This document shows positions 1 to 64,000 of a stretch of 64,000 nt of DNA, piece after piece. The position numbers were made by a program, and so were the translations under genes. Source of the stretch: Rhodobacter sp. NTK016B (GTDB lineage: Bacteria; Pseudomonadota; Alphaproteobacteria; Rhodobacterales; Rhodobacteraceae); the NCBI RefSeq assembly GCF_017303295.1, contig NZ_JAFKOK010000018.1, forward strand, positions 1 to 64,000, in the 5' to 3' direction. The notes beneath the pieces are model-generated. The model searched no databases. It was not told the origin of the DNA and was given only the letters and a program-made list of their open reading frames with translations. How positions within the stretch are numbered: the stretch's first letter is position 1; each line of letters begins with the position of its first letter.

Positions 1-4
1 CTCA

Positions 5-32
5 CCCCCGGGATATTTCCGGAACAAAGATG
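5..32 (-). repeat. Dispersed intergenic element, copy A
   Basis: Read on the minus strand this is CATCTTTG-TTCCGGAAATAT-CCCGGGGG, the core of an element seen five times in this window (also near 58, 28535, 35110 and 60590). It faces copy B across a 25-base spacer, so the two cores form an imperfect inverted repeat. If it follows the rule seen for the other copies, it lies 3' of a plus-strand gene beyond the left edge. The hairpin arm is outside or absent here. Confidence 0.6.
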
Positions 33-57
33 CGCGGTTAACAAAAGCCTGCCGCCC

Positions 58-110
58 CATCTTTAATCCCCAAATATCCCGGGGGGGCCGGGGGAGGATC
101 CCCCGCCTTC
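58..110 (+). repeat. Dispersed intergenic element, copy B
   Basis: CATCTTTAAT-CCCCAAATAT-CCCGGGGG is followed by a short hairpin (GGGGG-aggat-CCCCC). It lies directly 3' of the minus-strand LysR gene. The hairpin differs from copies C, D and E, which have an AGACA loop. Position and orientation fit a role at mRNA 3' ends, but no function is shown. Confidence 0.6.
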
Positions 111-143
111 GGAACCTACAGACACACAAGCACGCCCAGGCGT

Positions 144-1097
144 TCAGGGCGTCGCGACCGCGCTGCCGTCATCGCCCAGCAATTCGGCCTCCCATGCGCC
201 GCTTTCCACGGCTTCGACGATCAACCCGGTGAGGATCGTCTTCACGGTTTCCAGCACATAGGTGCGCGGCGCCCCGGCGGGTTCGCACAGGCACAATTCG
301 CGCGACAGATTGGGCTCGACGATCGGCCGGTAGGACAGCACGCCCTCCGCCACCGGAATATTGACCGAGAGCTTGGTGGCGATGGTGCAGCCCAGCCTTT
401 CGCGCAGCGCGCCCGAGATCGCCTGGATCGAGTTCATCTTCAGCACGGCGCGGCTTTCGATCCGTTTGAGCAGGTCGAGTTCGGTCAGGATCACTCCCGA
501 TGAGACACCTTGCTGCAGCATGATAATCGGCAACGTCAGCAAGTCCTCGACCGTGATCGGGATACCCGGCGGGCCGATCAGGTCCTCGCGCCCGACGCAG
601 ACCATGCGTTCGACCAGAAGCGGGCGCGCGATGACGCGCGTATCGGGGGGCGGGTTGTAGACCAGCGCCAGATCGACCTCGCCGCGCATCAACGACTGGA
701 AGGTCGCGCCCGACAGGCTTTCATTCAGGCTGAGCTGCACTTTCGGGTGGTCGCCGAGGATCTTGCGCGCCAGCGGCACGCCGATCGCACGGACCGCCGA
801 GTAGGCCATGCCGACGCGCACGGTGCCGCTGATTTCCTTGCCGCCCTGCCGCAGATCGGCGACGGCGACATCGACCGCGCGCAAGATCGCCGTGGCGTGG
901 GCGTGCAGCCGCTCGCCCGCCGCCGTCGGGGTCAGCCCGCGTGGCGTGCGGTCGAAGAGCCGGGCGGCGAGTTCCTCTTCCAGCCGCCCGAGGTGATAGC
1001 TCAGCGCCGTGGTCGCGACATGGACGCGCCGTGAGGCGGCCAGCAACGAGCCGTGTTCATAGATCGCCTGAAAATAGCGGAGCTGGCGGATATCCAT
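144..1097 (-). CDS. LysR family transcriptional regulator
   Basis: The 317-residue product has a typical LysR length. The N-terminal winged helix-turn-helix spans about residues 1-60 (MDIRQLRYFQAIYEHGSL, then the AASRRVHV...LSYHLGRLE recognition region). A substrate-binding-like effector domain runs from about residue 90 to 300. The gene is divergent from the UGSC-like/TrxR/ABC operon that starts at 1210, so by the usual LysR arrangement it probably activates that operon in response to the imported compound. The effector cannot be told from sequence. Copies A and B of the dispersed element lie just past its stop. Confidence 0.9.
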   Translation of the reverse strand: MDIRQLRYFQAIYEHGSLLAASRRVHVATTALSYHLGRLEEELAARLFDRTPRGLTPTAAGERLHAHATAILRAVDVAVADLRQGGKEISGTVRVGMAYSAVRAIGVPLARKILGDHPKVQLSLNESLSGATFQSLMRGEVDLALVYNPPPDTRVIARPLLVERMVCVGREDLIGPPGIPITVEDLLTLPIIMLQQGVSSGVILTELDLLKRIESRAVLKMNSIQAISGALRERLGCTIATKLSVNIPVAEGVLSYRPIVEPNLSRELCLCEPAGAPRTYVLETVKTILTGLIVEAVESGAWEAELLGDDGSAVATP

Positions 1098-1209
1098 GCG
1101 GGCGCCCGATCTTAGCTATACATTTTTTAGAGATGTGGCGTCGAAAGGTTATAATTTTTCGCATCCCCGCGCAACGCTACTGTCCCCTCAGTCTGAGCGG
1201 AGGGCCGAC
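1098..1209. promoter_or_regulatory. Divergent promoter region, LysR / UGSC operon
   Basis: These 112 bases separate the two divergent starts and are more AT-rich than their surroundings. A perfect TATAAT lies at 1150-1155, oriented toward the UGSC-like gene; no convincing -35 box is visible 17 bases before it. A stretch around 1109-1134 (ATCTTA ... TAGAGAT) is weakly dyad-symmetric with a T-rich core, as LysR sites often are. Site assignment is tentative. Confidence 0.4.
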
Positions 1210-2880
1210 ATGAGCATCATCGATCCAGAGGCGGTCACCACCCGGGGCGCTTTTGCGGCTCTGGCCCCAACCGGGACGCCCCCGGTCGTCATCGGCAAGC
1301 ACCCCGCCAAGCGGCCGAGCGCGCTTGAAGGCAAGACGGTTTATCTGGTCGACAGCCGGTTCGACGATTCCCTCGAACTGCTCAAGCAGATCGCGGTTTG
1401 GTTCTCGGTGCATATGCCCTCGGTCCGCGTCGAGATCCGCCAGCTTGCCAGCACATATGCCAAGGACGACCCCGATCTGTGGGAAGAAATCCGTGACAAG
1501 GGCGACGCGGCGATCATCGGCGTGGGCCATTGCAGCACCTGCGCGCCTGCCGTCTCAACCCATGCGGTGACGCTTGAGACGAAATACGGCGTGCCGACAG
1601 TGGCCGTGCATACCGAGAAATTCGACCGCGTCGTGCGTTCGGTCGTGAAGATGGCGGGTTTGCCGCAGGCGCCGCTGGTCTTCGTGCCGCAGCCGGTGAT
1701 GGGCAAGAGCGAGGCCGAGCTGAAAGCCTATGTCGAGGGGATCGACCCGGTCCGCGGCGCGCCGGTCATGCAGGAGATCCTTGACGGGCTGACCAAGGGC
1801 ATCGCCCCCAATGTCGACACCCGTGCAACCGCAAGCGAGCGGCCGCGCCTTGTCAGTGCCGAGAGCGAGGACGCGCTGCACGACCTCTATCAGGCCAATA
1901 ACTGGACCGATTTCCTACCCATCGTGCTGCCGACCGAGGCGCGGGTCGCGGCGATGCTGGCCGGGACCAGCCGCGATCGCAGTGAGGTGGTCGGGCGGAT
2001 GCAGCCCACGCCCAATCGCGGCGCATGGAGCTACACGGTCGAGAAGGTCGCGATCAACGCGGTCATGGCAGGGGCGCGGCCCGAGTATTTCCCGGTGATC
2101 CTTGCGCTGGCGGCGTCGGAATTCTCGTCGCGGCGCTCGTCCTCGTCCTCGGTGGCGACGATGGTCGTGGTCAACGGCCCGATCCGGCACGAGATCGGCA
2201 TGAATGCCGGGATCGGCGCGATGGGGCCCTATAACCACGCCAATGCCACGATCGGGCGGGCCTATAGCCTGCTGTCACAGAACCTGCAGGGCGGGTCCGA
2301 GCCGGGGCTGTCCTATATGGGCTCAATGGGCAGCGCCTTCAGCTATTCGGGCATGACCTTCGCCGAGAACGAAGAGGCCAGCCCATGGGAGCCGCTGCAT
2401 GTCCAGCACGGGTTCCGCGCCGAGGACAGCACCGTCACCATCTTTCAGGGCCTGCGCGCCGTGACCCACAGCCTGGGCCTGCGCGAGACGCATTGGCGCG
2501 ACCATGTCGCCGACATGCTGCGCGGCACCGAAGCGATCACCGCGCCCTGCCTGCTGCTCGACCCGATCTGCGCGCGGCAATTCGTCGAACGGGGCGGCTA
2601 TGCCGACAAGGCGGCGCTGATCGACGGCATCCACGAGCTGGGCAAGATGAAAGCGGGCGAATACTGGGACCTGCAGCTGGTGCAGAACTACGTCTATCCG
2701 CGCGCCACGTTCGGCGAAGAGCCGTTCGCCTCGCGGCTGAAAGCGGCACCCGACGAGATGATCCACAAATTCGTCAAGGAGCGCATCAACGCCATCGTCG
2801 TGGGCGGCGAGGCGAACGGCTATTGGCAGATTGCCAGCGCGATGCGTCACGCGACGCTCGGCATCGACGAATGGCGCTGA
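1210..2880 (+). CDS. UGSC-like CxxC protein with unassigned C-terminal domain
   Basis: The start chosen is ATG 1210 (AGGG-type ribosome site; MSIIDPEAV) rather than the upstream in-frame ATG at 1096, giving 556 residues. Residues about 40-200 have an alpha/beta pattern with the motif GVGHCSTCAP. The cysteines are C108 and C111, at the place where I recall the UGSC (seleno)protein family carrying Sec/Cys-x-x-Cys. Residues about 215-556 form a second conserved-looking region (NRGAWSYTVEKVAINAVMAG, PEYFPVILALAAS) that I cannot name. No Sec codon is involved. The next gene starts 4 bases after the stop and encodes a thioredoxin-reductase-like flavoprotein, which suggests a dithiol relay. The reaction is unknown; a reductase or lyase acting on an imported substrate is inference. 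Confidence 0.65.
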   Translation: MSIIDPEAVTTRGAFAALAPTGTPPVVIGKHPAKRPSALEGKTVYLVDSRFDDSLELLKQIAVWFSVHMPSVRVEIRQLASTYAKDDPDLWEEIRDKGDAAIIGVGHCSTCAPAVSTHAVTLETKYGVPTVAVHTEKFDRVVRSVVKMAGLPQAPLVFVPQPVMGKSEAELKAYVEGIDPVRGAPVMQEILDGLTKGIAPNVDTRATASERPRLVSAESEDALHDLYQANNWTDFLPIVLPTEARVAAMLAGTSRDRSEVVGRMQPTPNRGAWSYTVEKVAINAVMAGARPEYFPVILALAASEFSSRRSSSSSVATMVVVNGPIRHEIGMNAGIGAMGPYNHANATIGRAYSLLSQNLQGGSEPGLSYMGSMGSAFSYSGMTFAENEEASPWEPLHVQHGFRAEDSTVTIFQGLRAVTHSLGLRETHWRDHVADMLRGTEAITAPCLLLDPICARQFVERGGYADKAALIDGIHELGKMKAGEYWDLQLVQNYVYPRATFGEEPFASRLKAAPDEMIHKFVKERINAIVVGGEANGYWQIASAMRHATLGIDEWR

Positions 2881-2884
2881 GACC

Positions 2885-3823
2885 ATGACCGGTATGACGC
2901 TTGATATCCTGATCGTCGGCGCTGGCGTGGCCGGGCTGGAAGCCGCGCGGGTGGCGGCCAGCGGCGGCGCAAAGGTACTGGTGGTCGAACGGATGGGGCC
3001 GGGCGGGCAGGTTTCAACCGTCGACCGGATCACCAACTTCCCCGGCCATGACGAGATCGGCGGGTTCGAGCTGGGCCCGATACTGCAGGACGCCGCAGAC
3101 GAGGCCGGGGCTGAATTCGCGCTGTCCGAGGTGGCGGCGCTGGCACCCGTTGCGGGCGGCTGGCGGGCGGCGGTCGATGGAAGACCGCTGGACGCACGCT
3201 GCGTGATCCTTGCCTGCGGGTCCGAACGCCGGGCGCTGCGCGTGCCGGGCGAAAGCGCATTTACCGGGCGCGGCGTTTCGCATTGCGCGTCCTGCGACGG
3301 CGGATTCTTCCGGGGCGAGACCGTGGTGGTGGTCGGCGGCGGCGATTCCGCGCTGGACGAGGCCTTGGTTCTCGCCCCCATCGTCGGATCGGTGGTGGTG
3401 GTGCTGCGGGGCACGGCGTTCCGCGCGACGCAGGGACAGGAGGCCGCGCTTCGGGCGCAGGCCAACATCACCGTGCTGCGCGAAACCGAGGTGATCGAAG
3501 TACAGGGCCATGAGGGCGGCATGACCGGCGTGGTGCTGCGCGACAGAGACGGGACGCGCACGCTGCCCGCCCGTGGCCTGTTCGTCTATGTCGGACTCGC
3601 ACCGCGCACGGCGCTGGCCGAAGGGCTGGCCGAACGGGACCGCAACGGGCGGCTAATCGTCTCCGGGGGGATGGAGACGACAGCACCGGGCCTGTTCGCG
3701 GCCGGAGACATTAGGCAGGGCAGCCGCGCGCTGCTGGCCGAGGCGCAGGAGGACGGGCAGCGCGCCGCGCGCGCCGCGCTCGCCTTCCTGCAACGAGGAA
3801 TGACGGCAGGGCAAAAGGGATAA
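2885..3823 (+). CDS. Thioredoxin-reductase-like FAD/NAD(P) oxidoreductase
   Basis: The start ATG 2885 (MTGMTLDILIVGAG) follows the UGSC-like gene by 4 bases; the product has 312 residues, the usual size for low-Mr thioredoxin reductases. An N-terminal FAD Rossmann motif (GAGVAGLEAA), the redox pair in HCASCDGGFF, a central NAD(P) motif (VVGGGDSALDEA) and the C-terminal FAD motif (GLFAAGDI) are all present, so it should be catalytically complete. Thioredoxin itself is not encoded nearby. The tight coupling to the CxxC-containing upstream protein suggests that protein is its partner, but general TrxR activity is not excluded. Confidence 0.85.
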   Translation: MTGMTLDILIVGAGVAGLEAARVAASGGAKVLVVERMGPGGQVSTVDRITNFPGHDEIGGFELGPILQDAADEAGAEFALSEVAALAPVAGGWRAAVDGRPLDARCVILACGSERRALRVPGESAFTGRGVSHCASCDGGFFRGETVVVVGGGDSALDEALVLAPIVGSVVVVLRGTAFRATQGQEAALRAQANITVLRETEVIEVQGHEGGMTGVVLRDRDGTRTLPARGLFVYVGLAPRTALAEGLAERDRNGRLIVSGGMETTAPGLFAAGDIRQGSRALLAEAQEDGQRAARAALAFLQRGMTAGQKG

Positions 3824-3895
3824 CCCCCGCCGCCAGCCGGGGACAGCCCGGCGTCAGGTCGCCTGCGAGCGACACATATCAGGGAGGAGAACCGC

Positions 3896-4951
3896 ATGAC
3901 CCTTATCCAAAGGCTTATGCCCGCTACCGGACTGGCCGTGCTTGGACTGCTGCTGCCCGCATCGATCCTGCAGGCGCAGGATCTGACCGCAACCGAGGCC
4001 GCGCTCTACGAGGCCGCGCAATCCGAAAATGGTGTGACGTGGTACACCTCACAGCTGACCACCGAGCAGGCCGAGCAGGTCTGCGCGCTGTTCAGCGAGC
4101 GGTACGAGGGCGTCGGCTGCTTCCCCGTGCGCGCCAATGGCTCCAGCACGTTGCAGCGCGTGGTGCAGGAAATTCAGGCAGGCGCGGTACAGGGCGACGT
4201 GGTCTCGACCAACGGCGTATCAGATTTCGAAGAATTCAAATCGCTGGGCGGGCTGGCGCAATACAGGCCCGAGAACCTGTCGGGCATGGAGCCGTCGTTG
4301 GCCGCGCTCAACGATTCCGACGGCTATTACTTCGTGTCAGGCACCTCGCCTTTCGGCTTCGTCTACAACACCGAGATCGTCGCCCCCGAGGATGTGCCGA
4401 CCTCGTGGAACGATCTGACCGATCCGCGCTGGCGCGACCAGATCGCCATCGCGCATCCGGGCTTTTCGGGCAGTGCCGGGCAATGGGCGATTGCCATGGA
4501 CCGGCTCTATGGCGAGGCGTTCTTTCAGGGCCTTGCCGCCAATGATCCGCAGATCGGGCGTTCCATCGCCGATGGCTACACGCTGGTGACGACGGGCGAA
4601 CGCTCGCTGACGGTAACGTCGCTGGCGCTGGGGCGCGACGCGATGCGCGACGGCAAGCCCGTCGATCTGGTCGTGCCGGAAGAAGGCATGTTCCTGCCGC
4701 CCAGCGCCGCCGCCGTGCTGGCCGATGCGCCCAACCCCAACAGCGCGCGGCTGTTTGCCGAGTTCCTCGCCTCGGCAGAATTCTCGGAATGGCTGGCCTC
4801 GATGGGCCGCAACCCGCTGCGCACCGATGTGTCGACGCCCGAAGGCGTGCCGGACCTGACCGAGGTCAACGTGATCACCGTCTCGGTCGCCGAGTCGCTG
4901 GAAAACCAGCAGCGCGTGGTCGAGATGTTCCGCGACATCTTCGGCATCTGA
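3896..4951 (+). CDS. ABC transporter substrate-binding protein, Fbp/iron-type family
   Basis: A 351-residue periplasmic protein with a Sec signal peptide (about residues 1-27, cleavage near ILQA-QDL). The fold family is that of FbpA/AfuA/PhnS-like receptors (SQLTTEQAEQVCALF early on, YNTEIVAPEDVPTSW in the middle). A GGAG ribosome site precedes the ATG. Family members bind ferric ions or small anionic organics such as 2-aminoethylphosphonate, so the ligand is open. It is followed by its permease and ATPase and preceded by the UGSC/TrxR pair, so the ligand is probably the substrate of those enzymes. Confidence 0.85.
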   Translation: MTLIQRLMPATGLAVLGLLLPASILQAQDLTATEAALYEAAQSENGVTWYTSQLTTEQAEQVCALFSERYEGVGCFPVRANGSSTLQRVVQEIQAGAVQGDVVSTNGVSDFEEFKSLGGLAQYRPENLSGMEPSLAALNDSDGYYFVSGTSPFGFVYNTEIVAPEDVPTSWNDLTDPRWRDQIAIAHPGFSGSAGQWAIAMDRLYGEAFFQGLAANDPQIGRSIADGYTLVTTGERSLTVTSLALGRDAMRDGKPVDLVVPEEGMFLPPSAAAVLADAPNPNSARLFAEFLASAEFSEWLASMGRNPLRTDVSTPEGVPDLTEVNVITVSVAESLENQQRVVEMFRDIFGI

Positions 4952-5008
4952 CCCCACTGGCCGGCCCTGCCGCAGGGCCGGCCCATCCGACCGCGACCCG
5001 GAGCCCCC

Positions 5009-6730
5009 ATGACCGTCGATACCCATCCTCCGGCCAGCGCCCGGACCCGCCGCCTGACGCATTTCCGGCCCGATCAGCTTGCATGGCTGGCGCTGGCGCT
5101 GACCTTGGCGGTGCTGATCATTGCCCCCCTGTCGATGCTGGTGGTGAAAAGCTTTACCGACGGCACGACCGGCGGCTTCACGCTGGAAAACTACGTCACC
5201 GCCTATGGCCGCGCGCGTCATGTTCAGGCGCTGTGGAACACGCTGGTGATGGGGCTGGCCTCGACGGTGCTGGCGGTTTTGCTGGCCGTGCCCACTGCCT
5301 GGGCCTGCACGCGCACCAATATGCCGGGGCGAACCTTCGTGCGGATCGCGCTGTTCGGCTCGTTCCTGATGCCGCCCTATCTGACCGGCGTGGGCTGGAT
5401 CCTGCTGGCCGGCCCGAATGCGGGCTTCATCAATCAGGCATGGACCGCACTGACCGGGCTGGAGGCGCCGCTGGTCGATATCTTCACCTTTTCGGGCCTC
5501 GTGCTGGTCATGGGGCTGAGCACGTTTTTCACCATCTTCATCCTTGTGAGCGCCGCGTTCGAGCTGCTTTCGACCGAGATGGAGGACGCTGCAAACATCC
5601 TTGGCGCCGGGGTGTTCCGCACCGCGTTCAAGATCACCCTGCCGATGGCCATGCCGACGATCCTGGGCAGCGCGCTTTTGACCTTCCTTGTGTCCATAGC
5701 GCTCTACGGCGTGCCCGCGCTGATCTCGATCCCCGCGCGCTATCCGGTCGTGGTGATCCAGTTGGCCGAGTTCTTTTCCTTCCCCGTCCGCATCGAAGTC
5801 GCGGCGGCCTATTCGATCCCGCTTCTGGGCATCACCATCGGGCTGTTGCTGCTGCAGCGCCGGGTGCTGGGCCGCAAGGGCTATACCGCTGTCGGCGGCA
5901 AGGGGGGCGAGCGCCGCGTGACCGATCTGGGCGCGTGGAAATGGGCCGTGTTCGGCTATGTGATGCTGGTCGTTCTGCTGGCCGTGGCGATGCCGCTTCT
6001 GGTGCTGATCATGGCCGCGTTCAGCCATAGCTGGGTGTCGGGCCTGAGCCTTGAAAACCTCACGCTCGAGCATTTCCGCTATGTGCTGTTCGAGCATTCC
6101 AGTTCGCAACGCGCGCTCATCACCAGCGTCGCCACAGGCGCCGCAGCAGCCACGCTGGCCATTTCGCTTGCGCTGTCGATTTCCTATGTGGTGCAGCGCC
6201 GCCTGCTGCCCCATGCGGGTGTGCTGGCCTTCCTGTGCATGTCGCCCTTCGTCATTCCGGGCATCGTGCTGGCCATCGGCTTTTACGCCGTCTACGCGCT
6301 GCCGCCGGTGGGGCTGTACGGCACCTATATCATCCTGATCCTTGCCTTCACCACGCGCTTCCTGCCCATCGCCTACACGACCAGCACCAATGGCGTGCGC
6401 GCGATCAACCCCGAGATGGAGGAAGCCGTGCGCATCCTCGGCGGTGGCCAGTTCACCGCGATCCGCAAGGTCGTGGCGCCTCTTCTCAAGCGCACGCTGG
6501 CGTCTGGCTGGATCCTGATCTTCGTGCCCGCCGCGCAGGAATTGTCCACTGCCGTCTTCCTTGTCGGTCCCCATACCCGCGTCGTCTCGGTCGTCCTTCT
6601 GGACATGAGCGAAGAGGGAACCTTCGAACGCCTCGCCGCCCTGGGCAGCGTGCTGTTGCTGATCATCGCCACGATTGTGCTGATCGGCGTCAAGCTGCTG
6701 GGCCGCGATTTCATGCTGAGGAGAAGCTGA
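5009..6730 (+). CDS. ABC transporter permease, fused double-domain Fbp type
   Basis: A 573-residue inner-membrane protein with two homologous permease halves, as in FbpB/ThiP-type importers. Two EAA loops for contact with the ATPase are visible (EDAANILGAGVFRT in the first half, EEAVRILGGGQFTAIRKV in the second), each within a six-helix half. It ends in TGATG, so its stop overlaps the ATG of the ATPase gene by one base, which indicates translational coupling. It works with the binding protein encoded at 3896 and the ATPase at 6730. Confidence 0.9.
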   Translation: MTVDTHPPASARTRRLTHFRPDQLAWLALALTLAVLIIAPLSMLVVKSFTDGTTGGFTLENYVTAYGRARHVQALWNTLVMGLASTVLAVLLAVPTAWACTRTNMPGRTFVRIALFGSFLMPPYLTGVGWILLAGPNAGFINQAWTALTGLEAPLVDIFTFSGLVLVMGLSTFFTIFILVSAAFELLSTEMEDAANILGAGVFRTAFKITLPMAMPTILGSALLTFLVSIALYGVPALISIPARYPVVVIQLAEFFSFPVRIEVAAAYSIPLLGITIGLLLLQRRVLGRKGYTAVGGKGGERRVTDLGAWKWAVFGYVMLVVLLAVAMPLLVLIMAAFSHSWVSGLSLENLTLEHFRYVLFEHSSSQRALITSVATGAAAATLAISLALSISYVVQRRLLPHAGVLAFLCMSPFVIPGIVLAIGFYAVYALPPVGLYGTYIILILAFTTRFLPIAYTTSTNGVRAINPEMEEAVRILGGGQFTAIRKVVAPLLKRTLASGWILIFVPAAQELSTAVFLVGPHTRVVSVVLLDMSEEGTFERLAALGSVLLLIIATIVLIGVKLLGRDFMLRRS

Positions 6731-7785
6731 TGAATGGTCTGGTCCTGAAAGACCTGGGACGCCGGTTCGGGGCGGTCGATGCCGTCAAGGACGTGAATAT
6801 CGAGCTTCAGGCGGGCGAATTCCTGTCGCTGCTGGGCCCCTCGGGCTGCGGCAAGACGACGACGCTGCGGATGATCGCGGGCTTCCTTGCGCCGACCTCG
6901 GGCTCGATCATCCTCGACGGGGTCGAGGTCTCGTCCCCGCGCGGCTCGCTGCCGCCGGAAAAGCGCGGGATGTCGATGATCTTCCAGAGCTACGCGATCT
7001 GGCCGAACATGACCGTGGCGCAGAACGTGGCCTTCGGGCTGAATTTGCGCAAGCTCGACAAGGCCGAGATCCGCCGCCGCACCGGCGAGATGCTGGAAGC
7101 CGTGCGCCTGAACGCCTTGGCCGACCGTTATCCGTCCGAATTGTCGGGCGGCCAGCAGCAGCGCGTGGCGCTGGCACGCGCGCTGGTGATCCGGCCCAAG
7201 CTGTTGCTGCTGGACGAGCCGCTGTCCAATCTCGACGCCTCGCTGCGCGAGGACATGCGTTTCGAGATCAAGCGCATCCATGACGAGTTCCGCATCACCT
7301 CGGTCTATGTCACCCATGACCAGAGCGAGGCGATGGTCACCTCGGACCGGATCGCCGTCATCAATCAGGGCCGGGTCGAGCAGATCGACACCCCCTACGA
7401 GATCTACACCAAGCCCAGAACCCGTTTCGTCGCGGGTTTCATCGGGCGCACGAACCAGATCACCGGGCGGCGCGGCGCGCAGGGCGTGGATTTCGCCGGC
7501 TTCACCCTGCCCGGCGCGGCCTTTACCGGATCCGAGCCCGATGTCTTCATCTCGGTACGCCCGCAATCGCTGCATCTGAGCGCCGAGGAACCCGTCACCG
7601 ACAACGCGCTGAAACTGAAAGGCACGATCGCCGGGCGGGCTTTCCTGGGAGAGACATGGGATTACGTCTTCCGCTCGGATGCCGGGCTGGAACTGCGCAT
7701 CACCGCACGCCCGCACGAGGTCTATGCATTGGGCGCGCCGGTCTGGGCCCGCGCATCGAGCGATCAGGTCGTGCAGATCCTGTAG
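6730..7785 (+). CDS. ABC transporter ATP-binding protein
   Basis: The true start is the ATG at 6730, overlapping the permease stop, not the far-upstream in-frame ATG; this gives 351 residues. Walker A GPSGCGKT lies at about residues 36-43, then the Q-loop (FQSYAIWPNMTV), signature LSGGQQQR, Walker B LLLLDEPLSNLDASLRE and the H-loop (YVTHDQSEAM). The C-terminal about 110 residues form a TOBE/OB regulatory part, as in FbpC/PotA-type subunits. It powers the importer encoded just upstream. It converges with the GntR gene; only 11 bases separate the two stops. Confidence 0.93.
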   Translation: MNGLVLKDLGRRFGAVDAVKDVNIELQAGEFLSLLGPSGCGKTTTLRMIAGFLAPTSGSIILDGVEVSSPRGSLPPEKRGMSMIFQSYAIWPNMTVAQNVAFGLNLRKLDKAEIRRRTGEMLEAVRLNALADRYPSELSGGQQQRVALARALVIRPKLLLLDEPLSNLDASLREDMRFEIKRIHDEFRITSVYVTHDQSEAMVTSDRIAVINQGRVEQIDTPYEIYTKPRTRFVAGFIGRTNQITGRRGAQGVDFAGFTLPGAAFTGSEPDVFISVRPQSLHLSAEEPVTDNALKLKGTIAGRAFLGETWDYVFRSDAGLELRITARPHEVYALGAPVWARASSDQVVQIL

Positions 7786-7796
7786 CAGGGCCCGCG

Positions 7797-8507
7797 TCAG
7801 GCGTCGGCGGAGGCGCTGCGGACAGCGGCGATCAGGTCGTGGAACCGGTCGCCCTGCACGAGGATATGCGCGTAGGTGGCCTGCCCCGCCCCCTCGGCAT
7901 CGCCGCGCCGCACCGCGCCAAGGATCGCTTCATGCTCGGCCAGCGAATTGGCGATCCGGTTGCGGCCACGCAATTGCAGCCGCCGATAGGGCTGCAGCAT
8001 CCGGTGCAGGCGCAGCGCCTCCTGCCGCAGGAAGCTGTTATGCGTCGCGGCGTAGAGACAGCAGTGAAAGTCGGTATTGGCCTGATAATAGGCCTCGGCA
8101 TCGCCCGAACGCGCGGCCTCGCGACAGGCATCATGAGCGGCGGCAAAGGCGGACAGCTCGGCCTCGGTGATGCGCCGCGCTGCCAGCCGCGCGCAGCTGG
8201 CTTCGACCTCGGCCATCATCTCGAAACGCTCGGCCAGTTCCTCGAAGCTCCATTCCGTGACGAAAGTGCCGCGCTTGGGCTGGACCTGAACCAGCCCCGA
8301 CGCTTCGAGCTGCTGCAGCACATCGCGGATCGGTGTGCGTGAACAGGCGAATTGACGCGCCAGCGCCTCGGGGTCGAGCCGCGCGCCGGGGCGGTGCTCG
8401 CCATTCAGGATGGCATTTTCCAGCGCCTGACGGATTCGCTGGGTTGTCGAAGCTGTGGTTGCCGAGCTGGGCACTGGGTCATCCGCTTGTTTCGCCATTT
8501 CTACCAT
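7797..8507 (-). CDS. GntR family regulator with FCD domain, MatR-like
   Basis: A 236-residue regulator; an ATG three codons further in (MAKQADD) is an alternative start. The N-terminal winged helix (RIRQALENAILNGE...ARQFACSRTPIRDVLQQLEASG) spans about residues 25-95. A C-terminal FCD helical effector domain follows, with acidic and histidine positions that in the family bind a metal and organic acids. It is divergent from malonyl-CoA decarboxylase, the same layout as rhizobial MatR and the malonate genes, so it is likely a malonate- or malonyl-CoA-responsive repressor. A perfect palindrome between the genes at 8536-8549 is its best operator candidate. Confidence 0.85.
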   Translation of the reverse strand: MVEMAKQADDPVPSSATTASTTQRIRQALENAILNGEHRPGARLDPEALARQFACSRTPIRDVLQQLEASGLVQVQPKRGTFVTEWSFEELAERFEMMAEVEASCARLAARRITEAELSAFAAAHDACREAARSGDAEAYYQANTDFHCCLYAATHNSFLRQEALRLHRMLQPYRRLQLRGRNRIANSLAEHEAILGAVRRGDAEGAGQATYAHILVQGDRFHDLIAAVRSASADA

Positions 8508-8535
8508 CCCCGGCAGTGATATAGAAAGAACTTGA

Positions 8536-8549
8536 TGATATATATATCA
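8536..8549. promoter_or_regulatory. Palindromic operator candidate, GntR / malonyl-CoA decarboxylase
   Basis: TGATATA-TATATCA is a perfect 14-base palindrome in the 88-base divergent gap. FCD-type GntR regulators bind short AT-rich dyads (MatR-type sites resemble TTGTATACAA). It sits about 50 bases before the decarboxylase ATG, where it could block both promoters. The match is by shape, not by an exact consensus. Confidence 0.5.
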
Positions 8550-8595
8550 GCGATAATATTGAGCATAAGAAGCCCGGATCGGGCAAGGAGTCTCC

Positions 8596-9927
8596 ATGTT
8601 CAACCCGTTTCGCGGTGACGGCCCCGGCTTTCTGGGCGACATTCTCGACCTTCTGGGCGAGCGCGGGCGGCTGCTCCTGGGCCGTCGCGACGAGGCCCCG
8701 CAGGCGCGCGCTGACGATCTGGCGCAACTGGCCGAGGTCTTGCTGTCGCGTCGCGGTCAGGCGGCAGGTGGCGCGCTGGCCTCGAGCCTTGCGGCGGGCT
8801 ATCTGGGCGCCGCGCCCGAGGAACGCCACGCTTTCCTCGCCCGCCTTGCGCGCGATTTCGGGCCCGATGCCGAGCGCACCGAAGCCGCGATCCGTGCCTT
8901 TCAGGATGGCGACCCGCACGGGCTGGATGCGCTGCACGCCGCGTCCGAACCCCGGCGGCAGGAATTGTTCCGCCGCCTGAACCTTGCGCCCGGCGGCACC
9001 GGCACGCTGTTGCAGATGCGTGTCGATCTGCTGGATATCCTGCCCGAGATGCCCGAACTGGCCGGGGTGAATGCCGATTTCCTGCATCTCTTTACCTCGT
9101 GGTTCAATCGCGGCTTCCTGAACCTGCAACAGATCGACTGGGACACGCCCGCCTCGATTCTGGAAAAGATCATTCGCTACGAAGCCGTGCACGAGATCCG
9201 CAACTGGGACGATCTGCGCAACCGGCTGAAGCCGCGTGACCGGCGCTGCTATGCGTTCTTCCACCCGCAACTGCCCGATGAGCCGCTCATTTTCGTCGAG
9301 GTCGCGCTGACCACGGATATGCCTGCGGCCATCGCGCCGCTTCTGGATCTCGACCGCGTGCCGGTGGCGCCGGAACAGGCGACGACGGCGGTGTTCTATT
9401 CGATCTCGAACACCCAGCGTGGGCTGGCGGGGGTGTCGTTCGGCAATTTCCTGATCAAGCAGGTGGTCGAGCTTCTGCGCACGGAATGGCCCGATCTGCG
9501 TGATTTCGTCACTCTGTCGCCGGTGCCGGGTTTCGCGCGCTGGCTGAAGACCGCGCGCGAAGATGCCGAAAGCCCCCTGCCCGAGCCGCTGCGTCAGGCG
9601 CTCGACGGCCCGGACCCGCTGCCCGAACCGGCGCTTGTGTCCGCCGCCGCGCAGTATTTCCTGCGCGCCCGCGACGCGCGCGGACGGGTGATCGACCCGG
9701 TGGCGCGCTTCCATCTGGGCAATGGCGCGAACCTGCAGCGGCTCAATCCGGGGGGCGATCTGTCGGCCAACGGGCTCCGGCAATCGCACGGGCTGATGGT
9801 GAATTACCGCTACACCCCCGCCGATATCGAGCGCAATCACGAGGCTTATGCCGAGCGGGGCGAGGTCGTCGCCTCGGACGCCGTGCGCAAGGCCCTGCCA
9901 CCGCAGCCCCGCACCGCGCGCGGCTGA
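8596..9927 (+). CDS. Malonyl-CoA decarboxylase
   Basis: A 443-residue protein matching the MCD/MLYCD family over its length: a helical N-terminal domain (about 1-150) and a GNAT-fold catalytic domain. Recognisable blocks are AVHEIRNWDDLRNRL, CYAFFHPQLPDEPLIFVEVAL, YSISNTQRGLAGVSFGNFLIK and ATPSPVPGF-like TLSPVPGFARWL. The conserved C-terminal histidine/tyrosine region FHLGNGANLQRLN ... GLMVNYRY is also present. It converts malonyl-CoA to acetyl-CoA and CO2. AAGGAG lies before the ATG. No malonyl-CoA synthetase (MatB) gene accompanies it, so its substrate must be made by another enzyme, perhaps the CoA-transferase of the neighbouring operon. Confidence 0.93.
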   Translation: MFNPFRGDGPGFLGDILDLLGERGRLLLGRRDEAPQARADDLAQLAEVLLSRRGQAAGGALASSLAAGYLGAAPEERHAFLARLARDFGPDAERTEAAIRAFQDGDPHGLDALHAASEPRRQELFRRLNLAPGGTGTLLQMRVDLLDILPEMPELAGVNADFLHLFTSWFNRGFLNLQQIDWDTPASILEKIIRYEAVHEIRNWDDLRNRLKPRDRRCYAFFHPQLPDEPLIFVEVALTTDMPAAIAPLLDLDRVPVAPEQATTAVFYSISNTQRGLAGVSFGNFLIKQVVELLRTEWPDLRDFVTLSPVPGFARWLKTAREDAESPLPEPLRQALDGPDPLPEPALVSAAAQYFLRARDARGRVIDPVARFHLGNGANLQRLNPGGDLSANGLRQSHGLMVNYRYTPADIERNHEAYAERGEVVASDAVRKALPPQPRTARG

Positions 9928-9946
9928 CCCGACGCCCGGCAAAGCA

Positions 9947-9978
9947 AAGGCCCGCGCCGGTTTCCCCGCGCGGGCCTT
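9947..9978. terminator. Bidirectional terminator between mcd and TRAP permease genes
   Basis: AAGGCCCGCG (9947-9956) pairs with CGCGGGCCTT (9969-9978), with a T run on the plus side and As on the other. It lies between two convergent genes and can end both transcripts. Confidence 0.85.
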
Positions 9979-9993
9979 TTCGTTGGGCTGGCC

Positions 9994-12348
9994 TCAGGTC
10001 GCGAATGGTGCCGGGGGTCGCCCGCCGCGCAGCTGGTGCCAGACCAGCAGCGCCGCCCCGCAGGCCACCGCCGGCCATTGCAGCGCCGGGTTGCCCGACA
10101 GCACCAGCAGCGCCAGCAACAGCCGCCCCGCCACCTCGATGGGCGGCAGACGGCGCTGATCGAACCGCGCCAGCGCGCTGGCCAGCAGGTACAGCGACAG
10201 CCCCAGCCGTGCGAGCAGCCACATCAGCGCGATCAGGTGAAATTCGCCGTCATAGCCCGGCAGGAACCGTTCGCCGCCCGAGGCCCCGTCGGGGTTCAGC
10301 ACCGCTGCCTGTACCAGCAGAATCTCGGGGTTGAAGGCGAAGATGAACGGGATGACGAACATCACGATCCCCGACCGCACCGCCGAGAACGACGTTCCCA
10401 CCGGATCCGACTTGGCGATTGTCGAGGCGGCATAGGACGCCACGGCGACGGGTGGGGTGATCGCACTGACGCAGGCGAAGTAGAAGATGAACATATGCGC
10501 GGTGAAATGCGCCATGCCCAGCCCCACCAGCAGCGGCCCCATTAGCAGCGCCGCGTTCACATAGGCGGGCACCGCGGGCATCCCCATGCCCAGCAGGATC
10601 GCCAGAACCATCGTCACGCCCAGCGCCGCGAACTGGAACAGCATCGGCGCACCGTTGCCCAGATCCAGCGCCCGCAGCCAGCCGAGGATATCGAGCGCCA
10701 CGAAGCTGGGCAGCGCGGTCAGGTTAAGGCTGATATCGATCACCGAAACGGCGAGGAACATCAGGTACAGCCCCGCCGAGGTGATCCCGGCATGCGCCAG
10801 CGCGTCGACCAGCCGACGCGGCTCGCGCCGGAAAAGCGGGTCGATGAACAGCATGATCATCAGCACGATGGCCGCCCACCAGCCGGTCGACCCGGCATCG
10901 CCCAGCGTGTTCTGGATCAGCTGCATGATCCACGGCAGGTTTTCCGCCCGGCAGGTGCCGTTCGGCCCCTCGACAGCCACGGCCCCAAGCGCAAGGCTGA
11001 TCGGATCGCATCCGATCGCATCCTTGGGCACCAGCAGCAGCACGATGATCAGCGCTAGTGGCACGAAGATCTGCGTGAGCAGCAGAAGATCGCGGCGGGT
11101 CAGGCGCAGCTCGGGCGGCACCTCGCCCACGGCGGGGATCTGCTGGCGCCGGGCCTGAAACATGACCGACAGGAACATACACAGGAAATACGCCACCGCC
11201 GGGATCGCCGCCGCGATGGCGACATCGCGGTAAGGCACGCCCGTCATCGCCGCCAGAACGAAGGCGGCAATGCCCATGATCGGCGGCATCACCTGCCCGC
11301 CGGACGAGGCCGCGGCCTCGATCCCGCCAGCATAGCTTTTGGAAAAGCCGCCGCGGATCATCATCGGAATGGTGATGGTGCCGGTGCCCAGTACATTGAC
11401 CACGGGCGTGCCGGTGGTGGTGCCGAACAGGGCCGAGGCGACGATGGCCGCATGCGCGGCCCCGCCCCGCAGCTTGCGGGTCGAGACCACGGCCAGCTTG
11501 ATCAACGCGCGCCCGCCTGCCGAGACCGACAGAAGCGAGCCCAGCACGATATAAGGGAAGACCGTGTTCAGCATGATATGCAGAAACTGGCCCAGCAGCC
11601 CCGATCCCTGATTGGTCAGCAGATCCTGCAGCCGGTATCGCCCGTCAGCCAGCGAGCGCGGCTCGCCGCCCAGCTCGGTGATCAGGTAGCGGTTCATGCC
11701 GTCCGAGCCGAACCAGTACCAGATCAGCACCGTGGCGATGGCATAGGCGGCCAGCGCGATCGACACCATGACCAGCGAAAAGCCCCAGACCTGCGCGTTA
11801 TAGGCAAGGAACACCACCACGGCGAGGCCCACGATCAGCGTGATCCACGGCCCCGTCGTGGCAAGGCAACGCGGGTCGTCGATGCTGCTGGGCGCGGGCA
11901 GGCCCAATGCCAGCGCGACCTCTCGTTCGGCGGCCAGCGCCCGTTCGATCAGCGCGGCGCGTTCGCCGGTGATCACGTCGATCAGGCAGACGGCTTCGTT
12001 CTCGATCAGGTAAGTGACGGAAATGGCAATCGCCGCCGTCACCAGTGCGATGTCCAGCGCCAGCCCCAGCCGCCGCTTCACCGCGCCCTGCGCCTGCCAT
12101 TCGCGCCAGCACGAATGCCACAGCGCGACGATGATCATCATCCACGCAAAGGCGATGGGATAGTAATATTCATAGGGAAAGCGGCGTACTTCCAGCCAGT
12201 CCCAGCCGGTCAGTCCACGCCAGAACGCATCCCATCCGGGGATCGCCGGGGTAGAGTTGATCATGCCGGTGATCACGAAGACCAGCGCCATGAAGAACAC
12301 GATCCGGCGCGTCATCGGCCGGAGGAGAGGTTGTTCGGTTTCCATCAC
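9994..12348 (-). CDS. TRAP transporter fused permease (DctQM type, TAXI system)
   Basis: A 784-residue inner-membrane protein. An N-terminal part with about four helices replaces the small DctQ subunit, and the large DctM-type part follows. DctM hallmarks include GRALIKLAVVSTRKLRGG, the glycine-rich ASSGGQVMPPIMGIAAF segment, and PVAVASYAASTIAKSDP. Fusion with a TAXI receptor gene directly upstream is typical for TRAP-TAXI importers, which use the Na+ or proton gradient to import organic acids. The substrate is unknown; the adjacent CoA-transferase and citryl-CoA-lyase-like genes point to a carboxylic acid. Confidence 0.92.
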   Translation of the reverse strand: MMETEQPLLRPMTRRIVFFMALVFVITGMINSTPAIPGWDAFWRGLTGWDWLEVRRFPYEYYYPIAFAWMMIIVALWHSCWREWQAQGAVKRRLGLALDIALVTAAIAISVTYLIENEAVCLIDVITGERAALIERALAAEREVALALGLPAPSSIDDPRCLATTGPWITLIVGLAVVVFLAYNAQVWGFSLVMVSIALAAYAIATVLIWYWFGSDGMNRYLITELGGEPRSLADGRYRLQDLLTNQGSGLLGQFLHIMLNTVFPYIVLGSLLSVSAGGRALIKLAVVSTRKLRGGAAHAAIVASALFGTTTGTPVVNVLGTGTITIPMMIRGGFSKSYAGGIEAAASSGGQVMPPIMGIAAFVLAAMTGVPYRDVAIAAAIPAVAYFLCMFLSVMFQARRQQIPAVGEVPPELRLTRRDLLLLTQIFVPLALIIVLLLVPKDAIGCDPISLALGAVAVEGPNGTCRAENLPWIMQLIQNTLGDAGSTGWWAAIVLMIMLFIDPLFRREPRRLVDALAHAGITSAGLYLMFLAVSVIDISLNLTALPSFVALDILGWLRALDLGNGAPMLFQFAALGVTMVLAILLGMGMPAVPAYVNAALLMGPLLVGLGMAHFTAHMFIFYFACVSAITPPVAVASYAASTIAKSDPVGTSFSAVRSGIVMFVIPFIFAFNPEILLVQAAVLNPDGASGGERFLPGYDGEFHLIALMWLLARLGLSLYLLASALARFDQRRLPPIEVAGRLLLALLVLSGNPALQWPAVACGAALLVWHQLRGGRPPAPFAT

Positions 12349-12404
12349 TCACTCGCGTCGATGCGGTGTTCGGGCCCGCCCGGAGGGGGCGGGCCCGTCA
12401 GAGG

Positions 12405-13448
12405 TCACTGGGCGCAATCGGGCACGTCATAGCCCGCTTCTTCCCAAGCGCGCACCGCACCGGGATGATAGCGAACAGGGTTCAGACCGCACATACCCGA
12501 GGCGACCGGATCGAGGTTCTCGAACCCGACATTGCGGGCATAGAGCGCCTTCTCGTAGATCTCGTCGAGCGTCTCGATATGCGCGCGAGTCAGCTGATAG
12601 GCCATCTCTTCGGTCATCGACGCATTGACGCAATTGCCGCCGACCGAGCCGCGCGTGCGGAAGACGCCGTCTTCGGAGACCACATGCGCGTTCTCGCCCA
12701 GAGCCGCCATCTGCTCGGCCGAAAGCATGAAGGGCGCAGAGCCCGGCGCGGTCAACACGCGCTGCACGGCTTCGCTTTCGAACTGCTCGATCGGGATCGA
12801 ATAGAAGTTCATCCGCCCCGCCGAAAGCGCCTGAAGCGGACGGTCCGAGGGGATGAATTCGGGCAGAAGCGCCACGTCGACCGAGCCTTCGGTGATCGTC
12901 GTCGCCATCTGCGACCAGTCGCTTTCGACGGCGGTAAAGCCTGCGTCGGCTTCCAGCCCGGTCATCACCTGAATGAGCGAACGCGCCTCGTTCGTGGCGG
13001 CACCGCGGGGCGGGCCGTCGAGAACGCGGCGGCCTTCCAGATCGCCCCAGCCCCGCACCCCGGCGGTTTCATAGCCGTAAAGCGTATAGGCGCCGAAGGA
13101 ATAGGGATAGAGCACGCGCAGATTCGCGGCCAGTTCGGCGCCCTGCTCGGCACCCATATCGGCGAAGGGCCCGACGCCGCGCGACATCAGGAACGGCAGG
13201 ATGAAGGGACAGATGCCGATATCGGTCCGCCCCTCGGCCACGGCGAGCGTGGCGTTGACGCCGGTCTGGCCCAGCGTGATCTGGATATTGGCGATGCCGC
13301 GCTCGGCGGCGATCTCGGCCAGATGCGCGATGGTCAGGTGCACCGCGACACCGGGTGTCGAGGTCATCGCCGTCAGGTTCTCCTGCGCCAGCGCCGACTG
13401 GCCCGTCAGGCCCAGCGTCATTGCCGCCGTTAATGCGAGTTTCTTCAT
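12405..13448 (-). CDS. TAXI family TRAP solute-binding protein
   Basis: A 347-residue periplasmic receptor with a Sec signal peptide (MKKLALTAAMTLGLTGQSALA, cleavage about residue 21). The TAXI fold is recognised by its segments ATNEARSLIQVMTGLEADAG and VDVALLPEFIPS and by the downstream partner. GGGAGGAAG precedes the ATG. It delivers the ligand to the fused permease encoded 56 bases downstream. Part of the minus-strand operon running from 16412 to 9994. Confidence 0.9.
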   Translation of the reverse strand: MKKLALTAAMTLGLTGQSALAQENLTAMTSTPGVAVHLTIAHLAEIAAERGIANIQITLGQTGVNATLAVAEGRTDIGICPFILPFLMSRGVGPFADMGAEQGAELAANLRVLYPYSFGAYTLYGYETAGVRGWGDLEGRRVLDGPPRGAATNEARSLIQVMTGLEADAGFTAVESDWSQMATTITEGSVDVALLPEFIPSDRPLQALSAGRMNFYSIPIEQFESEAVQRVLTAPGSAPFMLSAEQMAALGENAHVVSEDGVFRTRGSVGGNCVNASMTEEMAYQLTRAHIETLDEIYEKALYARNVGFENLDPVASGMCGLNPVRYHPGAVRAWEEAGYDVPDCAQ

Positions 13449-13536
13449 GTCTTCCTCCCGTTTACGTGTTGGACTCGAACGGTCCCTTCGTCGTCTCAGA
13501 CCCTGCCTCCGGTCCCTGAATGCCGGGCCTGTCGTC

Positions 13537-14430
13537 TCATCGCGCCGGATGCCGATAGGGCTCGACCGAGATGTTGGCGCCGATGCGAATGGTCATCAGA
13601 TCCTCGGCCACCAGCACGATGCCGTCATATTCCGCCGCCAGATCCGACAGCAGGTCGTCCATCGGCAGCGGATCGGGCGGCAACAGCGCCAGATGCGTCA
13701 GCATCGCCAGCCGGGGTTTGGTCTGGGCAAAGACCCGTCCCACATCTGTGGGCGATGCATGGTGGTCGATCGCCACCTTCACCTTGGGATAATTCGCCAG
13801 TGTCGTGTCGCGCGCGGCGGCGATCTCGTGGATGAAGACATCCGCGCCCTTGGACTGCGCGATCAGGTTCTCGTTGTAACGGGTGTCGTGCGAATGGACG
13901 AAGACCCGGCCCTTGTATTCCACCCGGAACCCATAGGCCGAGGGGATGTTGTCGCCGTGATCGACCAGGATCGCCCGGATCACCAGACCGCCCCGGTCAT
14001 AGACCACGCCTTCGGTATAGACATGCGGGATCATGCGCATGTGCTCGGGGTCGATCTCGTTATCATTAACGCGGATGTTGCGGTCGGGGCGGCTTGCCTG
14101 CCACGCACCTTCGGCCAGATCCTCGATCCCCTCGGGGCCATAGACCGTCAGCGGTCCGCCACGCCCGGCCCAGCCCTGCGGAATGGTCCCCGACATCAGC
14201 AAATCGAAGATCCCGGCGTAATGGTCGGAATGGTAATGCGACAGGATCACCGTATCGACGTAGCCCACGGGGATGCCCAGCTGCGACATGCGGATCACCG
14301 CGCCGCGCCCGCAATCGATCATGACCTTTTCGTCGCCCGCTTCGATCAGCGTCGAGGTGCCGAAAGCGTAGATGCTGGGATTGGGAATGCCGGTACCCAG
14401 AAGGGTCACTTTCAGCACGTCGTCATTCAT
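13537..14430 (-). CDS. MBL-fold metallo-hydrolase, RNase Z-like family
   Basis: A 297-residue protein with the metal motif HYHSDH at residues 65-70. Further metal ligands appear in the FVHSHDTRYNE and DHHASPTD segments, so the dinuclear site looks complete. It is too short and lacks other features for tRNA processing, so despite the fold it is probably an esterase, lactonase or thioesterase in the local catabolic pathway. It sits between the CoA-transferase and the TAXI receptor in one operon; hydrolysis of a lactone or CoA-ester intermediate is inference. Confidence 0.75.
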   Translation of the reverse strand: MNDDVLKVTLLGTGIPNPSIYAFGTSTLIEAGDEKVMIDCGRGAVIRMSQLGIPVGYVDTVILSHYHSDHYAGIFDLLMSGTIPQGWAGRGGPLTVYGPEGIEDLAEGAWQASRPDRNIRVNDNEIDPEHMRMIPHVYTEGVVYDRGGLVIRAILVDHGDNIPSAYGFRVEYKGRVFVHSHDTRYNENLIAQSKGADVFIHEIAAARDTTLANYPKVKVAIDHHASPTDVGRVFAQTKPRLAMLTHLALLPPDPLPMDDLLSDLAAEYDGIVLVAEDLMTIRIGANISVEPYRHPAR

Positions 14431-14457
14431 TCTGTCTTTCCTCCCTTGCGCACCGGC

Positions 14458-15600
14458 TCAACCGGCGCTGCGGGTTTTCAATTCGCGGCGGATCTGCGCG
14501 CCATCGGCGTCCAGAAGCGGCGGCGCGGTCAGCGCGGTCTCGGCCTCGCGGTCGAAATTGTAGGGCGGGCGGACCGTGGTAAAGGTGTCATCATGAGCGC
14601 CGGGCACGGTCACCTTGATGCCCAGATGCCGCGCCTGCGGATCCTCCAGCGCTTCGTCGCTGTCATAGGCGGGGGAATAGGGAACGCCTGCCGCTTCCAG
14701 CCGCGCGCACCATTCGTCGCGCGTTTCGCGCGCGAAAACCGGGGCGAAGGCGTCGATCAGCTCATCCTGATGTTCGATCCGCGACAGCCGCTCGGCGAAG
14801 CGCGGATCCTTGCCCAGATCTTGCATTCCGGTCGCGTCGAGAAGCCCCTCCCAGAACTTCACGGGTGACGACAGATGAAACGCAATCCATTTCCCGTCCG
14901 CGCATTCGAACGTGTAGCTTTGTGACACGACGGGGCGCGACAGCGGGCCCATGACCTCGCCCGCGCTGTAGTAATGGGTGAAGCTGTCGAGGTTGAAATG
15001 GCACATCGCCTCAAGCATCGAGATGTCGATTCGCCGACCCGCTCCCGTGCTGCCGCGCTCGACCAGCGCCGCAAGGATCGCCATCGCCGCGTATTGCCCG
15101 GTGACGGCATCGGCAATCGCCGGTCCGATCACGCGCGGACGCTCGGGCGGGGTCAGCAGCCGCAGATAGCCCGCCGCCGCCTGCGCGACCGAATCGAAGG
15201 TCGGGCGGTTCATCGCAGGGCCCGACGGGCCGAAGCCCGAGATCGCGCAATAGATCAGGCCGGGATTGATCGCGCGCAGCGTCTCTTCGCCCGCGCCCAG
15301 TTTCTCGGCCACGCCGGGGCGGAAATTCTGGATGAACACATCCGCCGTGGCGATCAGCTCGTGCAGTGTCGCCAGATCCTCGGGCTGCTTGGTATCCAGC
15401 GCGATGGATCGTTTATTACGATTATAGGTCTGGAAATGCGGCGAATAGAGCCCGCCCTTGAAGGCGCGGAACGGATCGCCGGTCTCGGGACGCTCGACTT
15501 TGATCACGTCGGCGCCCAGATCGCCCAGATGCATCGCCGCCGCCGGCCCGGTGATATAGGTGCCCAGCTCGACGACGCGGATATTGTTCAGGATTTTCAT
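14458..15600 (-). CDS. CaiB/BaiF (family III) CoA-transferase
   Basis: A 380-residue protein of the formyl-CoA transferase family. It starts MKILNNIRVVELGTYITGPA, has the GADVIKVERPETGDPFR motif, and carries the expected catalytic aspartate in RRIDISMLEAM (about residue 190). It moves CoA between carboxylic acids. Its ATG overlaps the stop of the citryl-CoA-lyase-like gene (ATGA), so the two are translationally coupled. This suggests it makes the CoA thioester that the lyase then cleaves. Substrate and CoA donor are unknown. Confidence 0.9.
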   Translation of the reverse strand: MKILNNIRVVELGTYITGPAAAMHLGDLGADVIKVERPETGDPFRAFKGGLYSPHFQTYNRNKRSIALDTKQPEDLATLHELIATADVFIQNFRPGVAEKLGAGEETLRAINPGLIYCAISGFGPSGPAMNRPTFDSVAQAAAGYLRLLTPPERPRVIGPAIADAVTGQYAAMAILAALVERGSTGAGRRIDISMLEAMCHFNLDSFTHYYSAGEVMGPLSRPVVSQSYTFECADGKWIAFHLSSPVKFWEGLLDATGMQDLGKDPRFAERLSRIEHQDELIDAFAPVFARETRDEWCARLEAAGVPYSPAYDSDEALEDPQARHLGIKVTVPGAHDDTFTTVRPPYNFDREAETALTAPPLLDADGAQIRRELKTRSAG

Positions 15601-16412
15601 GCGTCACCGTCCCGCGCGCTGGTTTCGCGCCCCGAAAGCAGCCCGTCATACTCGATCGCCCGGTCGGCATGATTCGACATGATGAAACCGATCGACCGCA
15701 GGCTTTCTTCATAAAGATGCGCCGACAGCCCGGCCGCGCGCGCCAGCAGCGGCACCGCCTTGAGCGCTTCAAGCGGCCAGCCTGCATCCAGAATCACCGC
15801 CGGGATCGCGCCAGACACATTGATCGGCAGCGGACGTCCCATGATGCCCGGCGCAGTCTCGCCCAGCACGCGCAGCACCTCGACATAGCGGCCGGAGATG
15901 CCCAGCTCGTCGCTCAGTTCCAGCAGCCGGTTCGCGCGCGGATCGCCGCTTGCATGTTGCGGATGGCCAAGGCCCGGCACCTTCTTGCGCGCGACCTTCA
16001 GCGTGGTCAGGTGGTCCTGCGCCGAGGCGGCGATATCGTCGCCATGCGCATCCGACAGGACCGCGTGCAGGAATTGCCCTGCGCTTTCGGTCGAACCGGC
16101 CACCACCGTGCCCATGCCCAGAAGCCCCGCCGCCATCGCGCCCTGCCAGGCCTCGGGGCCCGCCGCCAGCGTCATGCGCGCAGCCTGAACGCTGGGCACG
16201 AGGCCATGCTCGGCAATCGAGACAAGGCAGGCATCGAGCATCTGGCGCTGCGCGTCGCTGGGCATCTCGCCGATGACCAGCAGCCAGAAGTAATCGGTAA
16301 AACCGATCTTGCCGATCAGGTCGTGACAAAGGTCCTTGCCGCGCACCGTGATGGACTCGGCGTCCGAGGTGGCAATGGCCGTGTAGGGCTGTGTTTGTTT
16401 TCCGATCCGCAT
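15597..16412 (-). CDS. Citrate-synthase-fold protein, citryl-CoA-lyase-like
   Basis: A 271-residue short member of the citrate synthase family, resembling proteins annotated as citryl-CoA lyase. The GLGHPQHASGDPRA block keeps the histidine that binds oxaloacetate in citrate synthase. The other two catalytic positions differ: the HGG-type histidine loop reads VVAGSTESAG, and the aspartate in NVDFYSG reads NVSGAIPA. Synthase activity is therefore unlikely. A retro-Claisen cleavage of a citryl-CoA-like thioester would fit the overlapping CaiB CoA-transferase gene. It is the first gene of the minus-strand operon and is divergent from the intradiol dioxygenase. Confidence 0.75.
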   Translation of the reverse strand: MRIGKQTQPYTAIATSDAESITVRGKDLCHDLIGKIGFTDYFWLLVIGEMPSDAQRQMLDACLVSIAEHGLVPSVQAARMTLAAGPEAWQGAMAAGLLGMGTVVAGSTESAGQFLHAVLSDAHGDDIAASAQDHLTTLKVARKKVPGLGHPQHASGDPRANRLLELSDELGISGRYVEVLRVLGETAPGIMGRPLPINVSGAIPAVILDAGWPLEALKAVPLLARAAGLSAHLYEESLRSIGFIMSNHADRAIEYDGLLSGRETSARDGDA

Positions 16413-16449
16413 GGCATTCTTTTCTTATTGCGAAAACTTTTTCTCTTGC

Positions 16450-16478
16450 CGAAGCCTAAGGGCGCAGATTAGGCTTCG
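16450..16478. promoter_or_regulatory. Perfect inverted repeat in the divergent promoter (operator candidate)
   Basis: CGAAGCCTAA (16450-16459) and TTAGGCTTCG (16469-16478) are perfect 10-base arms around 9 bases, in the 114-base gap between the citryl-CoA-lyase-like gene and the dioxygenase gene. A hairpin terminator is unlikely at a double promoter, so a binding site for the IclR regulator encoded at 17391 is the simplest reading. A TTGCGAAAA word lies at 16428-16436 and recurs upstream of the GcvT-like gene. Confidence 0.6.
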
Positions 16479-16526
16479 TCAAGCCACTTTGTTGGCGCTA
16501 CGATCAAGGACACGAGGGAGAAGCAC

Positions 16527-17384
16527 ATGCGGGACATCAATCAGTTCACCATCACACAGGCCGTGAAGGACTCGTTCAAAACCGAGCCGGGCAGCCGTTT
16601 CGAGGGACTGCTTCAGGGCCTGATCCAGCACCTGCACGACTTCACCCGCGAACAGAACGTCACGCATGAGGAATGGATGGCGGCGCTGACCTTCCTGTAT
16701 GAGTGCGGCCAGATCTCGACGCCCGAGCGGCACGAATTCATCCTGCTGTCGGACGTGCTCGGCTGGTCGGCGCTGGTGGACATGATCAACACGCGGGGCG
16801 GCGCGACCGAGGGGTCGAATCTGGGCCCGTTCTATCTGGACAACGCGCCCGCCAAGAAACTGGGTGGCGATCTGGGCGACGGGCGCGACGGGGTGGTCGT
16901 GCTGGTTCATGGCCGCGTGACCGACACGCTGAAGAACCCCCTGCCCGGCGCCGTGATCGACACATGGCAGGCCGATTCGGCGGGCACCTATCCGATTCAG
17001 GAAGAAGGTCAGGACAAATACGACCTGCGCGGCAAGTTCACCTGCGATGAGAACGCGCGCTACTACTACACCACCGTGCTGCCCAAGCCCTATACGGTTC
17101 CCTATGACGGCCCGGTCGGCGATCTGCTGCGCGCGGGTAACCGCCATGCCTGGCGCGCGCCGCATATGCATTTCATCGTGACCGCCCCGCGCATGGCCGG
17201 GATCACCACCGAGCTGTTCTTCAAGAATACCGAGTATCTCGACAACGATGCCGTGTTCGGCGTGCGCCGGTCGCTGGTGGCTGATCTCAAGCCCGCCAAG
17301 GATCTGGACAAGCTGGGTTACGCGCTGGACAAGCAGCCCGACGCCGTGATCGAATTTGATTTCGTACTGGCCCCGGAGGGTTGA
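16527..17384 (+). CDS. Intradiol ring-cleavage dioxygenase (hydroxyquinol/catechol 1,2-type)
   Basis: A 285-residue non-haem Fe(III) dioxygenase. An N-terminal helical dimerisation domain (about 1-100) is followed by GATEGSNLGPFYLD and the catalytic beta-sandwich. The four ligands can be placed: Tyr in GTYPIQ, Tyr in KPYTVPYDGP, and the two histidines in APHMHF. GGGAG precedes the ATG. It opens a catechol- or hydroxyquinol-like ring between the two hydroxyls; length and the EGSNLGP block fit hydroxyquinol 1,2-dioxygenase-like enzymes better than protocatechuate 3,4-dioxygenase. No maleylacetate reductase or muconate isomerase gene is near, so the downstream route is not the standard one. Confidence 0.88.
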   Translation: MRDINQFTITQAVKDSFKTEPGSRFEGLLQGLIQHLHDFTREQNVTHEEWMAALTFLYECGQISTPERHEFILLSDVLGWSALVDMINTRGGATEGSNLGPFYLDNAPAKKLGGDLGDGRDGVVVLVHGRVTDTLKNPLPGAVIDTWQADSAGTYPIQEEGQDKYDLRGKFTCDENARYYYTTVLPKPYTVPYDGPVGDLLRAGNRHAWRAPHMHFIVTAPRMAGITTELFFKNTEYLDNDAVFGVRRSLVADLKPAKDLDKLGYALDKQPDAVIEFDFVLAPEG

Positions 17385-17390
17385 AGAACC

Positions 17391-18197
17391 TTGAGCGACG
17401 ATGACATCGAAAGACCGGCAGGCTTCGTCGAGGCGCTGGCAAAGGGTATCGCCGTGCTCGAAGCCTTCGACGCGCGCCATAGCGAGATGACGCTTTCCGA
17501 AGTGGCGCGCAAGGTGAACGTCTCGCCCGCCGCCGCCCGGCGCAGCCTGATCACGCTGATCGAGTTGGGCTATGTCGGCCAGCGCGCCAAGCGGTTTCAC
17601 CTGAAACCCAAGGTCATGGCGCTGGGATCGTCGTTCTATTTCGCAACGCGGGTGGATGAGATCATCCTGCCCGACCTCAGGCGGCTGGTTGAACAATTCG
17701 GCGATGCCGCGTCTGTCGGGACGCTCAACGAGCACAACGTCATCTACGTCGCGCATTACTCGCAACAGCGCGCGCGCCGCGCCTCGGCGGTGGTGGGGGC
17801 CAGCTATCCGGCCTTTGCCACCTCGATCGGGCGGGTGCTGCTGGCCGGGTTCGATGATGCCGCGCTCGACGCGTGGCTCGATGATCTGGAACCGGTGCCG
17901 CTGACCTCGCGCACGCTGGCCGACAAGATGGCGTTGCGCGACGAAGTGCTGCGCGTGCGTGAACAAGGCTATGCCACGACCGTCGATCAGCTCGATTACG
18001 GGATCACCGCGATTGCTGTGCCGATCGTCAACGATCAGGGCCGCACGGTCGCGGCGCTGAACAGTTCGGGCTATTCCGGGATGCTCACGCCCGAGGATCT
18101 GGTGCGCGACCGGCTTGCCGAACTGCGCGCCGTGGCCTCGTCGATTTCTGCGCAACTGACCCGTTTTCCGACACTGCGCGCCGTTCTCGGCGACTGA
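17391..18197 (+). CDS. IclR family transcriptional regulator
   Basis: A 268-residue protein starting at TTG 17391, six bases after the dioxygenase stop (GAAGAACC before it). The N-terminal winged helix (GIAVLEAFDARHSEMTLSEV...PAAARRSLITLIELGYV) and C-terminal IclR effector domain (LNEHNVIYVAHYSQQRA, YATTVDQLDYGITAIAVPI) are typical of the PcaR/PobR/PcaU branch that senses aromatic acids or ring-cleavage products. It probably controls the divergent catabolic operons through the dyads at 16450 and 18267. Confidence 0.9.
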   Translation: MSDDDIERPAGFVEALAKGIAVLEAFDARHSEMTLSEVARKVNVSPAAARRSLITLIELGYVGQRAKRFHLKPKVMALGSSFYFATRVDEIILPDLRRLVEQFGDAASVGTLNEHNVIYVAHYSQQRARRASAVVGASYPAFATSIGRVLLAGFDDAALDAWLDDLEPVPLTSRTLADKMALRDEVLRVREQGYATTVDQLDYGITAIAVPIVNDQGRTVAALNSSGYSGMLTPEDLVRDRLAELRAVASSISAQLTRFPTLRAVLGD

Positions 18198-18266
18198 CAC
18201 TGCCAAGGGCCGCAATCAGACTTGACGGCCCCGGCATCTCTGCGTAATTTTCGATATAAGCAAGAA

Positions 18267-18283
18267 TTTTCGCTTTGCGAAAA
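18267..18283. promoter_or_regulatory. Inverted repeat upstream of the GcvT-like gene (operator candidate)
   Basis: TTTTCGC-TTT-GCGAAAA is a perfect 7-base dyad, 32 bases before the demethylase ATG. Its right half (TTTGCGAAAA) recurs as TTGCGAAAA at 16428-16436 in the other promoter of this cluster, which suggests one regulator acts at both. Confidence 0.5.
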
Positions 18284-18315
18284 ATAACACTCTGATCATG
18301 CTACGGGAGGACTCG

Positions 18316-19695
18316 ATGAACAGACCCCAAACCTTTGCCCCGGCGACGCTGCAGGATTCGCTCGACGCGGCCGGCGGCCCGATCAACCTGCTGCGCGGCT
18401 CGCAGCTGGGCACCACGATCTTCCCGGGCATCCCGGCTGAATTCACCAACTGGCGCGATGAGCAGCGCGCGTGGAAACACAGCGTCGCGATGCTTGAGCA
18501 GAGCTATCACATGACCGAAGTGCATGTGCGCGGTGCCGATGCGCTGGCCTTCATGGCCGGGCTGATGACCAACCGCGCCGACAATTTCGACGTCATGCGC
18601 GCCAAGCAGATCGTCATGTGCGGCCCCGACGGGCGCATGATCTCTGACGCGGTTCTGTTTCGCGAAGAGCCCGACTTCATGCGCGTCGTCGGCCCGCCCA
18701 CGGCGGCCAACTGGGTCGAGTTCAACGCAACCAAGACCGACCTGAACGTCACCGTCACCCGCGACGAGAACTTCATCCGCCCGCGCGACCGCCGCGACGT
18801 GTTCCGCTTCCAGCTTCAGGGCCCGAACGCGCTGGCGCTGATGCAGGAAGTCACCGAAGGCACCCTGCCCGAGATCAAGTTCTTCCACATGGGCGCCTTC
18901 AAGATCGCGGGTCGCGACGTGCGCGCGGTGCGTCACGGCATGGCCAGCACGCCGGGTTTCGAGCTGTACGGCGCGTGGGAAGATCAGGGGCCGGTCCGCG
19001 AGGCGGTCGAGCGCGTGGGCGAGAAATACGACCTGCGCAAGGCCGGTTCGGTGACCTACGGCACGGCGGCGCAGGAATCGGGCTGGATGCCGCGCCCGCT
19101 GCCGGCGATCTACGAAGGCGACACGATGGCCGAGTATCGCCGTTGGATTCCCGCCCAGAGCTTCGAAGCGGCGGGCTCGCTGGGCGGCAGCTTCGTCTCG
19201 GACCGGATCGACGATTATTATGTCGAACCCTACGAGGTGGGCTATGGCACGCTGGTGAACCTGAACCACGACTTCATCGGTCGCGACGCGCTGGTCGAGC
19301 GCAAGCAGAACCAGAAGCGCCGCAAGATGACGCTAATCTGGAACAATGACGACGTGTTCCGCGTGCTGCAGAACTCGCTGCGCAATGACGGCCCGCGCAC
19401 CAAGTTCATCTCGCTGCCGGTGCCGATGTATTCGTCGTTCCAGGCCGATCAGGTTCTGGTGGACGGCAAGCCTGCGGGCGTGTCGAACTGGATGAGCTAT
19501 TCGTCCAATGCCGGCTCCATCCTGTCGACCGCGCTGATGGATCTGGAGCATTGCGAGATCGGCAAGGAAGTGACGCTGCTCTGGGGCGAGCCTGACAGCC
19601 GCCGCCGCACGGTCGAGGCGCATGAAGTCACCGAAATCCGCGCCACCATCGCGCCGGTGCCCTATTACGCCAAGACCAACAAGACCGAGGGCTGA
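18316..19695 (+). CDS. GcvT-family tetrahydrofolate-dependent O-demethylase, LigM/DesA-like
   Basis: Start chosen at ATG 18316 (MNRPQTFAP) because GGGAGG ends 5 bases before it; the in-frame ATG at 18298 has no such site. The 459-residue length matches vanillate/3-O-methylgallate and syringate O-demethylases (LigM, DesA) rather than DmdA (about 370) or GcvT (about 365). GcvT-fold segments are visible (WKHSVAMLEQSYHMTEVHV, FRFQLQGPNALALMQ, VGYGTLVNLNHDFIGRDAL). It would transfer a methyl group from a methoxy-aromatic to tetrahydrofolate, giving 5-methyl-THF. The neighbouring dioxygenase supports an aromatic substrate; aminomethyltransferase-like demethylation of another compound remains possible. 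Confidence 0.75.
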   Translation: MNRPQTFAPATLQDSLDAAGGPINLLRGSQLGTTIFPGIPAEFTNWRDEQRAWKHSVAMLEQSYHMTEVHVRGADALAFMAGLMTNRADNFDVMRAKQIVMCGPDGRMISDAVLFREEPDFMRVVGPPTAANWVEFNATKTDLNVTVTRDENFIRPRDRRDVFRFQLQGPNALALMQEVTEGTLPEIKFFHMGAFKIAGRDVRAVRHGMASTPGFELYGAWEDQGPVREAVERVGEKYDLRKAGSVTYGTAAQESGWMPRPLPAIYEGDTMAEYRRWIPAQSFEAAGSLGGSFVSDRIDDYYVEPYEVGYGTLVNLNHDFIGRDALVERKQNQKRRKMTLIWNNDDVFRVLQNSLRNDGPRTKFISLPVPMYSSFQADQVLVDGKPAGVSNWMSYSSNAGSILSTALMDLEHCEIGKEVTLLWGEPDSRRRTVEAHEVTEIRATIAPVPYYAKTNKTEG

Positions 19696-19715
19696 CACCT
19701 CCTCCAGTCCCGGCA

Positions 19716-19747
19716 ACGGCCTCCGGTTTCACACCGGGGGCCGTTTT
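19716..19747. terminator. Terminator between GcvT-like gene and BMP-type permease gene
   Basis: ACGGCC-tCCGGT pairs with ACCGGgG-GCCGT across a short loop and is followed by TTTT on the plus strand. It lies between convergent genes and can serve both. Confidence 0.75.
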
Positions 19748-19756
19748 CGTTGCGGC

Positions 19757-20698
19757 CTATCGCTCGCCCCGCCGATAGGGCTGCATCAGCGCCTGCGGCA
19801 CCCGCGCGCGACGCGCCATGATGATCAGCGCGACGATCGACAGCACATAGGGCATCATCAGGAACAGCTGATAGGGCACGCCATCGACGACCGTCTGCAG
19901 CCGAAGCTGGAACGCGTCGAACAGCGCGAACAAGAGCGCCCCCAGCAACGCCCGCCCCGGCCGCCACGAGGCGAAGACCACAAGCGCCACGCAGATCCAG
20001 CCGCGCCCCTGAATCATCGTCGGAAAGAACGAGTTGAAGGCCGACAGCGTCAGGAAAGCGCCCCCCATCCCCATCAGCGCCGAGCCCGCCATGATCGTAC
20101 CGATCCGCAACCAGATCGGGTCGATCCCCTGCGCATCCAGCGCATGCGGGTTCTCGCCCGCCATCCGCACGGCCAGCCCCAGCGGCGTGCGGTAAAGCCC
20201 CCAAGCGATCAGCACGACGAAGGCCAGCGCCAGATAGGTCGGCGCGGTCTGGTTGAAGAGCACGGGCCCGAGGAACGGAATATCCGACAGGACCGGGACC
20301 GAGAGCGGCTGGAACGGGTCGATGGTCGGCGGCGAGGACGCGGTCGGCACCGACAGGCGGAACACGTAATAGGCGAAACTCGACGCGAACAGCGTGATCC
20401 CCAGCCCGGTGACATGCTGGCTCAGCCCCAGAGGCACGGTCAGCAAAGCGTGCAGGAAGCCGAACGCGGCGCCGCCCAAAGCGGCGGCCAGCATCCCCGT
20501 CCACAGATCGCCGCCGGAATAGACGGTCAGCCAGCCGATCATCGCGCCGAAAGCCATGATGCCCTCGATCCCCAGGTTGAGCACGCCCACCCGCTCGCAC
20601 AGCAGCACGCCCAGCGTGCCGAGGATCAGCGGCGTGGCGATGCGCAGCACAGCCTCCCACATGCCGACGGAACCGAGGATGTCGAAAAGAACGCTCAT
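19757..20698 (-). CDS. ABC transporter permease, nucleoside/base type (NupQ/YufQ-like)
   Basis: A 313-residue inner-membrane permease of the branched-chain/nucleoside group. Motifs include ERVGVLNLGIEGIMAFGAM near the N-terminus and the AVRMAGENPHALDAQGID coupling region. It is the last gene of the BMP-type operon, and its start overlaps the stop of the other permease gene by 4 bases. The pair forms the heterodimeric channel for a purine/pyrimidine nucleoside or base. Confidence 0.88.
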   Translation of the reverse strand: MSVLFDILGSVGMWEAVLRIATPLILGTLGVLLCERVGVLNLGIEGIMAFGAMIGWLTVYSGGDLWTGMLAAALGGAAFGFLHALLTVPLGLSQHVTGLGITLFASSFAYYVFRLSVPTASSPPTIDPFQPLSVPVLSDIPFLGPVLFNQTAPTYLALAFVVLIAWGLYRTPLGLAVRMAGENPHALDAQGIDPIWLRIGTIMAGSALMGMGGAFLTLSAFNSFFPTMIQGRGWICVALVVFASWRPGRALLGALLFALFDAFQLRLQTVVDGVPYQLFLMMPYVLSIVALIIMARRARVPQALMQPYRRGER

Positions 20699-21747
20699 CT
20701 GCGGATCCTGTACTGCGCAAGGAAGATCGCCACCAACATGGTCAGCAGCGACAGAGCCACCGTCACATCGGCGATATAGGACGGGATCGACAGCGCGCGC
20801 GACATGCTGTCAGCGCCCACGAACATCACCGCGGTGAACAGCGCAGCGACGATCACGCCCAGCGGGTTGAGATTGGCCAGCATGGCGATGACGATGCCGG
20901 AATAGCCGTAATTGGGCGACAGGTCGGTGGTGACATAGCCCTTCACGCCCATCACCTCGATCGCGCCCGCAAGCCCGGCCAGCCCGCCCGACAGGCAGGC
21001 CACGCCGATCAGCGTGCGCCCCAGCGGCACACCCGAGAACGCCGCCGCACGCGGGTTCAGCCCCGCCGCCCGCGCGCGCATCCCGAAAACCGAGCGCGCC
21101 TGCACGAACCACACCACGACCGCCATCGCCACCGCGATCAGCAGCCCGGCATGCAGCCGCGTGCGCGGGATCAGCGTGGCCAGAAGCGTGTTGTCGGGCA
21201 CCGGCACCGATTGCGGCCAGCCGAACGCGAGCGGATCCTTCATCGCCCCCTCGATCATCAAGGACACAAAGAGCAGGGCTACGAAGTTCAACAGCAGCGT
21301 CGTCACCACCTCATCGACGCCGAAACGCAGCCGCAGACCCAGCGGCACCAGCAGCAGCACCATCCCCGCCACCGCCCCGGCGATGCAGCACAAAGCGATG
21401 GCGATGGGGGCGGGCATCGCGGCGATGGCGGGGATCATGCCCAGCGCAGCCACAGCGATGGCGCCCAGATAGAATTGCCCCTCGCCGCCGATATTCCAAA
21501 GCCGCGCACGGAACGCGACGGCGGCGGCAAGGCCCGTCAGGATCAGCGGCGTCGTGCGGGTCAGCGTCTCGGATATCCCCAGCCGCGAGCCGAAGGTGCC
21601 GTTCAGGATCAGCGCATAGGCGCGAAACGGGTTGGCCCCGGCAATGGCGATCAGCACCCCGGCGACGACCAGCGCGCCAAGGATCGCACCCAAAGGCGCC
21701 AGCAGCGTCAGCGCGCGCGACGGATGTTCGCGTCTCTCAAAGCGCAT
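20695..21747 (-). CDS. ABC transporter permease, nucleoside/base type (NupP/YufP-like)
   Basis: A 350-residue inner-membrane protein with about nine helices. The LWNIGGEGQFYLGAIAV segment and the RARAAGLNPRAAAFSG loop are typical of the first permease in BMP-family importers. It overlaps the ATPase gene by 11 bases and the second permease gene by 4, which supports stoichiometric expression. Confidence 0.88.
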   Translation of the reverse strand: MRFERREHPSRALTLLAPLGAILGALVVAGVLIAIAGANPFRAYALILNGTFGSRLGISETLTRTTPLILTGLAAAVAFRARLWNIGGEGQFYLGAIAVAALGMIPAIAAMPAPIAIALCCIAGAVAGMVLLLVPLGLRLRFGVDEVVTTLLLNFVALLFVSLMIEGAMKDPLAFGWPQSVPVPDNTLLATLIPRTRLHAGLLIAVAMAVVVWFVQARSVFGMRARAAGLNPRAAAFSGVPLGRTLIGVACLSGGLAGLAGAIEVMGVKGYVTTDLSPNYGYSGIVIAMLANLNPLGVIVAALFTAVMFVGADSMSRALSIPSYIADVTVALSLLTMLVAIFLAQYRIRR

Positions 21748-23278
21748 CGTGTGTCTCCGCCTCGATCCGCTCGGCCGCCGTCCAGTCGCCCGCCATCATC
21801 AGCCCCAGCAGCTGCGCATTCGCGCGCTCTGCCGGGATCGCGGGCGACAGGCGCCCGTTGACGATGGCACGGATGCGGTCGGACAGCGCAATCACCTCGT
21901 CCAGATCCTCGGAAATCAGCAGCACCCCGGCCCCGCGTCCGCGCGCCTCCAACAGCCGGGCATGGACCCCGGCGATGGCGCCTTCGTCCAGCCCTCGGCT
22001 GGGCTGCGCGGCGACAAGAATGTCAGGCCCGGCTTCCAGCACGCGGCCAAGGATCAGCTTTTGCATGTTGCCCCCCGACAGAAGCCGGATGCGCCCGTCG
22101 ACTGTTGCGCCGCGCACGTCGTAGCGCTCGAGGATATCGGCGGTAGCCTTGCGCGCGGCGGCACGGCGCACGAAGCCGCGTGCCGAGAAATCGGGCGACC
22201 AGATGCGTTCGAGCACCGCGTTTTCCCACGTGGTCATGTCGCCGATCGTGCCTTCGGCGTTGCGGTCCTCGGGGATGCGGCCAATCCCGGCGGCGATGGC
22301 GTCGGGGACCGAGTAACGCGTCACCGCGCGGCCATCCACCGACAGGCTGCCCGATGTGGGCGGATACAGGCCCGAGATCAGCCCGGCCAGCGTCGTCTGC
22401 CCGTTGCCCGAGACACCGATGATGCCCAGCGTCTCGCCTGCCCGCAGCCGGAAACTGACGCCGTGAAGCGAGGCCCCGCCCTTGCCCGCGACCGACAGAT
22501 CGACCGCGCTCAGCAGCACCCGACCCGGTGTTGCGGGCGGACGCGCCGGGCGTTCGACCTTGCGGCCGACCATCAGTTCGGCCAGCTCTTCGCGGCTTGT
22601 GTCAGAGGTCCGCCGCTCGGCCACCACGCGGCCCCGCCGCAACACGACGACCCGGTCCGAGGCCGACATGACCTCGTGCAGTTTGTGGCTGATGAAGATC
22701 AGCGACAGCCCGTTTTCCGTCATCTGCCGCAGGGTGGCGAACAGGCCCTCGGCCTCTTGCGCGGTCAGCACGGCGGTGGGTTCGTCAAGGATCAGGATGC
22801 GCGCATCGTTATACAGCGCCTTCAGAATCTCGACGCGCTGGCACTCGCCCACCGACAGCTCGGAGACCAGCGCATCGGGATCGACCCTGAGGCCGAAGCG
22901 CTCCGACAGCGCCACCAGCTTCGCGCGCCCCGCCGCCCGGTCCGAGCGCAGGCGCCACAACGGTTCGGTCCCGGTCATCACGTTGTCCAGAACGCTCAGA
23001 TTGGGCGCCAGGGCGAAATGCTGGTGCACCATGCCCACGCCCGCTCGGATCGCCGCGCGCGACCGGCCCGGCGGCAATTCCTGCCCCTCGACGCTCACGG
23101 TCCCCTCATCAGCGGTGTAATGGCCGAACAGGATCGACATCAGCGTGGTCTTGCCTGCGCCATTCTCGCCCAGAAGCGCGACGATCTCGCCACGATCCAG
23201 ATGCAACGAGACGTCTTCATTCGCCGTCACCGCGCCGAAGCGCTTGGTGATATGGGACAGCTCAAGGACGCGGGTCAT
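21737..23278 (-). CDS. Double ABC ATPase, nucleoside/base importer (NupO/YufO-like)
   Basis: Start set at ATG 23278 (MTRVLELSHITKRFGAV); the longer in-frame reading from 23446 is arginine-rich and unlike the family. The 513-residue product has two ABC domains. Domain 1 has Walker A GENGAGKT, signature LSVGECQR and Walker B LILDEPTAVL. Domain 2 has GVSGNGQT with glutamine instead of the Walker lysine and signature LLSGGNMQK, as is usual in this family, where the second site is degenerate. It energises the NupP/NupQ-like permease pair. Confidence 0.9.
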   Translation of the reverse strand: MTRVLELSHITKRFGAVTANEDVSLHLDRGEIVALLGENGAGKTTLMSILFGHYTADEGTVSVEGQELPPGRSRAAIRAGVGMVHQHFALAPNLSVLDNVMTGTEPLWRLRSDRAAGRAKLVALSERFGLRVDPDALVSELSVGECQRVEILKALYNDARILILDEPTAVLTAQEAEGLFATLRQMTENGLSLIFISHKLHEVMSASDRVVVLRRGRVVAERRTSDTSREELAELMVGRKVERPARPPATPGRVLLSAVDLSVAGKGGASLHGVSFRLRAGETLGIIGVSGNGQTTLAGLISGLYPPTSGSLSVDGRAVTRYSVPDAIAAGIGRIPEDRNAEGTIGDMTTWENAVLERIWSPDFSARGFVRRAAARKATADILERYDVRGATVDGRIRLLSGGNMQKLILGRVLEAGPDILVAAQPSRGLDEGAIAGVHARLLEARGRGAGVLLISEDLDEVIALSDRIRAIVNGRLSPAIPAERANAQLLGLMMAGDWTAAERIEAETHDAL

Positions 23279-23315
23279 GCCCGCGCCCCTGTTTGGCTCA
23301 CGAACGCCACCGCGC

Positions 23316-24305
23316 TCAGGCCGGCTCTTCGAAATTGCGCGGGACTTCGAATTCGCCCGCCTTGATCGCCGCGCGGACCTCTTCCATCCGCGCGACCGCC
23401 TCGGCGGGGGCGGCGCCCTCGACATACGAGATATCGTTGCCGCCATCCTTCATCAGGCTCAGCGGCGTGTAGTTCTTGCCGGTCGGGTCGCCCGCGCCGG
23501 TATCGGCGACGGCGGCATCCAGAAGCGGGCGGAAGGACCACAGCGCATTGGCGAAAACGGTGTCGGGATAGCGCGGCGTGTAATCGATCATCGAGCCGAT
23601 CGCCTTGATCCCGCGTTCGCGCGCGGCGTCGGCGGTGCCGATACGTTCGCCGAACAGGATATCCGCGCCGCTGTCGATCTGCGCCAGCCCCGCCTCACGC
23701 GCGCGGGGCGGGTCGAAGAAAGTGCCGATGAAGCTGACGCTGTGTTCGACATCCGGGTTCACCGCGTGCACGCCGTCGGCAAAGCCGTTGATCAGCATGT
23801 TGACCTCGGGGATCGGGATCGCGCCGACGCTGCCGACCTTGCCGGTCTCGGTCATCGCCGCGGCCAGCATCCCGCACAGATAGGCGGCTTCCCAGTTCCA
23901 CGTCCCGAACACGCCGAAATTGTCACCCGCCGCGTCGCCCGACGAGCCCATCAGGAACGCGGTGTCGGGGTAATCGCCCGCGACCTGCCGCGCCTCGCGT
24001 TCGACGGCATAGGATTCACCCACGATCAGCGCATTGCCCGATTCCGCGTATTCGCGCATCGCGCGCGGGTAATCGGTGCCCGAGACGCCTTCCGAGAAGG
24101 TGTATTCGATCATGCCTTCGTCATGCGCCGCCTGAAGGGCCGCATGCAGGACCGAGTTCCACGCATTCTCGACCGGCGAGGCATGGATGCCCGCGACTTT
24201 CAGCGCCGTCTGCGCGCGCAGGATCGAGGGCGCGAAAAGCGACGAGGCGCCCAATGCAGCGCCGGTGCTCAGAAGGCGGCGGCGGTTGATCAACAGCTTG
24301 CTCAT
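23316..24305 (-). CDS. BMP family ABC substrate-binding protein
   Basis: A 329-residue receptor of the Bmp/PnrA/Med family. A signal of Tat-like form is present (NRRRLLSTGAALGASS, cleavage about residue 32 after SILRA). Characteristic BMP segments include IHASPVENAWNSVLHAALQ near the start, GTWNWEAAYLCGMLAAAM in the middle and RGIKAIGSMIDYTPRYPD toward the end. Family members bind purine nucleosides or related bases. It is the first gene of the importer operon; the nearest upstream gene on the same strand is cytosine deaminase, 175 bases away. Confidence 0.9.
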   Translation of the reverse strand: MSKLLINRRRLLSTGAALGASSLFAPSILRAQTALKVAGIHASPVENAWNSVLHAALQAAHDEGMIEYTFSEGVSGTDYPRAMREYAESGNALIVGESYAVEREARQVAGDYPDTAFLMGSSGDAAGDNFGVFGTWNWEAAYLCGMLAAAMTETGKVGSVGAIPIPEVNMLINGFADGVHAVNPDVEHSVSFIGTFFDPPRAREAGLAQIDSGADILFGERIGTADAARERGIKAIGSMIDYTPRYPDTVFANALWSFRPLLDAAVADTGAGDPTGKNYTPLSLMKDGGNDISYVEGAAPAEAVARMEEVRAAIKAGEFEVPRNFEEPA

Positions 24306-24480
24306 GGAAATCGTCCCTCTTGTGTCATGCCCGTCGCTGGCGCGGGTCTGATGATTGGTTTCCCAGCGGCATCCATTGATTTCACCGGCGGCAGAGCGCG
24401 CCTGTCAAGCACGCTTTCCGGCACCCCTGCCCGGCGAATGATCATGTGCCGTCATATTGAGCATGTTTCTGACCGTTCGG

Positions 24481-25773
24481 TCAAATCCCATGCCGCGGCG
24501 CGTAGTCGGCCGGGTTCACCACCTCCGGTCGCCCGTCGAGCGCAAGGCGGCTGGTCTCAGGAGCGGTCTCGGCCACGACCTTGCCGCGCCGGATTACCGC
24601 CTGCCGGTTGGGACGCAGGCGGATCGCCTCGCCCGGATCGCGCGCCTGCAGCAGCACCATGTCGGCCTTGCAGCCCACGTCGAGCCCATAACCCTCAAGC
24701 CCCATGATCCGCGCGGAATTGACCGTCACCGCGTCGAACAGCGCGCGCTTGTCGGCCATCGACCCCATCTGCGTCGCGTGCACCGCCATATGCGCCACGT
24801 CCAGCAGATCGCCCGTCCCCATCGAATACCACGGGTCCATCACGCAATCCTGCCCCAGCCCGACGGTGATACCCATCTCCATCATCTGCGGGATGCGCGT
24901 CAGGCCGCGGCGCTTGGGATAGGTATCGTGGCGGCCCTGCAGCATCATGTTGATCAGCGGGTTGGGGATCGCGGCCATCTGTGCCTCGGCGATCAGGGGC
25001 AGCAGTTTCGAGACGTAGTAATTGTCCATCGAATGCATCGAGGTCAGATGCGACCCCGCCACCCGGCCCTGCAACCCGAACCGGATGGTCTGCGCGGCCA
25101 GCGTCTCGACATGGCGCGACAGTGGGTCGTCGGTTTCGTCGCAATGCATGTCGACCCTCAGGCCGCGGTCGGCGGCGATGCGGCACAGGGCCTCGACCGA
25201 GGTCGTGCCCTCGCCCATCGTGCGCTCGAAATGGGGGATGCCGCCGACAATATCGACACCCATGTCCAACGCCCGCTCCAGCGCCTCGACGATCCCCGGC
25301 CCGCGATAATAGCCGTCCTGCGGAAAGGCCACGAGCTGCAGGTCCAGATAGGGCGCGACCCGGCGGCGGACTTCCAGCATCGCCTCGACCGTGACCAGCG
25401 CGGGGTCCGACACGTCGACATGGCTGCGGATCGCCAGCAGGCCCTTGGATACCGCCAGATCGCAATAGCGCACTGCGCGCTCGACCAGCGCGTCGACCGT
25501 CAGCGTGGGCCGCAATTCGCCCCACAGCGCGATGCCTTCCAGCAGCGTGCCCGACACATTCATGCGCGGCAGGCCCAGCGACAGCGTGGCGTCCATGTGG
25601 AAATGCGGATCGACGAAGGGCGGGCTGACCAGCAATCCGCCCGCGTCGATGACCCGCCCGGCTTCCGCGTCGATCCCCGGCTCGACGGCGATGATCGTGT
25701 CCGCGCTGACGGCGATATCCTGACCGCTGCGCCCGTCGGGCAGGGTGGCGTTGCGAATGACGAGGTCGAACAT
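24481..25773 (-). CDS. Cytosine deaminase / CodA-like amidohydrolase
   Basis: A 430-residue amidohydrolase of the CodA type. The metal and catalytic residues are present: HFHMD (about residues 58-62), DMHCDETDD with the glutamate and aspartate of the CodA site, SHLTSMHS, and the metal-binding aspartate in GLGQDCVMDPW. It deaminates cytosine to uracil or a related aminopyrimidine/triazine. Its place upstream of a base/nucleoside importer suggests the imported compound is a pyrimidine base; isocytosine, creatinine-like or guanine-like substrates cannot be excluded. Confidence 0.83.
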   Translation of the reverse strand: MFDLVIRNATLPDGRSGQDIAVSADTIIAVEPGIDAEAGRVIDAGGLLVSPPFVDPHFHMDATLSLGLPRMNVSGTLLEGIALWGELRPTLTVDALVERAVRYCDLAVSKGLLAIRSHVDVSDPALVTVEAMLEVRRRVAPYLDLQLVAFPQDGYYRGPGIVEALERALDMGVDIVGGIPHFERTMGEGTTSVEALCRIAADRGLRVDMHCDETDDPLSRHVETLAAQTIRFGLQGRVAGSHLTSMHSMDNYYVSKLLPLIAEAQMAAIPNPLINMMLQGRHDTYPKRRGLTRIPQMMEMGITVGLGQDCVMDPWYSMGTGDLLDVAHMAVHATQMGSMADKRALFDAVTVNSARIMGLEGYGLDVGCKADMVLLQARDPGEAIRLRPNRQAVIRRGKVVAETAPETSRLALDGRPEVVNPADYAPRHGI

Positions 25774-25883
25774 ATGGCGAAACGGTCCCTGATAATGGCT
25801 CGGCGCGCAGAGTAAGCGCGCGCCCGGGCCATGTCATCGCCCGAATCGCGTCCGCCTTGCACCGCCCTGTCCGGACAAAACAA

Positions 25884-25911
25884 AACCGCCCGGCGGCACG
25901 ACCGGGCGGTT
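25884..25911 (-). terminator. Terminator of ribH2
   Basis: AACCGCCCGG and CCGGGCGGTT are perfect 10-base arms; read on the minus strand the stem is followed by TTTGTTTTG. It lies 31 bases past the ribH2 stop. Confidence 0.85.
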
Positions 25912-25941
25912 CCACGACATCACGGCAGGGGCAAAGCCCGG

Positions 25942-26382
25942 TCAGGCCACCGCCTTGAGCCCCGAACGCGCCGCGGCGATCTTCAGCGCGGCCTCGCCGG
26001 CCTCACGCCCTTTCTGGACGAAATGCTCGCGGTAGATCGCGTTGTGATGCTCGGTTTCCTGATAGTGATGCGGCGTCAGCGAGACGGACAGCACCGGCAC
26101 CCCGGTCTCCATTCCCGCCTGCATCAGGCCGTTGACCACGGCCTGCGCGACGAAATCGTGCCGGTAGATCCCGCCATCGACCACGAAGGCCGCGCAGGCC
26201 ACGGCAGCGTAGCGCCCGCTTGCCGCCAGTTCGCGCGCCATGAGCGGCATCTCGAAGGCGCCGGGCACGTCGACGACATGAACCTGCGCCTGCGGAATGA
26301 TCTGAAGAAAGCCTTCCAGTGCGCGGTCGACGATATCGGCGTGCCAACCGGCTTTGACAAAGGCGTAACGGGTGTGTGTCAT
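25942..26382 (-). CDS. ribH2: 6,7-dimethyl-8-ribityllumazine synthase, type II
   Basis: Start at ATG 26382 (MTHTRYAFVKAGWHADIVD), preceded by AAAGGAG with 6-base spacing; the longer in-frame ORF runs back into the riboswitch and is not used. The 146 residues resemble Brucella-type RibH2, including DVPGAFEMPL, VDGGIYRHDFVAQAV and LSVSLTPHHYQE, rather than the icosahedral type I enzyme. It condenses 5-amino-6-ribitylamino-uracil with dihydroxybutanone phosphate in riboflavin synthesis; type II enzymes form decamers. The FMN riboswitch just upstream should repress it when FMN is plentiful. No other rib gene is near. Confidence 0.93.
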   Translation of the reverse strand: MTHTRYAFVKAGWHADIVDRALEGFLQIIPQAQVHVVDVPGAFEMPLMARELAASGRYAAVACAAFVVDGGIYRHDFVAQAVVNGLMQAGMETGVPVLSVSLTPHHYQETEHHNAIYREHFVQKGREAGEAALKIAAARSGLKAVA

Positions 26383-26458
26383 GGGTATCTCCTTTCGTGA
26401 CACGTCACCCAAGGCGATCCCATGCATCCCGCCCCGCATGCGCGGGAACGGGGACATG

Positions 26459-26598
26459 GTTCTCTTCCATCCGGACTGTGACCGTCGGCTCCGGAATTGC
26501 ACCGGATCTGCTGACCCCTTCACCATGAAGGGCGCTCGCGGGCTTGCGGGAAACCCGCTTACCGCCGGTGGGGAATTTCACCCCGCCCTGAGAACACC
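26459..26598 (-). promoter_or_regulatory. FMN riboswitch (RFN element)
   Basis: Read on the minus strand, the element opens with GGTGTTCTCAGGGCGGGG, continues with GTGAAATTCCCCACCGGCGG, and closes with AGTCCGGATGGAAGAGAAC. These are the conserved blocks of the RFN aptamer. The six-helix layout and closing stem (GTTCTC with GAGAAC) are intact. It ends about 76 bases before the ribH2 ATG, a distance that leaves room for an expression platform acting on transcription or on the SD. It is the only riboswitch I can see in the window. Confidence 0.95.
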
Positions 26599-26632
26599 CT
26601 TTTGTTCCACGCCGCGCGCCGCGCCGCAAGCC

Positions 26633-28432
26633 TCAGCGCGCGTCGAGATGCGCCTCAAGCTCGATCACCTCGCCCTCGCAGCCCGGCCCGATCCCGGCGG
26701 CATTGGCCTCGTCGGTGTCGATATGCATCTCGGTAAAAGCATTGGGCTGAATGCGGATCATCACCTGCCCGAAGGTCAGCGCCCGGTCCCCCTGCCCGAT
26801 CTTCACCGCCACGTTCTGGCCGTTCTCAAGCCCCATCGCCTCGGCATCCCGGGGGTTCATGTGAACATGCCGTGCGGCAACGATCAGCCCGTCGGTATCG
26901 ACCGCGCCGTGCGGGCCGATGATGCGCACGACAGGCGTGCCCTCAAGTTGCCCCGAATCGCGCACCGGCGCGTCGATGCCCAGCGCGAAACTGTCGGTGC
27001 GCGAGACCTCGATCTGCGTGCGCGGCCGCAGGGGACCCAGAATCGCGACATGCTCGATCCGCCCTTTCGGGCCTTCCAGCGTCACCCGCTCTTCCGCCGC
27101 CCAGTTCCCCGGCTGGCGCAACGGCACCTTCACCCTCAGTTCGTAGCCCGGCCCGAACAAGGCCTCCAGCTCGGCCTGCGCCAGATGCACATGCCGCCCC
27201 GACACCGCTACCGGAATGGGCCGCGGCGCGGCTTCGGGCCGGTCGAGATGCGCGGCAACCTCGCGGGCGATCTGCAATTGCTCGGCGGTTTCGGTCACGA
27301 TCACCGCCACGCGTGAACCATAAGCCTGGATCTGCGGCGCGGCGCGGTCGCTCAGATCGACCGACTGGTTGCGGTCGAAATCCAGCCGCAGCCCCATGAA
27401 ATCGAGCCCGTCGCAGATCCGCCGCCGCATCGAGGGCGAATGCTCGCCGATCCCGCCGGTGAACACGACGGCATCCACGCCGCCCATCCCCGCCGCGTAG
27501 CTGCCGATATATTTCCGTACCCGGTGCGCATAGAGATTGATCGCCAGCTGCGCCGCCGCGTCGCCCTTGGCCGCGCGATCCTCGACATCGCGCATATCCG
27601 GCGAGCCGGTCAGCCCCTTCAGGCCGCTGTCATGGTTCAGGGCGTGCTCGATCTCCTCGATTCCCAGCCCCAGCTGCCGATGCAGATAGCCGAAGGCCCC
27701 CGGATCGACATCGCCCGACCGCGTGCCCATCACCAGCCCCTCCAACGGCGTCAGGCCCATCGAGCTCTCGAAACTCCGCCCCAGCGAAATCGCGCAAACC
27801 GACGCCCCGTTGCCGAGATGAACCGAGATGATCTTCAGCGCGTCCAGCGGCCGACCCAGCGCCCGCGCCGCCCGCTCGGCCACGTATTTATGCGACGTGC
27901 CGTGAAAGCCATAGCGCCTGAGCCCCGCATCGCGCCAGCTCTGCGGCACGGCATAGGTGGTGACGCGGGGCGGATTGGTCTGGTGAAAGGCGGTGTCGAA
28001 CACGCCGACCTGCGGCAGGTCCGGCCAGACCCCGCGCGCCACCCGGACGGCCTGCAGATTGGCCGGGTTGTGCAGAGGCGCCAGCGGCGTCAGCCGGGCG
28101 ATCCGCGCGACGGTCTCTTCATCCAGCCGCGCGGGCGTCGTGAAATCCGCGCCGCCATGGGCAATACGGTGCCCGATCGCCTCGATCCCGCCGATACCTT
28201 CGGCCTCAAGCAAAGCGGGCACAGCGGCGATGGCAGCAGCCAGATCGCCATGCGGCGCCGTCCCCGACCGCGCCGTGCCATCCACGCTCAGTGCGTAGTC
28301 ACAGGCCCCGTCGCGAAACCGTTCGAAGGCGCCCTTGAGCACCTGCCGCGTTTCGTGCCCGGCGCCCCGCGCCCGGTCGAAGACGCCGAATTTCAGGCTC
28401 GAACTGCCCGCATTGAAAACGAGTATGCGCAT
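26633..28432 (-). CDS. Acetate/propionate kinase fused to PduL phosphotransacylase
   Basis: Start at ATG 28432 (MRILVFNAGSSSLKF); 599 residues. Residues 1 to about 395 are a complete acetate kinase: GHRIAHGG, GFHGTSHKYV, HLGNGASVCAI, TRSGDVDPG and FTGGIGEHSPSMRRR. Residues about 400-599 are a PduL-type phosphotransacylase with the metal-binding histidines in SGRHVHL, AARHVHM and EMHIDTDEANAA. The domains are normally separate proteins. In one chain they would channel acyl phosphate between acyl-CoA and ATP plus acetate or propionate. No start or stop signal interrupts the join, so this is a true fusion. Pta is absent here. Confidence 0.92.
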   Translation of the reverse strand: MRILVFNAGSSSLKFGVFDRARGAGHETRQVLKGAFERFRDGACDYALSVDGTARSGTAPHGDLAAAIAAVPALLEAEGIGGIEAIGHRIAHGGADFTTPARLDEETVARIARLTPLAPLHNPANLQAVRVARGVWPDLPQVGVFDTAFHQTNPPRVTTYAVPQSWRDAGLRRYGFHGTSHKYVAERAARALGRPLDALKIISVHLGNGASVCAISLGRSFESSMGLTPLEGLVMGTRSGDVDPGAFGYLHRQLGLGIEEIEHALNHDSGLKGLTGSPDMRDVEDRAAKGDAAAQLAINLYAHRVRKYIGSYAAGMGGVDAVVFTGGIGEHSPSMRRRICDGLDFMGLRLDFDRNQSVDLSDRAAPQIQAYGSRVAVIVTETAEQLQIAREVAAHLDRPEAAPRPIPVAVSGRHVHLAQAELEALFGPGYELRVKVPLRQPGNWAAEERVTLEGPKGRIEHVAILGPLRPRTQIEVSRTDSFALGIDAPVRDSGQLEGTPVVRIIGPHGAVDTDGLIVAARHVHMNPRDAEAMGLENGQNVAVKIGQGDRALTFGQVMIRIQPNAFTEMHIDTDEANAAGIGPGCEGEVIELEAHLDAR

Positions 28433-28534
28433 CCTGTCCCTCCGGTCTGCCGACACGATAAGAGACATTGTGCAGTTGCGAAACCATGACAGGGATCAAT
28501 CCGGCAGAACACCGTGCAACACGGTCCTTCTGCT

Positions 28535-28593
28535 CATCTTTGATCCAGAAATACCCTCGGGGGGATCCAAGGGGGGCAGACAGCCCTCCTTGG
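28535..28593 (+). repeat. Dispersed intergenic element, copy C
   Basis: Core CATCTTTGAT-CCAGAAATAC-CCTCGGGGGG followed by a hairpin CCAAGGGGGGC-AGACA-GCCCTCCTTGG (one G-U type pair). It lies 3' of the minus-strand yacG gene, and on the yacG transcript the hairpin is read before the core. The AGACA loop is shared with copies D and E. Confidence 0.7.
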
Positions 28594-28603
28594 CGCAGGA
28601 AGC

Positions 28604-28664
28604 GCGAGGGGGCGCGCAGCCCCCTCGCCTGTGCCTGTAACAAGCGGGGCGCGCAGCCCCCTCG
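28604..28664. repeat. GC-rich hairpin and 17-base direct repeat downstream of yacG
   Basis: GCGAGGGGGC-gcgca-GCCCCCTCGC (28604-28628) is a perfect stem-loop. A 17-base word, GGCGCGCAGCCCCCTCG, occurs at 28611-28627 and again at 28648-28664. These fill the space between the yacG stop and copy C and probably end the yacG operon transcript. Confidence 0.6.
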
Positions 28665-28668
28665 TCCC

Positions 28669-28827
28669 TTACTGATCCTCGTCGTCGTCCGGCTCTTCCT
28701 CGACCACCGGGATCTTGTAATCCCCGCGCAGCCAGCGGGCCAGATCCACATCCGCGCAGCGTTTCGAGCAGAAGGGCTTGTACTCTTCCACCATCGGCTT
28801 GCCGCATTGGGGACAGCGCACGCTCAT
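28669..28827 (-). CDS. yacG: DNA gyrase inhibitor / zinc-finger protein YacG
   Basis: A 52-residue protein starting at ATG 28827 ([20 protein letters not shown]), overlapping the stop of the RNase E/G gene by 4 bases (ATGA). Four cysteines in CPQC and CSKRC positions form the zinc site, followed by the family's [16 protein letters not shown] block and an acidic tail. YacG binds GyrB and blocks gyrase in E. coli. Placement as the last gene of the maf-rne-yacG string is usual in Rhodobacteraceae. Confidence 0.92.
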
Positions 28828-29855
28828 GCCACCCATCCCGGCAGCGCCGCGCGGTCGCGTTTGCGCGCCAGCTCGTAATTGCCGAGCGGCGTCCAGCCCG
28901 CCATGTTCGCTTCCCCGGCATCGGCGCGGAAGGCCTTGCCGATCACCTGTTCCAGCACATGCCGGTCGCGTTTCGGGCAGGGCGCGAAATCGACGATCAC
29001 CATGCCGCCCAGCCCCCGCAGCCGAAGCTGGCGCGGCAGGTCGCGCGCCGCCGCGATCGAGGCTTTCAGCCCTGCCGCCGGCGAAGTATCGGCGCCGGTA
29101 TTCACATCGACCGCGACGAAGGCGCGGGTCGCCTCGATCCACATCGAAGCGCCACCATCGAGCCGCACTTCGGGGCGCGACAAGGCAGCGAGCTGATCGA
29201 GCACACCGTGATGGTCCAGCGCCTCGCCGCTGTCGTCGACCTCGTCCACATCGCCCCAGTCGCGCCACGCCAGTTCATGCGGCCCCGGCGCGTCGACCAG
29301 AAGCTCGGGCGCGCCGTCGATATCGCCCAGCACGGCCTCGGCAAGGCCGCGCATTTGCAGGATATCCTCGGCGATCTCGTCCTCGGTCGCGTCCTCGCAG
29401 ACCGAACGCAGGATCAGACCCAGATCTTCGTCCGCGCCCGTCATCGCCTCGCTCGCCAGATCGGCCAGACCGCGGCGCGTATCCTCGTCGCGGATCGCGC
29501 GCGAGATATTGAGCCCCGGCGCACCGGGCGTGACGATGGCGTAACGGCTCTTGAACAGCACCCGCAGCGTCAGCGGCAAAGCCTTGCCGTCCTCGGACGC
29601 GCCGGTGACCTGCACCAGGATCGGCTGGCCCGGACGCAGGCCCTTGGGCGCGCGCAGGAAACCGCTCTGACCGTCGGGCAGATCGACGAACACGCCTCCC
29701 AGCCCTTTCACGGGCCGCCCGACAATGCCGCGCAAAATGGCGCCGGTGGCGAAACCGTCCTGCTCCAGCGCAAGATCCTGCAGCACGCCGTCGATGATCA
29801 GCGCCGCGACTTCGCGGCCCTCGATCTGTCCCAGCGCGATGACCGAGCCCTTCAT
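28824..29855 (-). CDS. Ribonuclease E/G family protein
   Basis: Start at ATG 29855 ([19 protein letters not shown]), overlapping the maf stop by 4 bases; a longer in-frame reading from 30077 lies inside maf. The 343 residues are shorter than RNase G (about 490) and lack the C-terminal zinc-link and scaffold regions. The S1-like part ([21 protein letters not shown]), the [19 protein letters not shown] block and the metal-binding catalytic residues in [12 protein letters not shown] and [10 protein letters not shown] are present. It probably cuts single-stranded RNA in rRNA or mRNA maturation. Confidence 0.88.
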
Positions 29856-30418
29856 GTCCGGTACCCCGCCGCGTTGAGAAGTGTCGCCGTTTCGGCCAGC
29901 GGCAGGCCCACGACCGCGCTGAACGAGCCCTGAATCCACGGAATGAACGCGCCCGCGCGCCCCTGAATGCCGTAGGCGCCCGCCTTGCCCTGCCATTCGT
30001 CCGAGGCGAGATAGCCGTTCAGCTCGTCGTCCGACAGGCGTTTCAGCTTCACGGCGGTTTCCACCACGCGCTCCCATATCTGGTCGCCGCGCTTGACGGC
30101 GACAGCGGTGATGACCGTGTGGCGTCGCCCGCCCATATCCGTCAGGAATTCAGCCGCTTCCGCCGCGTTCGCGGGCTTGCCCAGAATGCGGCGGCCCAGC
30201 GCGACGGTGGTGTCGCCGCACAGCACGATCTCGTCGGCTGCGGCGCTGACCGCCTGCACCTTCTCGCGCGCCATGCGGGCGCAATAGGGGCGGGGCAATT
30301 CACGGGGATGCGGGGTTTCGTCGATATCGGCAGGACGGACGGCGTCAGGAATGACGCCGATCGTCGCCAGCAGGTCCAGCCGGCGAGGGCTGGCCGAACC
30401 CAGTACAAGCTTCATCAC
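29852..30418 (-). CDS. maf: Maf family nucleotide pyrophosphatase
   Basis: A 188-residue Maf protein: [12 protein letters not shown] at the N-terminus, [20 protein letters not shown], and [14 protein letters not shown] near the end are the family blocks. Maf proteins hydrolyse dTTP/UTP or modified nucleotides, and some arrest septation when overproduced. It starts where infA stops (4-base overlap), and its own stop overlaps the RNase E/G start, so the four genes infA to yacG are tightly coupled. Confidence 0.93.
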
Positions 30419-30633
30419 TTGAAGCGATAGTTGATCCGGCCCTTGGTCAGATCGTAAGGGGTCATTTCAACTTGGACCCGGTCGCCCGCGAGGACACGGA
30501 TGCGGTTTTTCCGCATCTTGCCTGCCGTATGCGCGATGATCACATGGCCGTTGTCCAGCTCGACCTTGAACGTCGCGTTCGGCAGGAGTTCCTTCACGAC
30601 GCCGGGAAATTCGAGCAGTTCTTCCTTGGCCAT
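30415..30633 (-). CDS. infA: Translation initiation factor IF-1
   Basis: The 72-residue product is a single S1/OB-fold domain: [36 protein letters not shown] and [16 protein letters not shown] are nearly invariant in IF-1. It binds the ribosomal A site during initiation. It heads the infA-maf-rne-yacG string. In related genomes I would expect the LMW phosphatase and UPF0262 genes directly upstream, but here they lie 3.4 kb away behind inserted genes. Confidence 0.97.
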
Positions 30634-30709
30634 GGTCTCTCCGATTAGGTATAAACCCGCACGAGGCGGGCGCGAGCCATATGCGCCTTCATTCGCGGAT
30701 TTTCAAGGT

Positions 30710-31621
30710 TTAACTTGCGGCGACGACCTTGGTTCCGTTGCCAAGCCGCGTTTCCTGTTCTTCCCAGTGCCGCAGGTTCAGCACGCCGCCATCCGCGCGG
30801 GTCTGCGCGATCAGCCCGCGCGACACCTTTCCGACCACCCATCCGGGCGCGTCCAGCGTGCCCTTGGCCAGCACGCCATCCGACGGCCAGTCGCGGTCGG
30901 GCGGGCCGTAAATCGCTGCGGCGCCGGTGTTTTCCTCGCATCCGGCGCACCAATCGGCATCGCCGACCAGCGGCGCATGGACCACCGCGCACTGGTTTTC
31001 CAGCGCCCGCGCCATCGAGCCGATGCGCACCCGCCAATAGCCTGCCGAGGTCTCGGTGCAGGACGGCGCGAGCAGGATCTCGACCCCCTCTTCGGCCAGC
31101 TTACGCGACAGAAGCGGGAATTCGCTGTCGTAACAGATCACCACGCCCAACTTGCCCAGCGGCGTCTCGAAAATGTTGAGTCCCTCATCCCCGGGCACGA
31201 CATCCCAGTCTTCGCGCTCAAACCGGGTCATGATCTGCTTGTCCTGATGCCCCACCACCCCGTGCGGCCCGTAGAGCGTCGCACGGTTGACGGGCCGGTT
31301 GCCGGTAAAGACCGGCCCCGAGGGCCCGAGGATATAGACCCCGTGCTCGGCGGCGAGTTTCGAGAAGGTCTCGTTCATCGCGGGCGTGTGTTTGGCCACC
31401 TCGGACAGCGCACCTTCCAGATCCGCCGCCACAGCCTTGCCGCCAAGGCTTGCCAGTTCCATCGCGCCGTATTCGGGAAAGACCAGAAGCTCGGCGCCTT
31501 CGCCGACCGCCGCGCTGACCCAGCGTTCGGCCTTGGCCTCGAAATCGGCGAAGCTGTCGAACCAGTCCAGCGGATAGGCCGCCGTGGCGATCGTGACAGT
31601 ATCGGTGTCGGTATCGGTCAT
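30710..31621 (-). CDS. Carbon-nitrogen hydrolase (nitrilase superfamily)
   Basis: Start at ATG 31621 (MTDTDTDTVTIATAAY), overlapping the GNAT stop by 4 bases; 303 residues. The Glu-Lys-Cys triad is visible in FPEYGAMEL, GHQDKQIMTRFE and VVICYDSEFPLLS. It hydrolyses a C-N bond (amide, nitrile or N-carbamoyl). The substrate is unknown. The three-gene operon (NTF2-like, GNAT, nitrilase-like) suggests modification and hydrolysis of one small amide or amine. Confidence 0.85.
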   Translation of the reverse strand: MTDTDTDTVTIATAAYPLDWFDSFADFEAKAERWVSAAVGEGAELLVFPEYGAMELASLGGKAVAADLEGALSEVAKHTPAMNETFSKLAAEHGVYILGPSGPVFTGNRPVNRATLYGPHGVVGHQDKQIMTRFEREDWDVVPGDEGLNIFETPLGKLGVVICYDSEFPLLSRKLAEEGVEILLAPSCTETSAGYWRVRIGSMARALENQCAVVHAPLVGDADWCAGCEENTGAAAIYGPPDRDWPSDGVLAKGTLDAPGWVVGKVSRGLIAQTRADGGVLNLRHWEEQETRLGNGTKVVAAS

Positions 31622-32202
31622 GTCAGCTCCCGGATCCAGAATTGCAGCGGCTTGGCGCTTTCGCCCGCGTCGCCGATATCCTTCCAATGGTATTGCGCAA
31701 CGACGCCCGGCAAGGGCCGGTAGCCGCGTTTGCGCCAGAACGCGTCGAGCGGGCGGTAATCCGCGGGCCGGGCCGGATGCTCTGCCGGACGCTGAACCCC
31801 GCAAAAAACCACATGACGACGCCCCAATTCTGCGGCTTTCCCCTCGCGAATGTCAAAGAATCGATGTCCGACGCCGTGACCGCGATAGTCGGGCAGCAGC
31901 ACCGATTCGGCACAATAGAAAATGTCCGACAAATCCAGCCCGGTGCCCTCGAAGGCGCTGGCGAATTCGTCGGCGTGATCTTCCATCGGCATCCCGGTCG
32001 CGGCGCCGACCAGCGTATCCCCGTCGAACGCCCCCGCCACCACCGCGCGTGGATTGTCACGGTAGGGCTCCAGATAGCGGCGCTCATAGGCCAGATCGCC
32101 GTCATAGAGATAGGGCCAGTCGCGGAAGACCCGGATGCGCAGCTTGGCCACCCGGTCCAGAGCCGCCTCCAGCGCGGCGCCCGAAAGCGCCTCGACCTTC
32201 AC
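31618..32202 (-). CDS. GNAT family N-acetyltransferase
   Basis: A 194-residue acetyltransferase starting at GTG 32202 (overlap GTGA with the upstream stop). The acetyl-CoA loop is DYRGHGVGHRFFDIREGKA, preceded by the beta-strand FYCAESVLLP. The acceptor is unknown. It is coupled on both sides by 4-base overlaps to the NTF2-like and nitrilase-like genes. Confidence 0.82.
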   Translation of the reverse strand: MKVEALSGAALEAALDRVAKLRIRVFRDWPYLYDGDLAYERRYLEPYRDNPRAVVAGAFDGDTLVGAATGMPMEDHADEFASAFEGTGLDLSDIFYCAESVLLPDYRGHGVGHRFFDIREGKAAELGRRHVVFCGVQRPAEHPARPADYRPLDAFWRKRGYRPLPGVVAQYHWKDIGDAGESAKPLQFWIRELT

Positions 32203-32615
32203 GCGCTCACCTGCCGGATCCAGTCCTGAAGATTGTAATAGGTCGTCACGCGGGTGATCTTGCCGTCCTTCAGGCTGAAGAACCCGCCCGCCGGCAGGAC
32301 ATAGGTCTGGCCATGCGCTTCGGGCAGGCCGGGATCGGTTTTCAGATAGGTGCCGTTCACCACGAATTCCGCCGCGCCGCGCGTGCCGTCATCCGAGCCA
32401 TAGACGACCATGTCGGTCAGCCGCTCTTTATAGGTCTCGGACATATGCGCGCAGAACTCGGCAAAAGCCGCCTTGCCCATCCGCGCGTCGCCCTCGTTCA
32501 CGTGATGGACGAAGTCGTCGTGCAGGCAAGCGCCCATCGCATCGGTATCGCCGGCGTTGAAGGCGTCGTAATAGGCCTGAATCGTGGCGCGGGCTATTTG
32601 CTGGGCGGTCGTCAC
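32199..32615 (-). CDS. NTF2-like / SnoaL-type protein
   Basis: Start set at GTG 32615 because AGGAG lies 6 bases before it; an ATG nine codons upstream (32642) has no comparable site. The 138-residue product has the cone-shaped NTF2-like fold pattern: IQAYYDAFNAGDTDAMGACLHDD with the typical N-terminal helix, then GGFFSLKDGKITRVTTYYNL. Such proteins are isomerases, hydratases or carriers of small molecules. It is the first gene of a three-gene operon. Confidence 0.8.
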   Translation of the reverse strand: MTTAQQIARATIQAYYDAFNAGDTDAMGACLHDDFVHHVNEGDARMGKAAFAEFCAHMSETYKERLTDMVVYGSDDGTRGAAEFVVNGTYLKTDPGLPEAHGQTYVLPAGGFFSLKDGKITRVTTYYNLQDWIRQVSA

Positions 32616-32743
32616 GCTGAACTCCTGTCGTTGCGATGGCAAGATTAGCGCAGCGACCGGCAGGGAAAAGACCGAAAAGCGGCGCCGCCGGGATGCCAGC
32701 GACGCCGCGTCTGATGGGCCGGTTTCCCGGCCCGGTAGATGGC

Positions 32744-33595
32744 TCAGCGCAGGGCTGCCGCCACCGCATCGCTAAGCGGCGTGGTCGGACGCCCGATCAG
32801 CGCCGAAAGCGTCTTGCTGTTGTCGAAGAGCGCCCCTTCTCCCGCACAAGCATCGGAATCGGCGAATATCTGCGCGACCGGCGTGGGCAGGCCCACCTGC
32901 TCCAGCATCTGGGTATAGGCCTCTTTGCTCATCGCGGCGAAGGGAACGTCCTTGCCCACCTGCGCCGAGACTTCGGCGGCGAATTCCGGCATCGTAAAGG
33001 CTTCGTCGCCGGCCAGCTCATAGACCTTGCCCGCATGGGCGTCATCCGAGGCCACGACCGCGATCGCCTCGGCGTAATCGGCGCGCGTCGCCGGGCTGAC
33101 CTTGCCCGAGGCATTGACCCCGGCCACCGCCCCCGCCTGCAGCGCCCCGGCCAGCGTGCCGGTGTAGTTCTCGATATACCAGCCATTGCGCAGCACGGTC
33201 GTCGGCAGCGGCGAGGCCGCCAGCACCGCCTCGGTGGCGATATGGTCCTGCGCCAGAAGCATCGGCGAGGCCTCGCCTTTCAGGATCGACGTATAGACAA
33301 GGCGCCCCACGCCCGCCGCCTCGGCCGCCTTGATGACATTGCCGTGCTGTCCTGCCCGGTCGTTGAAATCGCTCGACGAGATCAGCACCAGCACGTCGAT
33401 CCCCGCCAGCGCAGGCGCCAGCGTCTCGGGCTTGTGGTAATCGAAGGGCCGCGCCTCGATGCCCAGATCCGCCGCCTTGGCGGTATCGCGCACCAGAGCC
33501 ACCAGCGTGGCGCCGGGGGCGCGGGATTTCAGTGCGTCGATTGTCAGGCGGCCAAGCTGGCCGGTGGCGCCGGTGACGGCAATTGTCTGGGTCAT
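32744..33595 (-). CDS. qorB: NmrA-like NAD(P)H:quinone oxidoreductase, QorB/YtfG-like
   Basis: Start at ATG 33595 (MTQTIAVTGATGQLG) with GAGG just before; 283 residues. The N-terminal dinucleotide motif GATGQLGR, the LVYTSILKG segment and the LRNGWYIENYTG segment match E. coli QorB (YtfG), an atypical SDR that reduces quinones with NADPH. It is divergent from an HxlR regulator, the same layout as ytfG/ytfH in E. coli, and is probably induced by electrophile or quinone stress. Confidence 0.85.
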   Translation of the reverse strand: MTQTIAVTGATGQLGRLTIDALKSRAPGATLVALVRDTAKAADLGIEARPFDYHKPETLAPALAGIDVLVLISSSDFNDRAGQHGNVIKAAEAAGVGRLVYTSILKGEASPMLLAQDHIATEAVLAASPLPTTVLRNGWYIENYTGTLAGALQAGAVAGVNASGKVSPATRADYAEAIAVVASDDAHAGKVYELAGDEAFTMPEFAAEVSAQVGKDVPFAAMSKEAYTQMLEQVGLPTPVAQIFADSDACAGEGALFDNSKTLSALIGRPTTPLSDAVAAALR

Positions 33596-33635
33596 GATGG
33601 TCCTCATCGTGCTTGATACAGGACAGATAACACCT

Positions 33636-33654
33636 TACTTACAAATCGTAAGTA
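33636..33654. promoter_or_regulatory. HxlR (QorR-type) operator candidate
   Basis: TACTTAC-AAATC-GTAAGTA is a perfect 7-base dyad with a 5-base centre, in the 93-base gap between the divergent qorB and HxlR genes. YodB/HypR/QorR-type HxlR regulators bind similar TACT...AGTA dyads, so this is a strong autoregulatory operator candidate. Confidence 0.75.
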
Positions 33655-33688
33655 CCCACAAAAATGTTAGTGTGCAGAAAGGCTTTCC

Positions 33689-34129
33689 ATGGCCAGCCCC
33701 GACCAGACCGCCGAAACGGCCCGCGCGATGCTCGATGCGTTCGCCAAGGCCGATGTGATGGCCGCCGAATGTCCCTCGCGCGCCTTGCTTCAGCACCTGA
33801 CGTCGCGCTGGGGCGTGCTGGTGATGGCCGCTCTCGCCACCGGAACGCACCGCTTCGCGCAGCTTCGCCGCCGGATCGGCGGGGTGAGCGAGCGGATGCT
33901 GTCCCAGACCCTGCAGCAGCTCGAAGGCGACGGATTCGTGCATCGTCACGATTACGGCGAAGTGCCACCGCGCGTGGAATACACACTCACCCCGCTGGGA
34001 CATGAGGCGGCGGGGCATATCCTGTCGCTGGTGGGATGGCTCGAAGACAGCCTGCCCGCGCTTCTCGCGGCCAAGGCCGAACGGGCCGCTATTGCGACGC
34101 CGGCCCGAACCGCTCCAGCATCCGCTTGA
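33689..34129 (+). CDS. HxlR family transcriptional regulator, QorR-like
   Basis: A 146-residue MarR-fold regulator. The family cysteine sits near the N-terminus in AAECPSRALLQHL, at the place that senses diamide or quinones in QorR/YodB. The winged helix follows (GTHRFAQLRRRIGGVSERML, LEGDGFVHRHDYGEVPP). AAGG precedes the ATG. Its last 41 bases overlap the convergent LMW phosphatase gene. It should repress qorB and itself until its cysteine is oxidised. Confidence 0.88.
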   Translation: MASPDQTAETARAMLDAFAKADVMAAECPSRALLQHLTSRWGVLVMAALATGTHRFAQLRRRIGGVSERMLSQTLQQLEGDGFVHRHDYGEVPPRVEYTLTPLGHEAAGHILSLVGWLEDSLPALLAAKAERAAIATPARTAPASA

Positions 34130-34547
34130 GGATCTGGTCGCGCGTCTGGCGATAAGCCTGCAACTTGGTCTCGCGCGTCTCGCCCAGCCCGGTCGGGTCC
34201 ATGATCGGCCAGTATTCGACGTCGATATGCGCGTAACGGGTGAGCTCCAGCGCCGCGCGCTGGCTGGCAGGCGACAGCGCCACGATCAGGTCGAACCCCG
34301 ACAGATCGTCGCCCCAGTCCATCATCTCCTCGAACGAGCGCGAGCGGTGCCGCGACAGCTCGACCCCCTTCTCGGCGCTCACCGCGATAGCGAAGCCGTC
34401 GATATCCAGATCGTTGTGAACACCGGCGGACTGGACATAGGCGCGCTGGCCATAGAGCTGCTTCATGAAGCCCTCGGCCATCGGGGAACGCACCGCGTTA
34501 TGATCGCAGCAAAACAGGACGGAACTGGGAAAACCCTCTCCCATCAC
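34089..34547 (-). CDS. Low-molecular-weight protein tyrosine phosphatase family
   Basis: A 152-residue protein starting at GTG 34547 (4-base overlap with UPF0262; an ATG follows as second codon). The phosphate loop C-X5-R is CDHNAVRS near residue 14, and the general-acid loop is PIMDPTG. Residue choices in the P-loop resemble the ArsC-like branch of the LMW-PTP family, so phosphatase versus arsenate-reductase activity is open. Coupled to UPF0262 as in other Rhodobacteraceae. Confidence 0.85.
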   Translation of the reverse strand: MMGEGFPSSVLFCCDHNAVRSPMAEGFMKQLYGQRAYVQSAGVHNDLDIDGFAIAVSAEKGVELSRHRSRSFEEMMDWGDDLSGFDLIVALSPASQRAALELTRYAHIDVEYWPIMDPTGLGETRETKLQAYRQTRDQILKRMLERFGPASQ

Positions 34548-35023
34548 GCACCGCGGTTGAGAACGCTGATCAAGGTGAACAGGCGCCGCGCGGTGTCGAG
34601 ATCGATCTCGGCCTTGCCCTCGAGCCGCTCCTGCAAGACCCGCGCGCCCTCGTTGTGGATCCCGCGCCGGGCCATGTCGATCGCCTCGATCTGGCTGGGC
34701 GGCAGGCGCTTGACGGCCTCGAAATAGCTCGCGCAGATCTGGTCGTAATCCTTCACCACCTGCTTGAACGGCCCCAGAGACAGGTGCAGCTCGCCCACCC
34801 GATCGCCGCTTTCCTGCGCTACCTCGACCACCAGCCGCCGGTCGCGGATCGCCAGCGCCAGCCGGTAGGGCCCCTCGGGCACGGCGCGCCCCTCGCGCGA
34901 CGGCAATGTAAAGGAATTGTCCTCGAGCAGGTCGAAGACCGCGACCTTGCGTTCCTGCTCCATCTCGGGCGTGACCGGCGGCAGACCGGAATCGTCGATG
35001 TCGATATGGCAGATACGGCTCAT
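34544..35023 (-). CDS. UPF0262 family protein
   Basis: A 159-residue alphaproteobacterial protein of unknown function. Family blocks are ICHIDIDDSG at the start, QERKVAVFDLLEDNSF, and ASYFEAVKRLPPSQIEAIDM. Usually sited between hisD and the LMW phosphatase. Here the gene upstream is a 5'-nucleotidase, so hisD is not in its usual place. No signal peptide or membrane segment is evident. Confidence 0.9.
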   Translation of the reverse strand: MSRICHIDIDDSGLPPVTPEMEQERKVAVFDLLEDNSFTLPSREGRAVPEGPYRLALAIRDRRLVVEVAQESGDRVGELHLSLGPFKQVVKDYDQICASYFEAVKRLPPSQIEAIDMARRGIHNEGARVLQERLEGKAEIDLDTARRLFTLISVLNRGA

Positions 35024-35109
35024 GGCAAGGCTCTCACGTCAGGTCCGACGGTCATGCAACACCCCCGCCGCCGGATCAAGCGCGATGACGAAGCCGCTCC
35101 CTGCGCCCG

Positions 35110-35188
35110 CATCTTTGATCCACAAATATCCTCGGGGGGTGAGCGCGCAGCGCGAGGGGGGCAGACAGCCCCCCTCGCGCTGCGCGCC
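35110..35188 (+). repeat. Dispersed intergenic element, copy D, with 45-base perfect hairpin
   Basis: Core CATCTTTGAT-CCACAAATAT-CCTCGGGGGG, then a hairpin with perfect 20-base arms at 35143-35162 and 35168-35187 and loop AGACA. It lies 3' of the minus-strand 5'-nucleotidase gene, beyond that gene's own terminator at 35233. The stem is nearly twice as long as in copy E while the apex GGGGGGC-AGACA-GCCCCCC is identical. Confidence 0.75.
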
Positions 35189-35232
35189 AAACGCGCCATC
35201 TGCAACCGGGTCGACTGCCCGCAAACGAAAAA

Positions 35233-35252
35233 CGGGGGCCCGAAGGCCCCCG
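35233..35252 (-). terminator. Terminator of the 5'-nucleotidase gene
   Basis: CGGGGGCC and GGCCCCCG pair around a four-base loop that reads TTCG on the minus strand, followed by TTTTTCG. A classic rho-independent terminator, 27 bases past the stop. Confidence 0.88.
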
Positions 35253-35278
35253 CTCTCGTATCCGGACAGGATCGCGTG

Positions 35279-36901
35279 TCACTCGCCGAGGCGGGTGATG
35301 CGGCCGTCGGTAAAGGGCTCGTAGGGCTGGTGGCTTTGCAGGTAGTCCACCAGCACATCGGCCAGATCCGGGCCGAAATCATAGGCATTGCTGGCCTCGT
35401 CGCGGAAGATCGCGTAGCCGTCGCCGCCATTGCGCATGTAGTCGTTGGTCACGACGCCATAGGTCGCCTCGGGGTCGATCGGCAGCCATTCGCCATCGGC
35501 CTCGACCATCACGTCCGACACGCGGCTTCCCGCTTCGGCGGCCGGATCAAAGGTGTATTTCAGGCCCGCCACCTGCGCGAAGCGGCCCGCGCCATCCTCA
35601 AGCTGGCTCACGCCGTTTTCCAGCGCGGCGACGATATTGGCGCCCGACAGCTCGAACGTGGCCAGCGTGTTCTGAAACGGCAGGACCGAATAGACCTCGC
35701 CCAGCGTCACCACGCCCTCGTCGATCGAAGAGCGCAGACCGCCCCCGTTCTGGATGGCGATGGTCACGCCCTGATCCGCCACGCGGTCGAGCATCGCATC
35801 GGCCACCAGCGTGCCCATCGAGCATTCCATCTGACGGCAGATACTGCGGTCGCCTTCGATCAGACCCGCGGATTCGGAGACGGCCTGATTGCGGAATTCG
35901 TCGATCGGACCGGCCAGACCGGCGACCCATTCGGCGATCTCGGCATCGGGTTCGACCTCGGCGGTGATCGGAATCGCATCGCCCGAGGCGTAGACCAGAT
36001 TGCCCTCGTCATCGAGTTCCAGCACCAGATGGCCCAGATAGCGGCTATAGGCGCCCGCCGTCACCACCGGGACCAGCGCGCCGTCTTCGGCATCGACCCA
36101 GGTCGGATAGGGGCCGTCGCGATCGGGGTCCGAGGCCGACAGGTAGGTATGGCTGTGCCCGCCGACAACGGCGGCCAGACCCGGCACCTGCGCCGCAATT
36201 TCCTGATCCTTGCGGTAGCCGACATGGGTCAGTGCGATGATCGGCGCGGCGCCTTCGGCCTGCAGCTCGGCGACGGCGGCATTCAGCGCCTCGATCTCGT
36301 CATTGAAGGTGACGGTCGGTCCGGGCGACGAGGTCTCGACCGTGTCGGTGGCCAGCGCCGAGACGATGCCGATCCGCATGTCGCCTTCTTCGATGATCGT
36401 GTAGGGCGCGACGCGGCCCGCCAGCATTTCCGCGCCCGACACGTCAAGATTCGACGACAGGATCGGGAAGCTCACATTGTCGAGGAACACGGCCAGCCCT
36501 TCCGGGCCCAGATCAAATTCGTGGTTGCCCACCGCCATCGCATCGACGCCGATCCGCTCGAGCAGCTCGGCTTCGACCTCGCCGCCATAGGTGGTGTAGA
36601 ACAGCGACCCCTGCGAGGCATCGCCCGCATCCAGCACGATGACCGGATCGCCCTCGGCTTCGATGGCCGAGCGCATCTGGTTGACCAGCGTATAAAGCCG
36701 CGCGGCGCCACCGAAGCACTCGCCCGCCGCCTCGGATTCGCTCGAACAGGTGGAGTTGTAGCGGCTGACCGATTCGATCCGGCTGTGGAAATCGTTGAAG
36801 TGCAGAATATGCAGGTCGGTCGCGAAGCCGGGCAGCGTGCTGGCTGCGACCAGCGCGGTCGAACCGAGCAGCGCTTTGAACTGGGTGTTGAAGGACATCA
36901 T
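35279..36901 (-). CDS. Periplasmic bifunctional 5'-nucleotidase / metallophosphatase
   Basis: Start at ATG 36901 (MMSFNTQF; AGGGG 5 bases before), 540 residues. A Sec signal peptide of about 27 residues ends near PGFA-TDL. The calcineurin-like metallophosphatase domain has ILHFNDFHSR, GNHEFDLGPEG and GGHSHTYLS, and the C-terminal 5'-nucleotidase domain has QNGGGLRSSID and ATYGVVTNDYMRNGGDGY. UshA-like enzymes hydrolyse nucleotides or UDP-sugars in the periplasm. Stands alone; no pho box was identified. Divergent from the DUF952 gene. Confidence 0.9.
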   Translation of the reverse strand: MMSFNTQFKALLGSTALVAASTLPGFATDLHILHFNDFHSRIESVSRYNSTCSSESEAAGECFGGAARLYTLVNQMRSAIEAEGDPVIVLDAGDASQGSLFYTTYGGEVEAELLERIGVDAMAVGNHEFDLGPEGLAVFLDNVSFPILSSNLDVSGAEMLAGRVAPYTIIEEGDMRIGIVSALATDTVETSSPGPTVTFNDEIEALNAAVAELQAEGAAPIIALTHVGYRKDQEIAAQVPGLAAVVGGHSHTYLSASDPDRDGPYPTWVDAEDGALVPVVTAGAYSRYLGHLVLELDDEGNLVYASGDAIPITAEVEPDAEIAEWVAGLAGPIDEFRNQAVSESAGLIEGDRSICRQMECSMGTLVADAMLDRVADQGVTIAIQNGGGLRSSIDEGVVTLGEVYSVLPFQNTLATFELSGANIVAALENGVSQLEDGAGRFAQVAGLKYTFDPAAEAGSRVSDVMVEADGEWLPIDPEATYGVVTNDYMRNGGDGYAIFRDEASNAYDFGPDLADVLVDYLQSHQPYEPFTDGRITRLGE

Positions 36902-37074
36902 ATACCCCTGATGGATTTTTTTCTCGTAGGTCAAAGATTGCGCGGCTGAGGAACGAAGTCAAAGCCTCACCGCAGGGTTTCGCCACGGCAGGTGACACAG
37001 GCATGACGGGTGGACCGTCCCGGCGCGAAATCCTGCCCATTGACCGGGCGTCACGCTTTCGGCATGAGCAGGTC

Positions 37075-37413
37075 ATGCTGATTTACAAGATCTTCCGCCG
37101 CTCCGAATGGGATGCCTTCGTCGTCGCGGGCCACACGGCGGGCGCGCCCGTCGATCTGGCGGACGGCTATATTCACCTGTCGACCTCCGCGCAGGTGGTC
37201 GAAACCGCCGCCAAGCACTTCGCGTCGGAAAGCGACCTCGTGCTTCTGGCGCTGGAAAGCGACACGCTCGGCGACGCGCTGAAATGGGAACCGTCGCGCG
37301 GCGGCGCGCTGTTTCCGCATCTCTACCGCGCCATGACGACCAAGGATGTGCTATGGGACAAATCCCTGCCGCTTGGCGCCGCCGGTCACATCTTTCCCGA
37401 AGGCGTGGTCTGA
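37075..37413 (+). CDS. DUF952 domain protein
   Basis: Start at ATG 37075 ([15 protein letters not shown]), giving 112 residues that match the whole DUF952 family; the in-frame extension to 37003 is not used. Typical positions are [20 protein letters not shown], with the conserved histidine, and PHLYRAM. The fold is related to ADP-ribosyltransferase/RNA 2'-phosphotransferase-like proteins according to family descriptions I recall; its function is unknown. Its stop overlaps the pyrD start by one base. Confidence 0.85.
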
Positions 37414-38465
37414 TGATCGAGAAACTGGGCCTGTGGGCCATGCACCGGATCGACCCCGAACAGGGGCACGGACTGGCCCTGAAGGCGCTCAGATCAGGGC
37501 TGGTGCCGCTGCCCGGTCAGATCAGTTCGGCGCGGCTTCGTACCGAGATCGCCGGGCTGCAACTGCCCAACCCGGTGGGCCTTGCCGCCGGGTTCGACAA
37601 GAACGCCGTGGCGCTGGCGCCGCTGGCCCGCGCGGGGTTCGGCTTTGTCGAGGTCGGCGCGGCGACGCCGCGCCGGCAACCGGGCAATCCGCGCCCGCGC
37701 CTGTTCCGGCTGTCCGAAGACCGCGCCGTCATCAACCGTTTCGGCTTTAACAACGAGGGCGCGCAGGCCATCGCCGCGCGCCTCGCGCAGCGACGCGCCG
37801 GGCCGGTAGTCGGGCTGAATCTGGGGGCCAACAAGGACAGCACGGATCGGGCCGAGGATTTCGCGCGCGTGCTGGAAACCTGCGGTCCCTTCGTCGATTT
37901 CGCCACCGTCAACGTGTCGTCCCCCAATACTGAGAAACTGCGCGACCTGCAGGGGGCCGAGGCCCTGCTGGGCCTTCTGCGCGGTGTCATCGCGCGCCGC
38001 GATACGCTCGAGCGCCGGATCCCCGTCTTCCTGAAGATCGCGCCGGATCTGAACGATCAGGAATTGTCCGACATTGCCGGCGTGGCGGTCGAATGCGGTC
38101 TGGACGCGGTAATCGCCACGAACACCACGCTGGACCGCGAAGGTCTGAAAAGTGCGCATCGGGGCGAGGCAGGCGGGCTTTCCGGCGCGCCATTGTTCGA
38201 AAAATCCACCCGCGTGCTGGCCCGCCTGTCGCAGCTTCTGGACGGGCGCGTGCCCTTGATCGGCGTGGGCGGGATCGCCTCGGCCGACGACGCCTATGCC
38301 AAGATTCGCGCCGGGGCCTCGGCCGTGCAGCTTTACTCGGCGCTCGTTTATGGTGGCATGTCGCTGGTGCCCCGGATCGTGCACGGGCTGGACGCGCTTC
38401 TGGAACGCGATAACTTTGCCCATGTACGCGACGCCGTCGGCACCGGGAGGGATGAATGGCTGTAG
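37413..38465 (+). CDS. pyrD: Dihydroorotate dehydrogenase (quinone), class 2
   Basis: Start at ATG 37413, overlapping the DUF952 stop (TGATG), 350 residues. The N-terminal membrane-associating helices ([20 protein letters not shown]) are typical of class 2. FMN and substrate blocks are present: [39 protein letters not shown] with the catalytic serine, and [11 protein letters not shown] near the C-terminus. It oxidises dihydroorotate to orotate with ubiquinone at the inner membrane in pyrimidine synthesis. Overlaps the arsC-like gene by 10 bases. Confidence 0.95.
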
Positions 38466-38782
38466 AGATCTGGCACAATCCGCGCTGCTCGAAATCGCGG
38501 CAGGCGCTGGCCTATCTGGAAGACAAGGGCATCACCCCCGAGGTGCGGCTCTATCTGAAGGACCGCCCCTCGCGCGATGAAATCCGCGAGATGCTGGGCG
38601 CGCTCGACCTGCCCGCGACCGAGCTTCTGCGCAAGGAAGGCGCGGCGCTGAAGACCGAGGTCGAAAGCGTCATCATTAACGCCATGGCCGCCGATTCCTC
38701 GCTGATCGAACGCCCGGTGATCCGCAACGGCAACCGCGCCGTGATCGGACGCCCGACCGAAAAGATCGACGAGATCCTCTGA
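38456..38782 (+). CDS. ArsC-type (glutaredoxin-fold) reductase
   Basis: A 108-residue protein with the ArsC motif [10 protein letters not shown] (C11) and the arginine-containing C-terminal block [16 protein letters not shown], so arsenate reduction with glutathione/glutaredoxin is possible. It overlaps pyrD by 10 bases and has no arsR or arsenite pump beside it, so a general housekeeping or Spx/YffB-like role is equally plausible. Confidence 0.82.
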
Positions 38783-38807
38783 CCTGCCACGAACGGCTCT
38801 TGCTGGC

Positions 38808-39731
38808 TCAGCCCGCCGTTCTGACCGCGCGCACGGCAAAGACGCAGGCATCCGTCGGCAGTTGCGGCACCGTCGCGCAAAGTCCGCGTGCGATGTTCCA
38901 CGCTGCCAGCACGCGCGGCACGTAATCGCGCGTCTCGGCATAGGGCGGGACGCCGCCATTGCGCCGCACCGCGCCCTCGCCCGCATTGTAGCCCGCCAGC
39001 GCCAGCACGATGTCGCCGTCGAACTCATCAAGAAGCCAGTCCAGATAAGCCACGCCGCCCCGGATATTCTGTTCGGGATCGTTGGCATCCGCGACGCCGA
39101 ACCGCGCGGCGGTGGCGGGGATCAGTTGCATCAGCCCCTGCGCGCCCGCATGGCTGACCGCGCCGACCCGCCCCGCGCTTTCGACCGAGATCACCGCCAG
39201 CGCCAGCGCGGGCGACACCCGCGTGCCGACCGTCGCCATCAGGATCGCGGCGTTATGCGCGGCGGCGATATCCTGAAGGTGCTGCACGCCGGGTTCCGGC
39301 ACGCGCCGGTCGTCGGGGGCATCGCGCAGGGCCTCCATCGCGGCCAGAAACCGCCCCTGTCCCTGCGCCAGATTGGGCGAGACCGCGTCCCAGAACCAGC
39401 CGAACCGCGCCCCGTCCGCGCCCGGCGCGGGCAGTGGCTGGGCCGCGCGCGTGACGGAACTGTCGAGCGGCGCCACGGGGTCGGGCGGGGCAAGGCGGCG
39501 CGCCTGTTCCTCGGGATCGACCTGCACGTCGATCCGGCTGCGCCCGTCCTGCGGCGCGACCCCGATCCTGCGAAACGTGAAATCGCCCTGCGGCGCGACC
39601 TGAGCGATCGCGGGAAGCGGGGCGGACAGCGCAAAACAGGCCAGCCCAGAGAGGGCGGCCACCAGAAGGCTGCGACGGATGGGCAAGCTGCTCGGCATGG
39701 CCCCGGATTGTTGTTTTTCCGTTATGGACAC
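38808..39731 (-). CDS. Lytic murein transglycosylase (SLT domain)
   Basis: A 307-residue envelope protein. The start is uncertain: GTG 39731 has GCAGGG upstream, while ATG 39698 gives a cleaner signal peptide (MPSSLPIRRSLLVAALSGLA). The C-terminal SLT domain has the catalytic glutamate in VISVESAGR, then SHAGAQGLMQLIPATAARFG and LALAGYNAGEGAV. It cleaves peptidoglycan glycan strands with anhydro-sugar formation. Residues about 45-150 are proline- and acid-rich and unlike the core family. Its nearness to the Tad locus may help the pilus cross the wall, but this is only positional. Confidence 0.85.
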   Translation of the reverse strand: MSITEKQQSGAMPSSLPIRRSLLVAALSGLACFALSAPLPAIAQVAPQGDFTFRRIGVAPQDGRSRIDVQVDPEEQARRLAPPDPVAPLDSSVTRAAQPLPAPGADGARFGWFWDAVSPNLAQGQGRFLAAMEALRDAPDDRRVPEPGVQHLQDIAAAHNAAILMATVGTRVSPALALAVISVESAGRVGAVSHAGAQGLMQLIPATAARFGVADANDPEQNIRGGVAYLDWLLDEFDGDIVLALAGYNAGEGAVRRNGGVPPYAETRDYVPRVLAAWNIARGLCATVPQLPTDACVFAVRAVRTAG

Positions 39732-40152
39732 TACCCTGCCAGAAAACCGCGAGTCGCAAAAGCCCCGCGTCAGGCGCGTAGGGCCAGGGCCCGGCCATTC
39801 TGTACGGCAAATGCGGCTTTGGCCGGAAGCAATGGCAAGGTCTCACCCAACCGGCACCCGAGTCGCGCCCCCGAATCGTCCTTTTTCCCGGCGACCTGTG
39901 CCCATGCCGGGCAAACGCAGTTTCCGGTTTGGCGCCCTATCCGACCCGCCAGACAGCATCGTCGCGCCACCGGAGACAAGTCACGAAATGACGCGAGCCC
40001 TGCCTTGTTTCCGTCGGAATTGACACCCGATTACGCCCCGAACCGGACCGATAAGGAAGCTGCCAAGAACGAAGCCGGTAACACATCCCAACCCCATCCG
40101 GTTTCGGTCAAGGCAAGACGTTCATAGTACCTTGTTCTCTGGAGAGACTAAC
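39732..40152. other. 421-base non-coding stretch before the pilin gene
   Basis: No convincing ORF, hairpin or known RNA was found. Short ORFs here lack ribosome sites and family features. It must hold the promoter for the pilin gene (transcribed plus) and that for the transglycosylase (transcribed minus). The length is large for this compact window. Confidence 0.4.
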
Positions 40153-40365
40153 ATGACCTTCCTGACCAAACTGAAAACCTTCGCCGCCGATGAATCGGGC
40201 GCCGTCACCGTCGACTGGGTCGTGCTGACCGCCGCCATCGTCGGCCTCGGCCTGGCCGTGATCACCTCGGTTCGTACCGGCGTGGGCAGCCTCGGCACCG
40301 ACATCTCGAACTCGCTGACCAGCGCCTCGGTCGCGACGCTCGGCACGCTCGGCGTCAGCAACTAA
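40153..40365 (+). CDS. Flp/Tad type IVb pilin
   Basis: A 70-residue prepilin starting at ATG 40153 (GGAGAG 7 bases before). A short basic leader (MTFLTKLKTFAADESG) ends at the processing glycine; the mature protein begins AVTVDWVVLTAAIVGLGLAV, a hydrophobic assembly helix. The conserved Glu5-Tyr6 of Flp pilins is Asp5-Trp6 here, which I believe is common in Rhodobacteraceae. Mature length is about 54 residues, the usual Flp size. It is cut by the TadV-like peptidase encoded at 50148. Confidence 0.9.
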   Translation: MTFLTKLKTFAADESGAVTVDWVVLTAAIVGLGLAVITSVRTGVGSLGTDISNSLTSASVATLGTLGVSN

Positions 40366-40390
40366 GCGCGGGCGACACGCCTTTGATGAC

Positions 40391-40414
40391 GCGGCCACCC
40401 CACGGGGTGGCCGC
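40391..40414 (+). terminator. Terminator after the pilin gene
   Basis: GCGGCCACCCC pairs with GGGGTGGCCGC around two bases, 26 bases past the pilin stop; only a short T-rich tail (TTCC) follows. It would separate abundant pilin mRNA from the secretion genes. Confidence 0.7.
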
Positions 40415-40632
40415 TTCCATATCCGGGATCGGCCATCGGGCCGGGGGACAGGGCGGCCGGGCGACACGGCGGGCCCTATCTTTGCGACCACAACCTCAGC
40501 GTGATTTTCACAAAGCTGTCACCGATCGGCCTGGAAGAGCCACGTTGTCGCCCTATTCGATTGTTACAACCTATTAGTGTTCATACCCGGTTGCGCTGAG
40601 GCGCTCTCGGGTCAAGCGTACAGGAGCGAACG

Positions 40633-41469
40633 ATGCGTGCCCTCCAGATCGGAATCCTCGGGATTGGTCTCGGCCTTGCCGGTTTCGGCGTCTACATGGC
40701 GCAGAACTATGTCAGCCAGACACAGGCCGCGATTGCCGCAGCTCAGGCACGCGGGGCTGATCAGGTGTCGATCCAGACCGTGCCCGTGCTCGTCGCAACG
40801 CGCCAACTTCGTTATGGCGAACCGATCGGCCCGGACGCGGTTCAGGTCGTTGACTGGCCCGCCGCCGCCGTGCCGCAGGGCGTCTTTCAGGACATCAACG
40901 TGCTGATCCCCGATCCCAGCCGCCCCCGTATCGCCCTGCGCGCAATGGAGCCGATGGAGCCGCTGCTGGATCTGAAGGTCTCGGATCCCGGGCAGGCCGC
41001 CGGTATCGCCGCGATCCTGACGCCGGGCCTGCGCGCCTTCACTATCCGTGTGGACCAGAATAGCGGGATTTCCGGCACACTGCGCCCGTCCAACACCGTC
41101 GATATCTACTGGACCGGTCGCGGCGCCGAAAACGGCGAGGTTACGCGCCTGCTGTCGTCGGGCGTCCGCATCATCGCGCTGGACGAAAACGCCGATCAGG
41201 ACCGCAATTTCCAGGGCGTGCCCCGCTCGATCACGGTCGAGGCCACGCCTGAAACCGTCGCCACCCTGGCACAAGGTCAATCCACCGGGCGGCTGTCGCT
41301 GTCGCTGGTGGGTCTCGACGATGACTCGACCCCCACGCAGATCCAGGTCGACGGCCGCAGCTTGCTGGGGATCGAAGAAGCGCCTGCGCTTCAGGCCCCC
41401 GAGCGCTGCACCGTGCGGACGCGCCGGGGCTCGGAAGTGGTGATGATCGAGATCCCCTGCACCAACTGA
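40633..41469 (+). CDS. cpaB: Flp pilus assembly protein CpaB/RcpC
   Basis: A 278-residue protein with an N-terminal membrane anchor (IGILGIGLGLAGFGVYMAQN), a SAF domain (VPVLVATRQLRYGEPIGPDAV, about residues 50-110) and the RcpC region (AFTIRVDQNSGISGTLRPSN). It links the outer-membrane secretin to the inner-membrane machine in Tad systems. AGGAG lies before the ATG. The 267-base gap upstream, after the pilin terminator, should hold its own promoter. Confidence 0.92.
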   Translation: MRALQIGILGIGLGLAGFGVYMAQNYVSQTQAAIAAAQARGADQVSIQTVPVLVATRQLRYGEPIGPDAVQVVDWPAAAVPQGVFQDINVLIPDPSRPRIALRAMEPMEPLLDLKVSDPGQAAGIAAILTPGLRAFTIRVDQNSGISGTLRPSNTVDIYWTGRGAENGEVTRLLSSGVRIIALDENADQDRNFQGVPRSITVEATPETVATLAQGQSTGRLSLSLVGLDDDSTPTQIQVDGRSLLGIEEAPALQAPERCTVRTRRGSEVVMIEIPCTN

Positions 41470-41530
41470 GCAGGGCCCTGAACGCGGTTCCGCCAGCGCT
41501 TTCAATCCCCGATTGCGTCTTTCGGGCAAC

Positions 41531-41561
41531 AGGCGCGCCCCCAATATCTGGGGGCGCGCCT
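41531..41561 (+). terminator. Strong hairpin between cpaB and the secretin gene
   Basis: AGGCGCGCCCCC and GGGGGCGCGCCT are perfect 12-base arms with loop AATATCT, followed by GTATT. It lies 61 bases past cpaB and 155 before the secretin ATG, so it is either a partial terminator or an mRNA processing/stability hairpin within the Tad operon. Confidence 0.65.
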
Positions 41562-41716
41562 GTATTCCGACGCCAGACCTCGGCACAGATTTGTCGATCT
41601 ACGCGAAAGACGCGCCGCAATCATTTGAATCTTGCAAAAAAAATCGGTTTCCCGCATCCTTCAGACAAAGCGCCCGTCAGAGGCCGATACAAATCGTGAT
41701 CGAGAGGCAGGATCAC

Positions 41717-43123
41717 ATGACCATGAAACGGACGATCGCGTCGGTGATGACACTGGCGATTGTTGGCCTCGGGCAGGCCATCCTTCCCGCCACTCCCGGC
41801 TGGGCGCAGACGATGCGCGTGTCCTCGGGGCGGGCGCAGGATACGCTGGCCGTCGCGATGAACCGCGCGGTAGTGGTGGAAACCGATACCCCCTTCGTTG
41901 AATTGTCGATCGCCAATCCCGGCATCGCCGATATCTCGACCCTGTCGGACCGCTCGATCTACGTGCTCGGCAAGGCACCGGGACGAACCACACTGACCAT
42001 CCTCGGGGCAAATGGCGAGCTGATCGCCAATGTCGAAGTGCAGGTCACCCCCGATGTGGCCGAGTTCCGCGAACGCCTGCGCCAGATCCTGCCCAGCGAG
42101 CAGATCGAAGTCCGCACCGCCAATGACGGGATCGTGCTGTCGGGCATCGTTTCCTCAGGCGCCCGTCTGGACGCAGCGCTGCAACTGGCCGAGCGGTATG
42201 CCCCCGGCCGGGTCTCGAACCTGATGAGCGTCGGCGGCACCCAGCAGGTGATGCTGCGCGTGCGTTTCTCGGAAGTGCAGCGCTCGGCCGCGCAGAGCCT
42301 TGCGGCCAGCCTGTCGGCCAGCCATGGGCGCTCGCAGGTCGGCACCGGCCGCTTCGGCACCGAAGCCCTCGGCACTGCCGGTCTGGCGATCCCCACGATT
42401 GAAAACAGCACCGAATCCCAAGGCGTCATCACCGGCGGCTTCTCGATCGGCGCGGTGCAGTTTCAGGTCATGCTGGAAGCGATGGAATCGAACGGGCTTG
42501 CCCGGACGCTGTCGGAACCCAGCCTGACCGCCCTGTCGGGGCAGGAAGCGCATTTCCTTGCCGGTGGCGAGGTTCCGGTGCCGGTGATCGGCGACTCGGG
42601 CAGCGTGACCATCGATTACCGACCCTTCGGCGTCGAGCTGACCTTTACCCCGCGCGTGGTCGATGGCGACGTGATCAATCTGTCGCTCGATGCGATGGTG
42701 TCGAGCCTCGACAGCTCGAACTCGGTCACGACGGGCGGCGTTTCTGTCCCCGCCTTCCGGGTGCGCCAGACCTCGACCACGGTCGAGATGCGAGACGGCG
42801 AAAGTTTTGCCATCGCCGGCCTTCTGCAAGACGATTTCCAGGGCTCGATCGGGCAAGTTCCGTGGCTGGGCGACATCCCCGTACTGGGCGCGCTGTTCCG
42901 GTCCTCGGATTACCAGCGTTCGCAGAGCGAGCTGATGATCTTCGTCACCGCCCATCTGGTCAGCCCGACCCGCGGCGAGGCGCTGCTTCTGCCCACCGAT
43001 CGCGTCCGCCTGCCCAACGAATCCGAGCTGTTCCTGAACGGTCAGCTGACCGGCGGGACCACGGGCGCCTCCGAAGTCGCGCGGCAGGATTTCCGCGGCG
43101 GCTACGGCTATGTGATGGAGTAA
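41717..43123 (+). CDS. cpaC: Tad pilus secretin CpaC/RcpA
   Basis: Start at ATG 41717 (MTMKRTIASVMTLAIVG, AGGCAGG before), 468 residues. A signal peptide ends near GWAQ. The pilus/secretin N-terminal domain (PFVELSIANPGIADISTLSD, about 45-120) and a BON-like region lead to the secretin domain (EALESNG-type MEAMESNGLARTLSEPSLTAL, FLAGGEVPVPV, FTPRVVDGDVINL, VPWLGDIPVLGALFRS). It forms the outer-membrane pore for the Flp pilus. The next gene starts three bases past its stop. Confidence 0.93.
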   Translation: MTMKRTIASVMTLAIVGLGQAILPATPGWAQTMRVSSGRAQDTLAVAMNRAVVVETDTPFVELSIANPGIADISTLSDRSIYVLGKAPGRTTLTILGANGELIANVEVQVTPDVAEFRERLRQILPSEQIEVRTANDGIVLSGIVSSGARLDAALQLAERYAPGRVSNLMSVGGTQQVMLRVRFSEVQRSAAQSLAASLSASHGRSQVGTGRFGTEALGTAGLAIPTIENSTESQGVITGGFSIGAVQFQVMLEAMESNGLARTLSEPSLTALSGQEAHFLAGGEVPVPVIGDSGSVTIDYRPFGVELTFTPRVVDGDVINLSLDAMVSSLDSSNSVTTGGVSVPAFRVRQTSTTVEMRDGESFAIAGLLQDDFQGSIGQVPWLGDIPVLGALFRSSDYQRSQSELMIFVTAHLVSPTRGEALLLPTDRVRLPNESELFLNGQLTGGTTGASEVARQDFRGGYGYVME

Positions 43124-43126
43124 GCG

Positions 43127-43765
43127 ATGACCCTGCCCCGCACCACAGCCCCCCTGATGATCTCGCGCCGCGCGATGCTGCTGGGCCTGGCCGGCGGCAC
43201 ACTGGCCGCCTGCGATACGACGGGCGAGGTCGGCGCCTTCGTCGATGAGGGCGCCTTCGGCACCCCCACCGCGCATAACCTGCTGATCCAGACCGGGCAG
43301 CTCGATTATGCGGTGATCCTTGCCGAGCGTTTCGCACGCGAAGTCCCCAACACGGTGAATTTCGCGTTCGACAGCGCCCAGCTCGACGAAGCCGCGCGTT
43401 TCGTGCTGATGCGTCAGGCAAGCTGGATGGCGCAGTTCCCCGAACTGGCCTTCCGCGTCTTCGGCCATACCGACCTTGTCGGATCCGAGCGCTACAATCA
43501 GGGCCTCGGACTGCGCCGCGCGCGTGCCGTGGCCTCTTATCTGGTGAGCCTTGGCATCAACCGCCACCGCGTGCAGGCGGTCGTGTCCAACGGCGAAACC
43601 CAGCCCCTGATCCCGACGCCCGTGCGCGAACGCGAGAACCGCAGGGCGGTGACCGAAGTGTCGGGCTTCGTGCAAAACCATCCCCGGATCCTGAACGGCG
43701 AATATGCCCATGTCGTGCACCGGGAATACGTTGAGAGTGCCGTCCGGGCCCCGGATGTTCCCTGA
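43127..43765 (+). CDS. OmpA-family lipoprotein of the Tad locus
   Basis: A 212-residue protein. Residues 1-29 are a signal with a twin-arginine-like ISRRAMLLGLAGG and a lipobox LAAC (C29), so it is probably an outer-membrane lipoprotein. The OmpA C-like domain follows (FAFDSAQLDEAARFVLMRQ, FGHTDLVGSERYNQGLGLRRA) and would bind peptidoglycan, anchoring the secretin; in Rhodobacteraceae Tad loci such a gene takes the place of cpaD. GGAG overlaps the secretin stop. The last about 30 residues extend past the domain. Confidence 0.87.
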   Translation: MTLPRTTAPLMISRRAMLLGLAGGTLAACDTTGEVGAFVDEGAFGTPTAHNLLIQTGQLDYAVILAERFAREVPNTVNFAFDSAQLDEAARFVLMRQASWMAQFPELAFRVFGHTDLVGSERYNQGLGLRRARAVASYLVSLGINRHRVQAVVSNGETQPLIPTPVRERENRRAVTEVSGFVQNHPRILNGEYAHVVHREYVESAVRAPDVP

Positions 43766-43803
43766 TACCTCTGCCGGGTTACCCTGTCCGGCACACCTCG
43801 CAA

Positions 43804-43830
43804 CGCCCTGCCGACCTGTTCGGCAGGGCG
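43804..43830 (+). terminator. Terminator after the OmpA-family gene
   Basis: CGCCCTGCCG and CGGCAGGGCG are perfect 10-base arms with loop ACCTGTT, followed by TCTGCTTTG. It splits the Tad locus into an envelope part and an ATPase/core part. Confidence 0.78.
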
Positions 43831-43971
43831 TCTGCTTTGTGATGAAGCGCCAGACAATTACGCTTTCTTAGCCCCATTATCGCCAAGATTGTCACCGAGG
43901 TTGAGCAAGTCTCCCCATCCGTCCGGCCCCTTTGGCCGCGCGGCGCGGGCGGGACGGTTCAGGTGCCATTG

Positions 43972-43988
43972 CCCTGCAAAATGCAGGG
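43972..43988 (+). promoter_or_regulatory. Hairpin immediately before the cpaE ribosome site
   Basis: CCCTGCA-AAA-TGCAGGG is a perfect 7-base stem that ends 2 bases before GGAGG (43991-43995). It could protect the 5' end of the mRNA or modulate access to the SD. No regulator is known. Confidence 0.45.
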
Positions 43989-44004
43989 ACGGAGGATAAG
44001 AAAA

Positions 44005-45243
44005 ATGTCGAGCGCAAGCACCAGCAAGCAACTTGCCCCTATCCGGGCCTGTACGATCTCGCGTGACGTGCAGAACTTCGATCTGCTGATCGAGGATATG
44101 GAGCTTGAACTGGGCGAAAGCTGGGGCGATCTGTCCTTTCCCAACGCGTTGAAATTTCTAGACCAACCCGATGCGCGGGGGATGGAATTCATCGCCATCG
44201 CGCTGGATGACGACGACGAGCCGAACATGGCGCTGGTCGAAGCGCTGATCCAACGGGCCAACACGCTGGATATCGCGGTGCTGGTCATCGCCGAAGAGCT
44301 GGGGCCGATCACGCTGCACCGGCTGCTGCGCCTCGGGGCCAGCGATTTCGTCCCCTACCCGCTGCCCGAAGGCGCGCTTCATGACGCGATCCAACGCCTG
44401 CGCACCCCGGTGACCGAGGTGTCGAATATCTCGGCGCAATCGCGGATGATGCCCAGCGCGTCGCAGAAAATGGGCGCGGTCTATGCCGTGCAGCCGCTTT
44501 CGGGCGGCTCGGGCGCCACGACCTTTGCCGTCAACCTTGCGTGGGAAATCGCGAATTCCGGGAAAGAGGCGCCCAGCGTCTGCCTGCTGGATTTCGACCT
44601 GCAGACAGGGTCGATCGCCACCTATCTCGACCTTGCCCGGACCGAAAAGGTCTACGAGTTGCTGTCCAACACCGCCGTGATGGACCGCGATTTCTTCATG
44701 AACACGCTGCAGACCTTCAACGACCGGCTGAAGGTGCTGACAGCCGCCGCCGACATGCTGCCGCTGGATCTGATCACGCCCGATGACATCGACCGCGTGA
44801 TCACAATGGCGCGGGCGAATTTCGACGTGGTCATCATCGACATGCCCGGCACCGTCGTGCAATGGACCGAAACCGTGCTCAACGACGCCGATTGCTATTA
44901 CGCGACGATGGAGCTCGACATGCGCTCGGCCCAGAACGCACTGCGGCTGATCCGCGCACTCAAGGCCGAAGACCTGCCCCTGTCGAAGCTGCGCTACGTA
45001 CTGAACCGCGCGCCCAAATTTACCGACCTGTCGGGCAAGGCGCGCGCCAAGCGGATGGCCGAAAGCCTTGATATCGAATTCGAAGTCTCGCTGCCGGACG
45101 GCACCGCGCAGGTCACGCATGCCAACGACCACGGCCTGCCGCTGGCCGAGATCGCGCCGAAGAATCCGCTGCTGAAAGAAATCCGAAAAGTCGCGCAGGC
45201 TATCGCCGAAGCCACGCACGACCATAGCCGTGCGGCGGCCTGA
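44005..45243 (+). CDS. cpaE: Tad pilus ATPase-like localisation protein CpaE/TadZ
   Basis: Start at ATG 44005 (MSSASTSKQLAPIRACTI), 412 residues. An N-terminal response-receiver-like domain (about 30-140) is followed by a MinD/ParA-type domain. The P-loop reads LSGGSGATTFAVNLA, lacking the lysines of KGGVGKTT, as in TadZ proteins that localise rather than hydrolyse efficiently. VCLLDFDLQTGS and VVIIDMPGTVVQWTE are its other ParA-type blocks. It places the Tad machine at the pole. GGAGG is about 9 bases before the ATG. Confidence 0.92.
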   Translation: MSSASTSKQLAPIRACTISRDVQNFDLLIEDMELELGESWGDLSFPNALKFLDQPDARGMEFIAIALDDDDEPNMALVEALIQRANTLDIAVLVIAEELGPITLHRLLRLGASDFVPYPLPEGALHDAIQRLRTPVTEVSNISAQSRMMPSASQKMGAVYAVQPLSGGSGATTFAVNLAWEIANSGKEAPSVCLLDFDLQTGSIATYLDLARTEKVYELLSNTAVMDRDFFMNTLQTFNDRLKVLTAAADMLPLDLITPDDIDRVITMARANFDVVIIDMPGTVVQWTETVLNDADCYYATMELDMRSAQNALRLIRALKAEDLPLSKLRYVLNRAPKFTDLSGKARAKRMAESLDIEFEVSLPDGTAQVTHANDHGLPLAEIAPKNPLLKEIRKVAQAIAEATHDHSRAAA

Positions 45244-45253
45244 GGAGATGTCC

Positions 45254-46741
45254 ATGTTTTCCCGCTATCGCAAAGACACGCCTCCGGCCAGCGACACACC
45301 CAAGCGCGATTCGCGCGCGGTCCCGGTGCATGAAATCGCCTCGGTCTCGCCCTCGGCCCAGCCCACGCTGACGCCGCAGCCGCGCCCGGCGGCCCCGCCG
45401 CAACGCAGCTTCAAGGCCACGCCCAAGCCCGCCGGGATCAGCGCCCAGCCCGCCGCCAACGACAAGGATCGCCGCCGCAAGCAGCGCATCCTCGAAGTGA
45501 AATCCGAGCTGCATACGCGGCTGCTGGACAACCTGAACCTCGCCGCGCTCGACACCGCGTCCGAGGCCGAACTGCGCGCCGAAATCGCCTCGATCTCGGC
45601 CGAAGCGCTGAGCGAGATCAACTTCGCCCTGACCAGCGAAGAGCGTCTGACGCTGAATCAGGACCTCTATTTCGAGGTGCGCGGCCTCGGCCCGCTGGAG
45701 CCGCTGCTCAAGGACGACACGGTCAACGATATTCTCGTCAATGGCCCCAACCGGGTCTTTGTCGAACGCAACGGCAAGCTCGAACTCAGCGACGTCACCT
45801 TCAAGGACGAACGCCACCTGCTGCGGATCATCGACAAGATCGTCTCGGCGGTGGGCCGGCGTGTGGACGAATCGAACCCCTATGTCGACGCCCGCCTTGC
45901 CGATGGCTCGCGCTTCAACGCGATGGTGCCGCCGGTCGCGGTCGACGGCTCTCTGGTCTCGATCCGGAAATTCAAGAAAGAGAAGCTCGGGATCAACGAT
46001 CTGGTGGGTTTCGGCGCCTTCTCGGAAGAGATGGCGATGTATCTCGAAGCCGCCGTCGCCACCCGGCTCAATGTCATCGTCTCGGGCGGTACGGGGTCGG
46101 GCAAGACGACCACGCTGAACGCACTGTCGTCCTTTATCGACAATTCCGAACGGATCCTGACGATCGAAGACACCGCCGAATTGCAGCTGCAGCAGGTCCA
46201 TGTCGGCCGGATGGAAAGCCGCCCGCCCAATGTCGAGGGCAAGGGCGCGGTCACCCAGCGCGACTGTCTGCGCAACGCGCTCAGGATGCGCCCGGACCGG
46301 ATCATCGTGGGGGAAACCCGCGGCGAAGAGGTCATCGACATGCTGCAGGCGATGAATACGGGTCATGACGGCTCGATGACCACGATCCACGCCAACTCGG
46401 CGCGCGACGCCGTCTCGCGGCTTGAGAACATGATCGCCATGTCCGGCATCGAGATGCCGTTGCGCGCGGTACGCAGCCAGATCGCCAGCGCCGTAAACCT
46501 GATCGTGCAGGCCTCGCGCCTGCAGGACGGCTCGCGGCGGATGGTCTCGATCACCGAAGTGACGGGCATGGAGGGTGACATCATCACCATGCAGGAAGTC
46601 TTCCGGTTCGAGCGCACCGGGCTTGAACCCAACGGCAAGATCCTTGGCCATTTCACCGGCTCGGGCATCCGCTCGCATTATTCGGATCGCTTCCGCCGCT
46701 GGGGCTATAACCTGCCGTCCAGCCTGTACGACGTCGTGTAA
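45254..46741 (+). CDS. cpaF: Tad pilus secretion ATPase CpaF/TadA
   Basis: Start at ATG 45254 (MFSRYRKDTPPASD) with GAGGAG 6 bases before; an in-frame ATG two codons earlier is possible. 495 residues: a proline-rich tail to about 80, then the type II/IV secretion ATPase with Walker A GGTGSGKTTTLNAL, the aspartate box ILTIEDTAELQLQQ, Walker B region RMRPDRIIVGETRGEE and the histidine box GHDGSMTTIHANS. It powers pilin extrusion at the inner membrane. Ten bases separate it from cpaE. Confidence 0.95.
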   Translation: MFSRYRKDTPPASDTPKRDSRAVPVHEIASVSPSAQPTLTPQPRPAAPPQRSFKATPKPAGISAQPAANDKDRRRKQRILEVKSELHTRLLDNLNLAALDTASEAELRAEIASISAEALSEINFALTSEERLTLNQDLYFEVRGLGPLEPLLKDDTVNDILVNGPNRVFVERNGKLELSDVTFKDERHLLRIIDKIVSAVGRRVDESNPYVDARLADGSRFNAMVPPVAVDGSLVSIRKFKKEKLGINDLVGFGAFSEEMAMYLEAAVATRLNVIVSGGTGSGKTTTLNALSSFIDNSERILTIEDTAELQLQQVHVGRMESRPPNVEGKGAVTQRDCLRNALRMRPDRIIVGETRGEEVIDMLQAMNTGHDGSMTTIHANSARDAVSRLENMIAMSGIEMPLRAVRSQIASAVNLIVQASRLQDGSRRMVSITEVTGMEGDIITMQEVFRFERTGLEPNGKILGHFTGSGIRSHYSDRFRRWGYNLPSSLYDVV

Positions 46742-46756
46742 GAACAGGGTCCCGCC

Positions 46757-47725
46757 ATGTCCATTTCCCCGACCCTGATGATCTATATCGCGATTTTCGG
46801 CGGCATCCTTTTGCTGGTCGAAGCGCTGTATCTGGTCGTTTTCGGCCGCTCTATCCGGCTGGGCAGCCGGATGAACCGTCGTCTCGACATGCTCGACAAA
46901 TCCTCCGACCGGGCCGAGACGATGGAACGTCTGCGCAAGGAGGCGACGCAACACTCGAAATCGACGTCGATCCCCTTCTATTCGCTGCTCGCCGAAAAGG
47001 CGGAGAAAGCGCAGATTGCCTTCTCGCCGGTGATGCTGATGCTTGTGATGGTGCTGGTCGCCGCGTTCGGCTTCATGGCGCTGAGCCTTTTCACGCAGGC
47101 CCCGGTCGGCGTGCGCGCGGGCGTGGCGTCGGTGATGGGCGTCGGCGGCGTCTGGTTCTGGGTGTCGAACAAGGCCAAGAAACGCTTTGGCATGATCGAA
47201 GAGCAACTGCCCGACGCGATCGACCTAATCGTGCGCGGCCTGCGCGTGGGTCATCCCTTCATCCACGCCCTCTCGGCCGCCGCGCGCGAGATCCCCGATC
47301 CGCTCGGCAGCGAGCTGGGCCTCATCGCCGACGAGGCCGCTTATGGCCGCGATATCGGCGAGGCGCTGATGGCCTTCGCCGAGCGGATGGATATGCAGGA
47401 TCTGCGCTTTCTCGCTGTGTCGGTGACGATTCAGGCGCAATCGGGCGGCAATCTTGCTGAAATCCTCGATGGTCTTTCGAAGGTCGTGCGCGCGCGTTTC
47501 AAGTTGTTCCGGCGCGTCCGCGCCATCACCGCCGAGGCGAAATGGTCCGGCATGTTCCTGTCGGCCTTCCCGATCGTCGCAATGATCGTGATCAGCGTGA
47601 TCAAGCCGGATTACTACGACGAGGTGAAGGAAACGCCCTATTTCATTCCCACCGCGCTGGTGGTCGGTGCGTTTCTGGTGATCAACGTTCTGTACATGCG
47701 CAAGATGGTCAATATCAAAGTCTGA
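46757..47725 (+). CDS. tadB: Tad pilus inner-membrane platform protein TadB
   Basis: A 322-residue GspF-type membrane protein: an N-terminal helix (ISPTLMIYIAIFGGILLLVEALYLVVF), a central pair of helices (about 90-140), the cytoplasmic T2SSF domain (LPDAIDLIVRGLRVGHPF ... GGNLAEILDGLSKVVRAR) and C-terminal helices. It pairs with TadC to form the platform on which CpaF acts. Confidence 0.92.
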   Translation: MSISPTLMIYIAIFGGILLLVEALYLVVFGRSIRLGSRMNRRLDMLDKSSDRAETMERLRKEATQHSKSTSIPFYSLLAEKAEKAQIAFSPVMLMLVMVLVAAFGFMALSLFTQAPVGVRAGVASVMGVGGVWFWVSNKAKKRFGMIEEQLPDAIDLIVRGLRVGHPFIHALSAAAREIPDPLGSELGLIADEAAYGRDIGEALMAFAERMDMQDLRFLAVSVTIQAQSGGNLAEILDGLSKVVRARFKLFRRVRAITAEAKWSGMFLSAFPIVAMIVISVIKPDYYDEVKETPYFIPTALVVGAFLVINVLYMRKMVNIKV

Positions 47726-47734
47726 GGTATCCGC

Positions 47735-48727
47735 GTGCTGAGTCCCGACCTGCTTGAGAACCTGATGTCGCCGCCGGTGCTGATCGCGCTGATGCTGGCG
47801 GTCGGCGTAACGCTTGTGTTGATGATGCTGATGGGGCGTGGCGGGGAAAAGCCCGATCCGCTGGAAAAGCTGCGCCAGCAATCGCGCAACGAATACCACA
47901 GTCATGAGCGCACCAGCCTGAACCGCCGCACCGCCGCTGACGAAAACGCGCTGAACAAGCGTTTGGACAAGTTCAAGAATTTCCTCGAGCCGACCGACGA
48001 AGCCCAGATGGGCGAGGCCAAGCTCAAGATGATTCAGGCCGGCTATCTGGGCAAGAACGCGGTGCGCGATTTCCACGCGGCCAAGTTCATCCTCGGGCTG
48101 GGCGGGCTGATGATCGGTCTTGGCTATATCCTGCTCTTCCCGCCCGCCGAAGAGGCCTCGGTCCTCGCCACCGCGCTGCCGGTGCTGGTGCCGACGCTGC
48201 TGGGCTATTACTTCCCGATCTACTGGGTCAACAAGCGCCACGCCGAACGGCAGGACCAGATCCAGAGCGGCTTTCCCGATGCGCTCGACATGCTGCTGAT
48301 CTGCACCGAGGCCGGGCAATCCATGGACCAGTCCATCGCCCGCGTGGCCAAGGAACTGCGTGCGGGCTATCCGGCGCTGGCCGAAGAATTCGACACCGTC
48401 TCGCACGAGACCAAGGCCGGCAAGGACCGGCTGGAAGTGCTGCGCGACATGGGTGTCCGCTGCGGCAATGCCGATATCAAATCCTTCGTCACGGTGCTGA
48501 TCCAGTCGGCCACCTACGGCACCTCGGTCGCCGAAGCGCTGCGGGTCTATGCCAGCGAAATGCGTGACAAGCGCGTGATGCTGGCCGAAGAGAAGGCGAA
48601 TGTCTTGCCGACCAAGCTGACACTGGGCACAATGATGTTCACCGTGCCGCCGCTCCTGATCATTCTGGTCGGTCCGTCGGTTTACGGGGTCATTACGATG
48701 TTGAGCACGGCTGACTTCAGTCTATGA
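47735..48727 (+). CDS. tadC: Tad pilus inner-membrane platform protein TadC
   Basis: Starts at GTG 47735, nine bases after the tadB stop with GAGGT between. 330 residues: an N-terminal helix, two central helices (about 120-165), the T2SSF domain (GFPDALDMLLICTEAGQSMDQ ... YGTSVAEALRVYASEMRDKR) and C-terminal helices (MFTVPPLLIILVGPSVYGVI). Its stop overlaps the next ATG by 4 bases. Confidence 0.92.
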   Translation: MLSPDLLENLMSPPVLIALMLAVGVTLVLMMLMGRGGEKPDPLEKLRQQSRNEYHSHERTSLNRRTAADENALNKRLDKFKNFLEPTDEAQMGEAKLKMIQAGYLGKNAVRDFHAAKFILGLGGLMIGLGYILLFPPAEEASVLATALPVLVPTLLGYYFPIYWVNKRHAERQDQIQSGFPDALDMLLICTEAGQSMDQSIARVAKELRAGYPALAEEFDTVSHETKAGKDRLEVLRDMGVRCGNADIKSFVTVLIQSATYGTSVAEALRVYASEMRDKRVMLAEEKANVLPTKLTLGTMMFTVPPLLIILVGPSVYGVITMLSTADFSL

Positions 48728-49272
48728 CGCGACTTTTCTGCCTGGCGCTGCTTATCGCGGTGTCGGGCTGCCAATCCAGCGGCGATTTTTCGCCCGACGG
48801 TCTGCCCGGCCGCGCTGTCAGCGCGGCCGAAGACGTGGACGGCTTGCTGGTGGGCCACCGGCTGATGGATGCGGGCGAATACGAGCTTGCGCTGCGCGCC
48901 TATTATCGCTCGATCGCCGAACAGGGGCCGACGATCGACGCGCTGTCCGCCATCGGCTCGGCCAATCTGCGGCTGGGGCGGCTGGGACAGGCCGAACAGA
49001 TGCTGCGCCGGGCCATCGAATTCGACCCCGAATTCGTCCCCGCCATCAACAATCTCGGCGTCGTCATGGTCGAGAACCGCGACTGGGGACAGGCCGCGCA
49101 TCTGTTCCGCACCGCCTTTGCGCTCGACTCCGGGCGCTCCGAAGAAATCCGGGAGAACCTGCGCCTTGCGCTCGCAAATCTCGAGGATTCGGGCTATACT
49201 GACGAAAACAACGATAATTTCGCTTTGGTGCGGCGCGGCGACGGACGGTTCCTTCTTCTCGCCTCACACTGA
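48724..49272 (+). CDS. TPR lipoprotein, TadD-like (first)
   Basis: A 182-residue lipoprotein: signal MTRLFCLALLIAVSGC with lipid cysteine C16. TPR units run from about residue 55 to 150 (DAGEYELALRAYYRSIAEQ, LGRLGQAEQMLRRAIEFDP, VENRDWGQAAHLFRTAFAL). TadD-like proteins act as pilotins or assembly factors for the secretin. Overlaps tadC by 4 bases. The acidic end (DENNDNFALVRRGDG) is unlike a TPR. Confidence 0.87.
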   Translation: MTRLFCLALLIAVSGCQSSGDFSPDGLPGRAVSAAEDVDGLLVGHRLMDAGEYELALRAYYRSIAEQGPTIDALSAIGSANLRLGRLGQAEQMLRRAIEFDPEFVPAINNLGVVMVENRDWGQAAHLFRTAFALDSGRSEEIRENLRLALANLEDSGYTDENNDNFALVRRGDGRFLLLASH

Positions 49273-49296
49273 GCGTCGAGCAGTAAAGGACAGAGC

Positions 49297-50139
49297 ATGC
49301 GCAAGGTGTGGATGGCACCGATGTGCCTGGTGGGGCTTGCCCTGCTGGCGGGCTGTGGCGAATCGATGCGGGCGCAGACGGCACGCGCCATCGACAGCGT
49401 CCAGTCGATCGATCAGGAAAACATGGCCGAGATGATGCTCGCCGTGTCCGACCCGCGCGAAGCCGTCCAGTATTTCACCGCCCAGTCCCAGCAATATCCC
49501 GACCGCGTGATCTTTCGTCGCGGGCTGGCCCGCTCGATGATGCGCGCGGGCGATGCCGAGGCCTCGATCCCGGTCTGGCAAGAAGTCCTCGCTCATCCCG
49601 AGGCCACGCTGGACGACCGCGTCGATCTGGCCGAGGCCTATATCCGCTCGAATAACTGGCCGCAGGCCGAGGCCACGCTGAACTCGATCCCGCCCACGCA
49701 CGAGACCTATTCGCGCTATCGGCTCGAAGCCATGGTCGCCGACAGCCGCGAGCAATGGGACCGCGCCGACAGTTTCTATGAAATCGCCGTGGGCCTGACG
49801 CCCACCCCCGCCAGCACGCTCAACAACTGGGGCTATTCCAAGCTGACGCGTGGCGATGCGCGTGGCGCCGAACGGCTGTTTCTGGAAGCGCTGCAGCATG
49901 ACGGCAGCCTGTTCCACGCCAAGAACAACCTTGTCCTCGCCCGCGCGGCGCAGCGCAATTACGAATTGCCACTGATCCAGATGACGCAGGTCGAACGGGC
50001 CGAGCTTCTTCACACGATGGCGCTGGCCGCGATCCGTCAGGGCGACGTGTCGATCGGGCGCGCACTGATGCAAGACGCCATCGCCACCCATCCGCAGCAT
50101 TTCGAGGCAGCCGCCAACGCCCTCGCCGCTCTGCAATAG
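49297..50139 (+). CDS. TPR lipoprotein, TadD-like (second)
   Basis: A 280-residue lipoprotein: signal with lipobox LLAGC (C20). TPR units cover the rest (SQQYPDRVIFRRGLARSMM, WPQAEATLNSIPPTHETYSR, NNWGYSKLTRGDARGAERLF, HDGSLFHAKNNLVLARAAQ). AAAGGA precedes the ATG. It is distinct in sequence from the first TPR lipoprotein, so this is not a recent tandem copy; both probably stabilise the outer-membrane secretin. Confidence 0.87.
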   Translation: MRKVWMAPMCLVGLALLAGCGESMRAQTARAIDSVQSIDQENMAEMMLAVSDPREAVQYFTAQSQQYPDRVIFRRGLARSMMRAGDAEASIPVWQEVLAHPEATLDDRVDLAEAYIRSNNWPQAEATLNSIPPTHETYSRYRLEAMVADSREQWDRADSFYEIAVGLTPTPASTLNNWGYSKLTRGDARGAERLFLEALQHDGSLFHAKNNLVLARAAQRNYELPLIQMTQVERAELLHTMALAAIRQGDVSIGRALMQDAIATHPQHFEAAANALAALQ

Positions 50140-50147
50140 GCCCGGCC

Positions 50148-50645
50148 ATGATGACCCAATCGGCCCATGCCGCACTGTGGCTTCTGATTTTCGCGACCCC
50201 TGTGGCGCTTTACGTGGCCTGGACTGACCTCAAGGCGATGCGGATCCCCAACATGGCCGTGCTGGCCCTGCTGGCGGTGTATCTGGTGGTGGGGCTGATC
50301 ACCCTGCCGCTGCCCGTCTGGGGCTGGTCGCTGGTGCATTTCGTCGTCGTGCTGGTGATCGGTTTCGTCATCAGCCTGACAGGCGGCTTCGGCGCGGGCG
50401 ACGCGAAATTCGCCGCGGCCATGGCGCCCTTCGTCGCCGTGGGCGATCTGCGGCTGTTCCTTGTCCTTCTGTGCGCGGTGTCGCTGGCGGCTTTCGTGGT
50501 ACACCGGGCCATGCGCGCCCTGCCCTTCATCCGCCGCGCGACACCCGACTGGCAGAGCTGGCAGCGCAAGGAATTTCCTTTCGGGCTGGCCCTCGGTCCG
50601 TCGTTAATCTTTTATCTCGCTTTGGCGAGTATCTATGGAAGCTGA
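50148..50645 (+). CDS. cpaA: Prepilin peptidase CpaA/TadV
   Basis: A 165-residue inner-membrane aspartic peptidase of family A24. The catalytic aspartates lie in AWTDLKAMRIPNM and in the GxGD motif GGFGAGDAKFAAAM. It lacks the N-terminal methylase domain of PilD, as usual for TadV. It cuts the Flp prepilin (40153) after its glycine. Nine bases follow the second TPR gene. Confidence 0.92.
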   Translation: MMTQSAHAALWLLIFATPVALYVAWTDLKAMRIPNMAVLALLAVYLVVGLITLPLPVWGWSLVHFVVVLVIGFVISLTGGFGAGDAKFAAAMAPFVAVGDLRLFLVLLCAVSLAAFVVHRAMRALPFIRRATPDWQSWQRKEFPFGLALGPSLIFYLALASIYGS

Positions 50646-50667
50646 TGCTTCCCGCTGAGGTCCGGCA

Positions 50668-51987
50668 ATGAACGAGCAGGCGCCCGATTCCCGCATCCTT
50701 CCGCCGCCGCCCCCCGCGACGCTGGCCGATACCGGCCTGCCCGATACACTGATGCGCGACATCCTTCTGAAGACGATGTTCCGCATGTCGCTGAGCCATG
50801 TCTCGGATATCGCGCGCATCGTCTGCTTGTCCTTTGCACAGGTCCAGCAGCTTATCGACAAGGCACGCGGCGAGCGTCTGATCGAAGCCATGGGCACGAT
50901 GAGCGCCACCTCAGAGTCGAACGAGATGGGCTATCAGCTGACCGATGCGGGCCGTCAGCGCGCGCAGCAGGCGCTGGCGATCTCGGAATACTATGGCGCG
51001 ATGCCGGTGCCGCTGGAAGCCTATGGCGATCAGGTTCGGCGTCAGTCGATCCGCAAGGTCAAGATCACCCGCCAACAGCTCACCGCCGCGATGGGCGACC
51101 TGATCCTTCCCGACACGCTGCTGGCCGATCTGGGCCCTGCCGTGACGTCGGGCCGGTCGATCCTGATGTACGGCCCGCCGGGCAACGGTAAATCCTCGAT
51201 CTCGAACGGGATCCGCGATGCGCTGGGGGATCATGTCTTCGTGCCGATGGCAGTGGTGCATTCCGGGCAGGTGATCTCGGTCTACGACCCGATCATCCAC
51301 CGCCGCATCGAAACGCCCAAGCCGCAGGGCAGCCAGCTGCGCGTGCAGGGCGCGCGCCACGATCCGCGCTACGTCCTGTGCGAGCGTCCCACCGTCATCA
51401 CCGGCGGCGAGCTTCGGCTCGACATGCTTGAACTGAAATACAATCCCGTCGCCCGCACCTATCAGGCGCCCTTGCAGTTCAAGGCGATGGGCGGGGTGTT
51501 CATCGTCGACGATCTCGGCCGTCAGGAAGAACCGCCGCAGGCGCTGGTGAACCGCTGGATCGTCCCGCTCGAGATGAATTACGACATCCTTGCGCTGACC
51601 TCGGGCGAGAAATTCATCGTGCCCTTCGACACGCTGGTGATCTTCTCGACCAACTTCCACCCGAACACGATCTTCGATCAGGCAGCGCTGCGGCGGATCT
51701 TTTTCAAGATCAAGATCGACGGCCCGACGCAGGCCGATTTCCTGAAGATCTTCGCGCTGGTGGCCCGCAAGCGCCGGGTGCCGCTGAACGAAGACGCGCT
51801 GATCCACCTGTTGCAAAACAAGTATCCGACAATCGACAACGTCTACTCGAACTATCAGCCCGTCTTCCTGATCGACCAGATCATCGCCATCTGCGACTAC
51901 GAGGGGAAACCCTATCACATGTCGCCCGAGCTGATTGATCGCGCGTGGTCCAACATGTTCGTCAAGGATTCCGACATCATCCGCTGA
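50668..51987 (+). CDS. AAA ATPase linked to the Tad locus
   Basis: A 439-residue cytoplasmic ATPase. The first about 110 residues look like a helical/winged-helix region (RIVCLSFAQVQQLIDKARGE). A second region precedes Walker A GPPGNGKS (169-176), Walker B GGVFIVDDL (about 275-283) and a sensor-like FSTNFHPN. It ends with VKDSDIIR. A homologue is often found beside Tad genes in alphaproteobacteria, but I know of no assigned role. It is 22 bases past the prepilin peptidase, with a ribosome site GAGG between. Confidence 0.75.
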   Translation: MNEQAPDSRILPPPPPATLADTGLPDTLMRDILLKTMFRMSLSHVSDIARIVCLSFAQVQQLIDKARGERLIEAMGTMSATSESNEMGYQLTDAGRQRAQQALAISEYYGAMPVPLEAYGDQVRRQSIRKVKITRQQLTAAMGDLILPDTLLADLGPAVTSGRSILMYGPPGNGKSSISNGIRDALGDHVFVPMAVVHSGQVISVYDPIIHRRIETPKPQGSQLRVQGARHDPRYVLCERPTVITGGELRLDMLELKYNPVARTYQAPLQFKAMGGVFIVDDLGRQEEPPQALVNRWIVPLEMNYDILALTSGEKFIVPFDTLVIFSTNFHPNTIFDQAALRRIFFKIKIDGPTQADFLKIFALVARKRRVPLNEDALIHLLQNKYPTIDNVYSNYQPVFLIDQIIAICDYEGKPYHMSPELIDRAWSNMFVKDSDIIR

Positions 51988-52059
51988 TCCGTTCGTGACG
52001 CGACGATCTGCTGGGCAGCGCCCGCCTTTCCAGCTTTGCTGAGCGCGGGAGGAGCCTGC

Positions 52060-52485
52060 ATGACCGACATCACCCTGGAAACCCGCGTGCGCGACAGCTT
52101 CGCGCGGCAAACGATGATGCAGACCCTGGACGCGCAGCTTGTGTCCATCGCGCCGGGCCGCTGCGTGATCCGAGCGCCGATTGTCGACCACCTCAAGCAA
52201 CAGCACGGCGCCGCCCATGCGGGGCTGGCCTTCACGCTGGGCGATACGGCGGCGGGTTACGCGGCCCTGTCGGTGATGGGGGAAGAGACCGACGTGATGA
52301 CGGTCGAGATGAAGATCAACCTGCTCTCACCCGCTCTGGGCGACGCGCTGGAAGCCGTGGGACAGGTGATGCGCGCGGGCAAGCGGCTGACCGTCGTCAC
52401 CGCCGAGGTCTTTGCGCTGCAGGGCGAGACGCGAAAGTCCGTGGCGCTGCTGCAGGGCACGATGATCCCCGTGGCGCAGCGCTAA
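52060..52485 (+). CDS. Hotdog-fold thioesterase, PaaI-like
   Basis: Start at ATG 52060 (MTDITLETRVRDSF), with GGGAGGAG 5 bases before; 141 residues. The hotdog block HLKQQHGAAHAGLAFTLGD places the catalytic acidic/asparagine position as in PaaI-type enzymes, then VTVEMKINLLSPALGD. It probably hydrolyses aryl- or acyl-CoA esters. No pathway partner lies beside it. Confidence 0.85.
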   Translation: MTDITLETRVRDSFARQTMMQTLDAQLVSIAPGRCVIRAPIVDHLKQQHGAAHAGLAFTLGDTAAGYAALSVMGEETDVMTVEMKINLLSPALGDALEAVGQVMRAGKRLTVVTAEVFALQGETRKSVALLQGTMIPVAQR

Positions 52486-52488
52486 AGG

Positions 52489-52514
52489 AAAGGCGCGACC
52501 GAAGCCGCGCCTTT
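52489..52514. terminator. Bidirectional terminator between thioesterase and folD genes
   Basis: AAAGGCGCG and CGCGCCTTT are perfect 9-base arms with A and T runs on each side, between convergent genes. Confidence 0.85.
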
Positions 52515-52520
52515 CGGAAC

Positions 52521-53423
52521 TCAGGCTGTCAGGCCCTGAGGCTCGGCCAGACCGTTCGCGCGGCAGGCCGCCGTCAGCGTGTTGGCCAAGAGGCAGGCGA
52601 TGGTCATCGGGCCCACGCCGCCCGGCACCGGGGTAATCGCCCCGGCAACTGCGGCCGCGCTTTCGAAATGCACGTCGCCCACCAGCCGGGTCTTGCCCTC
52701 GCCCTTTTCGGGCGCGTCGATGCGGTTGATGCCCACATCGATCACCGTCGCCCCCGGCTTGACCCAGTCGCCCGGGATCATCTCGGGACGGCCCACGGCG
52801 GCGACGAGGATATCGGCCTGCCGGCAGACCGCGCCCAGATCCTTGGTGCGGCTATGCGCGATGGTCACTGTGCAGCTGTCGCCCAGAAGAAGCTGCGCCA
52901 TCGGCTTGCCCACGATGTTCGAACGCCCGACGACGACCGCGTTGAGCCCCGACAGGCTGCCCAGGTGGTCGCGCAGCATCATCAGGCAGCCCAGAGGCGT
53001 GCAGGGAACCATCGACTTCTGCCCGGTGCCCAGCAGGCCCACATTCGAGATATGGAAGCCGTCGACATCCTTGGCCGGGTCGATCGAATTGATCACCAGA
53101 TCGCTGTTCAGATGTCCCGGCAACGGAAGCTGCACGAGGATCCCGTGAACCGTCGCATCCTTGTTCAGATGGTCGATCAGCGCCAGCAGATCGGCCTCGG
53201 GCGTGTCGGCGGGCAGCTTGTGCTCGAACGAGTTCATGCCGACCTCGGTGGTCTGCTTGCCCTTCGATTTCACGTAGACCTGGCTTGCCGGGTCCTCGCC
53301 CACCAGCACCACGGCCAGACCGGGGATCAGGCCGTTTTCATCCTTGAGCCGCTGCACATGGCCCGCGACCTGTTCGCGGACCTTGGCCGCGAAGGCCTTG
53401 CCGTCGATGATGGTTGCGCTCAT
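52521..53423 (-). CDS. folD: Bifunctional methylene-THF dehydrogenase / methenyl-THF cyclohydrolase
   Basis: Start at ATG 53423 ([15 protein letters not shown]), overlapping the chorismate mutase stop by 4 bases; 300 residues. The active-site residues match E. coli numbering: Y50 and K54 in [10 protein letters not shown]98 in VQLPLPG, D121 in KDVDGFH. The NADP site ([17 protein letters not shown]) and C-terminal [10 protein letters not shown] are intact. It interconverts 5,10-methylene-THF and 10-formyl-THF. It is the normal copy of two FolD genes here. Confidence 0.95.
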
Positions 53424-53731
53424 CCGTCTCTCCCTTGCTTGCCGATCACCCGCTCTTCCCGGGCGATCACCGTCTCGATCATTGTCCGCCACATGGCTTC
53501 CACCATGTCGGCGTCGATTCCCCTTGCCTCGGCCTTGGTGCGCACATGCGCCAGAACCTGCGCGACCCGCCCGGGAGCCGCCGCCGAGATGCCCTCGCGC
53601 GCCTTCAGCGCCGGGGCCCGGTCCGTATAGGCCGAGCGCTCGGCCAGAAGCGTCAGCAGCGCATCGTCAATAGCATCGATGCAACCGCGCAGCTCGGCCA
53701 TGCTGTGAACGTCGTCCGGCGCCGGGCGCAT
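53420..53731 (-). CDS. Chorismate mutase, AroQ class
   Basis: A 103-residue all-helical AroQ-type domain: [24 protein letters not shown] has the usual LR..ID.ID..LL..L..R pattern, and the C-terminal helix has [14 protein letters not shown]. It converts chorismate to prephenate. It lies between two folD genes and is coupled to both: three bases after the upstream stop and a 4-base overlap downstream. The reason for linkage is not clear. Confidence 0.9.
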
Positions 53732-53734
53732 GGC

Positions 53735-54616
53735 TCAGGCCTCGGTATTGGCGAAAGCGGCGCGGTAATGCGCCATCTGCAACCGCGTCGCCAGCACCGC
53801 GTTCTTCATCAGCGTGGCCACCGTCACCGGGCCGACGCCGCCGGGCACCGGCGTGATCCAGCCCGCCACTTCGGCGCAGCTGTCGAAATCGGCATCGCCG
53901 ACCGTTTTGCCATCAACCCGGTTGATGCCGATATCGATCAGCGCCGCCCCGGGTTTGAGCATGTCGCCCGTCACCAGCCCGGGCTTGCCGACCGCCACGA
54001 AGACCGCATCCGCGGCGCGGCTATGCATCGCCACCGAGCGGGTCATGTGGTGACACACCGTCACGGTCGCACCCAGCCCCATCAGCAGGAAGGCGATGGG
54101 CTTGCCGACGATCTCGCTATGACCGATCACCGTGACGTCCAGCCCTTCCAGCTTCAGCGGCAGGGTCTTCAGGATCTCGACCGCCGCGACGGCGGTACAG
54201 GGCCCCAGCGCCAGATCGTTATAGACGATGTTGCCGATGGAGGACGGGTGCATGCCCTCGACATCCTTGAGCGGATGCACGGCCTTTTGCAGCGTTTTCA
54301 CAGGGATATGCGCGGGTAGCGGGCGCTGGATGATGATCCCGTTGACGCGCGGATCGGCGTTTAGCCCGTGCAGCACGCCCACCAGCTGCTCCATCGAGAT
54401 CGTTTCGGGATAATTGCGCGCCTCGAATTCGACGCCCGAGGATTCCGCTGTCTTCTGCTGGTTGCGGACGTAAAGCTCGGCAGCGGCGGTATCGCCGACC
54501 GAGATCGACACCAGCCGGGGCTGCCAGCCCTGCTCGGCCAGTTCCCTGGCTTCGGTGACATTATCGGCGCGCATCTGCGCGGCGATGCCTTTTCCATCGA
54601 TGATCGCGGCTCGCAT
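53735..54616 (-). CDS. FolD paralogue lacking the catalytic lysine
   Basis: A 293-residue FolD-fold protein with AGGAG 8 bases before its ATG. NADP site VIGHSEIVGKPIAFLL and [10 protein letters not shown] are intact. Against the neighbouring FolD, Tyr49 is kept (ELYVRNQQK) but the catalytic Lys54 is Gln53, and Asp121 is Glu120 (KDVEGMH); Gln97 is kept. In other FolDs this lysine is essential for the cyclohydrolase step, and a Lys-to-Gln change in the human enzyme is reported to spare dehydrogenase activity. It may therefore be a dedicated methylene-THF dehydrogenase. It lies downstream of fhs, 227 bases away. Confidence 0.85.
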   Translation of the reverse strand: MRAAIIDGKGIAAQMRADNVTEARELAEQGWQPRLVSISVGDTAAAELYVRNQQKTAESSGVEFEARNYPETISMEQLVGVLHGLNADPRVNGIIIQRPLPAHIPVKTLQKAVHPLKDVEGMHPSSIGNIVYNDLALGPCTAVAAVEILKTLPLKLEGLDVTVIGHSEIVGKPIAFLLMGLGATVTVCHHMTRSVAMHSRAADAVFVAVGKPGLVTGDMLKPGAALIDIGINRVDGKTVGDADFDSCAEVAGWITPVPGGVGPVTVATLMKNAVLATRLQMAHYRAAFANTEA

Positions 54617-54806
54617 GGATCTACTCCTGATCGCTGAGGACGTCGTGTTTCGGATCGCGGCGGCACCGGGGCCAGCCGACGGTCAGGGCCGCAGCGGCTT
54701 TGCGATACCCCGACCCTGAATAAGCGCGACGGCCTTACCGCCGTGATAACCGATACCGGTCCGCGGGGACCGGGCGGTGAATAACGGCCCCGCGAAAGCG
54801 GGAAAG

Positions 54807-54838
54807 CGGGCCGGCAAGGGGGATCCCCTGCCGGCCCG
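54807..54838 (-). terminator. Hairpin after fhs
   Basis: CGGGCCGGCA pairs with TGCCGGCCCG around a partly self-paired centre, directly past the fhs stop at 54844. On the minus strand a CTTTCCCGCTTT tail follows, less uniform than a classic T run. Confidence 0.65.
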
Positions 54839-54843
54839 TGCCA

Positions 54844-56520
54844 TCAGAACAGGCCTTCGACGAAGCCCGTGTCGTTGATGCGGATCGTCTCGGCAGCCGG
54901 GGTGCGGGGCAGACCGGGCATGGTCATGATCTCACCGCAGATCACCACGATGAAGCCAGCCCCCGCCGACAGGCGCACTTCCCGAACCGGGACCGAATGG
55001 CCCGTGGGCGCGCCGCGCAGGTTGGGATCGGTCGAGAACGAATACTGCGTCTTCGCCATGCAGACCGGGAAGTGACCGTAGCCGGCGTCTTCCCACGCTT
55101 TGAGCTGCGCGCGGATCGACTTGTCGGCGATCACCTCGTCGGCGTGGTAGATGCGCTTGGCGACGGTTTCGATCTTCTCGAACAGGCTCATCTCGTCGGG
55201 ATAGATCGGCGAGAAGTTCGAGGTGCCCGATTCCGCCATCGACACGACCTTGTGCGCCAGCTCTTCGATCCCGGCCGAGCCATGCGCCCAGTGCTTGCAG
55301 ACGATCGCTTCCGCGCCCTGCTCGGCGACATAGGCCTTCACCGCTTCGATCTCGGCATCGGTATCGCTGTGGAAGTGGTTGATCGCCACGACCACCGGCA
55401 CGCCGAAGCTCTTCACGTTCGAGATGTGGCGACCCAGGTTCGGGCAGCCTTTCTTGACCGCGTCGACATTCTCAGCGCCCAGATCGGCCTTGGCCACGCC
55501 GCCATTCATCTTCATCGCACGCACCGTGGCGACCAGAACCGACGCAGCGGGCGTCAGACCGGCTTTGCGGCACTTGATGTCGAAGAATTTCTCGGCGCCC
55601 AGATCGGCCCCGAAACCGGCTTCTGTGACGACGTAGTCGCCCAGTTTCAGCGCGGTCTTGGTGGCAATGACCGAGTTGCAGCCATGCGCGATGTTGGCGA
55701 ACGGGCCGCCATGCACGAAGGCCGGATTGTTTTCCAGCGTCTGTACGAGGTTGGGCTGCATCGCGTCCTTGAGCAGGACGGTCATCGCGCCATCGGCCTT
55801 GATGTCGCGGCAATAGATCGGCGTGCGCTCGCGGGTATAGGCCACGACGATGTCGCCCAGACGCTTCTGCAGGTCGGCCAGATCCTTGGACAGGCACAGG
55901 ATCGCCATGACTTCCGACGCCACGGTGATGTCGAAGCCGGTCTGACGCGGGAAGCCGTTGGCCACGCCGCCGAGGCTGGTCACGGTGTCACGCAGCGCGC
56001 GGTCGTTCATGTCCATGACGCGGCGCCAGACAACGCGACGCTCGTCGATCTGCAGCGAATTGCCCCAGTAGATGTGGTTGTCGATCATCGCCGACAGCAG
56101 GTTATGCGCCGAGGTGATCGCGTGGAAATCGCCGGTGAAGTGGAGGTTCATTTCCTCCATCGGCACGACCTGAGCATAGCCACCGCCCGCAGCGCCGCCC
56201 TTCATGCCGAAGTTCGGGCCGAGCGAGGCTTCGCGGATACAAATCACGGCTTTCTTGCCGATGCGGTTCAGACCGTCGCCCAGACCGACCGTGGTCGTGG
56301 TCTTGCCTTCGCCCGCCGGGGTCGGGTTGATCGCGGTCACGAGGATCAGCTTGCCGTCGGGACGATCCGCCAGCGAGGTGATGAAATCCTGGCTGACCTT
56401 GGCCTTGTCGTGGCCATAGGGCAGCAGATCCGTCGCCGGAATGCCCAGTTTCTCGCCGATCTCCATGATCGGCTTTTTCTGCGCCTCGCGCGCGATCTCG
56501 ATATCAGTCTTGAATGACAT
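54844..56520 (-). CDS. fhs: Formate--tetrahydrofolate ligase
   Basis: A 558-residue enzyme, the usual length. The ATP site is [21 protein letters not shown], truncated here to its core TPAGEGKTT; other family blocks are [29 protein letters not shown] and LTRE-like [11 protein letters not shown] at the end. GGGAGGG precedes the ATG. It joins formate to THF with ATP, or runs in reverse to gain ATP. With the two FolD proteins it forms a C1 module that can oxidise methyl-derived C1 units to formate. Confidence 0.96.
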
Positions 56521-56647
56521 GGAAGCCCTCCCTGCACTTGCATGGCCTGCGCCAGACTTAGCGGCAGGGCGAGAATGTATACATGCCTATTACGACCTGT
56601 CGGTGCCGTTTTCCGTCTCGTGGCGTTTCCGATCGGAAAGTCGCGTA

Positions 56648-57247
56648 TCACTCGGTGGTCGTCGTTTCCCGTTCCGCCCAGACCGGCTGATCGGGCACGA
56701 AAAGCCGCAGCCGGTCGCCCAGAGCGACCGCGCCCTCGGCCTCGACCCAGGCGGTCACGCCGCGCCGGTCCTTGGCTGCGGCCTTGAACGCCTTGCCGAA
56801 ACCGGGATGCGCGGTCTCTATCGGGCGCGCGGGCAAGGTACAGGGGCGGTTTTCCATATCCACCGTGACCGAGGCGCCCGATTCCGCCAGCAGCCGCGAC
56901 GATGGCGGGACATGGGTGAAATCGGGAATGCCGCGAATCACCATCGTCGCGCCGACCAGAGCCGGGTCCAGCGATTCCAGCCCCATTTCGGCGGCGATCC
57001 GGTCAAGCTCTTCGACCGACAGGATCGACAATTGCCGCGCGTTGCGAATGGGCGTGTTGCGCGGATAAAGCCCCAGCACGCGCGAGCAGGACGGGCGCGT
57101 CATCCCGCCATGGGTTTCGCCCGCCGGGCCGTCAAAGGTCAGCTCCATCCGCTCGAGCGGCTGCGATTCCAGCGCGGCATCGCGGTCGGGCACGATGCCC
57201 AGCCAGACGATTTCGGCCTCGTAACGGGTCTTGGCGAGCGCGGGCAT
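56648..57247 (-). CDS. MOSC domain protein
   Basis: A 199-residue protein covering a MOSC domain: MTRPSCSRVLGLYPRNTPIRN, ARQLSILSVEELDRIA, and TVDMENRPCTLPARPIE with the conserved cysteine (about residue 136), followed by the GVTAWVEAEGAVALGD strand. MOSC proteins carry sulfur or bind molybdenum cofactor. No partner gene is near. Start ATG 57247 has GGAAAG upstream. Confidence 0.85.
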   Translation of the reverse strand: MPALAKTRYEAEIVWLGIVPDRDAALESQPLERMELTFDGPAGETHGGMTRPSCSRVLGLYPRNTPIRNARQLSILSVEELDRIAAEMGLESLDPALVGATMVIRGIPDFTHVPPSSRLLAESGASVTVDMENRPCTLPARPIETAHPGFGKAFKAAAKDRRGVTAWVEAEGAVALGDRLRLFVPDQPVWAERETTTTE

Positions 57248-57278
57248 GGCGACTTTCCTTTTCCTTCACACATGAAAA

Positions 57279-57307
57279 AGCCCGGCACCGTCGCGCGGTG
57301 CCGGGCT
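57279..57307 (-). terminator. Terminator of ftsH
   Basis: AGCCCGGCACCG and CGGTGCCGGGCT are perfect 12-base arms with loop TCGCG; on the minus strand TTTTTC follows. It lies 35 bases past the ftsH stop. Confidence 0.9.
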
Positions 57308-57341
57308 GAATGCAAGGGCGGATCAGCGATCCGTCATGGCG

Positions 57342-59258
57342 TCAGGCGCTCGGATTGGGCTCCATCCCGCCATCATCGCCGCGCGGACGCGGACGCGTTT
57401 TCGGGATCGACGCGACCGACGGCAAACCACCGCCTGAATTCGCCGAATCGTCCTCGTCGCGGCCCGGACCCTCGCCGCGCATCACGCGGGTGATTTCCGA
57501 ACCGGTCAGCGTCTCGTATTCCAGCAGACCCTGCGCGAGGTTTTCCAGCTCGTCGGCATTCTCGGTCAGAATGCGCTTGGCGGTCTGGTAGCCCTCGTCG
57601 ACGATCTTGCGGACTTCCTGGTCGATCTTCTTCTGGGTTTCCTGGCTGGCATTCGACCCGCCCGAGTAGTTCCCCAGATAGGATTGCTGCTCATTGGCAT
57701 AGTCGATATGGCCCAGCTCTTCCGAGAAGCCGAACTGCGTCACCATCGCGCGGGCGATCTTGGTCACCTGCTGGATGTCCGACGACGCGCCCGAGGTCAC
57801 GTTTTCCTTGCCGAAGATCAGCTCCTCAGCCACCTTGCCGCCCATCGCCATGGCGATCTTCGACTTGTACTTGGTGTAGGTCACGCTCAGCTGATCGCGC
57901 TCGGGCAGCGACAGCACCAGACCCAGTGCGCGACCGCGCGGGATGATCGTCGCCTTGTGGATCGGATCGTGCTGCGGGACGTGCAGGCCGACGACCGCGT
58001 GGCCGGCTTCGTGATACGCGGTGAGCTTCTTTTCGTCCTCGGTCATGACCATGGACCGTCGCTCGGCCCCCATCATCACCTTGTCTTTGGCATCCTCGAA
58101 GTCCTGCATCGTGACAAAGCGGCGGTTCTTGCGCGCGGCCATCAGCGCCGCCTCGTTCACGAGGTTGGCCAGATCCGCACCCGAGAAGCCCGGCGTGCCC
58201 CGCGCGATGATGCGCAGATCCACGTTCGGCCCCAGAGGCACCTTGCGGGCATGGACGCCCAGAATCCGCTCGCGGCCCTTGATGTCGGGATTGGGCACCT
58301 GCACCTGACGGTCGAAACGACCGGGACGCAGCAGCGCGGGGTCAAGAACGTCGGGGCGGTTGGTCGCGGCGACGATGATGATGCCTTCATTGGCCTCGAA
58401 ACCGTCCATCTCGACCAGAAGCTGGTTCAGCGTCTGCTCGCGCTCGTCATTGCCGCCGCCATAGCCCACGCCGCGCGACCGGCCCACGGCGTCGATCTCG
58501 TCGATGAACACGATGCAGGGCGCGTTTTTCTTGGCCTGCTCGAACATGTCGCGCACACGGCTGGCGCCGACACCCACGAACATCTCGACGAAGTCCGAGC
58601 CCGAGATGGTGAAGAACGGCACGCCCGCCTCGCCCGCAATCGCGCGCGCCAGCAGCGTCTTACCGGTCCCCGGAGGGCCCACCAGCAGCGCGCCTTTCGG
58701 GATCTTGCCGCCGAGACGGCTGAATTTCTGCGGGTTGCGCAGGAATTCGACGATCTCTTCAAGCTCTTCCTTGGCTTCATCAATGCCCGCGACATCGTCG
58801 AAGGTCACGCGGCCATGCTTTTCGGTCAGCAGCTTGGCCTTGGACTTGCCAAAGCCCATCGCGCCACCGCGGCCACCGCCCTGCATGCGGTTCATGAAGA
58901 ATATCCACACGCCGATCAGCAGCAGGAAGGGCAGCCAGACCGACAGCGCCGACATCAGGCCCGACCGCTCTTGCGGGCGCGCCTCGACGGCGACGTCGGA
59001 TTCCAGAAGCCGTTCGGTCGGGTTCTCGCCCGAGGGGCGAATGGTCGTATAGGCGGTGCCCGAACGGTCGGTCACGCGCAGCGTCTCGCCGTCGATCACG
59101 ACCCGGCTCACGTCACCGGCCTCGACCCTTTGCAGGAAATCCGAATAGCCGATGCTCCGCCCGCTGCTCGTCGTGGACCCGTTGTTGAACAACGTGAACA
59201 GAACGATCATCAGGAAGAACAGCACGATCCAGAAGGCGAAATTGCGCGCGTTGCCCAC
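57342..59258 (-). CDS. ftsH: ATP-dependent zinc metalloprotease FtsH
   Basis: A 638-residue membrane protease starting at GTG 59258 (GGGAG before it). Two N-terminal helices (about 8-25 and 105-122) flank a periplasmic domain. The AAA domain has Walker A GPPGTGKT (194-201), Walker [13 protein letters not shown], pore motif and SRH. The M41 protease has HEAGH in [12 protein letters not shown], then the third zinc ligand in the [11 protein letters not shown] region. The glycine/serine-rich C-terminal tail is typical. It degrades membrane and short-lived proteins. Follows tilS in the usual order. Confidence 0.97.
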
Positions 59259-59325
59259 GGGGCTCTCCCAAAAACGACGGCCCTAGGGGCCAGATGGGCA
59301 TAAGATAGTGATGCGGCGGGTGACT

Positions 59326-60579
59326 TCAATGCGATTGTGACGGCTTGTCTTGGATCGCGGCGACAGGTCGCGCAGTCAGCGCCCATCCTTCGGGCCAGAA
59401 AACCAGCGGCGCGGCCAGCAGCGCCTCGTTGCGCCAGATCGCCGGCAATCCCGCCAGTACCTTGCGCGGCAGCCCGGTTTCGCGCGGATGCGGATGCCAA
59501 CCGTCACGCGCCTGTCGTCCCAGCTGCGCCAGCCCCGATTCGCCCAATGCGCGAATCACAGCGCCCTCCGCCGCCGCTGCATCCGGCGCTTGCGCCTGCC
59601 ACCGTCCGTCCCAGCATTCGCCGACCGGCGCGCTCAGCCGGGCCACCGCCTGAGCCTCGCGCGCAAGATACCAGTCCCCGCCTTCGCGCCACAAAACGCA
59701 GCCCATCAGCGGGCCCTCACCCGCCGACAGCCAGCGCTGCAACGCGTCGAAACGCGGGCGGTACGCCGCGCCCGACAACGCCATCGCCAGATGCGCCATG
59801 ACCCGCGCACGGATCTCGTCGACCTCGCCCGCCAAAGCGCCGCGCACGATCAGCACGCCCCGCTCTTCGCGCAGGTCGCGCGCGAGCACCGCCTGCGCCT
59901 GCGCGTCCAGCGCCGCACGCGCGCGCTGCATCCGCCCGGCAGTGCGCACCAGCCCGCCTGCCTCGATCCCCAGCGCCTGCAGCTCGGCCAGCGCCCGGCG
60001 CGCCCGCACCCGCAGAAAGCGCGGATCGGCATTCGTCGGATCCTCGACCCAACCTACGCCGCGCGCCCTCAACGCCGTCCGCAGATCCCCGCGCGAAACA
60101 TCGAGAAACGGGCGCAGCCACAACACCCCCTCGGCATGCCGCCGCGCCGCCATGCCCGACAGCCCGTCCACGCCCGAGCCCCGCGCCAGCCGCATCAGCA
60201 CCGTCTCGGCCTGATCGTCGCGGGTATGCGCTAGCACGACCGCTCCCACGCGCTCCTGCGCCCAGCCCGCGATCAGGCCGATCCGCGCCGCGCGCGCCGC
60301 ATCCATCAGATTGCCGCCCTGCGGCCCGGCCTCCCAGCGCAGGATGTCATGCGCCACACCCAGCCGCGCACAAAGCGCCGCGACGCCGGCCGCTTCCGCC
60401 GCCGCCTCGGGCCGCAAGCCGTGATCCACCGTCACTGCCGCCACCCGCCCGGGCCCCAGAGCCTCGACCGCCAGCACCAAAGCCGCTACCGAATCCCCGC
60501 CGCCCGAGACCGCGATACCCACGCGCGCGATCCCGTCGCAGGCCGTGCGCATCAACGACAAAAGGGCCGGGTCCGTCAC
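59326..60579 (-). CDS. tilS: tRNA(Ile)-lysidine synthase
   Basis: A 417-residue protein starting at GTG 60579. The PP-loop is SGGGDSVAALVLAVEA (with Ser-Gly-Gly-x-Asp-Ser), then TVDHGLRPEA and the tRNA-binding LAHTRDDQAETVLMRLARGSG. A C-terminal TilS domain is present but short. It puts lysine on C34 of the minor isoleucine tRNA so it reads AUA. The usual upstream neighbour cpoB/ybgF is missing; copy E of the dispersed element lies there instead. Confidence 0.93.
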   Translation of the reverse strand: MTDPALLSLMRTACDGIARVGIAVSGGGDSVAALVLAVEALGPGRVAAVTVDHGLRPEAAAEAAGVAALCARLGVAHDILRWEAGPQGGNLMDAARAARIGLIAGWAQERVGAVVLAHTRDDQAETVLMRLARGSGVDGLSGMAARRHAEGVLWLRPFLDVSRGDLRTALRARGVGWVEDPTNADPRFLRVRARRALAELQALGIEAGGLVRTAGRMQRARAALDAQAQAVLARDLREERGVLIVRGALAGEVDEIRARVMAHLAMALSGAAYRPRFDALQRWLSAGEGPLMGCVLWREGGDWYLAREAQAVARLSAPVGECWDGRWQAQAPDAAAAEGAVIRALGESGLAQLGRQARDGWHPHPRETGLPRKVLAGLPAIWRNEALLAAPLVFWPEGWALTARPVAAIQDKPSQSH

Positions 60580-60589
60580 GACCCTGCCC

Positions 60590-60645
60590 CATCTTTAATC
60601 TCGAAATATCCTCGGGGGGTCCGGGGGGCAGACAGCCCCCCGGCC
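60590..60645 (+). repeat. Dispersed intergenic element, copy E
   Basis: Core CATCTTTAAT-CTCGAAATAT-CCTCGGGGGG followed by hairpin CCGGGGGGC-AGACA-GCCCCCCGG at 60621-60643 with perfect 9-base arms. It lies 3' of the minus-strand pal gene, between pal and tilS. The loop is identical to copies C and D. Confidence 0.75.
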
Positions 60646-60670
60646 TCTCCATCCGCGCGTGCCATCGGGC

Positions 60671-61171
60671 TCAGCGCGAAACCACCGTCACCGCGCGGCG
60701 GTTCAGGTCCCAGCAGCGCTGTTGGGCGCAGACCTCGATCGGGCGCTCCTTGCCATAGCTCACGGTGCGCAGGCGCGCGGCGCTGACGCCTTCCTGCATC
60801 AGGAATTGCTGCACGCGCGCCGCCCGGCGGGCGCCCAGCGCGACGTTGTATTCGCGGGTGCCGCGTTCGTCGGCATGGCCTTCGATCAGGATCTGGTAAT
60901 CGGGATAGCGATTAAGCCACGCCGCCTGCGTCCGCAGGATCGTCATCGCCTGCGGCGACAGCTCGCTCGAATCGACGGTGAAGTTCACCGTGTCGCCGAT
61001 CGTCTGGTTAAAATAAGCGATCGAGGTCGGATCGCTCGGATCGCCCAGCGCGGTCGAGCCGATCCCGCCCATGCCGCCGGTCGGCTCGTCGTAATCGCCG
61101 CCGCGGGGGTTGTTACACGCGGCCAGCGCCAGCGCGGCCACGACCAGAATGGCCTTCGTCAGAAGTTGCAT
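60671..61171 (-). CDS. pal: Peptidoglycan-associated lipoprotein Pal
   Basis: A 166-residue outer-membrane lipoprotein with lipobox ALAAC (C19). The OmpA-like domain has NFTVDSSELSPQAMTIL, IEGHADERGTREYNVALGARRA and the peptidoglycan-binding residues of that loop. It anchors the outer membrane to the wall and binds TolB. A 142-base gap separates it from tolB, so it may have its own promoter. Confidence 0.96.
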   Translation of the reverse strand: MQLLTKAILVVAALALAACNNPRGGDYDEPTGGMGGIGSTALGDPSDPTSIAYFNQTIGDTVNFTVDSSELSPQAMTILRTQAAWLNRYPDYQILIEGHADERGTREYNVALGARRAARVQQFLMQEGVSAARLRTVSYGKERPIEVCAQQRCWDLNRRAVTVVSR

Positions 61172-61313
61172 GTCTCTCGTCCTTTTTTATCCGCCGTTAT
61201 CCACGTTTGCCGGGCCGGCCTCGGGCACAGTCTATCAGAGGCCGTGCGACTGGGGAATCGGGCGCAGATCACGTTGCGCGGCGTTCTGCGTGTCCTGACA
61301 GGGCGCGCCGCGA

Positions 61314-62636
61314 TCAGGGCAGAAGCGGCGACCATGACGGGTCCGAGGCCGGCCCCGGTGTCGGGATGCGGCGCAGGTTGCGTCCGGTGATATCGACCGA
61401 CATCAGCAGCGCATTCGCGCCAGGCTCTTCGCGGGTAAACATGATGACGCGGCCATTGGGCGACCAGGTGGGACCCTCGTCGAGATAGCTCGCCGTCAGC
61501 AGCCGCTCGTTCGAGCCATCGGTGCGCATCACGCCGATGTGGAAGCGCCCGTTATGCTGCTTGGTAAAGGCGATCATGTCGCCGCGCGGCGACCAGACCG
61601 GCGTCGAATAGCGCCCCTGCCCCTGACTGATGCGGTAGGCCGTGCCACCCTGCAGGGACATCGTGTAGAGCTGCGAATTGCCCGAGCGGTCGCTTTCGAA
61701 AACCACCCGCTGCCCGTCGGGCGAGAAGCTGGGCGCGGTGTCGATCGCCTCGGTCTGGGTCAGCTGCCAGCGCTGGCCCGAGGCCACGTTGAGCAGGTAG
61801 AGATCGGTCCGCCCGTCCACCGATAGCGAATAGACCACCGATTGGCCGTCGGGCGAGAAGCGCGGCGCAAAGGTCATCGTGCCGGGCTGATCGCCGATCA
61901 TCCGCCGCGAGCGCGAGGCGACATCCATCAGATAGATCCGCGGAAAGCCGGTCTCGTAGCTGGTGAACAGGATCCTGTCGCCGGTGGGCGAGAAACGCGG
62001 CGCAAAGGCCAAGGCGGTGCCGTCGGTCAGGTATTGCACGTTCTCGCCGTCCTGATCCATGATCGCCACCTGTTTGCGGCGGTTATTGGCAGGGCCGCTC
62101 TCGGCGATGAAGACGACGCGACTGTCGAAATAGCCGCTCTCGCCGGTCAGCCGCATATAGACCTGATCCGAAACCCGGTGCGCCATCCGGCGCCAGGCCT
62201 GCGTTGAGCCGTCAAGCTGCAGCCCGTCGCCCAGTTGCTGGCCCGACACCACATCGAACAGCCGGAATTTCACGGTGATCTGCTGGCCGTTCACGCGCAC
62301 CGCGCCGGTAATCAGCGCCCGTGCGCTGATGGCGCGCCAGTCCGAGAACTGCACCGGGCTGTCGAAACTGCCGATCCGGCCGATATGCGCGCTGGTCGGG
62401 ATCTCGCGCAGCAGTCCGGTGCTCGACAGGTTGTTGGCGATCACCCGCGCGATCGAGGCGGCATATTCGCCGCCTGCCGCGTTTTCCGGCACGAAATCGG
62501 GGATCGCGAAGGGAACCGGCTCGATCACGCCTTCGGTGATCTCGATCCTCAGGGGCTGCTGCGCCATCGCGGCGCGCGGCGCAAGCGCCAGACCGGCCAG
62601 AAGGCCAAGCACGGGGCGGCGGGAAATCTGGGTCAT
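61314..62636 (-). CDS. tolB: Tol-Pal system protein TolB
   Basis: Start at ATG 62636 ([20 protein letters not shown]), overlapping the tolA stop by 4 bases; the longer in-frame ORF starts within tolA. 440 residues. A signal peptide ends near AMAQ. An N-terminal alpha/beta domain (about 25-160) precedes a six-bladed propeller with repeated FSPDGQ / WSPNGR-type blades ([38 protein letters not shown]). It bridges TolA and Pal in the periplasm. Confidence 0.95.
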
Positions 62637-63853
62637 CGCGTACTCATCCGGGCTGGGTTGAAGGTGATTTCGACCAGACGCCACTGGTCATAAAGATCCG
62701 AGGGAAGGCCATAGCCGTTCGTACCACATTGCACGATGGCCTGTCGCCCCGCGTCGAAAGCGGCCTGCTGAGCGCCCGCCGATCCGCCCGAAGCGCTGAC
62801 CTGACGGATGCTCGATTCCACGGGCCGGGCATCGGGCGTCATCTCGAAGGCGATGGTGATCACGACGTTCAGCGCCTCGGTCGACAGGATGCCGACATTC
62901 CAGCATTGCTCGACGCTCAGGCGCAGGCCGTCCATGTCCGCCTGGCTCAATGAGCCGCCGGACTGACCCAGCGCGCCGCCCAGAGCCCCGTCCAGCGATC
63001 CGCCAAGGGCTTGCGCCAGCGCGTCCTCGACCGCCGAGGCGCTCGGTCCCTGCGTATCGGGTTCCGGTTCGGGCTGCGGTTCGGGTTCCGGCGTGGGCGT
63101 TGGGGTCGGCGTGGGTTCCGGTTCCGCCGCGGCGACCTGCTGGGGACGCTGCTGCGGGCGGGCGCGCGGACGCATCGAGACCTCGGGCGCGGTCGCGGTG
63201 CGCTGCGCGGGCTGGGTCTCGTCGATCGTCGTGGCCTCGGTCACCGTCTCGGTCGCAGCCGCCTCGCGCTGCGTGGCTTCCTGCGCTTCGGGCGCATCGA
63301 CCGAGGCTTCCGCATCGGGCGTGATCGCGGCCTGATCGGTCGGCGCGGTGACAATGTCGGGGTCGGGCGTCGGCGCGGCATCGGGCGCGACGCGCTCGGC
63401 ATCGGGCTGGACCGGCGTCAGCGCGGCGTCGGGCGTCACACTGGGCGCCGTCACCGCAGCCTGCGGAGGCTCGGGGGCGGGCGCAGGCGGCGCGGGTTCA
63501 GGCTCGGGCGCCGGAGGCGGCGGCGGCGGGGCGACGGGTTCCGGCGTCGCCACAGGCTCGGGCCGGGCGACCGGCGCGGGCGTCTGGACCGGAGCAGGCT
63601 CGGGTGTGGGTTCGGGTGTGGGTTCGGGTTCGGGCGCCGGGGCGGGTTCGGGCGCAGCCTCAGCCGGTGCCGGCTGCGACATCGCGGCGAAATCGCTCTC
63701 GGACACGATGGCGACCTCGGTCACCTCGGGCATCATCGAGTGATCGGGCGCCGCGAAGATATCGAACACCATGATCCAGACGATCAGCCCGCCATGCAGC
63801 AGGGCCGAGACCTTCTGTCCCGTGTTCATCTGAGCCAGTGAGAACGACGCCAT
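62633..63853 (-). CDS. tolA: Cell envelope integrity protein TolA
   Basis: A 406-residue protein: a single N-terminal membrane helix (about 15-35, [19 protein letters not shown]), a long Pro/Glu/Ala/Thr-rich linker (about 60-290) and a C-terminal TolA/TonB-like domain of about 100 residues ([18 protein letters not shown]). The linker is proline- and acid-rich instead of the lysine/alanine helix of E. coli TolA, as is common in alphaproteobacteria. It transmits energy from TolQR to TolB-Pal. Confidence 0.9.
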
Positions 63854-63860
63854 GGTATAT

Positions 63861-64000
63861 TTACTGCCCGGAGGCAGCTCCGGTTCCCGCGCCCGCTGCC
63901 CCGAAATCGGGACCGCCGGTCTCTGTCACCAGACCGATATTGTTGAACCCGCCCGCATTCAGCGCGCCCATCACCTGCACGACGCGGCTATAGGGAATGC
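63861..64000 (-). CDS. tolR: TolR, C-terminal part (cut by window edge)
   Basis: About 46 codons of the 3' end, reading ...IPYSRVVQVMGALNAGGFNN, then IGLVTETGGPDFG, and ending in ASGQ with stop TAA at 63861-63863. The YSRVVQVMGALNAGGF block is the C-terminal periplasmic part of TolR/ExbD proteins. The gene begins beyond position 64000. It sits 7 bases upstream of the tolA start, as expected for tolQRAB. Confidence 0.88.
   Translation of the reverse strand, partial: IPYSRVVQVMGALNAGGFNNIGLVTETGGPDFGAAGAGTGAASGQ

Follow-up and report, generated by a model that had tools for sequence, protein, structure and literature searches.

Many Alphaproteobacteria carry a second, rebuilt FolD beside the normal one, and this second protein has probably lost one of the two FolD reactions. 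We favor reading this paralogue as a methylene-THF dehydrogenase that gave up cyclohydrolase activity and serves methyl-group oxidation, an account that as a whole is moderately probable. In the window, the whole 64,000-nucleotide stretch of Rhodobacter DNA that was analysed, one operon holds fhs, the paralogue, a chorismate-mutase-like gene and the normal folD:

52521..53423, minus strand: canonical bifunctional FolD, ATG at 53423 (NF010785, 520.4 bits, cut-off 396)
53420..53731, minus strand: chorismate-mutase-like gene within the operon (PF01817, 68.6 bits, cut-off 27)
53735..54616, minus strand: FolD paralogue, 293 amino acids, proposed dehydrogenase-only methylene-THF dehydrogenase (Pfam domains, alignment, tree, model)
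54807..54838, minus strand: strong GC hairpin right after fhs, lacking a T run (−33.2 kcal/mol, z −3.85, 49-nt stretch)
54844..56520, minus strand: Fhs, formate-THF ligase (NF010030, 940.8 bits, cut-off 652)

The first-pass annotation had placed the paralogue beside a normal FolD and Fhs within 53420-56520; both neighbors are there in the operon, but the lowest 312 bases of that interval are the chorismate-mutase-like gene and the normal FolD falls outside it. The stop of the chorismate-mutase-like gene, which scores 68.8 bits against TIGR01803 (below the 73.35 cut-off), overlaps the start of canonical folD. A terminator scan of 53300-56900 returned two terminator-like hits, both at chance level, and the GC hairpin was absent from its results; a promoter scan of the same interval found none, and a riboswitch and known-RNA search of 52000-57400 found none at E up to 1. 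The paralogue passes both Pfam gathering scores (PF02882, 186.6 bits against 27; PF00763, 107.7 bits against 32.8), and its AlphaFold2 model (pLDDT 89.7, pTM 0.88) has 5o22 as top Foldseek match in the Protein Data Bank (TM 0.87, 42% identity), with all 50 chains among the matches listed being FolD/MTHFD enzymes. Against the curated bifunctional NCBIfam models it falls under the cut-off in all 25 listed of the 30 matched, the best score being 290.7 bits against 421.

Alignment of the paralogue with E. coli FolD (1b0a) pairs Y49 with Y50, Q53 with K54, Q97 with Q98 and E120 with D121, confirming the earlier assignment of Gln and Glu to the K54 and D121 positions and the retention of Y49 and Q97. 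The altered codons are as follows:

54458..54460, minus strand: Gln53, E. coli Lys54 (alignment; 130/130 rows)
54323..54325, minus strand: Arg98, canonical Leu99, human Leu101 by motif (44/44 tree rows)
54257..54259, minus strand: Glu120, E. coli Asp121 (alignment; 130/130 rows)
54119..54121, minus strand: His166, canonical Arg, human Arg173 by motif, NADP 2′-phosphate (44/44 rows)
54047..54049, minus strand: His190, canonical Ser, human Ser197 by motif, NADP 2′-phosphate (44/44 rows)

The YxxxK lysine is absent from the paralogue, which reads YVRNQ with Gln in 130/130 rows, and the window's canonical FolD carries YVKSK and KDVDGF; at the D121 position the aspartate is gone and a carboxylate is kept. 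The four-residue signature is Y-Q-Q-E in 130/130 paralogue rows and Y-K-Q-D in 109/109 canonical rows, with Gln and Glu in 0/109 of the latter, counts that include the window's own rows and some genes fetched twice. In the tree set of 44 paralogue and 35 canonical rows, the Gln53 and Glu120 changes occur in 44/44 and 0/35, respectively. The residues are thus fixed rather than random among orthologues, the outcome of a check that the first-pass annotation had proposed. In the folate pocket the Leu99-to-Arg98 change is likewise fixed (44/44 rows), and three of the seven human substrate residues (PMC3368264), K, L and D, are Q, R and E in 44/44 paralogue rows; Arg98, His166 and His190 were assigned to human residues by motif. 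Thirty-nine positions, including the dehydrogenase elements Y49, Q97, T141, S167 and glycines, are invariant across both classes.

The paralogue occurs in 37 of 295 family genomes (Rhodobacteraceae), 21 of 385 class genomes (Alphaproteobacteria) and 15 of 398 phylum genomes (Pseudomonadota), the last all from Alphaproteobacteria in a set whose share of genomes from outside the class is unstated. This recurrence with the same residues rejects a strain-specific oddity. With the diagnostic columns masked, all paralogues fall on one side of a branch with 97/99 support. The paralogue is under purifying selection, with dN/dS of 0.054 against a same-genus copy and 0.087 against a copy from another genus; these values, the lack of internal stops in the listed loci and many invariant columns (26 rows) reject a pseudogene or drift. 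A second FolD, whole or as a 3′ end, was found in every one of the 62 paralogue-bearing genomes checked. In 58 of the 62 this is a further C-terminal-domain match above 200 bits, Lys54 being read in fetched copies only. The paralogue is not the sole FolD in genomes G153 and G190, where contigs start with a folD 3′ end directly before it (82.6% identity over 23 residues and 85.7% over 28, respectively), and the contig of G002 ends in a folD piece 92.7% identical over 41 residues; these pieces at contig edges attribute the lack of a whole second folD in the three genomes to assembly breaks. The second FolD of G309 is divergent yet retains Lys and Asp.

Judged from its residues, the paralogue has likely lost cyclohydrolase activity and is, to the same degree, likely to be an active dehydrogenase. 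The first-pass annotation had drawn both conclusions from the lysine, and a human-enzyme K-to-Q mutant reportedly retains dehydrogenase activity; mutagenesis of human K56, Q100 and D125 is also said to have been carried out. Our literature search, over titles and abstract openings, found no lysine-less bacterial FolD, no enzyme assay of the paralogue and no "K56Q" among the papers listed. Published lysine mutants disagree, and the paralogue family is a natural experiment that splits the two FolD activities. The reported E. coli K54N enzyme agrees with the earlier claim, with undetectable cyclohydrolase and about 19% dehydrogenase activity; a two-residue deletion also leaves cyclohydrolase undetectable, and E. 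coli folD mutants lacking this activity survive (PMC5688156). In contrast, silkworm K53A is described as keeping both activities, with a cyclohydrolase kcat/Km of 0.097 versus 0.13, and for D120A the methylene-THF kinetics are given as not measurable while NAD(P) values are tabulated (PMC6443876). Like the paralogue, E. coli K54N exchanges the YxxxK lysine for an amide side chain, but as a single artificial change to Asn, whereas the paralogue has Gln in a co-fixed set.

The silkworm mutant and the co-fixation of Arg98 and Glu120 with Gln53, as expected of a compensated site, would fit an enzyme that is still bifunctional, a cofactor or expression variant in which Arg98 or a rebuilt pocket (Q53, R98, E120) replaces the lysine. 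Arg98 could indeed substitute for it. We nevertheless consider this explanation improbable, given the two E. coli mutants and the second FolD in 62/62 genomes checked, so that replacement of FolD by the paralogue is not seen. The missing lysine could also mark a backup dehydrogenase that natural FolD inhibitors such as carolacton do not affect. Carolacton comes from a myxobacterium, and we know of no link between it and the habitats of paralogue carriers. Since Lys54 anchors carolacton, a Gln enzyme should escape it, and carolacton is reported to have no effect at all on the dehydrogenase activity left in E. coli K54N (PMC5688156); however, the known gene contexts are metabolic and inhibitor escape leaves L99R and the cofactor-site changes unexplained, making it the most remote of the explanations considered.

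The claim that the NADP site remains proved only partly right because the Arg and Ser ligands are replaced by His. The dinucleotide fold and many cofactor contacts are kept in the paralogue, but in the Arg-Ser-His trio, which binds the NADP 2′-phosphate in the human and Leishmania enzymes according to PMC3368264, the first two residues are His166 and His190 in 44/44 paralogue rows. These fixed histidines suggest that the paralogue has moved from NADP towards NAD; it would then supply NADH for energy and leave the NADP-linked biosynthetic step with the canonical FolD. E. coli FolD also lacks the Arg-Ser pair in the 1b0a alignment and is described as NADP-linked (PMC6443876), and His can still bind phosphate; we accordingly place a preference for NAD at slightly less than an even chance.

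To examine gene context we used a codon-position GC gene caller, with the ORF list in its place for the AT-rich locus L152. The paralogue is closely coupled with folD in two gene orders, with the two genes at most about 60 nt apart in 68 of the 75 named loci that lack an intervening chorismate-mutase-like gene. Such coupling, the reported dimeric state of FolD (PMC5688156) and the second FolD in all 62 genomes checked could point to a partner subunit that forms a heterodimer with canonical FolD, modulating it or making an asymmetric enzyme. This arrangement is quite improbable, as folD is not adjacent in 28 of 44 tree rows within the 1.5 to about 8 kb inspected per side, and the paralogue retains its catalytic and dinucleotide residues and shows a low dN/dS.

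A Ponticoccus plasmid has the order fdh-fdhF-fhs-folD-paralogue-tdm, and tdm lies within about 3 kb of the paralogue in 7 of 56 genomes; elsewhere the paralogue is followed by an mgs-like set and gmaS, or adjoins sox-like genes. Part of the copies thus adjoin TMAO-demethylase, methylamine or sarcosine genes and the rest do not, and one-carbon genes are missing from the surroundings of many copies in other families; in family f174 the neighbors are glycolate-oxidase-like genes (named by eye). The window's own copy, of group I, adjoins ftsH-, tilS-, pal- and tolB-like genes (named by eye), not amine genes. Across family genomes, tdm occurs in 22/34 with the paralogue versus 3/24 without (p 1.1e-4), the 24 controls being chosen by handle and completeness and all p values ignoring kinship. 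The gmaS gene tracks the paralogue weakly (20/34 versus 8/24, p 0.067), with enrichment in group II alone (11/12 versus 8/24, p 0.0013) and none in group I alone (9/22 versus 8/24 controls, p 0.76). Fhs does not track it (32/34 versus 21/24, p 0.64), and an obligatory Fhs-paralogue link is not supported as a discriminator. PurU, present in 10/80 genomes, is uninformative.

This context points to methyl-group oxidation rather than to the two independently set fluxes first proposed, and a role in that process is reasonably likely. Methyl groups of methylated amines, TMAO, choline/betaine or sarcosine (and glycine) would enter as 5,10-methylene-THF, which the paralogue would oxidize to 5,10-methenyl-THF. 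Hydrolysis of this product to 10-formyl-THF would fall to the canonical FolD encoded alongside the paralogue, and Fhs (or PurU) would then free formate. Ruegeria pomeroyi lacking Fhs is reported to be unable to use betaine as its only source of carbon for growth (PMC4744692). The Q, R and E at the three folate-contact positions in 44/44 rows could instead signal a different substrate, for example another folate form from demethylation, but Tyr49, Gln97 and the glycines are kept and some neighbors belong to pathways described as yielding 5,10-methylene-THF (PMC13390433, PMC3160333), making this very improbable.

The proposed oxidation belongs to the same pathway as the THF-linked methyl oxidation via FolD and Fhs described for marine roseobacters and SAR11 (PMC4744692, PMC3160333), and reported roseobacter neighborhoods with fhs, folD, ftsH, tdm and fdh resemble paralogue loci (PMC4744692). 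The portions of these papers on FolD treat it as one bifunctional enzyme, with no lysine-less second FolD, and SAR11 HTCC1062 is assigned one folD (PMC3160333). On plasmids of Paracoccus aminovorans and Ponticoccus, such paralogues are annotated as "bifunctional". Models of flux through methylated-amine and betaine oxidation in Alphaproteobacteria from the sea and from soil would therefore include a cyclohydrolase that is probably absent and possibly the wrong cofactor. A broader proposal, which we hold to be rather unlikely in full, is a class-wide, unrecognized alphaproteobacterial enzyme: an NAD-linked, dehydrogenase-only FolD that performs the oxidative entry step of THF-linked methyl oxidation, acts as a stoichiometric partner (possibly in a heterodimer) of canonical NADP-linked FolD, came to adjoin folD in two different orders in separate subclades, lets cells gain NADH from methyl groups while sparing the NADP-linked biosynthetic dehydrogenase, and is insensitive to carolacton-type FolD inhibitors through its missing lysine.

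Compared with canonical FolD (E. coli 1b0a/5o22, P. aeruginosa 4a5o), the paralogue shares fold, length, Y50, Q98 and the dinucleotide domain, and differs in K54 to Q, L99 to R, D121 to E and the NADP-phosphate Arg and Ser to His. Yeast Mtd1 (1edz), a monofunctional, NAD-dependent FolD relative, shares the chemistry proposed for the paralogue but is far from it (phmmer E 2.3e-13, versus 1.2e-68 for P. aeruginosa FolD 4a5o), and by these scores the paralogue is not closer to Mtd1 than to FolD. The Methylobacterium enzyme MtdA is not known to be a FolD. MtdA and Fch are described as placing the dehydrogenase and cyclohydrolase of one-carbon metabolism on separate proteins (PMC4543880), as proposed here, whereas the paralogue dehydrogenase is FolD-derived and a full FolD is still present in its operon.

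Alignment to E. coli FolD places Y49, Q53, Q97 and E120 of the window's FolD paralogue at Y50, K54, Q98 and D121, bearing out the first-pass annotation, which had described Gln for K54 and Glu for D121 with the Tyr and second Gln retained. The two substitutions are fixed among relatives: Y-Q-Q-E occupies the four positions in 130/130 paralogue rows and in 0/109 canonical FolD rows, all 109 of which carry Y-K-Q-D. These rows comprise own-genome, family, class and named-genome loci including the window's own two, each classed by its closer match to one of the two window proteins, with L001, L003, L035 and L036 omitted as repeats and other repeats of one gene retained. A set of 79 rows picked by hand, excluding spans below 200 residues, shows Q and E at the K54 and D121 positions in 44/44 paralogues and K and D in 35/35 FolDs. 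In an unrooted tree built with six diagnostic columns masked, these 44 paralogues fall together on one side of a branch (support 97/99, length 1.45); the flagged sequences were long canonical rows, one of them marked as joining the paralogue branch. The paralogue matches both FolD Pfam domains and falls below cut-off in all 25 bifunctional NCBIfam models listed (the best 25 of 30 matched); the window's canonical FolD scores above the cut-off of its best such model. The AlphaFold2 model (pLDDT 89.7, pTM 0.88) predicts an ordinary FolD fold and does not bear on activity. The core observation stands and extends to a subfamily in several alphaproteobacterial families, with folate and cofactor pockets both rebuilt and fixed.

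We identified 18 positions that are near-invariant within each class (thresholds 95% and 90%, divergent L176 row left out) yet differ between paralogue and canonical FolD, among them K54Q, L99R, D121E, R167H and S191H in canonical numbering. Mapping the human residues of PMC3368264 by motif to positions including Leu99, Arg167 and Ser191 indicates that 44/44 paralogue rows are altered at three of the seven folate residues and at two of the three NADP 2′-phosphate ligands. A shift of cofactor to NAD is plausible from these residues; E. coli FolD, which by the alignment has neither the Arg nor the Ser ligand, is nevertheless described as NADP-using in PMC6443876. A further 39 positions, Y49, Q97, T141, S167 and loop glycines among them, are invariant in both classes, and this conservation speaks for an active dehydrogenase in the paralogue.

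Most likely, the paralogue is a dehydrogenase-only methylene-THF dehydrogenase that would oxidise methyl-derived C1 units and leave the cyclohydrolase step to canonical FolD. Loss of cyclohydrolase is proposed by analogy with mutants of other enzymes, which disagree with one another. According to PMC5688156, in E. coli FolD K54N cyclohydrolase is undetectable, dehydrogenase remains at about 19% and is fully insensitive to carolacton, and the strain grows slowly but is viable, which the source explains by spontaneous methenyl-THF hydrolysis. In the silkworm enzyme, slow by its own table, PMC6443876 reports that K53A keeps cyclohydrolase (0.097 versus 0.13) and dehydrogenase, that Q97A keeps both activities and that D120A has no measurable methylene-THF kinetics, though NADP and NAD values are tabulated; the mutant set described there contains no Asp-to-Glu change, and the paper quotes 0.17% for the efficiency of an E. 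coli Asp121 mutant with methylene-THF. For MTHFD2, modelling in PMC9173628 presents a catalytic cyclohydrolase role of Lys88 as possible, not proven. A search by title or abstract start, with subscription journals mostly uncovered, found no paper on a lysine-less FolD.

In the window, the paralogue is the second gene of an operon.

Features of the fhs–folD operon
56520-54844, minus strand: fhs, first gene
54807-54838: strong GC hairpin of 14 pairs without a T run, directly after fhs and before the paralogue
54616-53735, minus strand: FolD paralogue, second gene
53731-53420, minus strand: chorismate-mutase-like gene (cm), third gene
53423-52521, minus strand: canonical folD, fourth gene

The hairpin lies within the 227 bases between fhs end and paralogue start and may serve as a terminator or as a site of processing or attenuation; the cm stop overlaps the folD start. 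Genes resembling ftsH, tilS, pal and tolB (named by eye) adjoin this copy. The 4.84-Mb genome encodes a third FolD, canonical in residues, on contig 22 with a second Fhs. This second fhs–folD pair (L004:6755-13440) lies between genes for TMAO demethylase (tdm; 1228 bits) and trimethylamine monooxygenase (836 bits) and shares its contig with a type III glutamine synthetase gene, surroundings that are likely a trimethylamine pathway. The two fhs settings resemble those of Ruegeria pomeroyi, where a figure legend in PMC4744692 lists the two copies as surrounded by folD, ftsH, tdm and fdh genes, and where, by the same paper, betaine as the only carbon source does not support an fhs null mutant. 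The window's genome has a second cm, on contig 85.

A paralogue-type protein (at least 56% identity) occurs in 37 of 295 family genomes, 24 in group I (70-100%) and 13 in group II (56-65%); every other match listed is at most 48% identical. Searches with an alignment of the window protein and 25 paralogues found in other genomes of the family, a few of those retrieved being left out (E up to 1e-90), found it in 21/385 class and 15/398 phylum genomes, all in the window's class, the share of the 398 from outside that class not being given. A scan of 436 relatives among named genomes gives at least 80 loci, most of them under Rhodobacteraceae genus titles, and in plasmid records three of 315 matches reach 57% identity or more, all Rhodobacterales. 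The closest named record by paralogue gene, among the matches listed, is Pararhodobacter marinus (99% identity), which has no cm at the corresponding operon place.

The order in group I is fhs-(cm)-paralogue-folD. In the 80 listed loci from named genomes, cm lies between fhs and the paralogue in 46, is absent from the order in 25 and lies between paralogue and folD, as in the window, in four (L063, L072, L106 and L110); the remaining five have fewer of the four genes within reach. In group II, copies with folD nearby, such as that of Ponticoccus, show fhs-folD-paralogue. These two orders, in separate subclades, suggest that the pairing of paralogue and folD originated, or was re-established, on more than one occasion; the "beside folD" label, assigned manually after inspecting between 1.5 and about 8 kb on either side, requires five changes on the tree, with gain and loss indistinguishable. 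The paralogue–folD gap is at most 60 nt in 68/75 loci lacking an intervening cm, with starts estimated from alignments. Between the window and a same-genus copy, dN/dS is 0.054 for the paralogue and 0.16 for folD.

Another FolD, or the 3′ end of one at the edge of a contig, was found in all 62 paralogue-bearing genomes tested, and 58 give a further FolD-domain match above 200 bits. The second FolD is divergent in G309 and known from its 3′ end only in G153, G190 and G002. Three draft contigs (L174, L175 and L177) break within the folD adjoining the paralogue, perhaps through collapse of near-identical fhs–folD copies, making calls of absent folD or fhs unsafe in such drafts.

The methyl-oxidation role, most likely on gene context, has stronger backing in group II than in group I, to which the window's copy belongs. 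Some of the copies have one-carbon genes as neighbours. A Ponticoccus alexandrii plasmid has the order fdh-fdhF-fhs-folD-paralogue-tdm, a Paracoccus aminovorans plasmid follows the paralogue with a BCCT transporter and a GlxA-type regulator, and another context has three N-methylglutamate synthase-like genes (by eye) and then type III glutamine synthetase (gmaS; 648.6 bits). The tdm gene lies within about 3 kb of the paralogue in 7/56 genomes (G002, G056, G123, G153, G190, G240 and G831). Within the family, Tdm occurs in 22 of the 34 genomes that carry the paralogue (the 37 minus three below 90% completeness) versus 3 of 24 without the paralogue, taken in handle order among those at least 99% complete (p 1.1e-4, kinship ignored), and in 12/22 group I genomes (p 0.004, kinship ignored). 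Counting only matches above the curated cut-off gives 20/34 versus 2/24; those counted below it are G257, G210, G625 and the paralogue-less G063. A further 22 paralogue-bearing genomes, comprising 21 from other families and G831 from the window's, include 13 with Tdm. Fhs does not discriminate (32/34 versus 21/24), and gmaS does so for group II only.

The 1.2-Mb, AT-rich genome G355, of the same class, keeps two FolDs despite its small size: the paralogue (L152:7343-8236), beside genes resembling heterotetrameric sarcosine oxidase, thymidylate synthase and dihydrofolate reductase (by eye), and a second elsewhere. Among the neighbouring genes examined in family f174 and several others, one-carbon genes were not seen around the paralogue. 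In three f174 genomes of one 6-7 Mb genus (L166, L167 and L168), glycolate oxidase subunit-like genes (by eye) adjoin it, which suggests a photorespiration-like or glycine-linked use.
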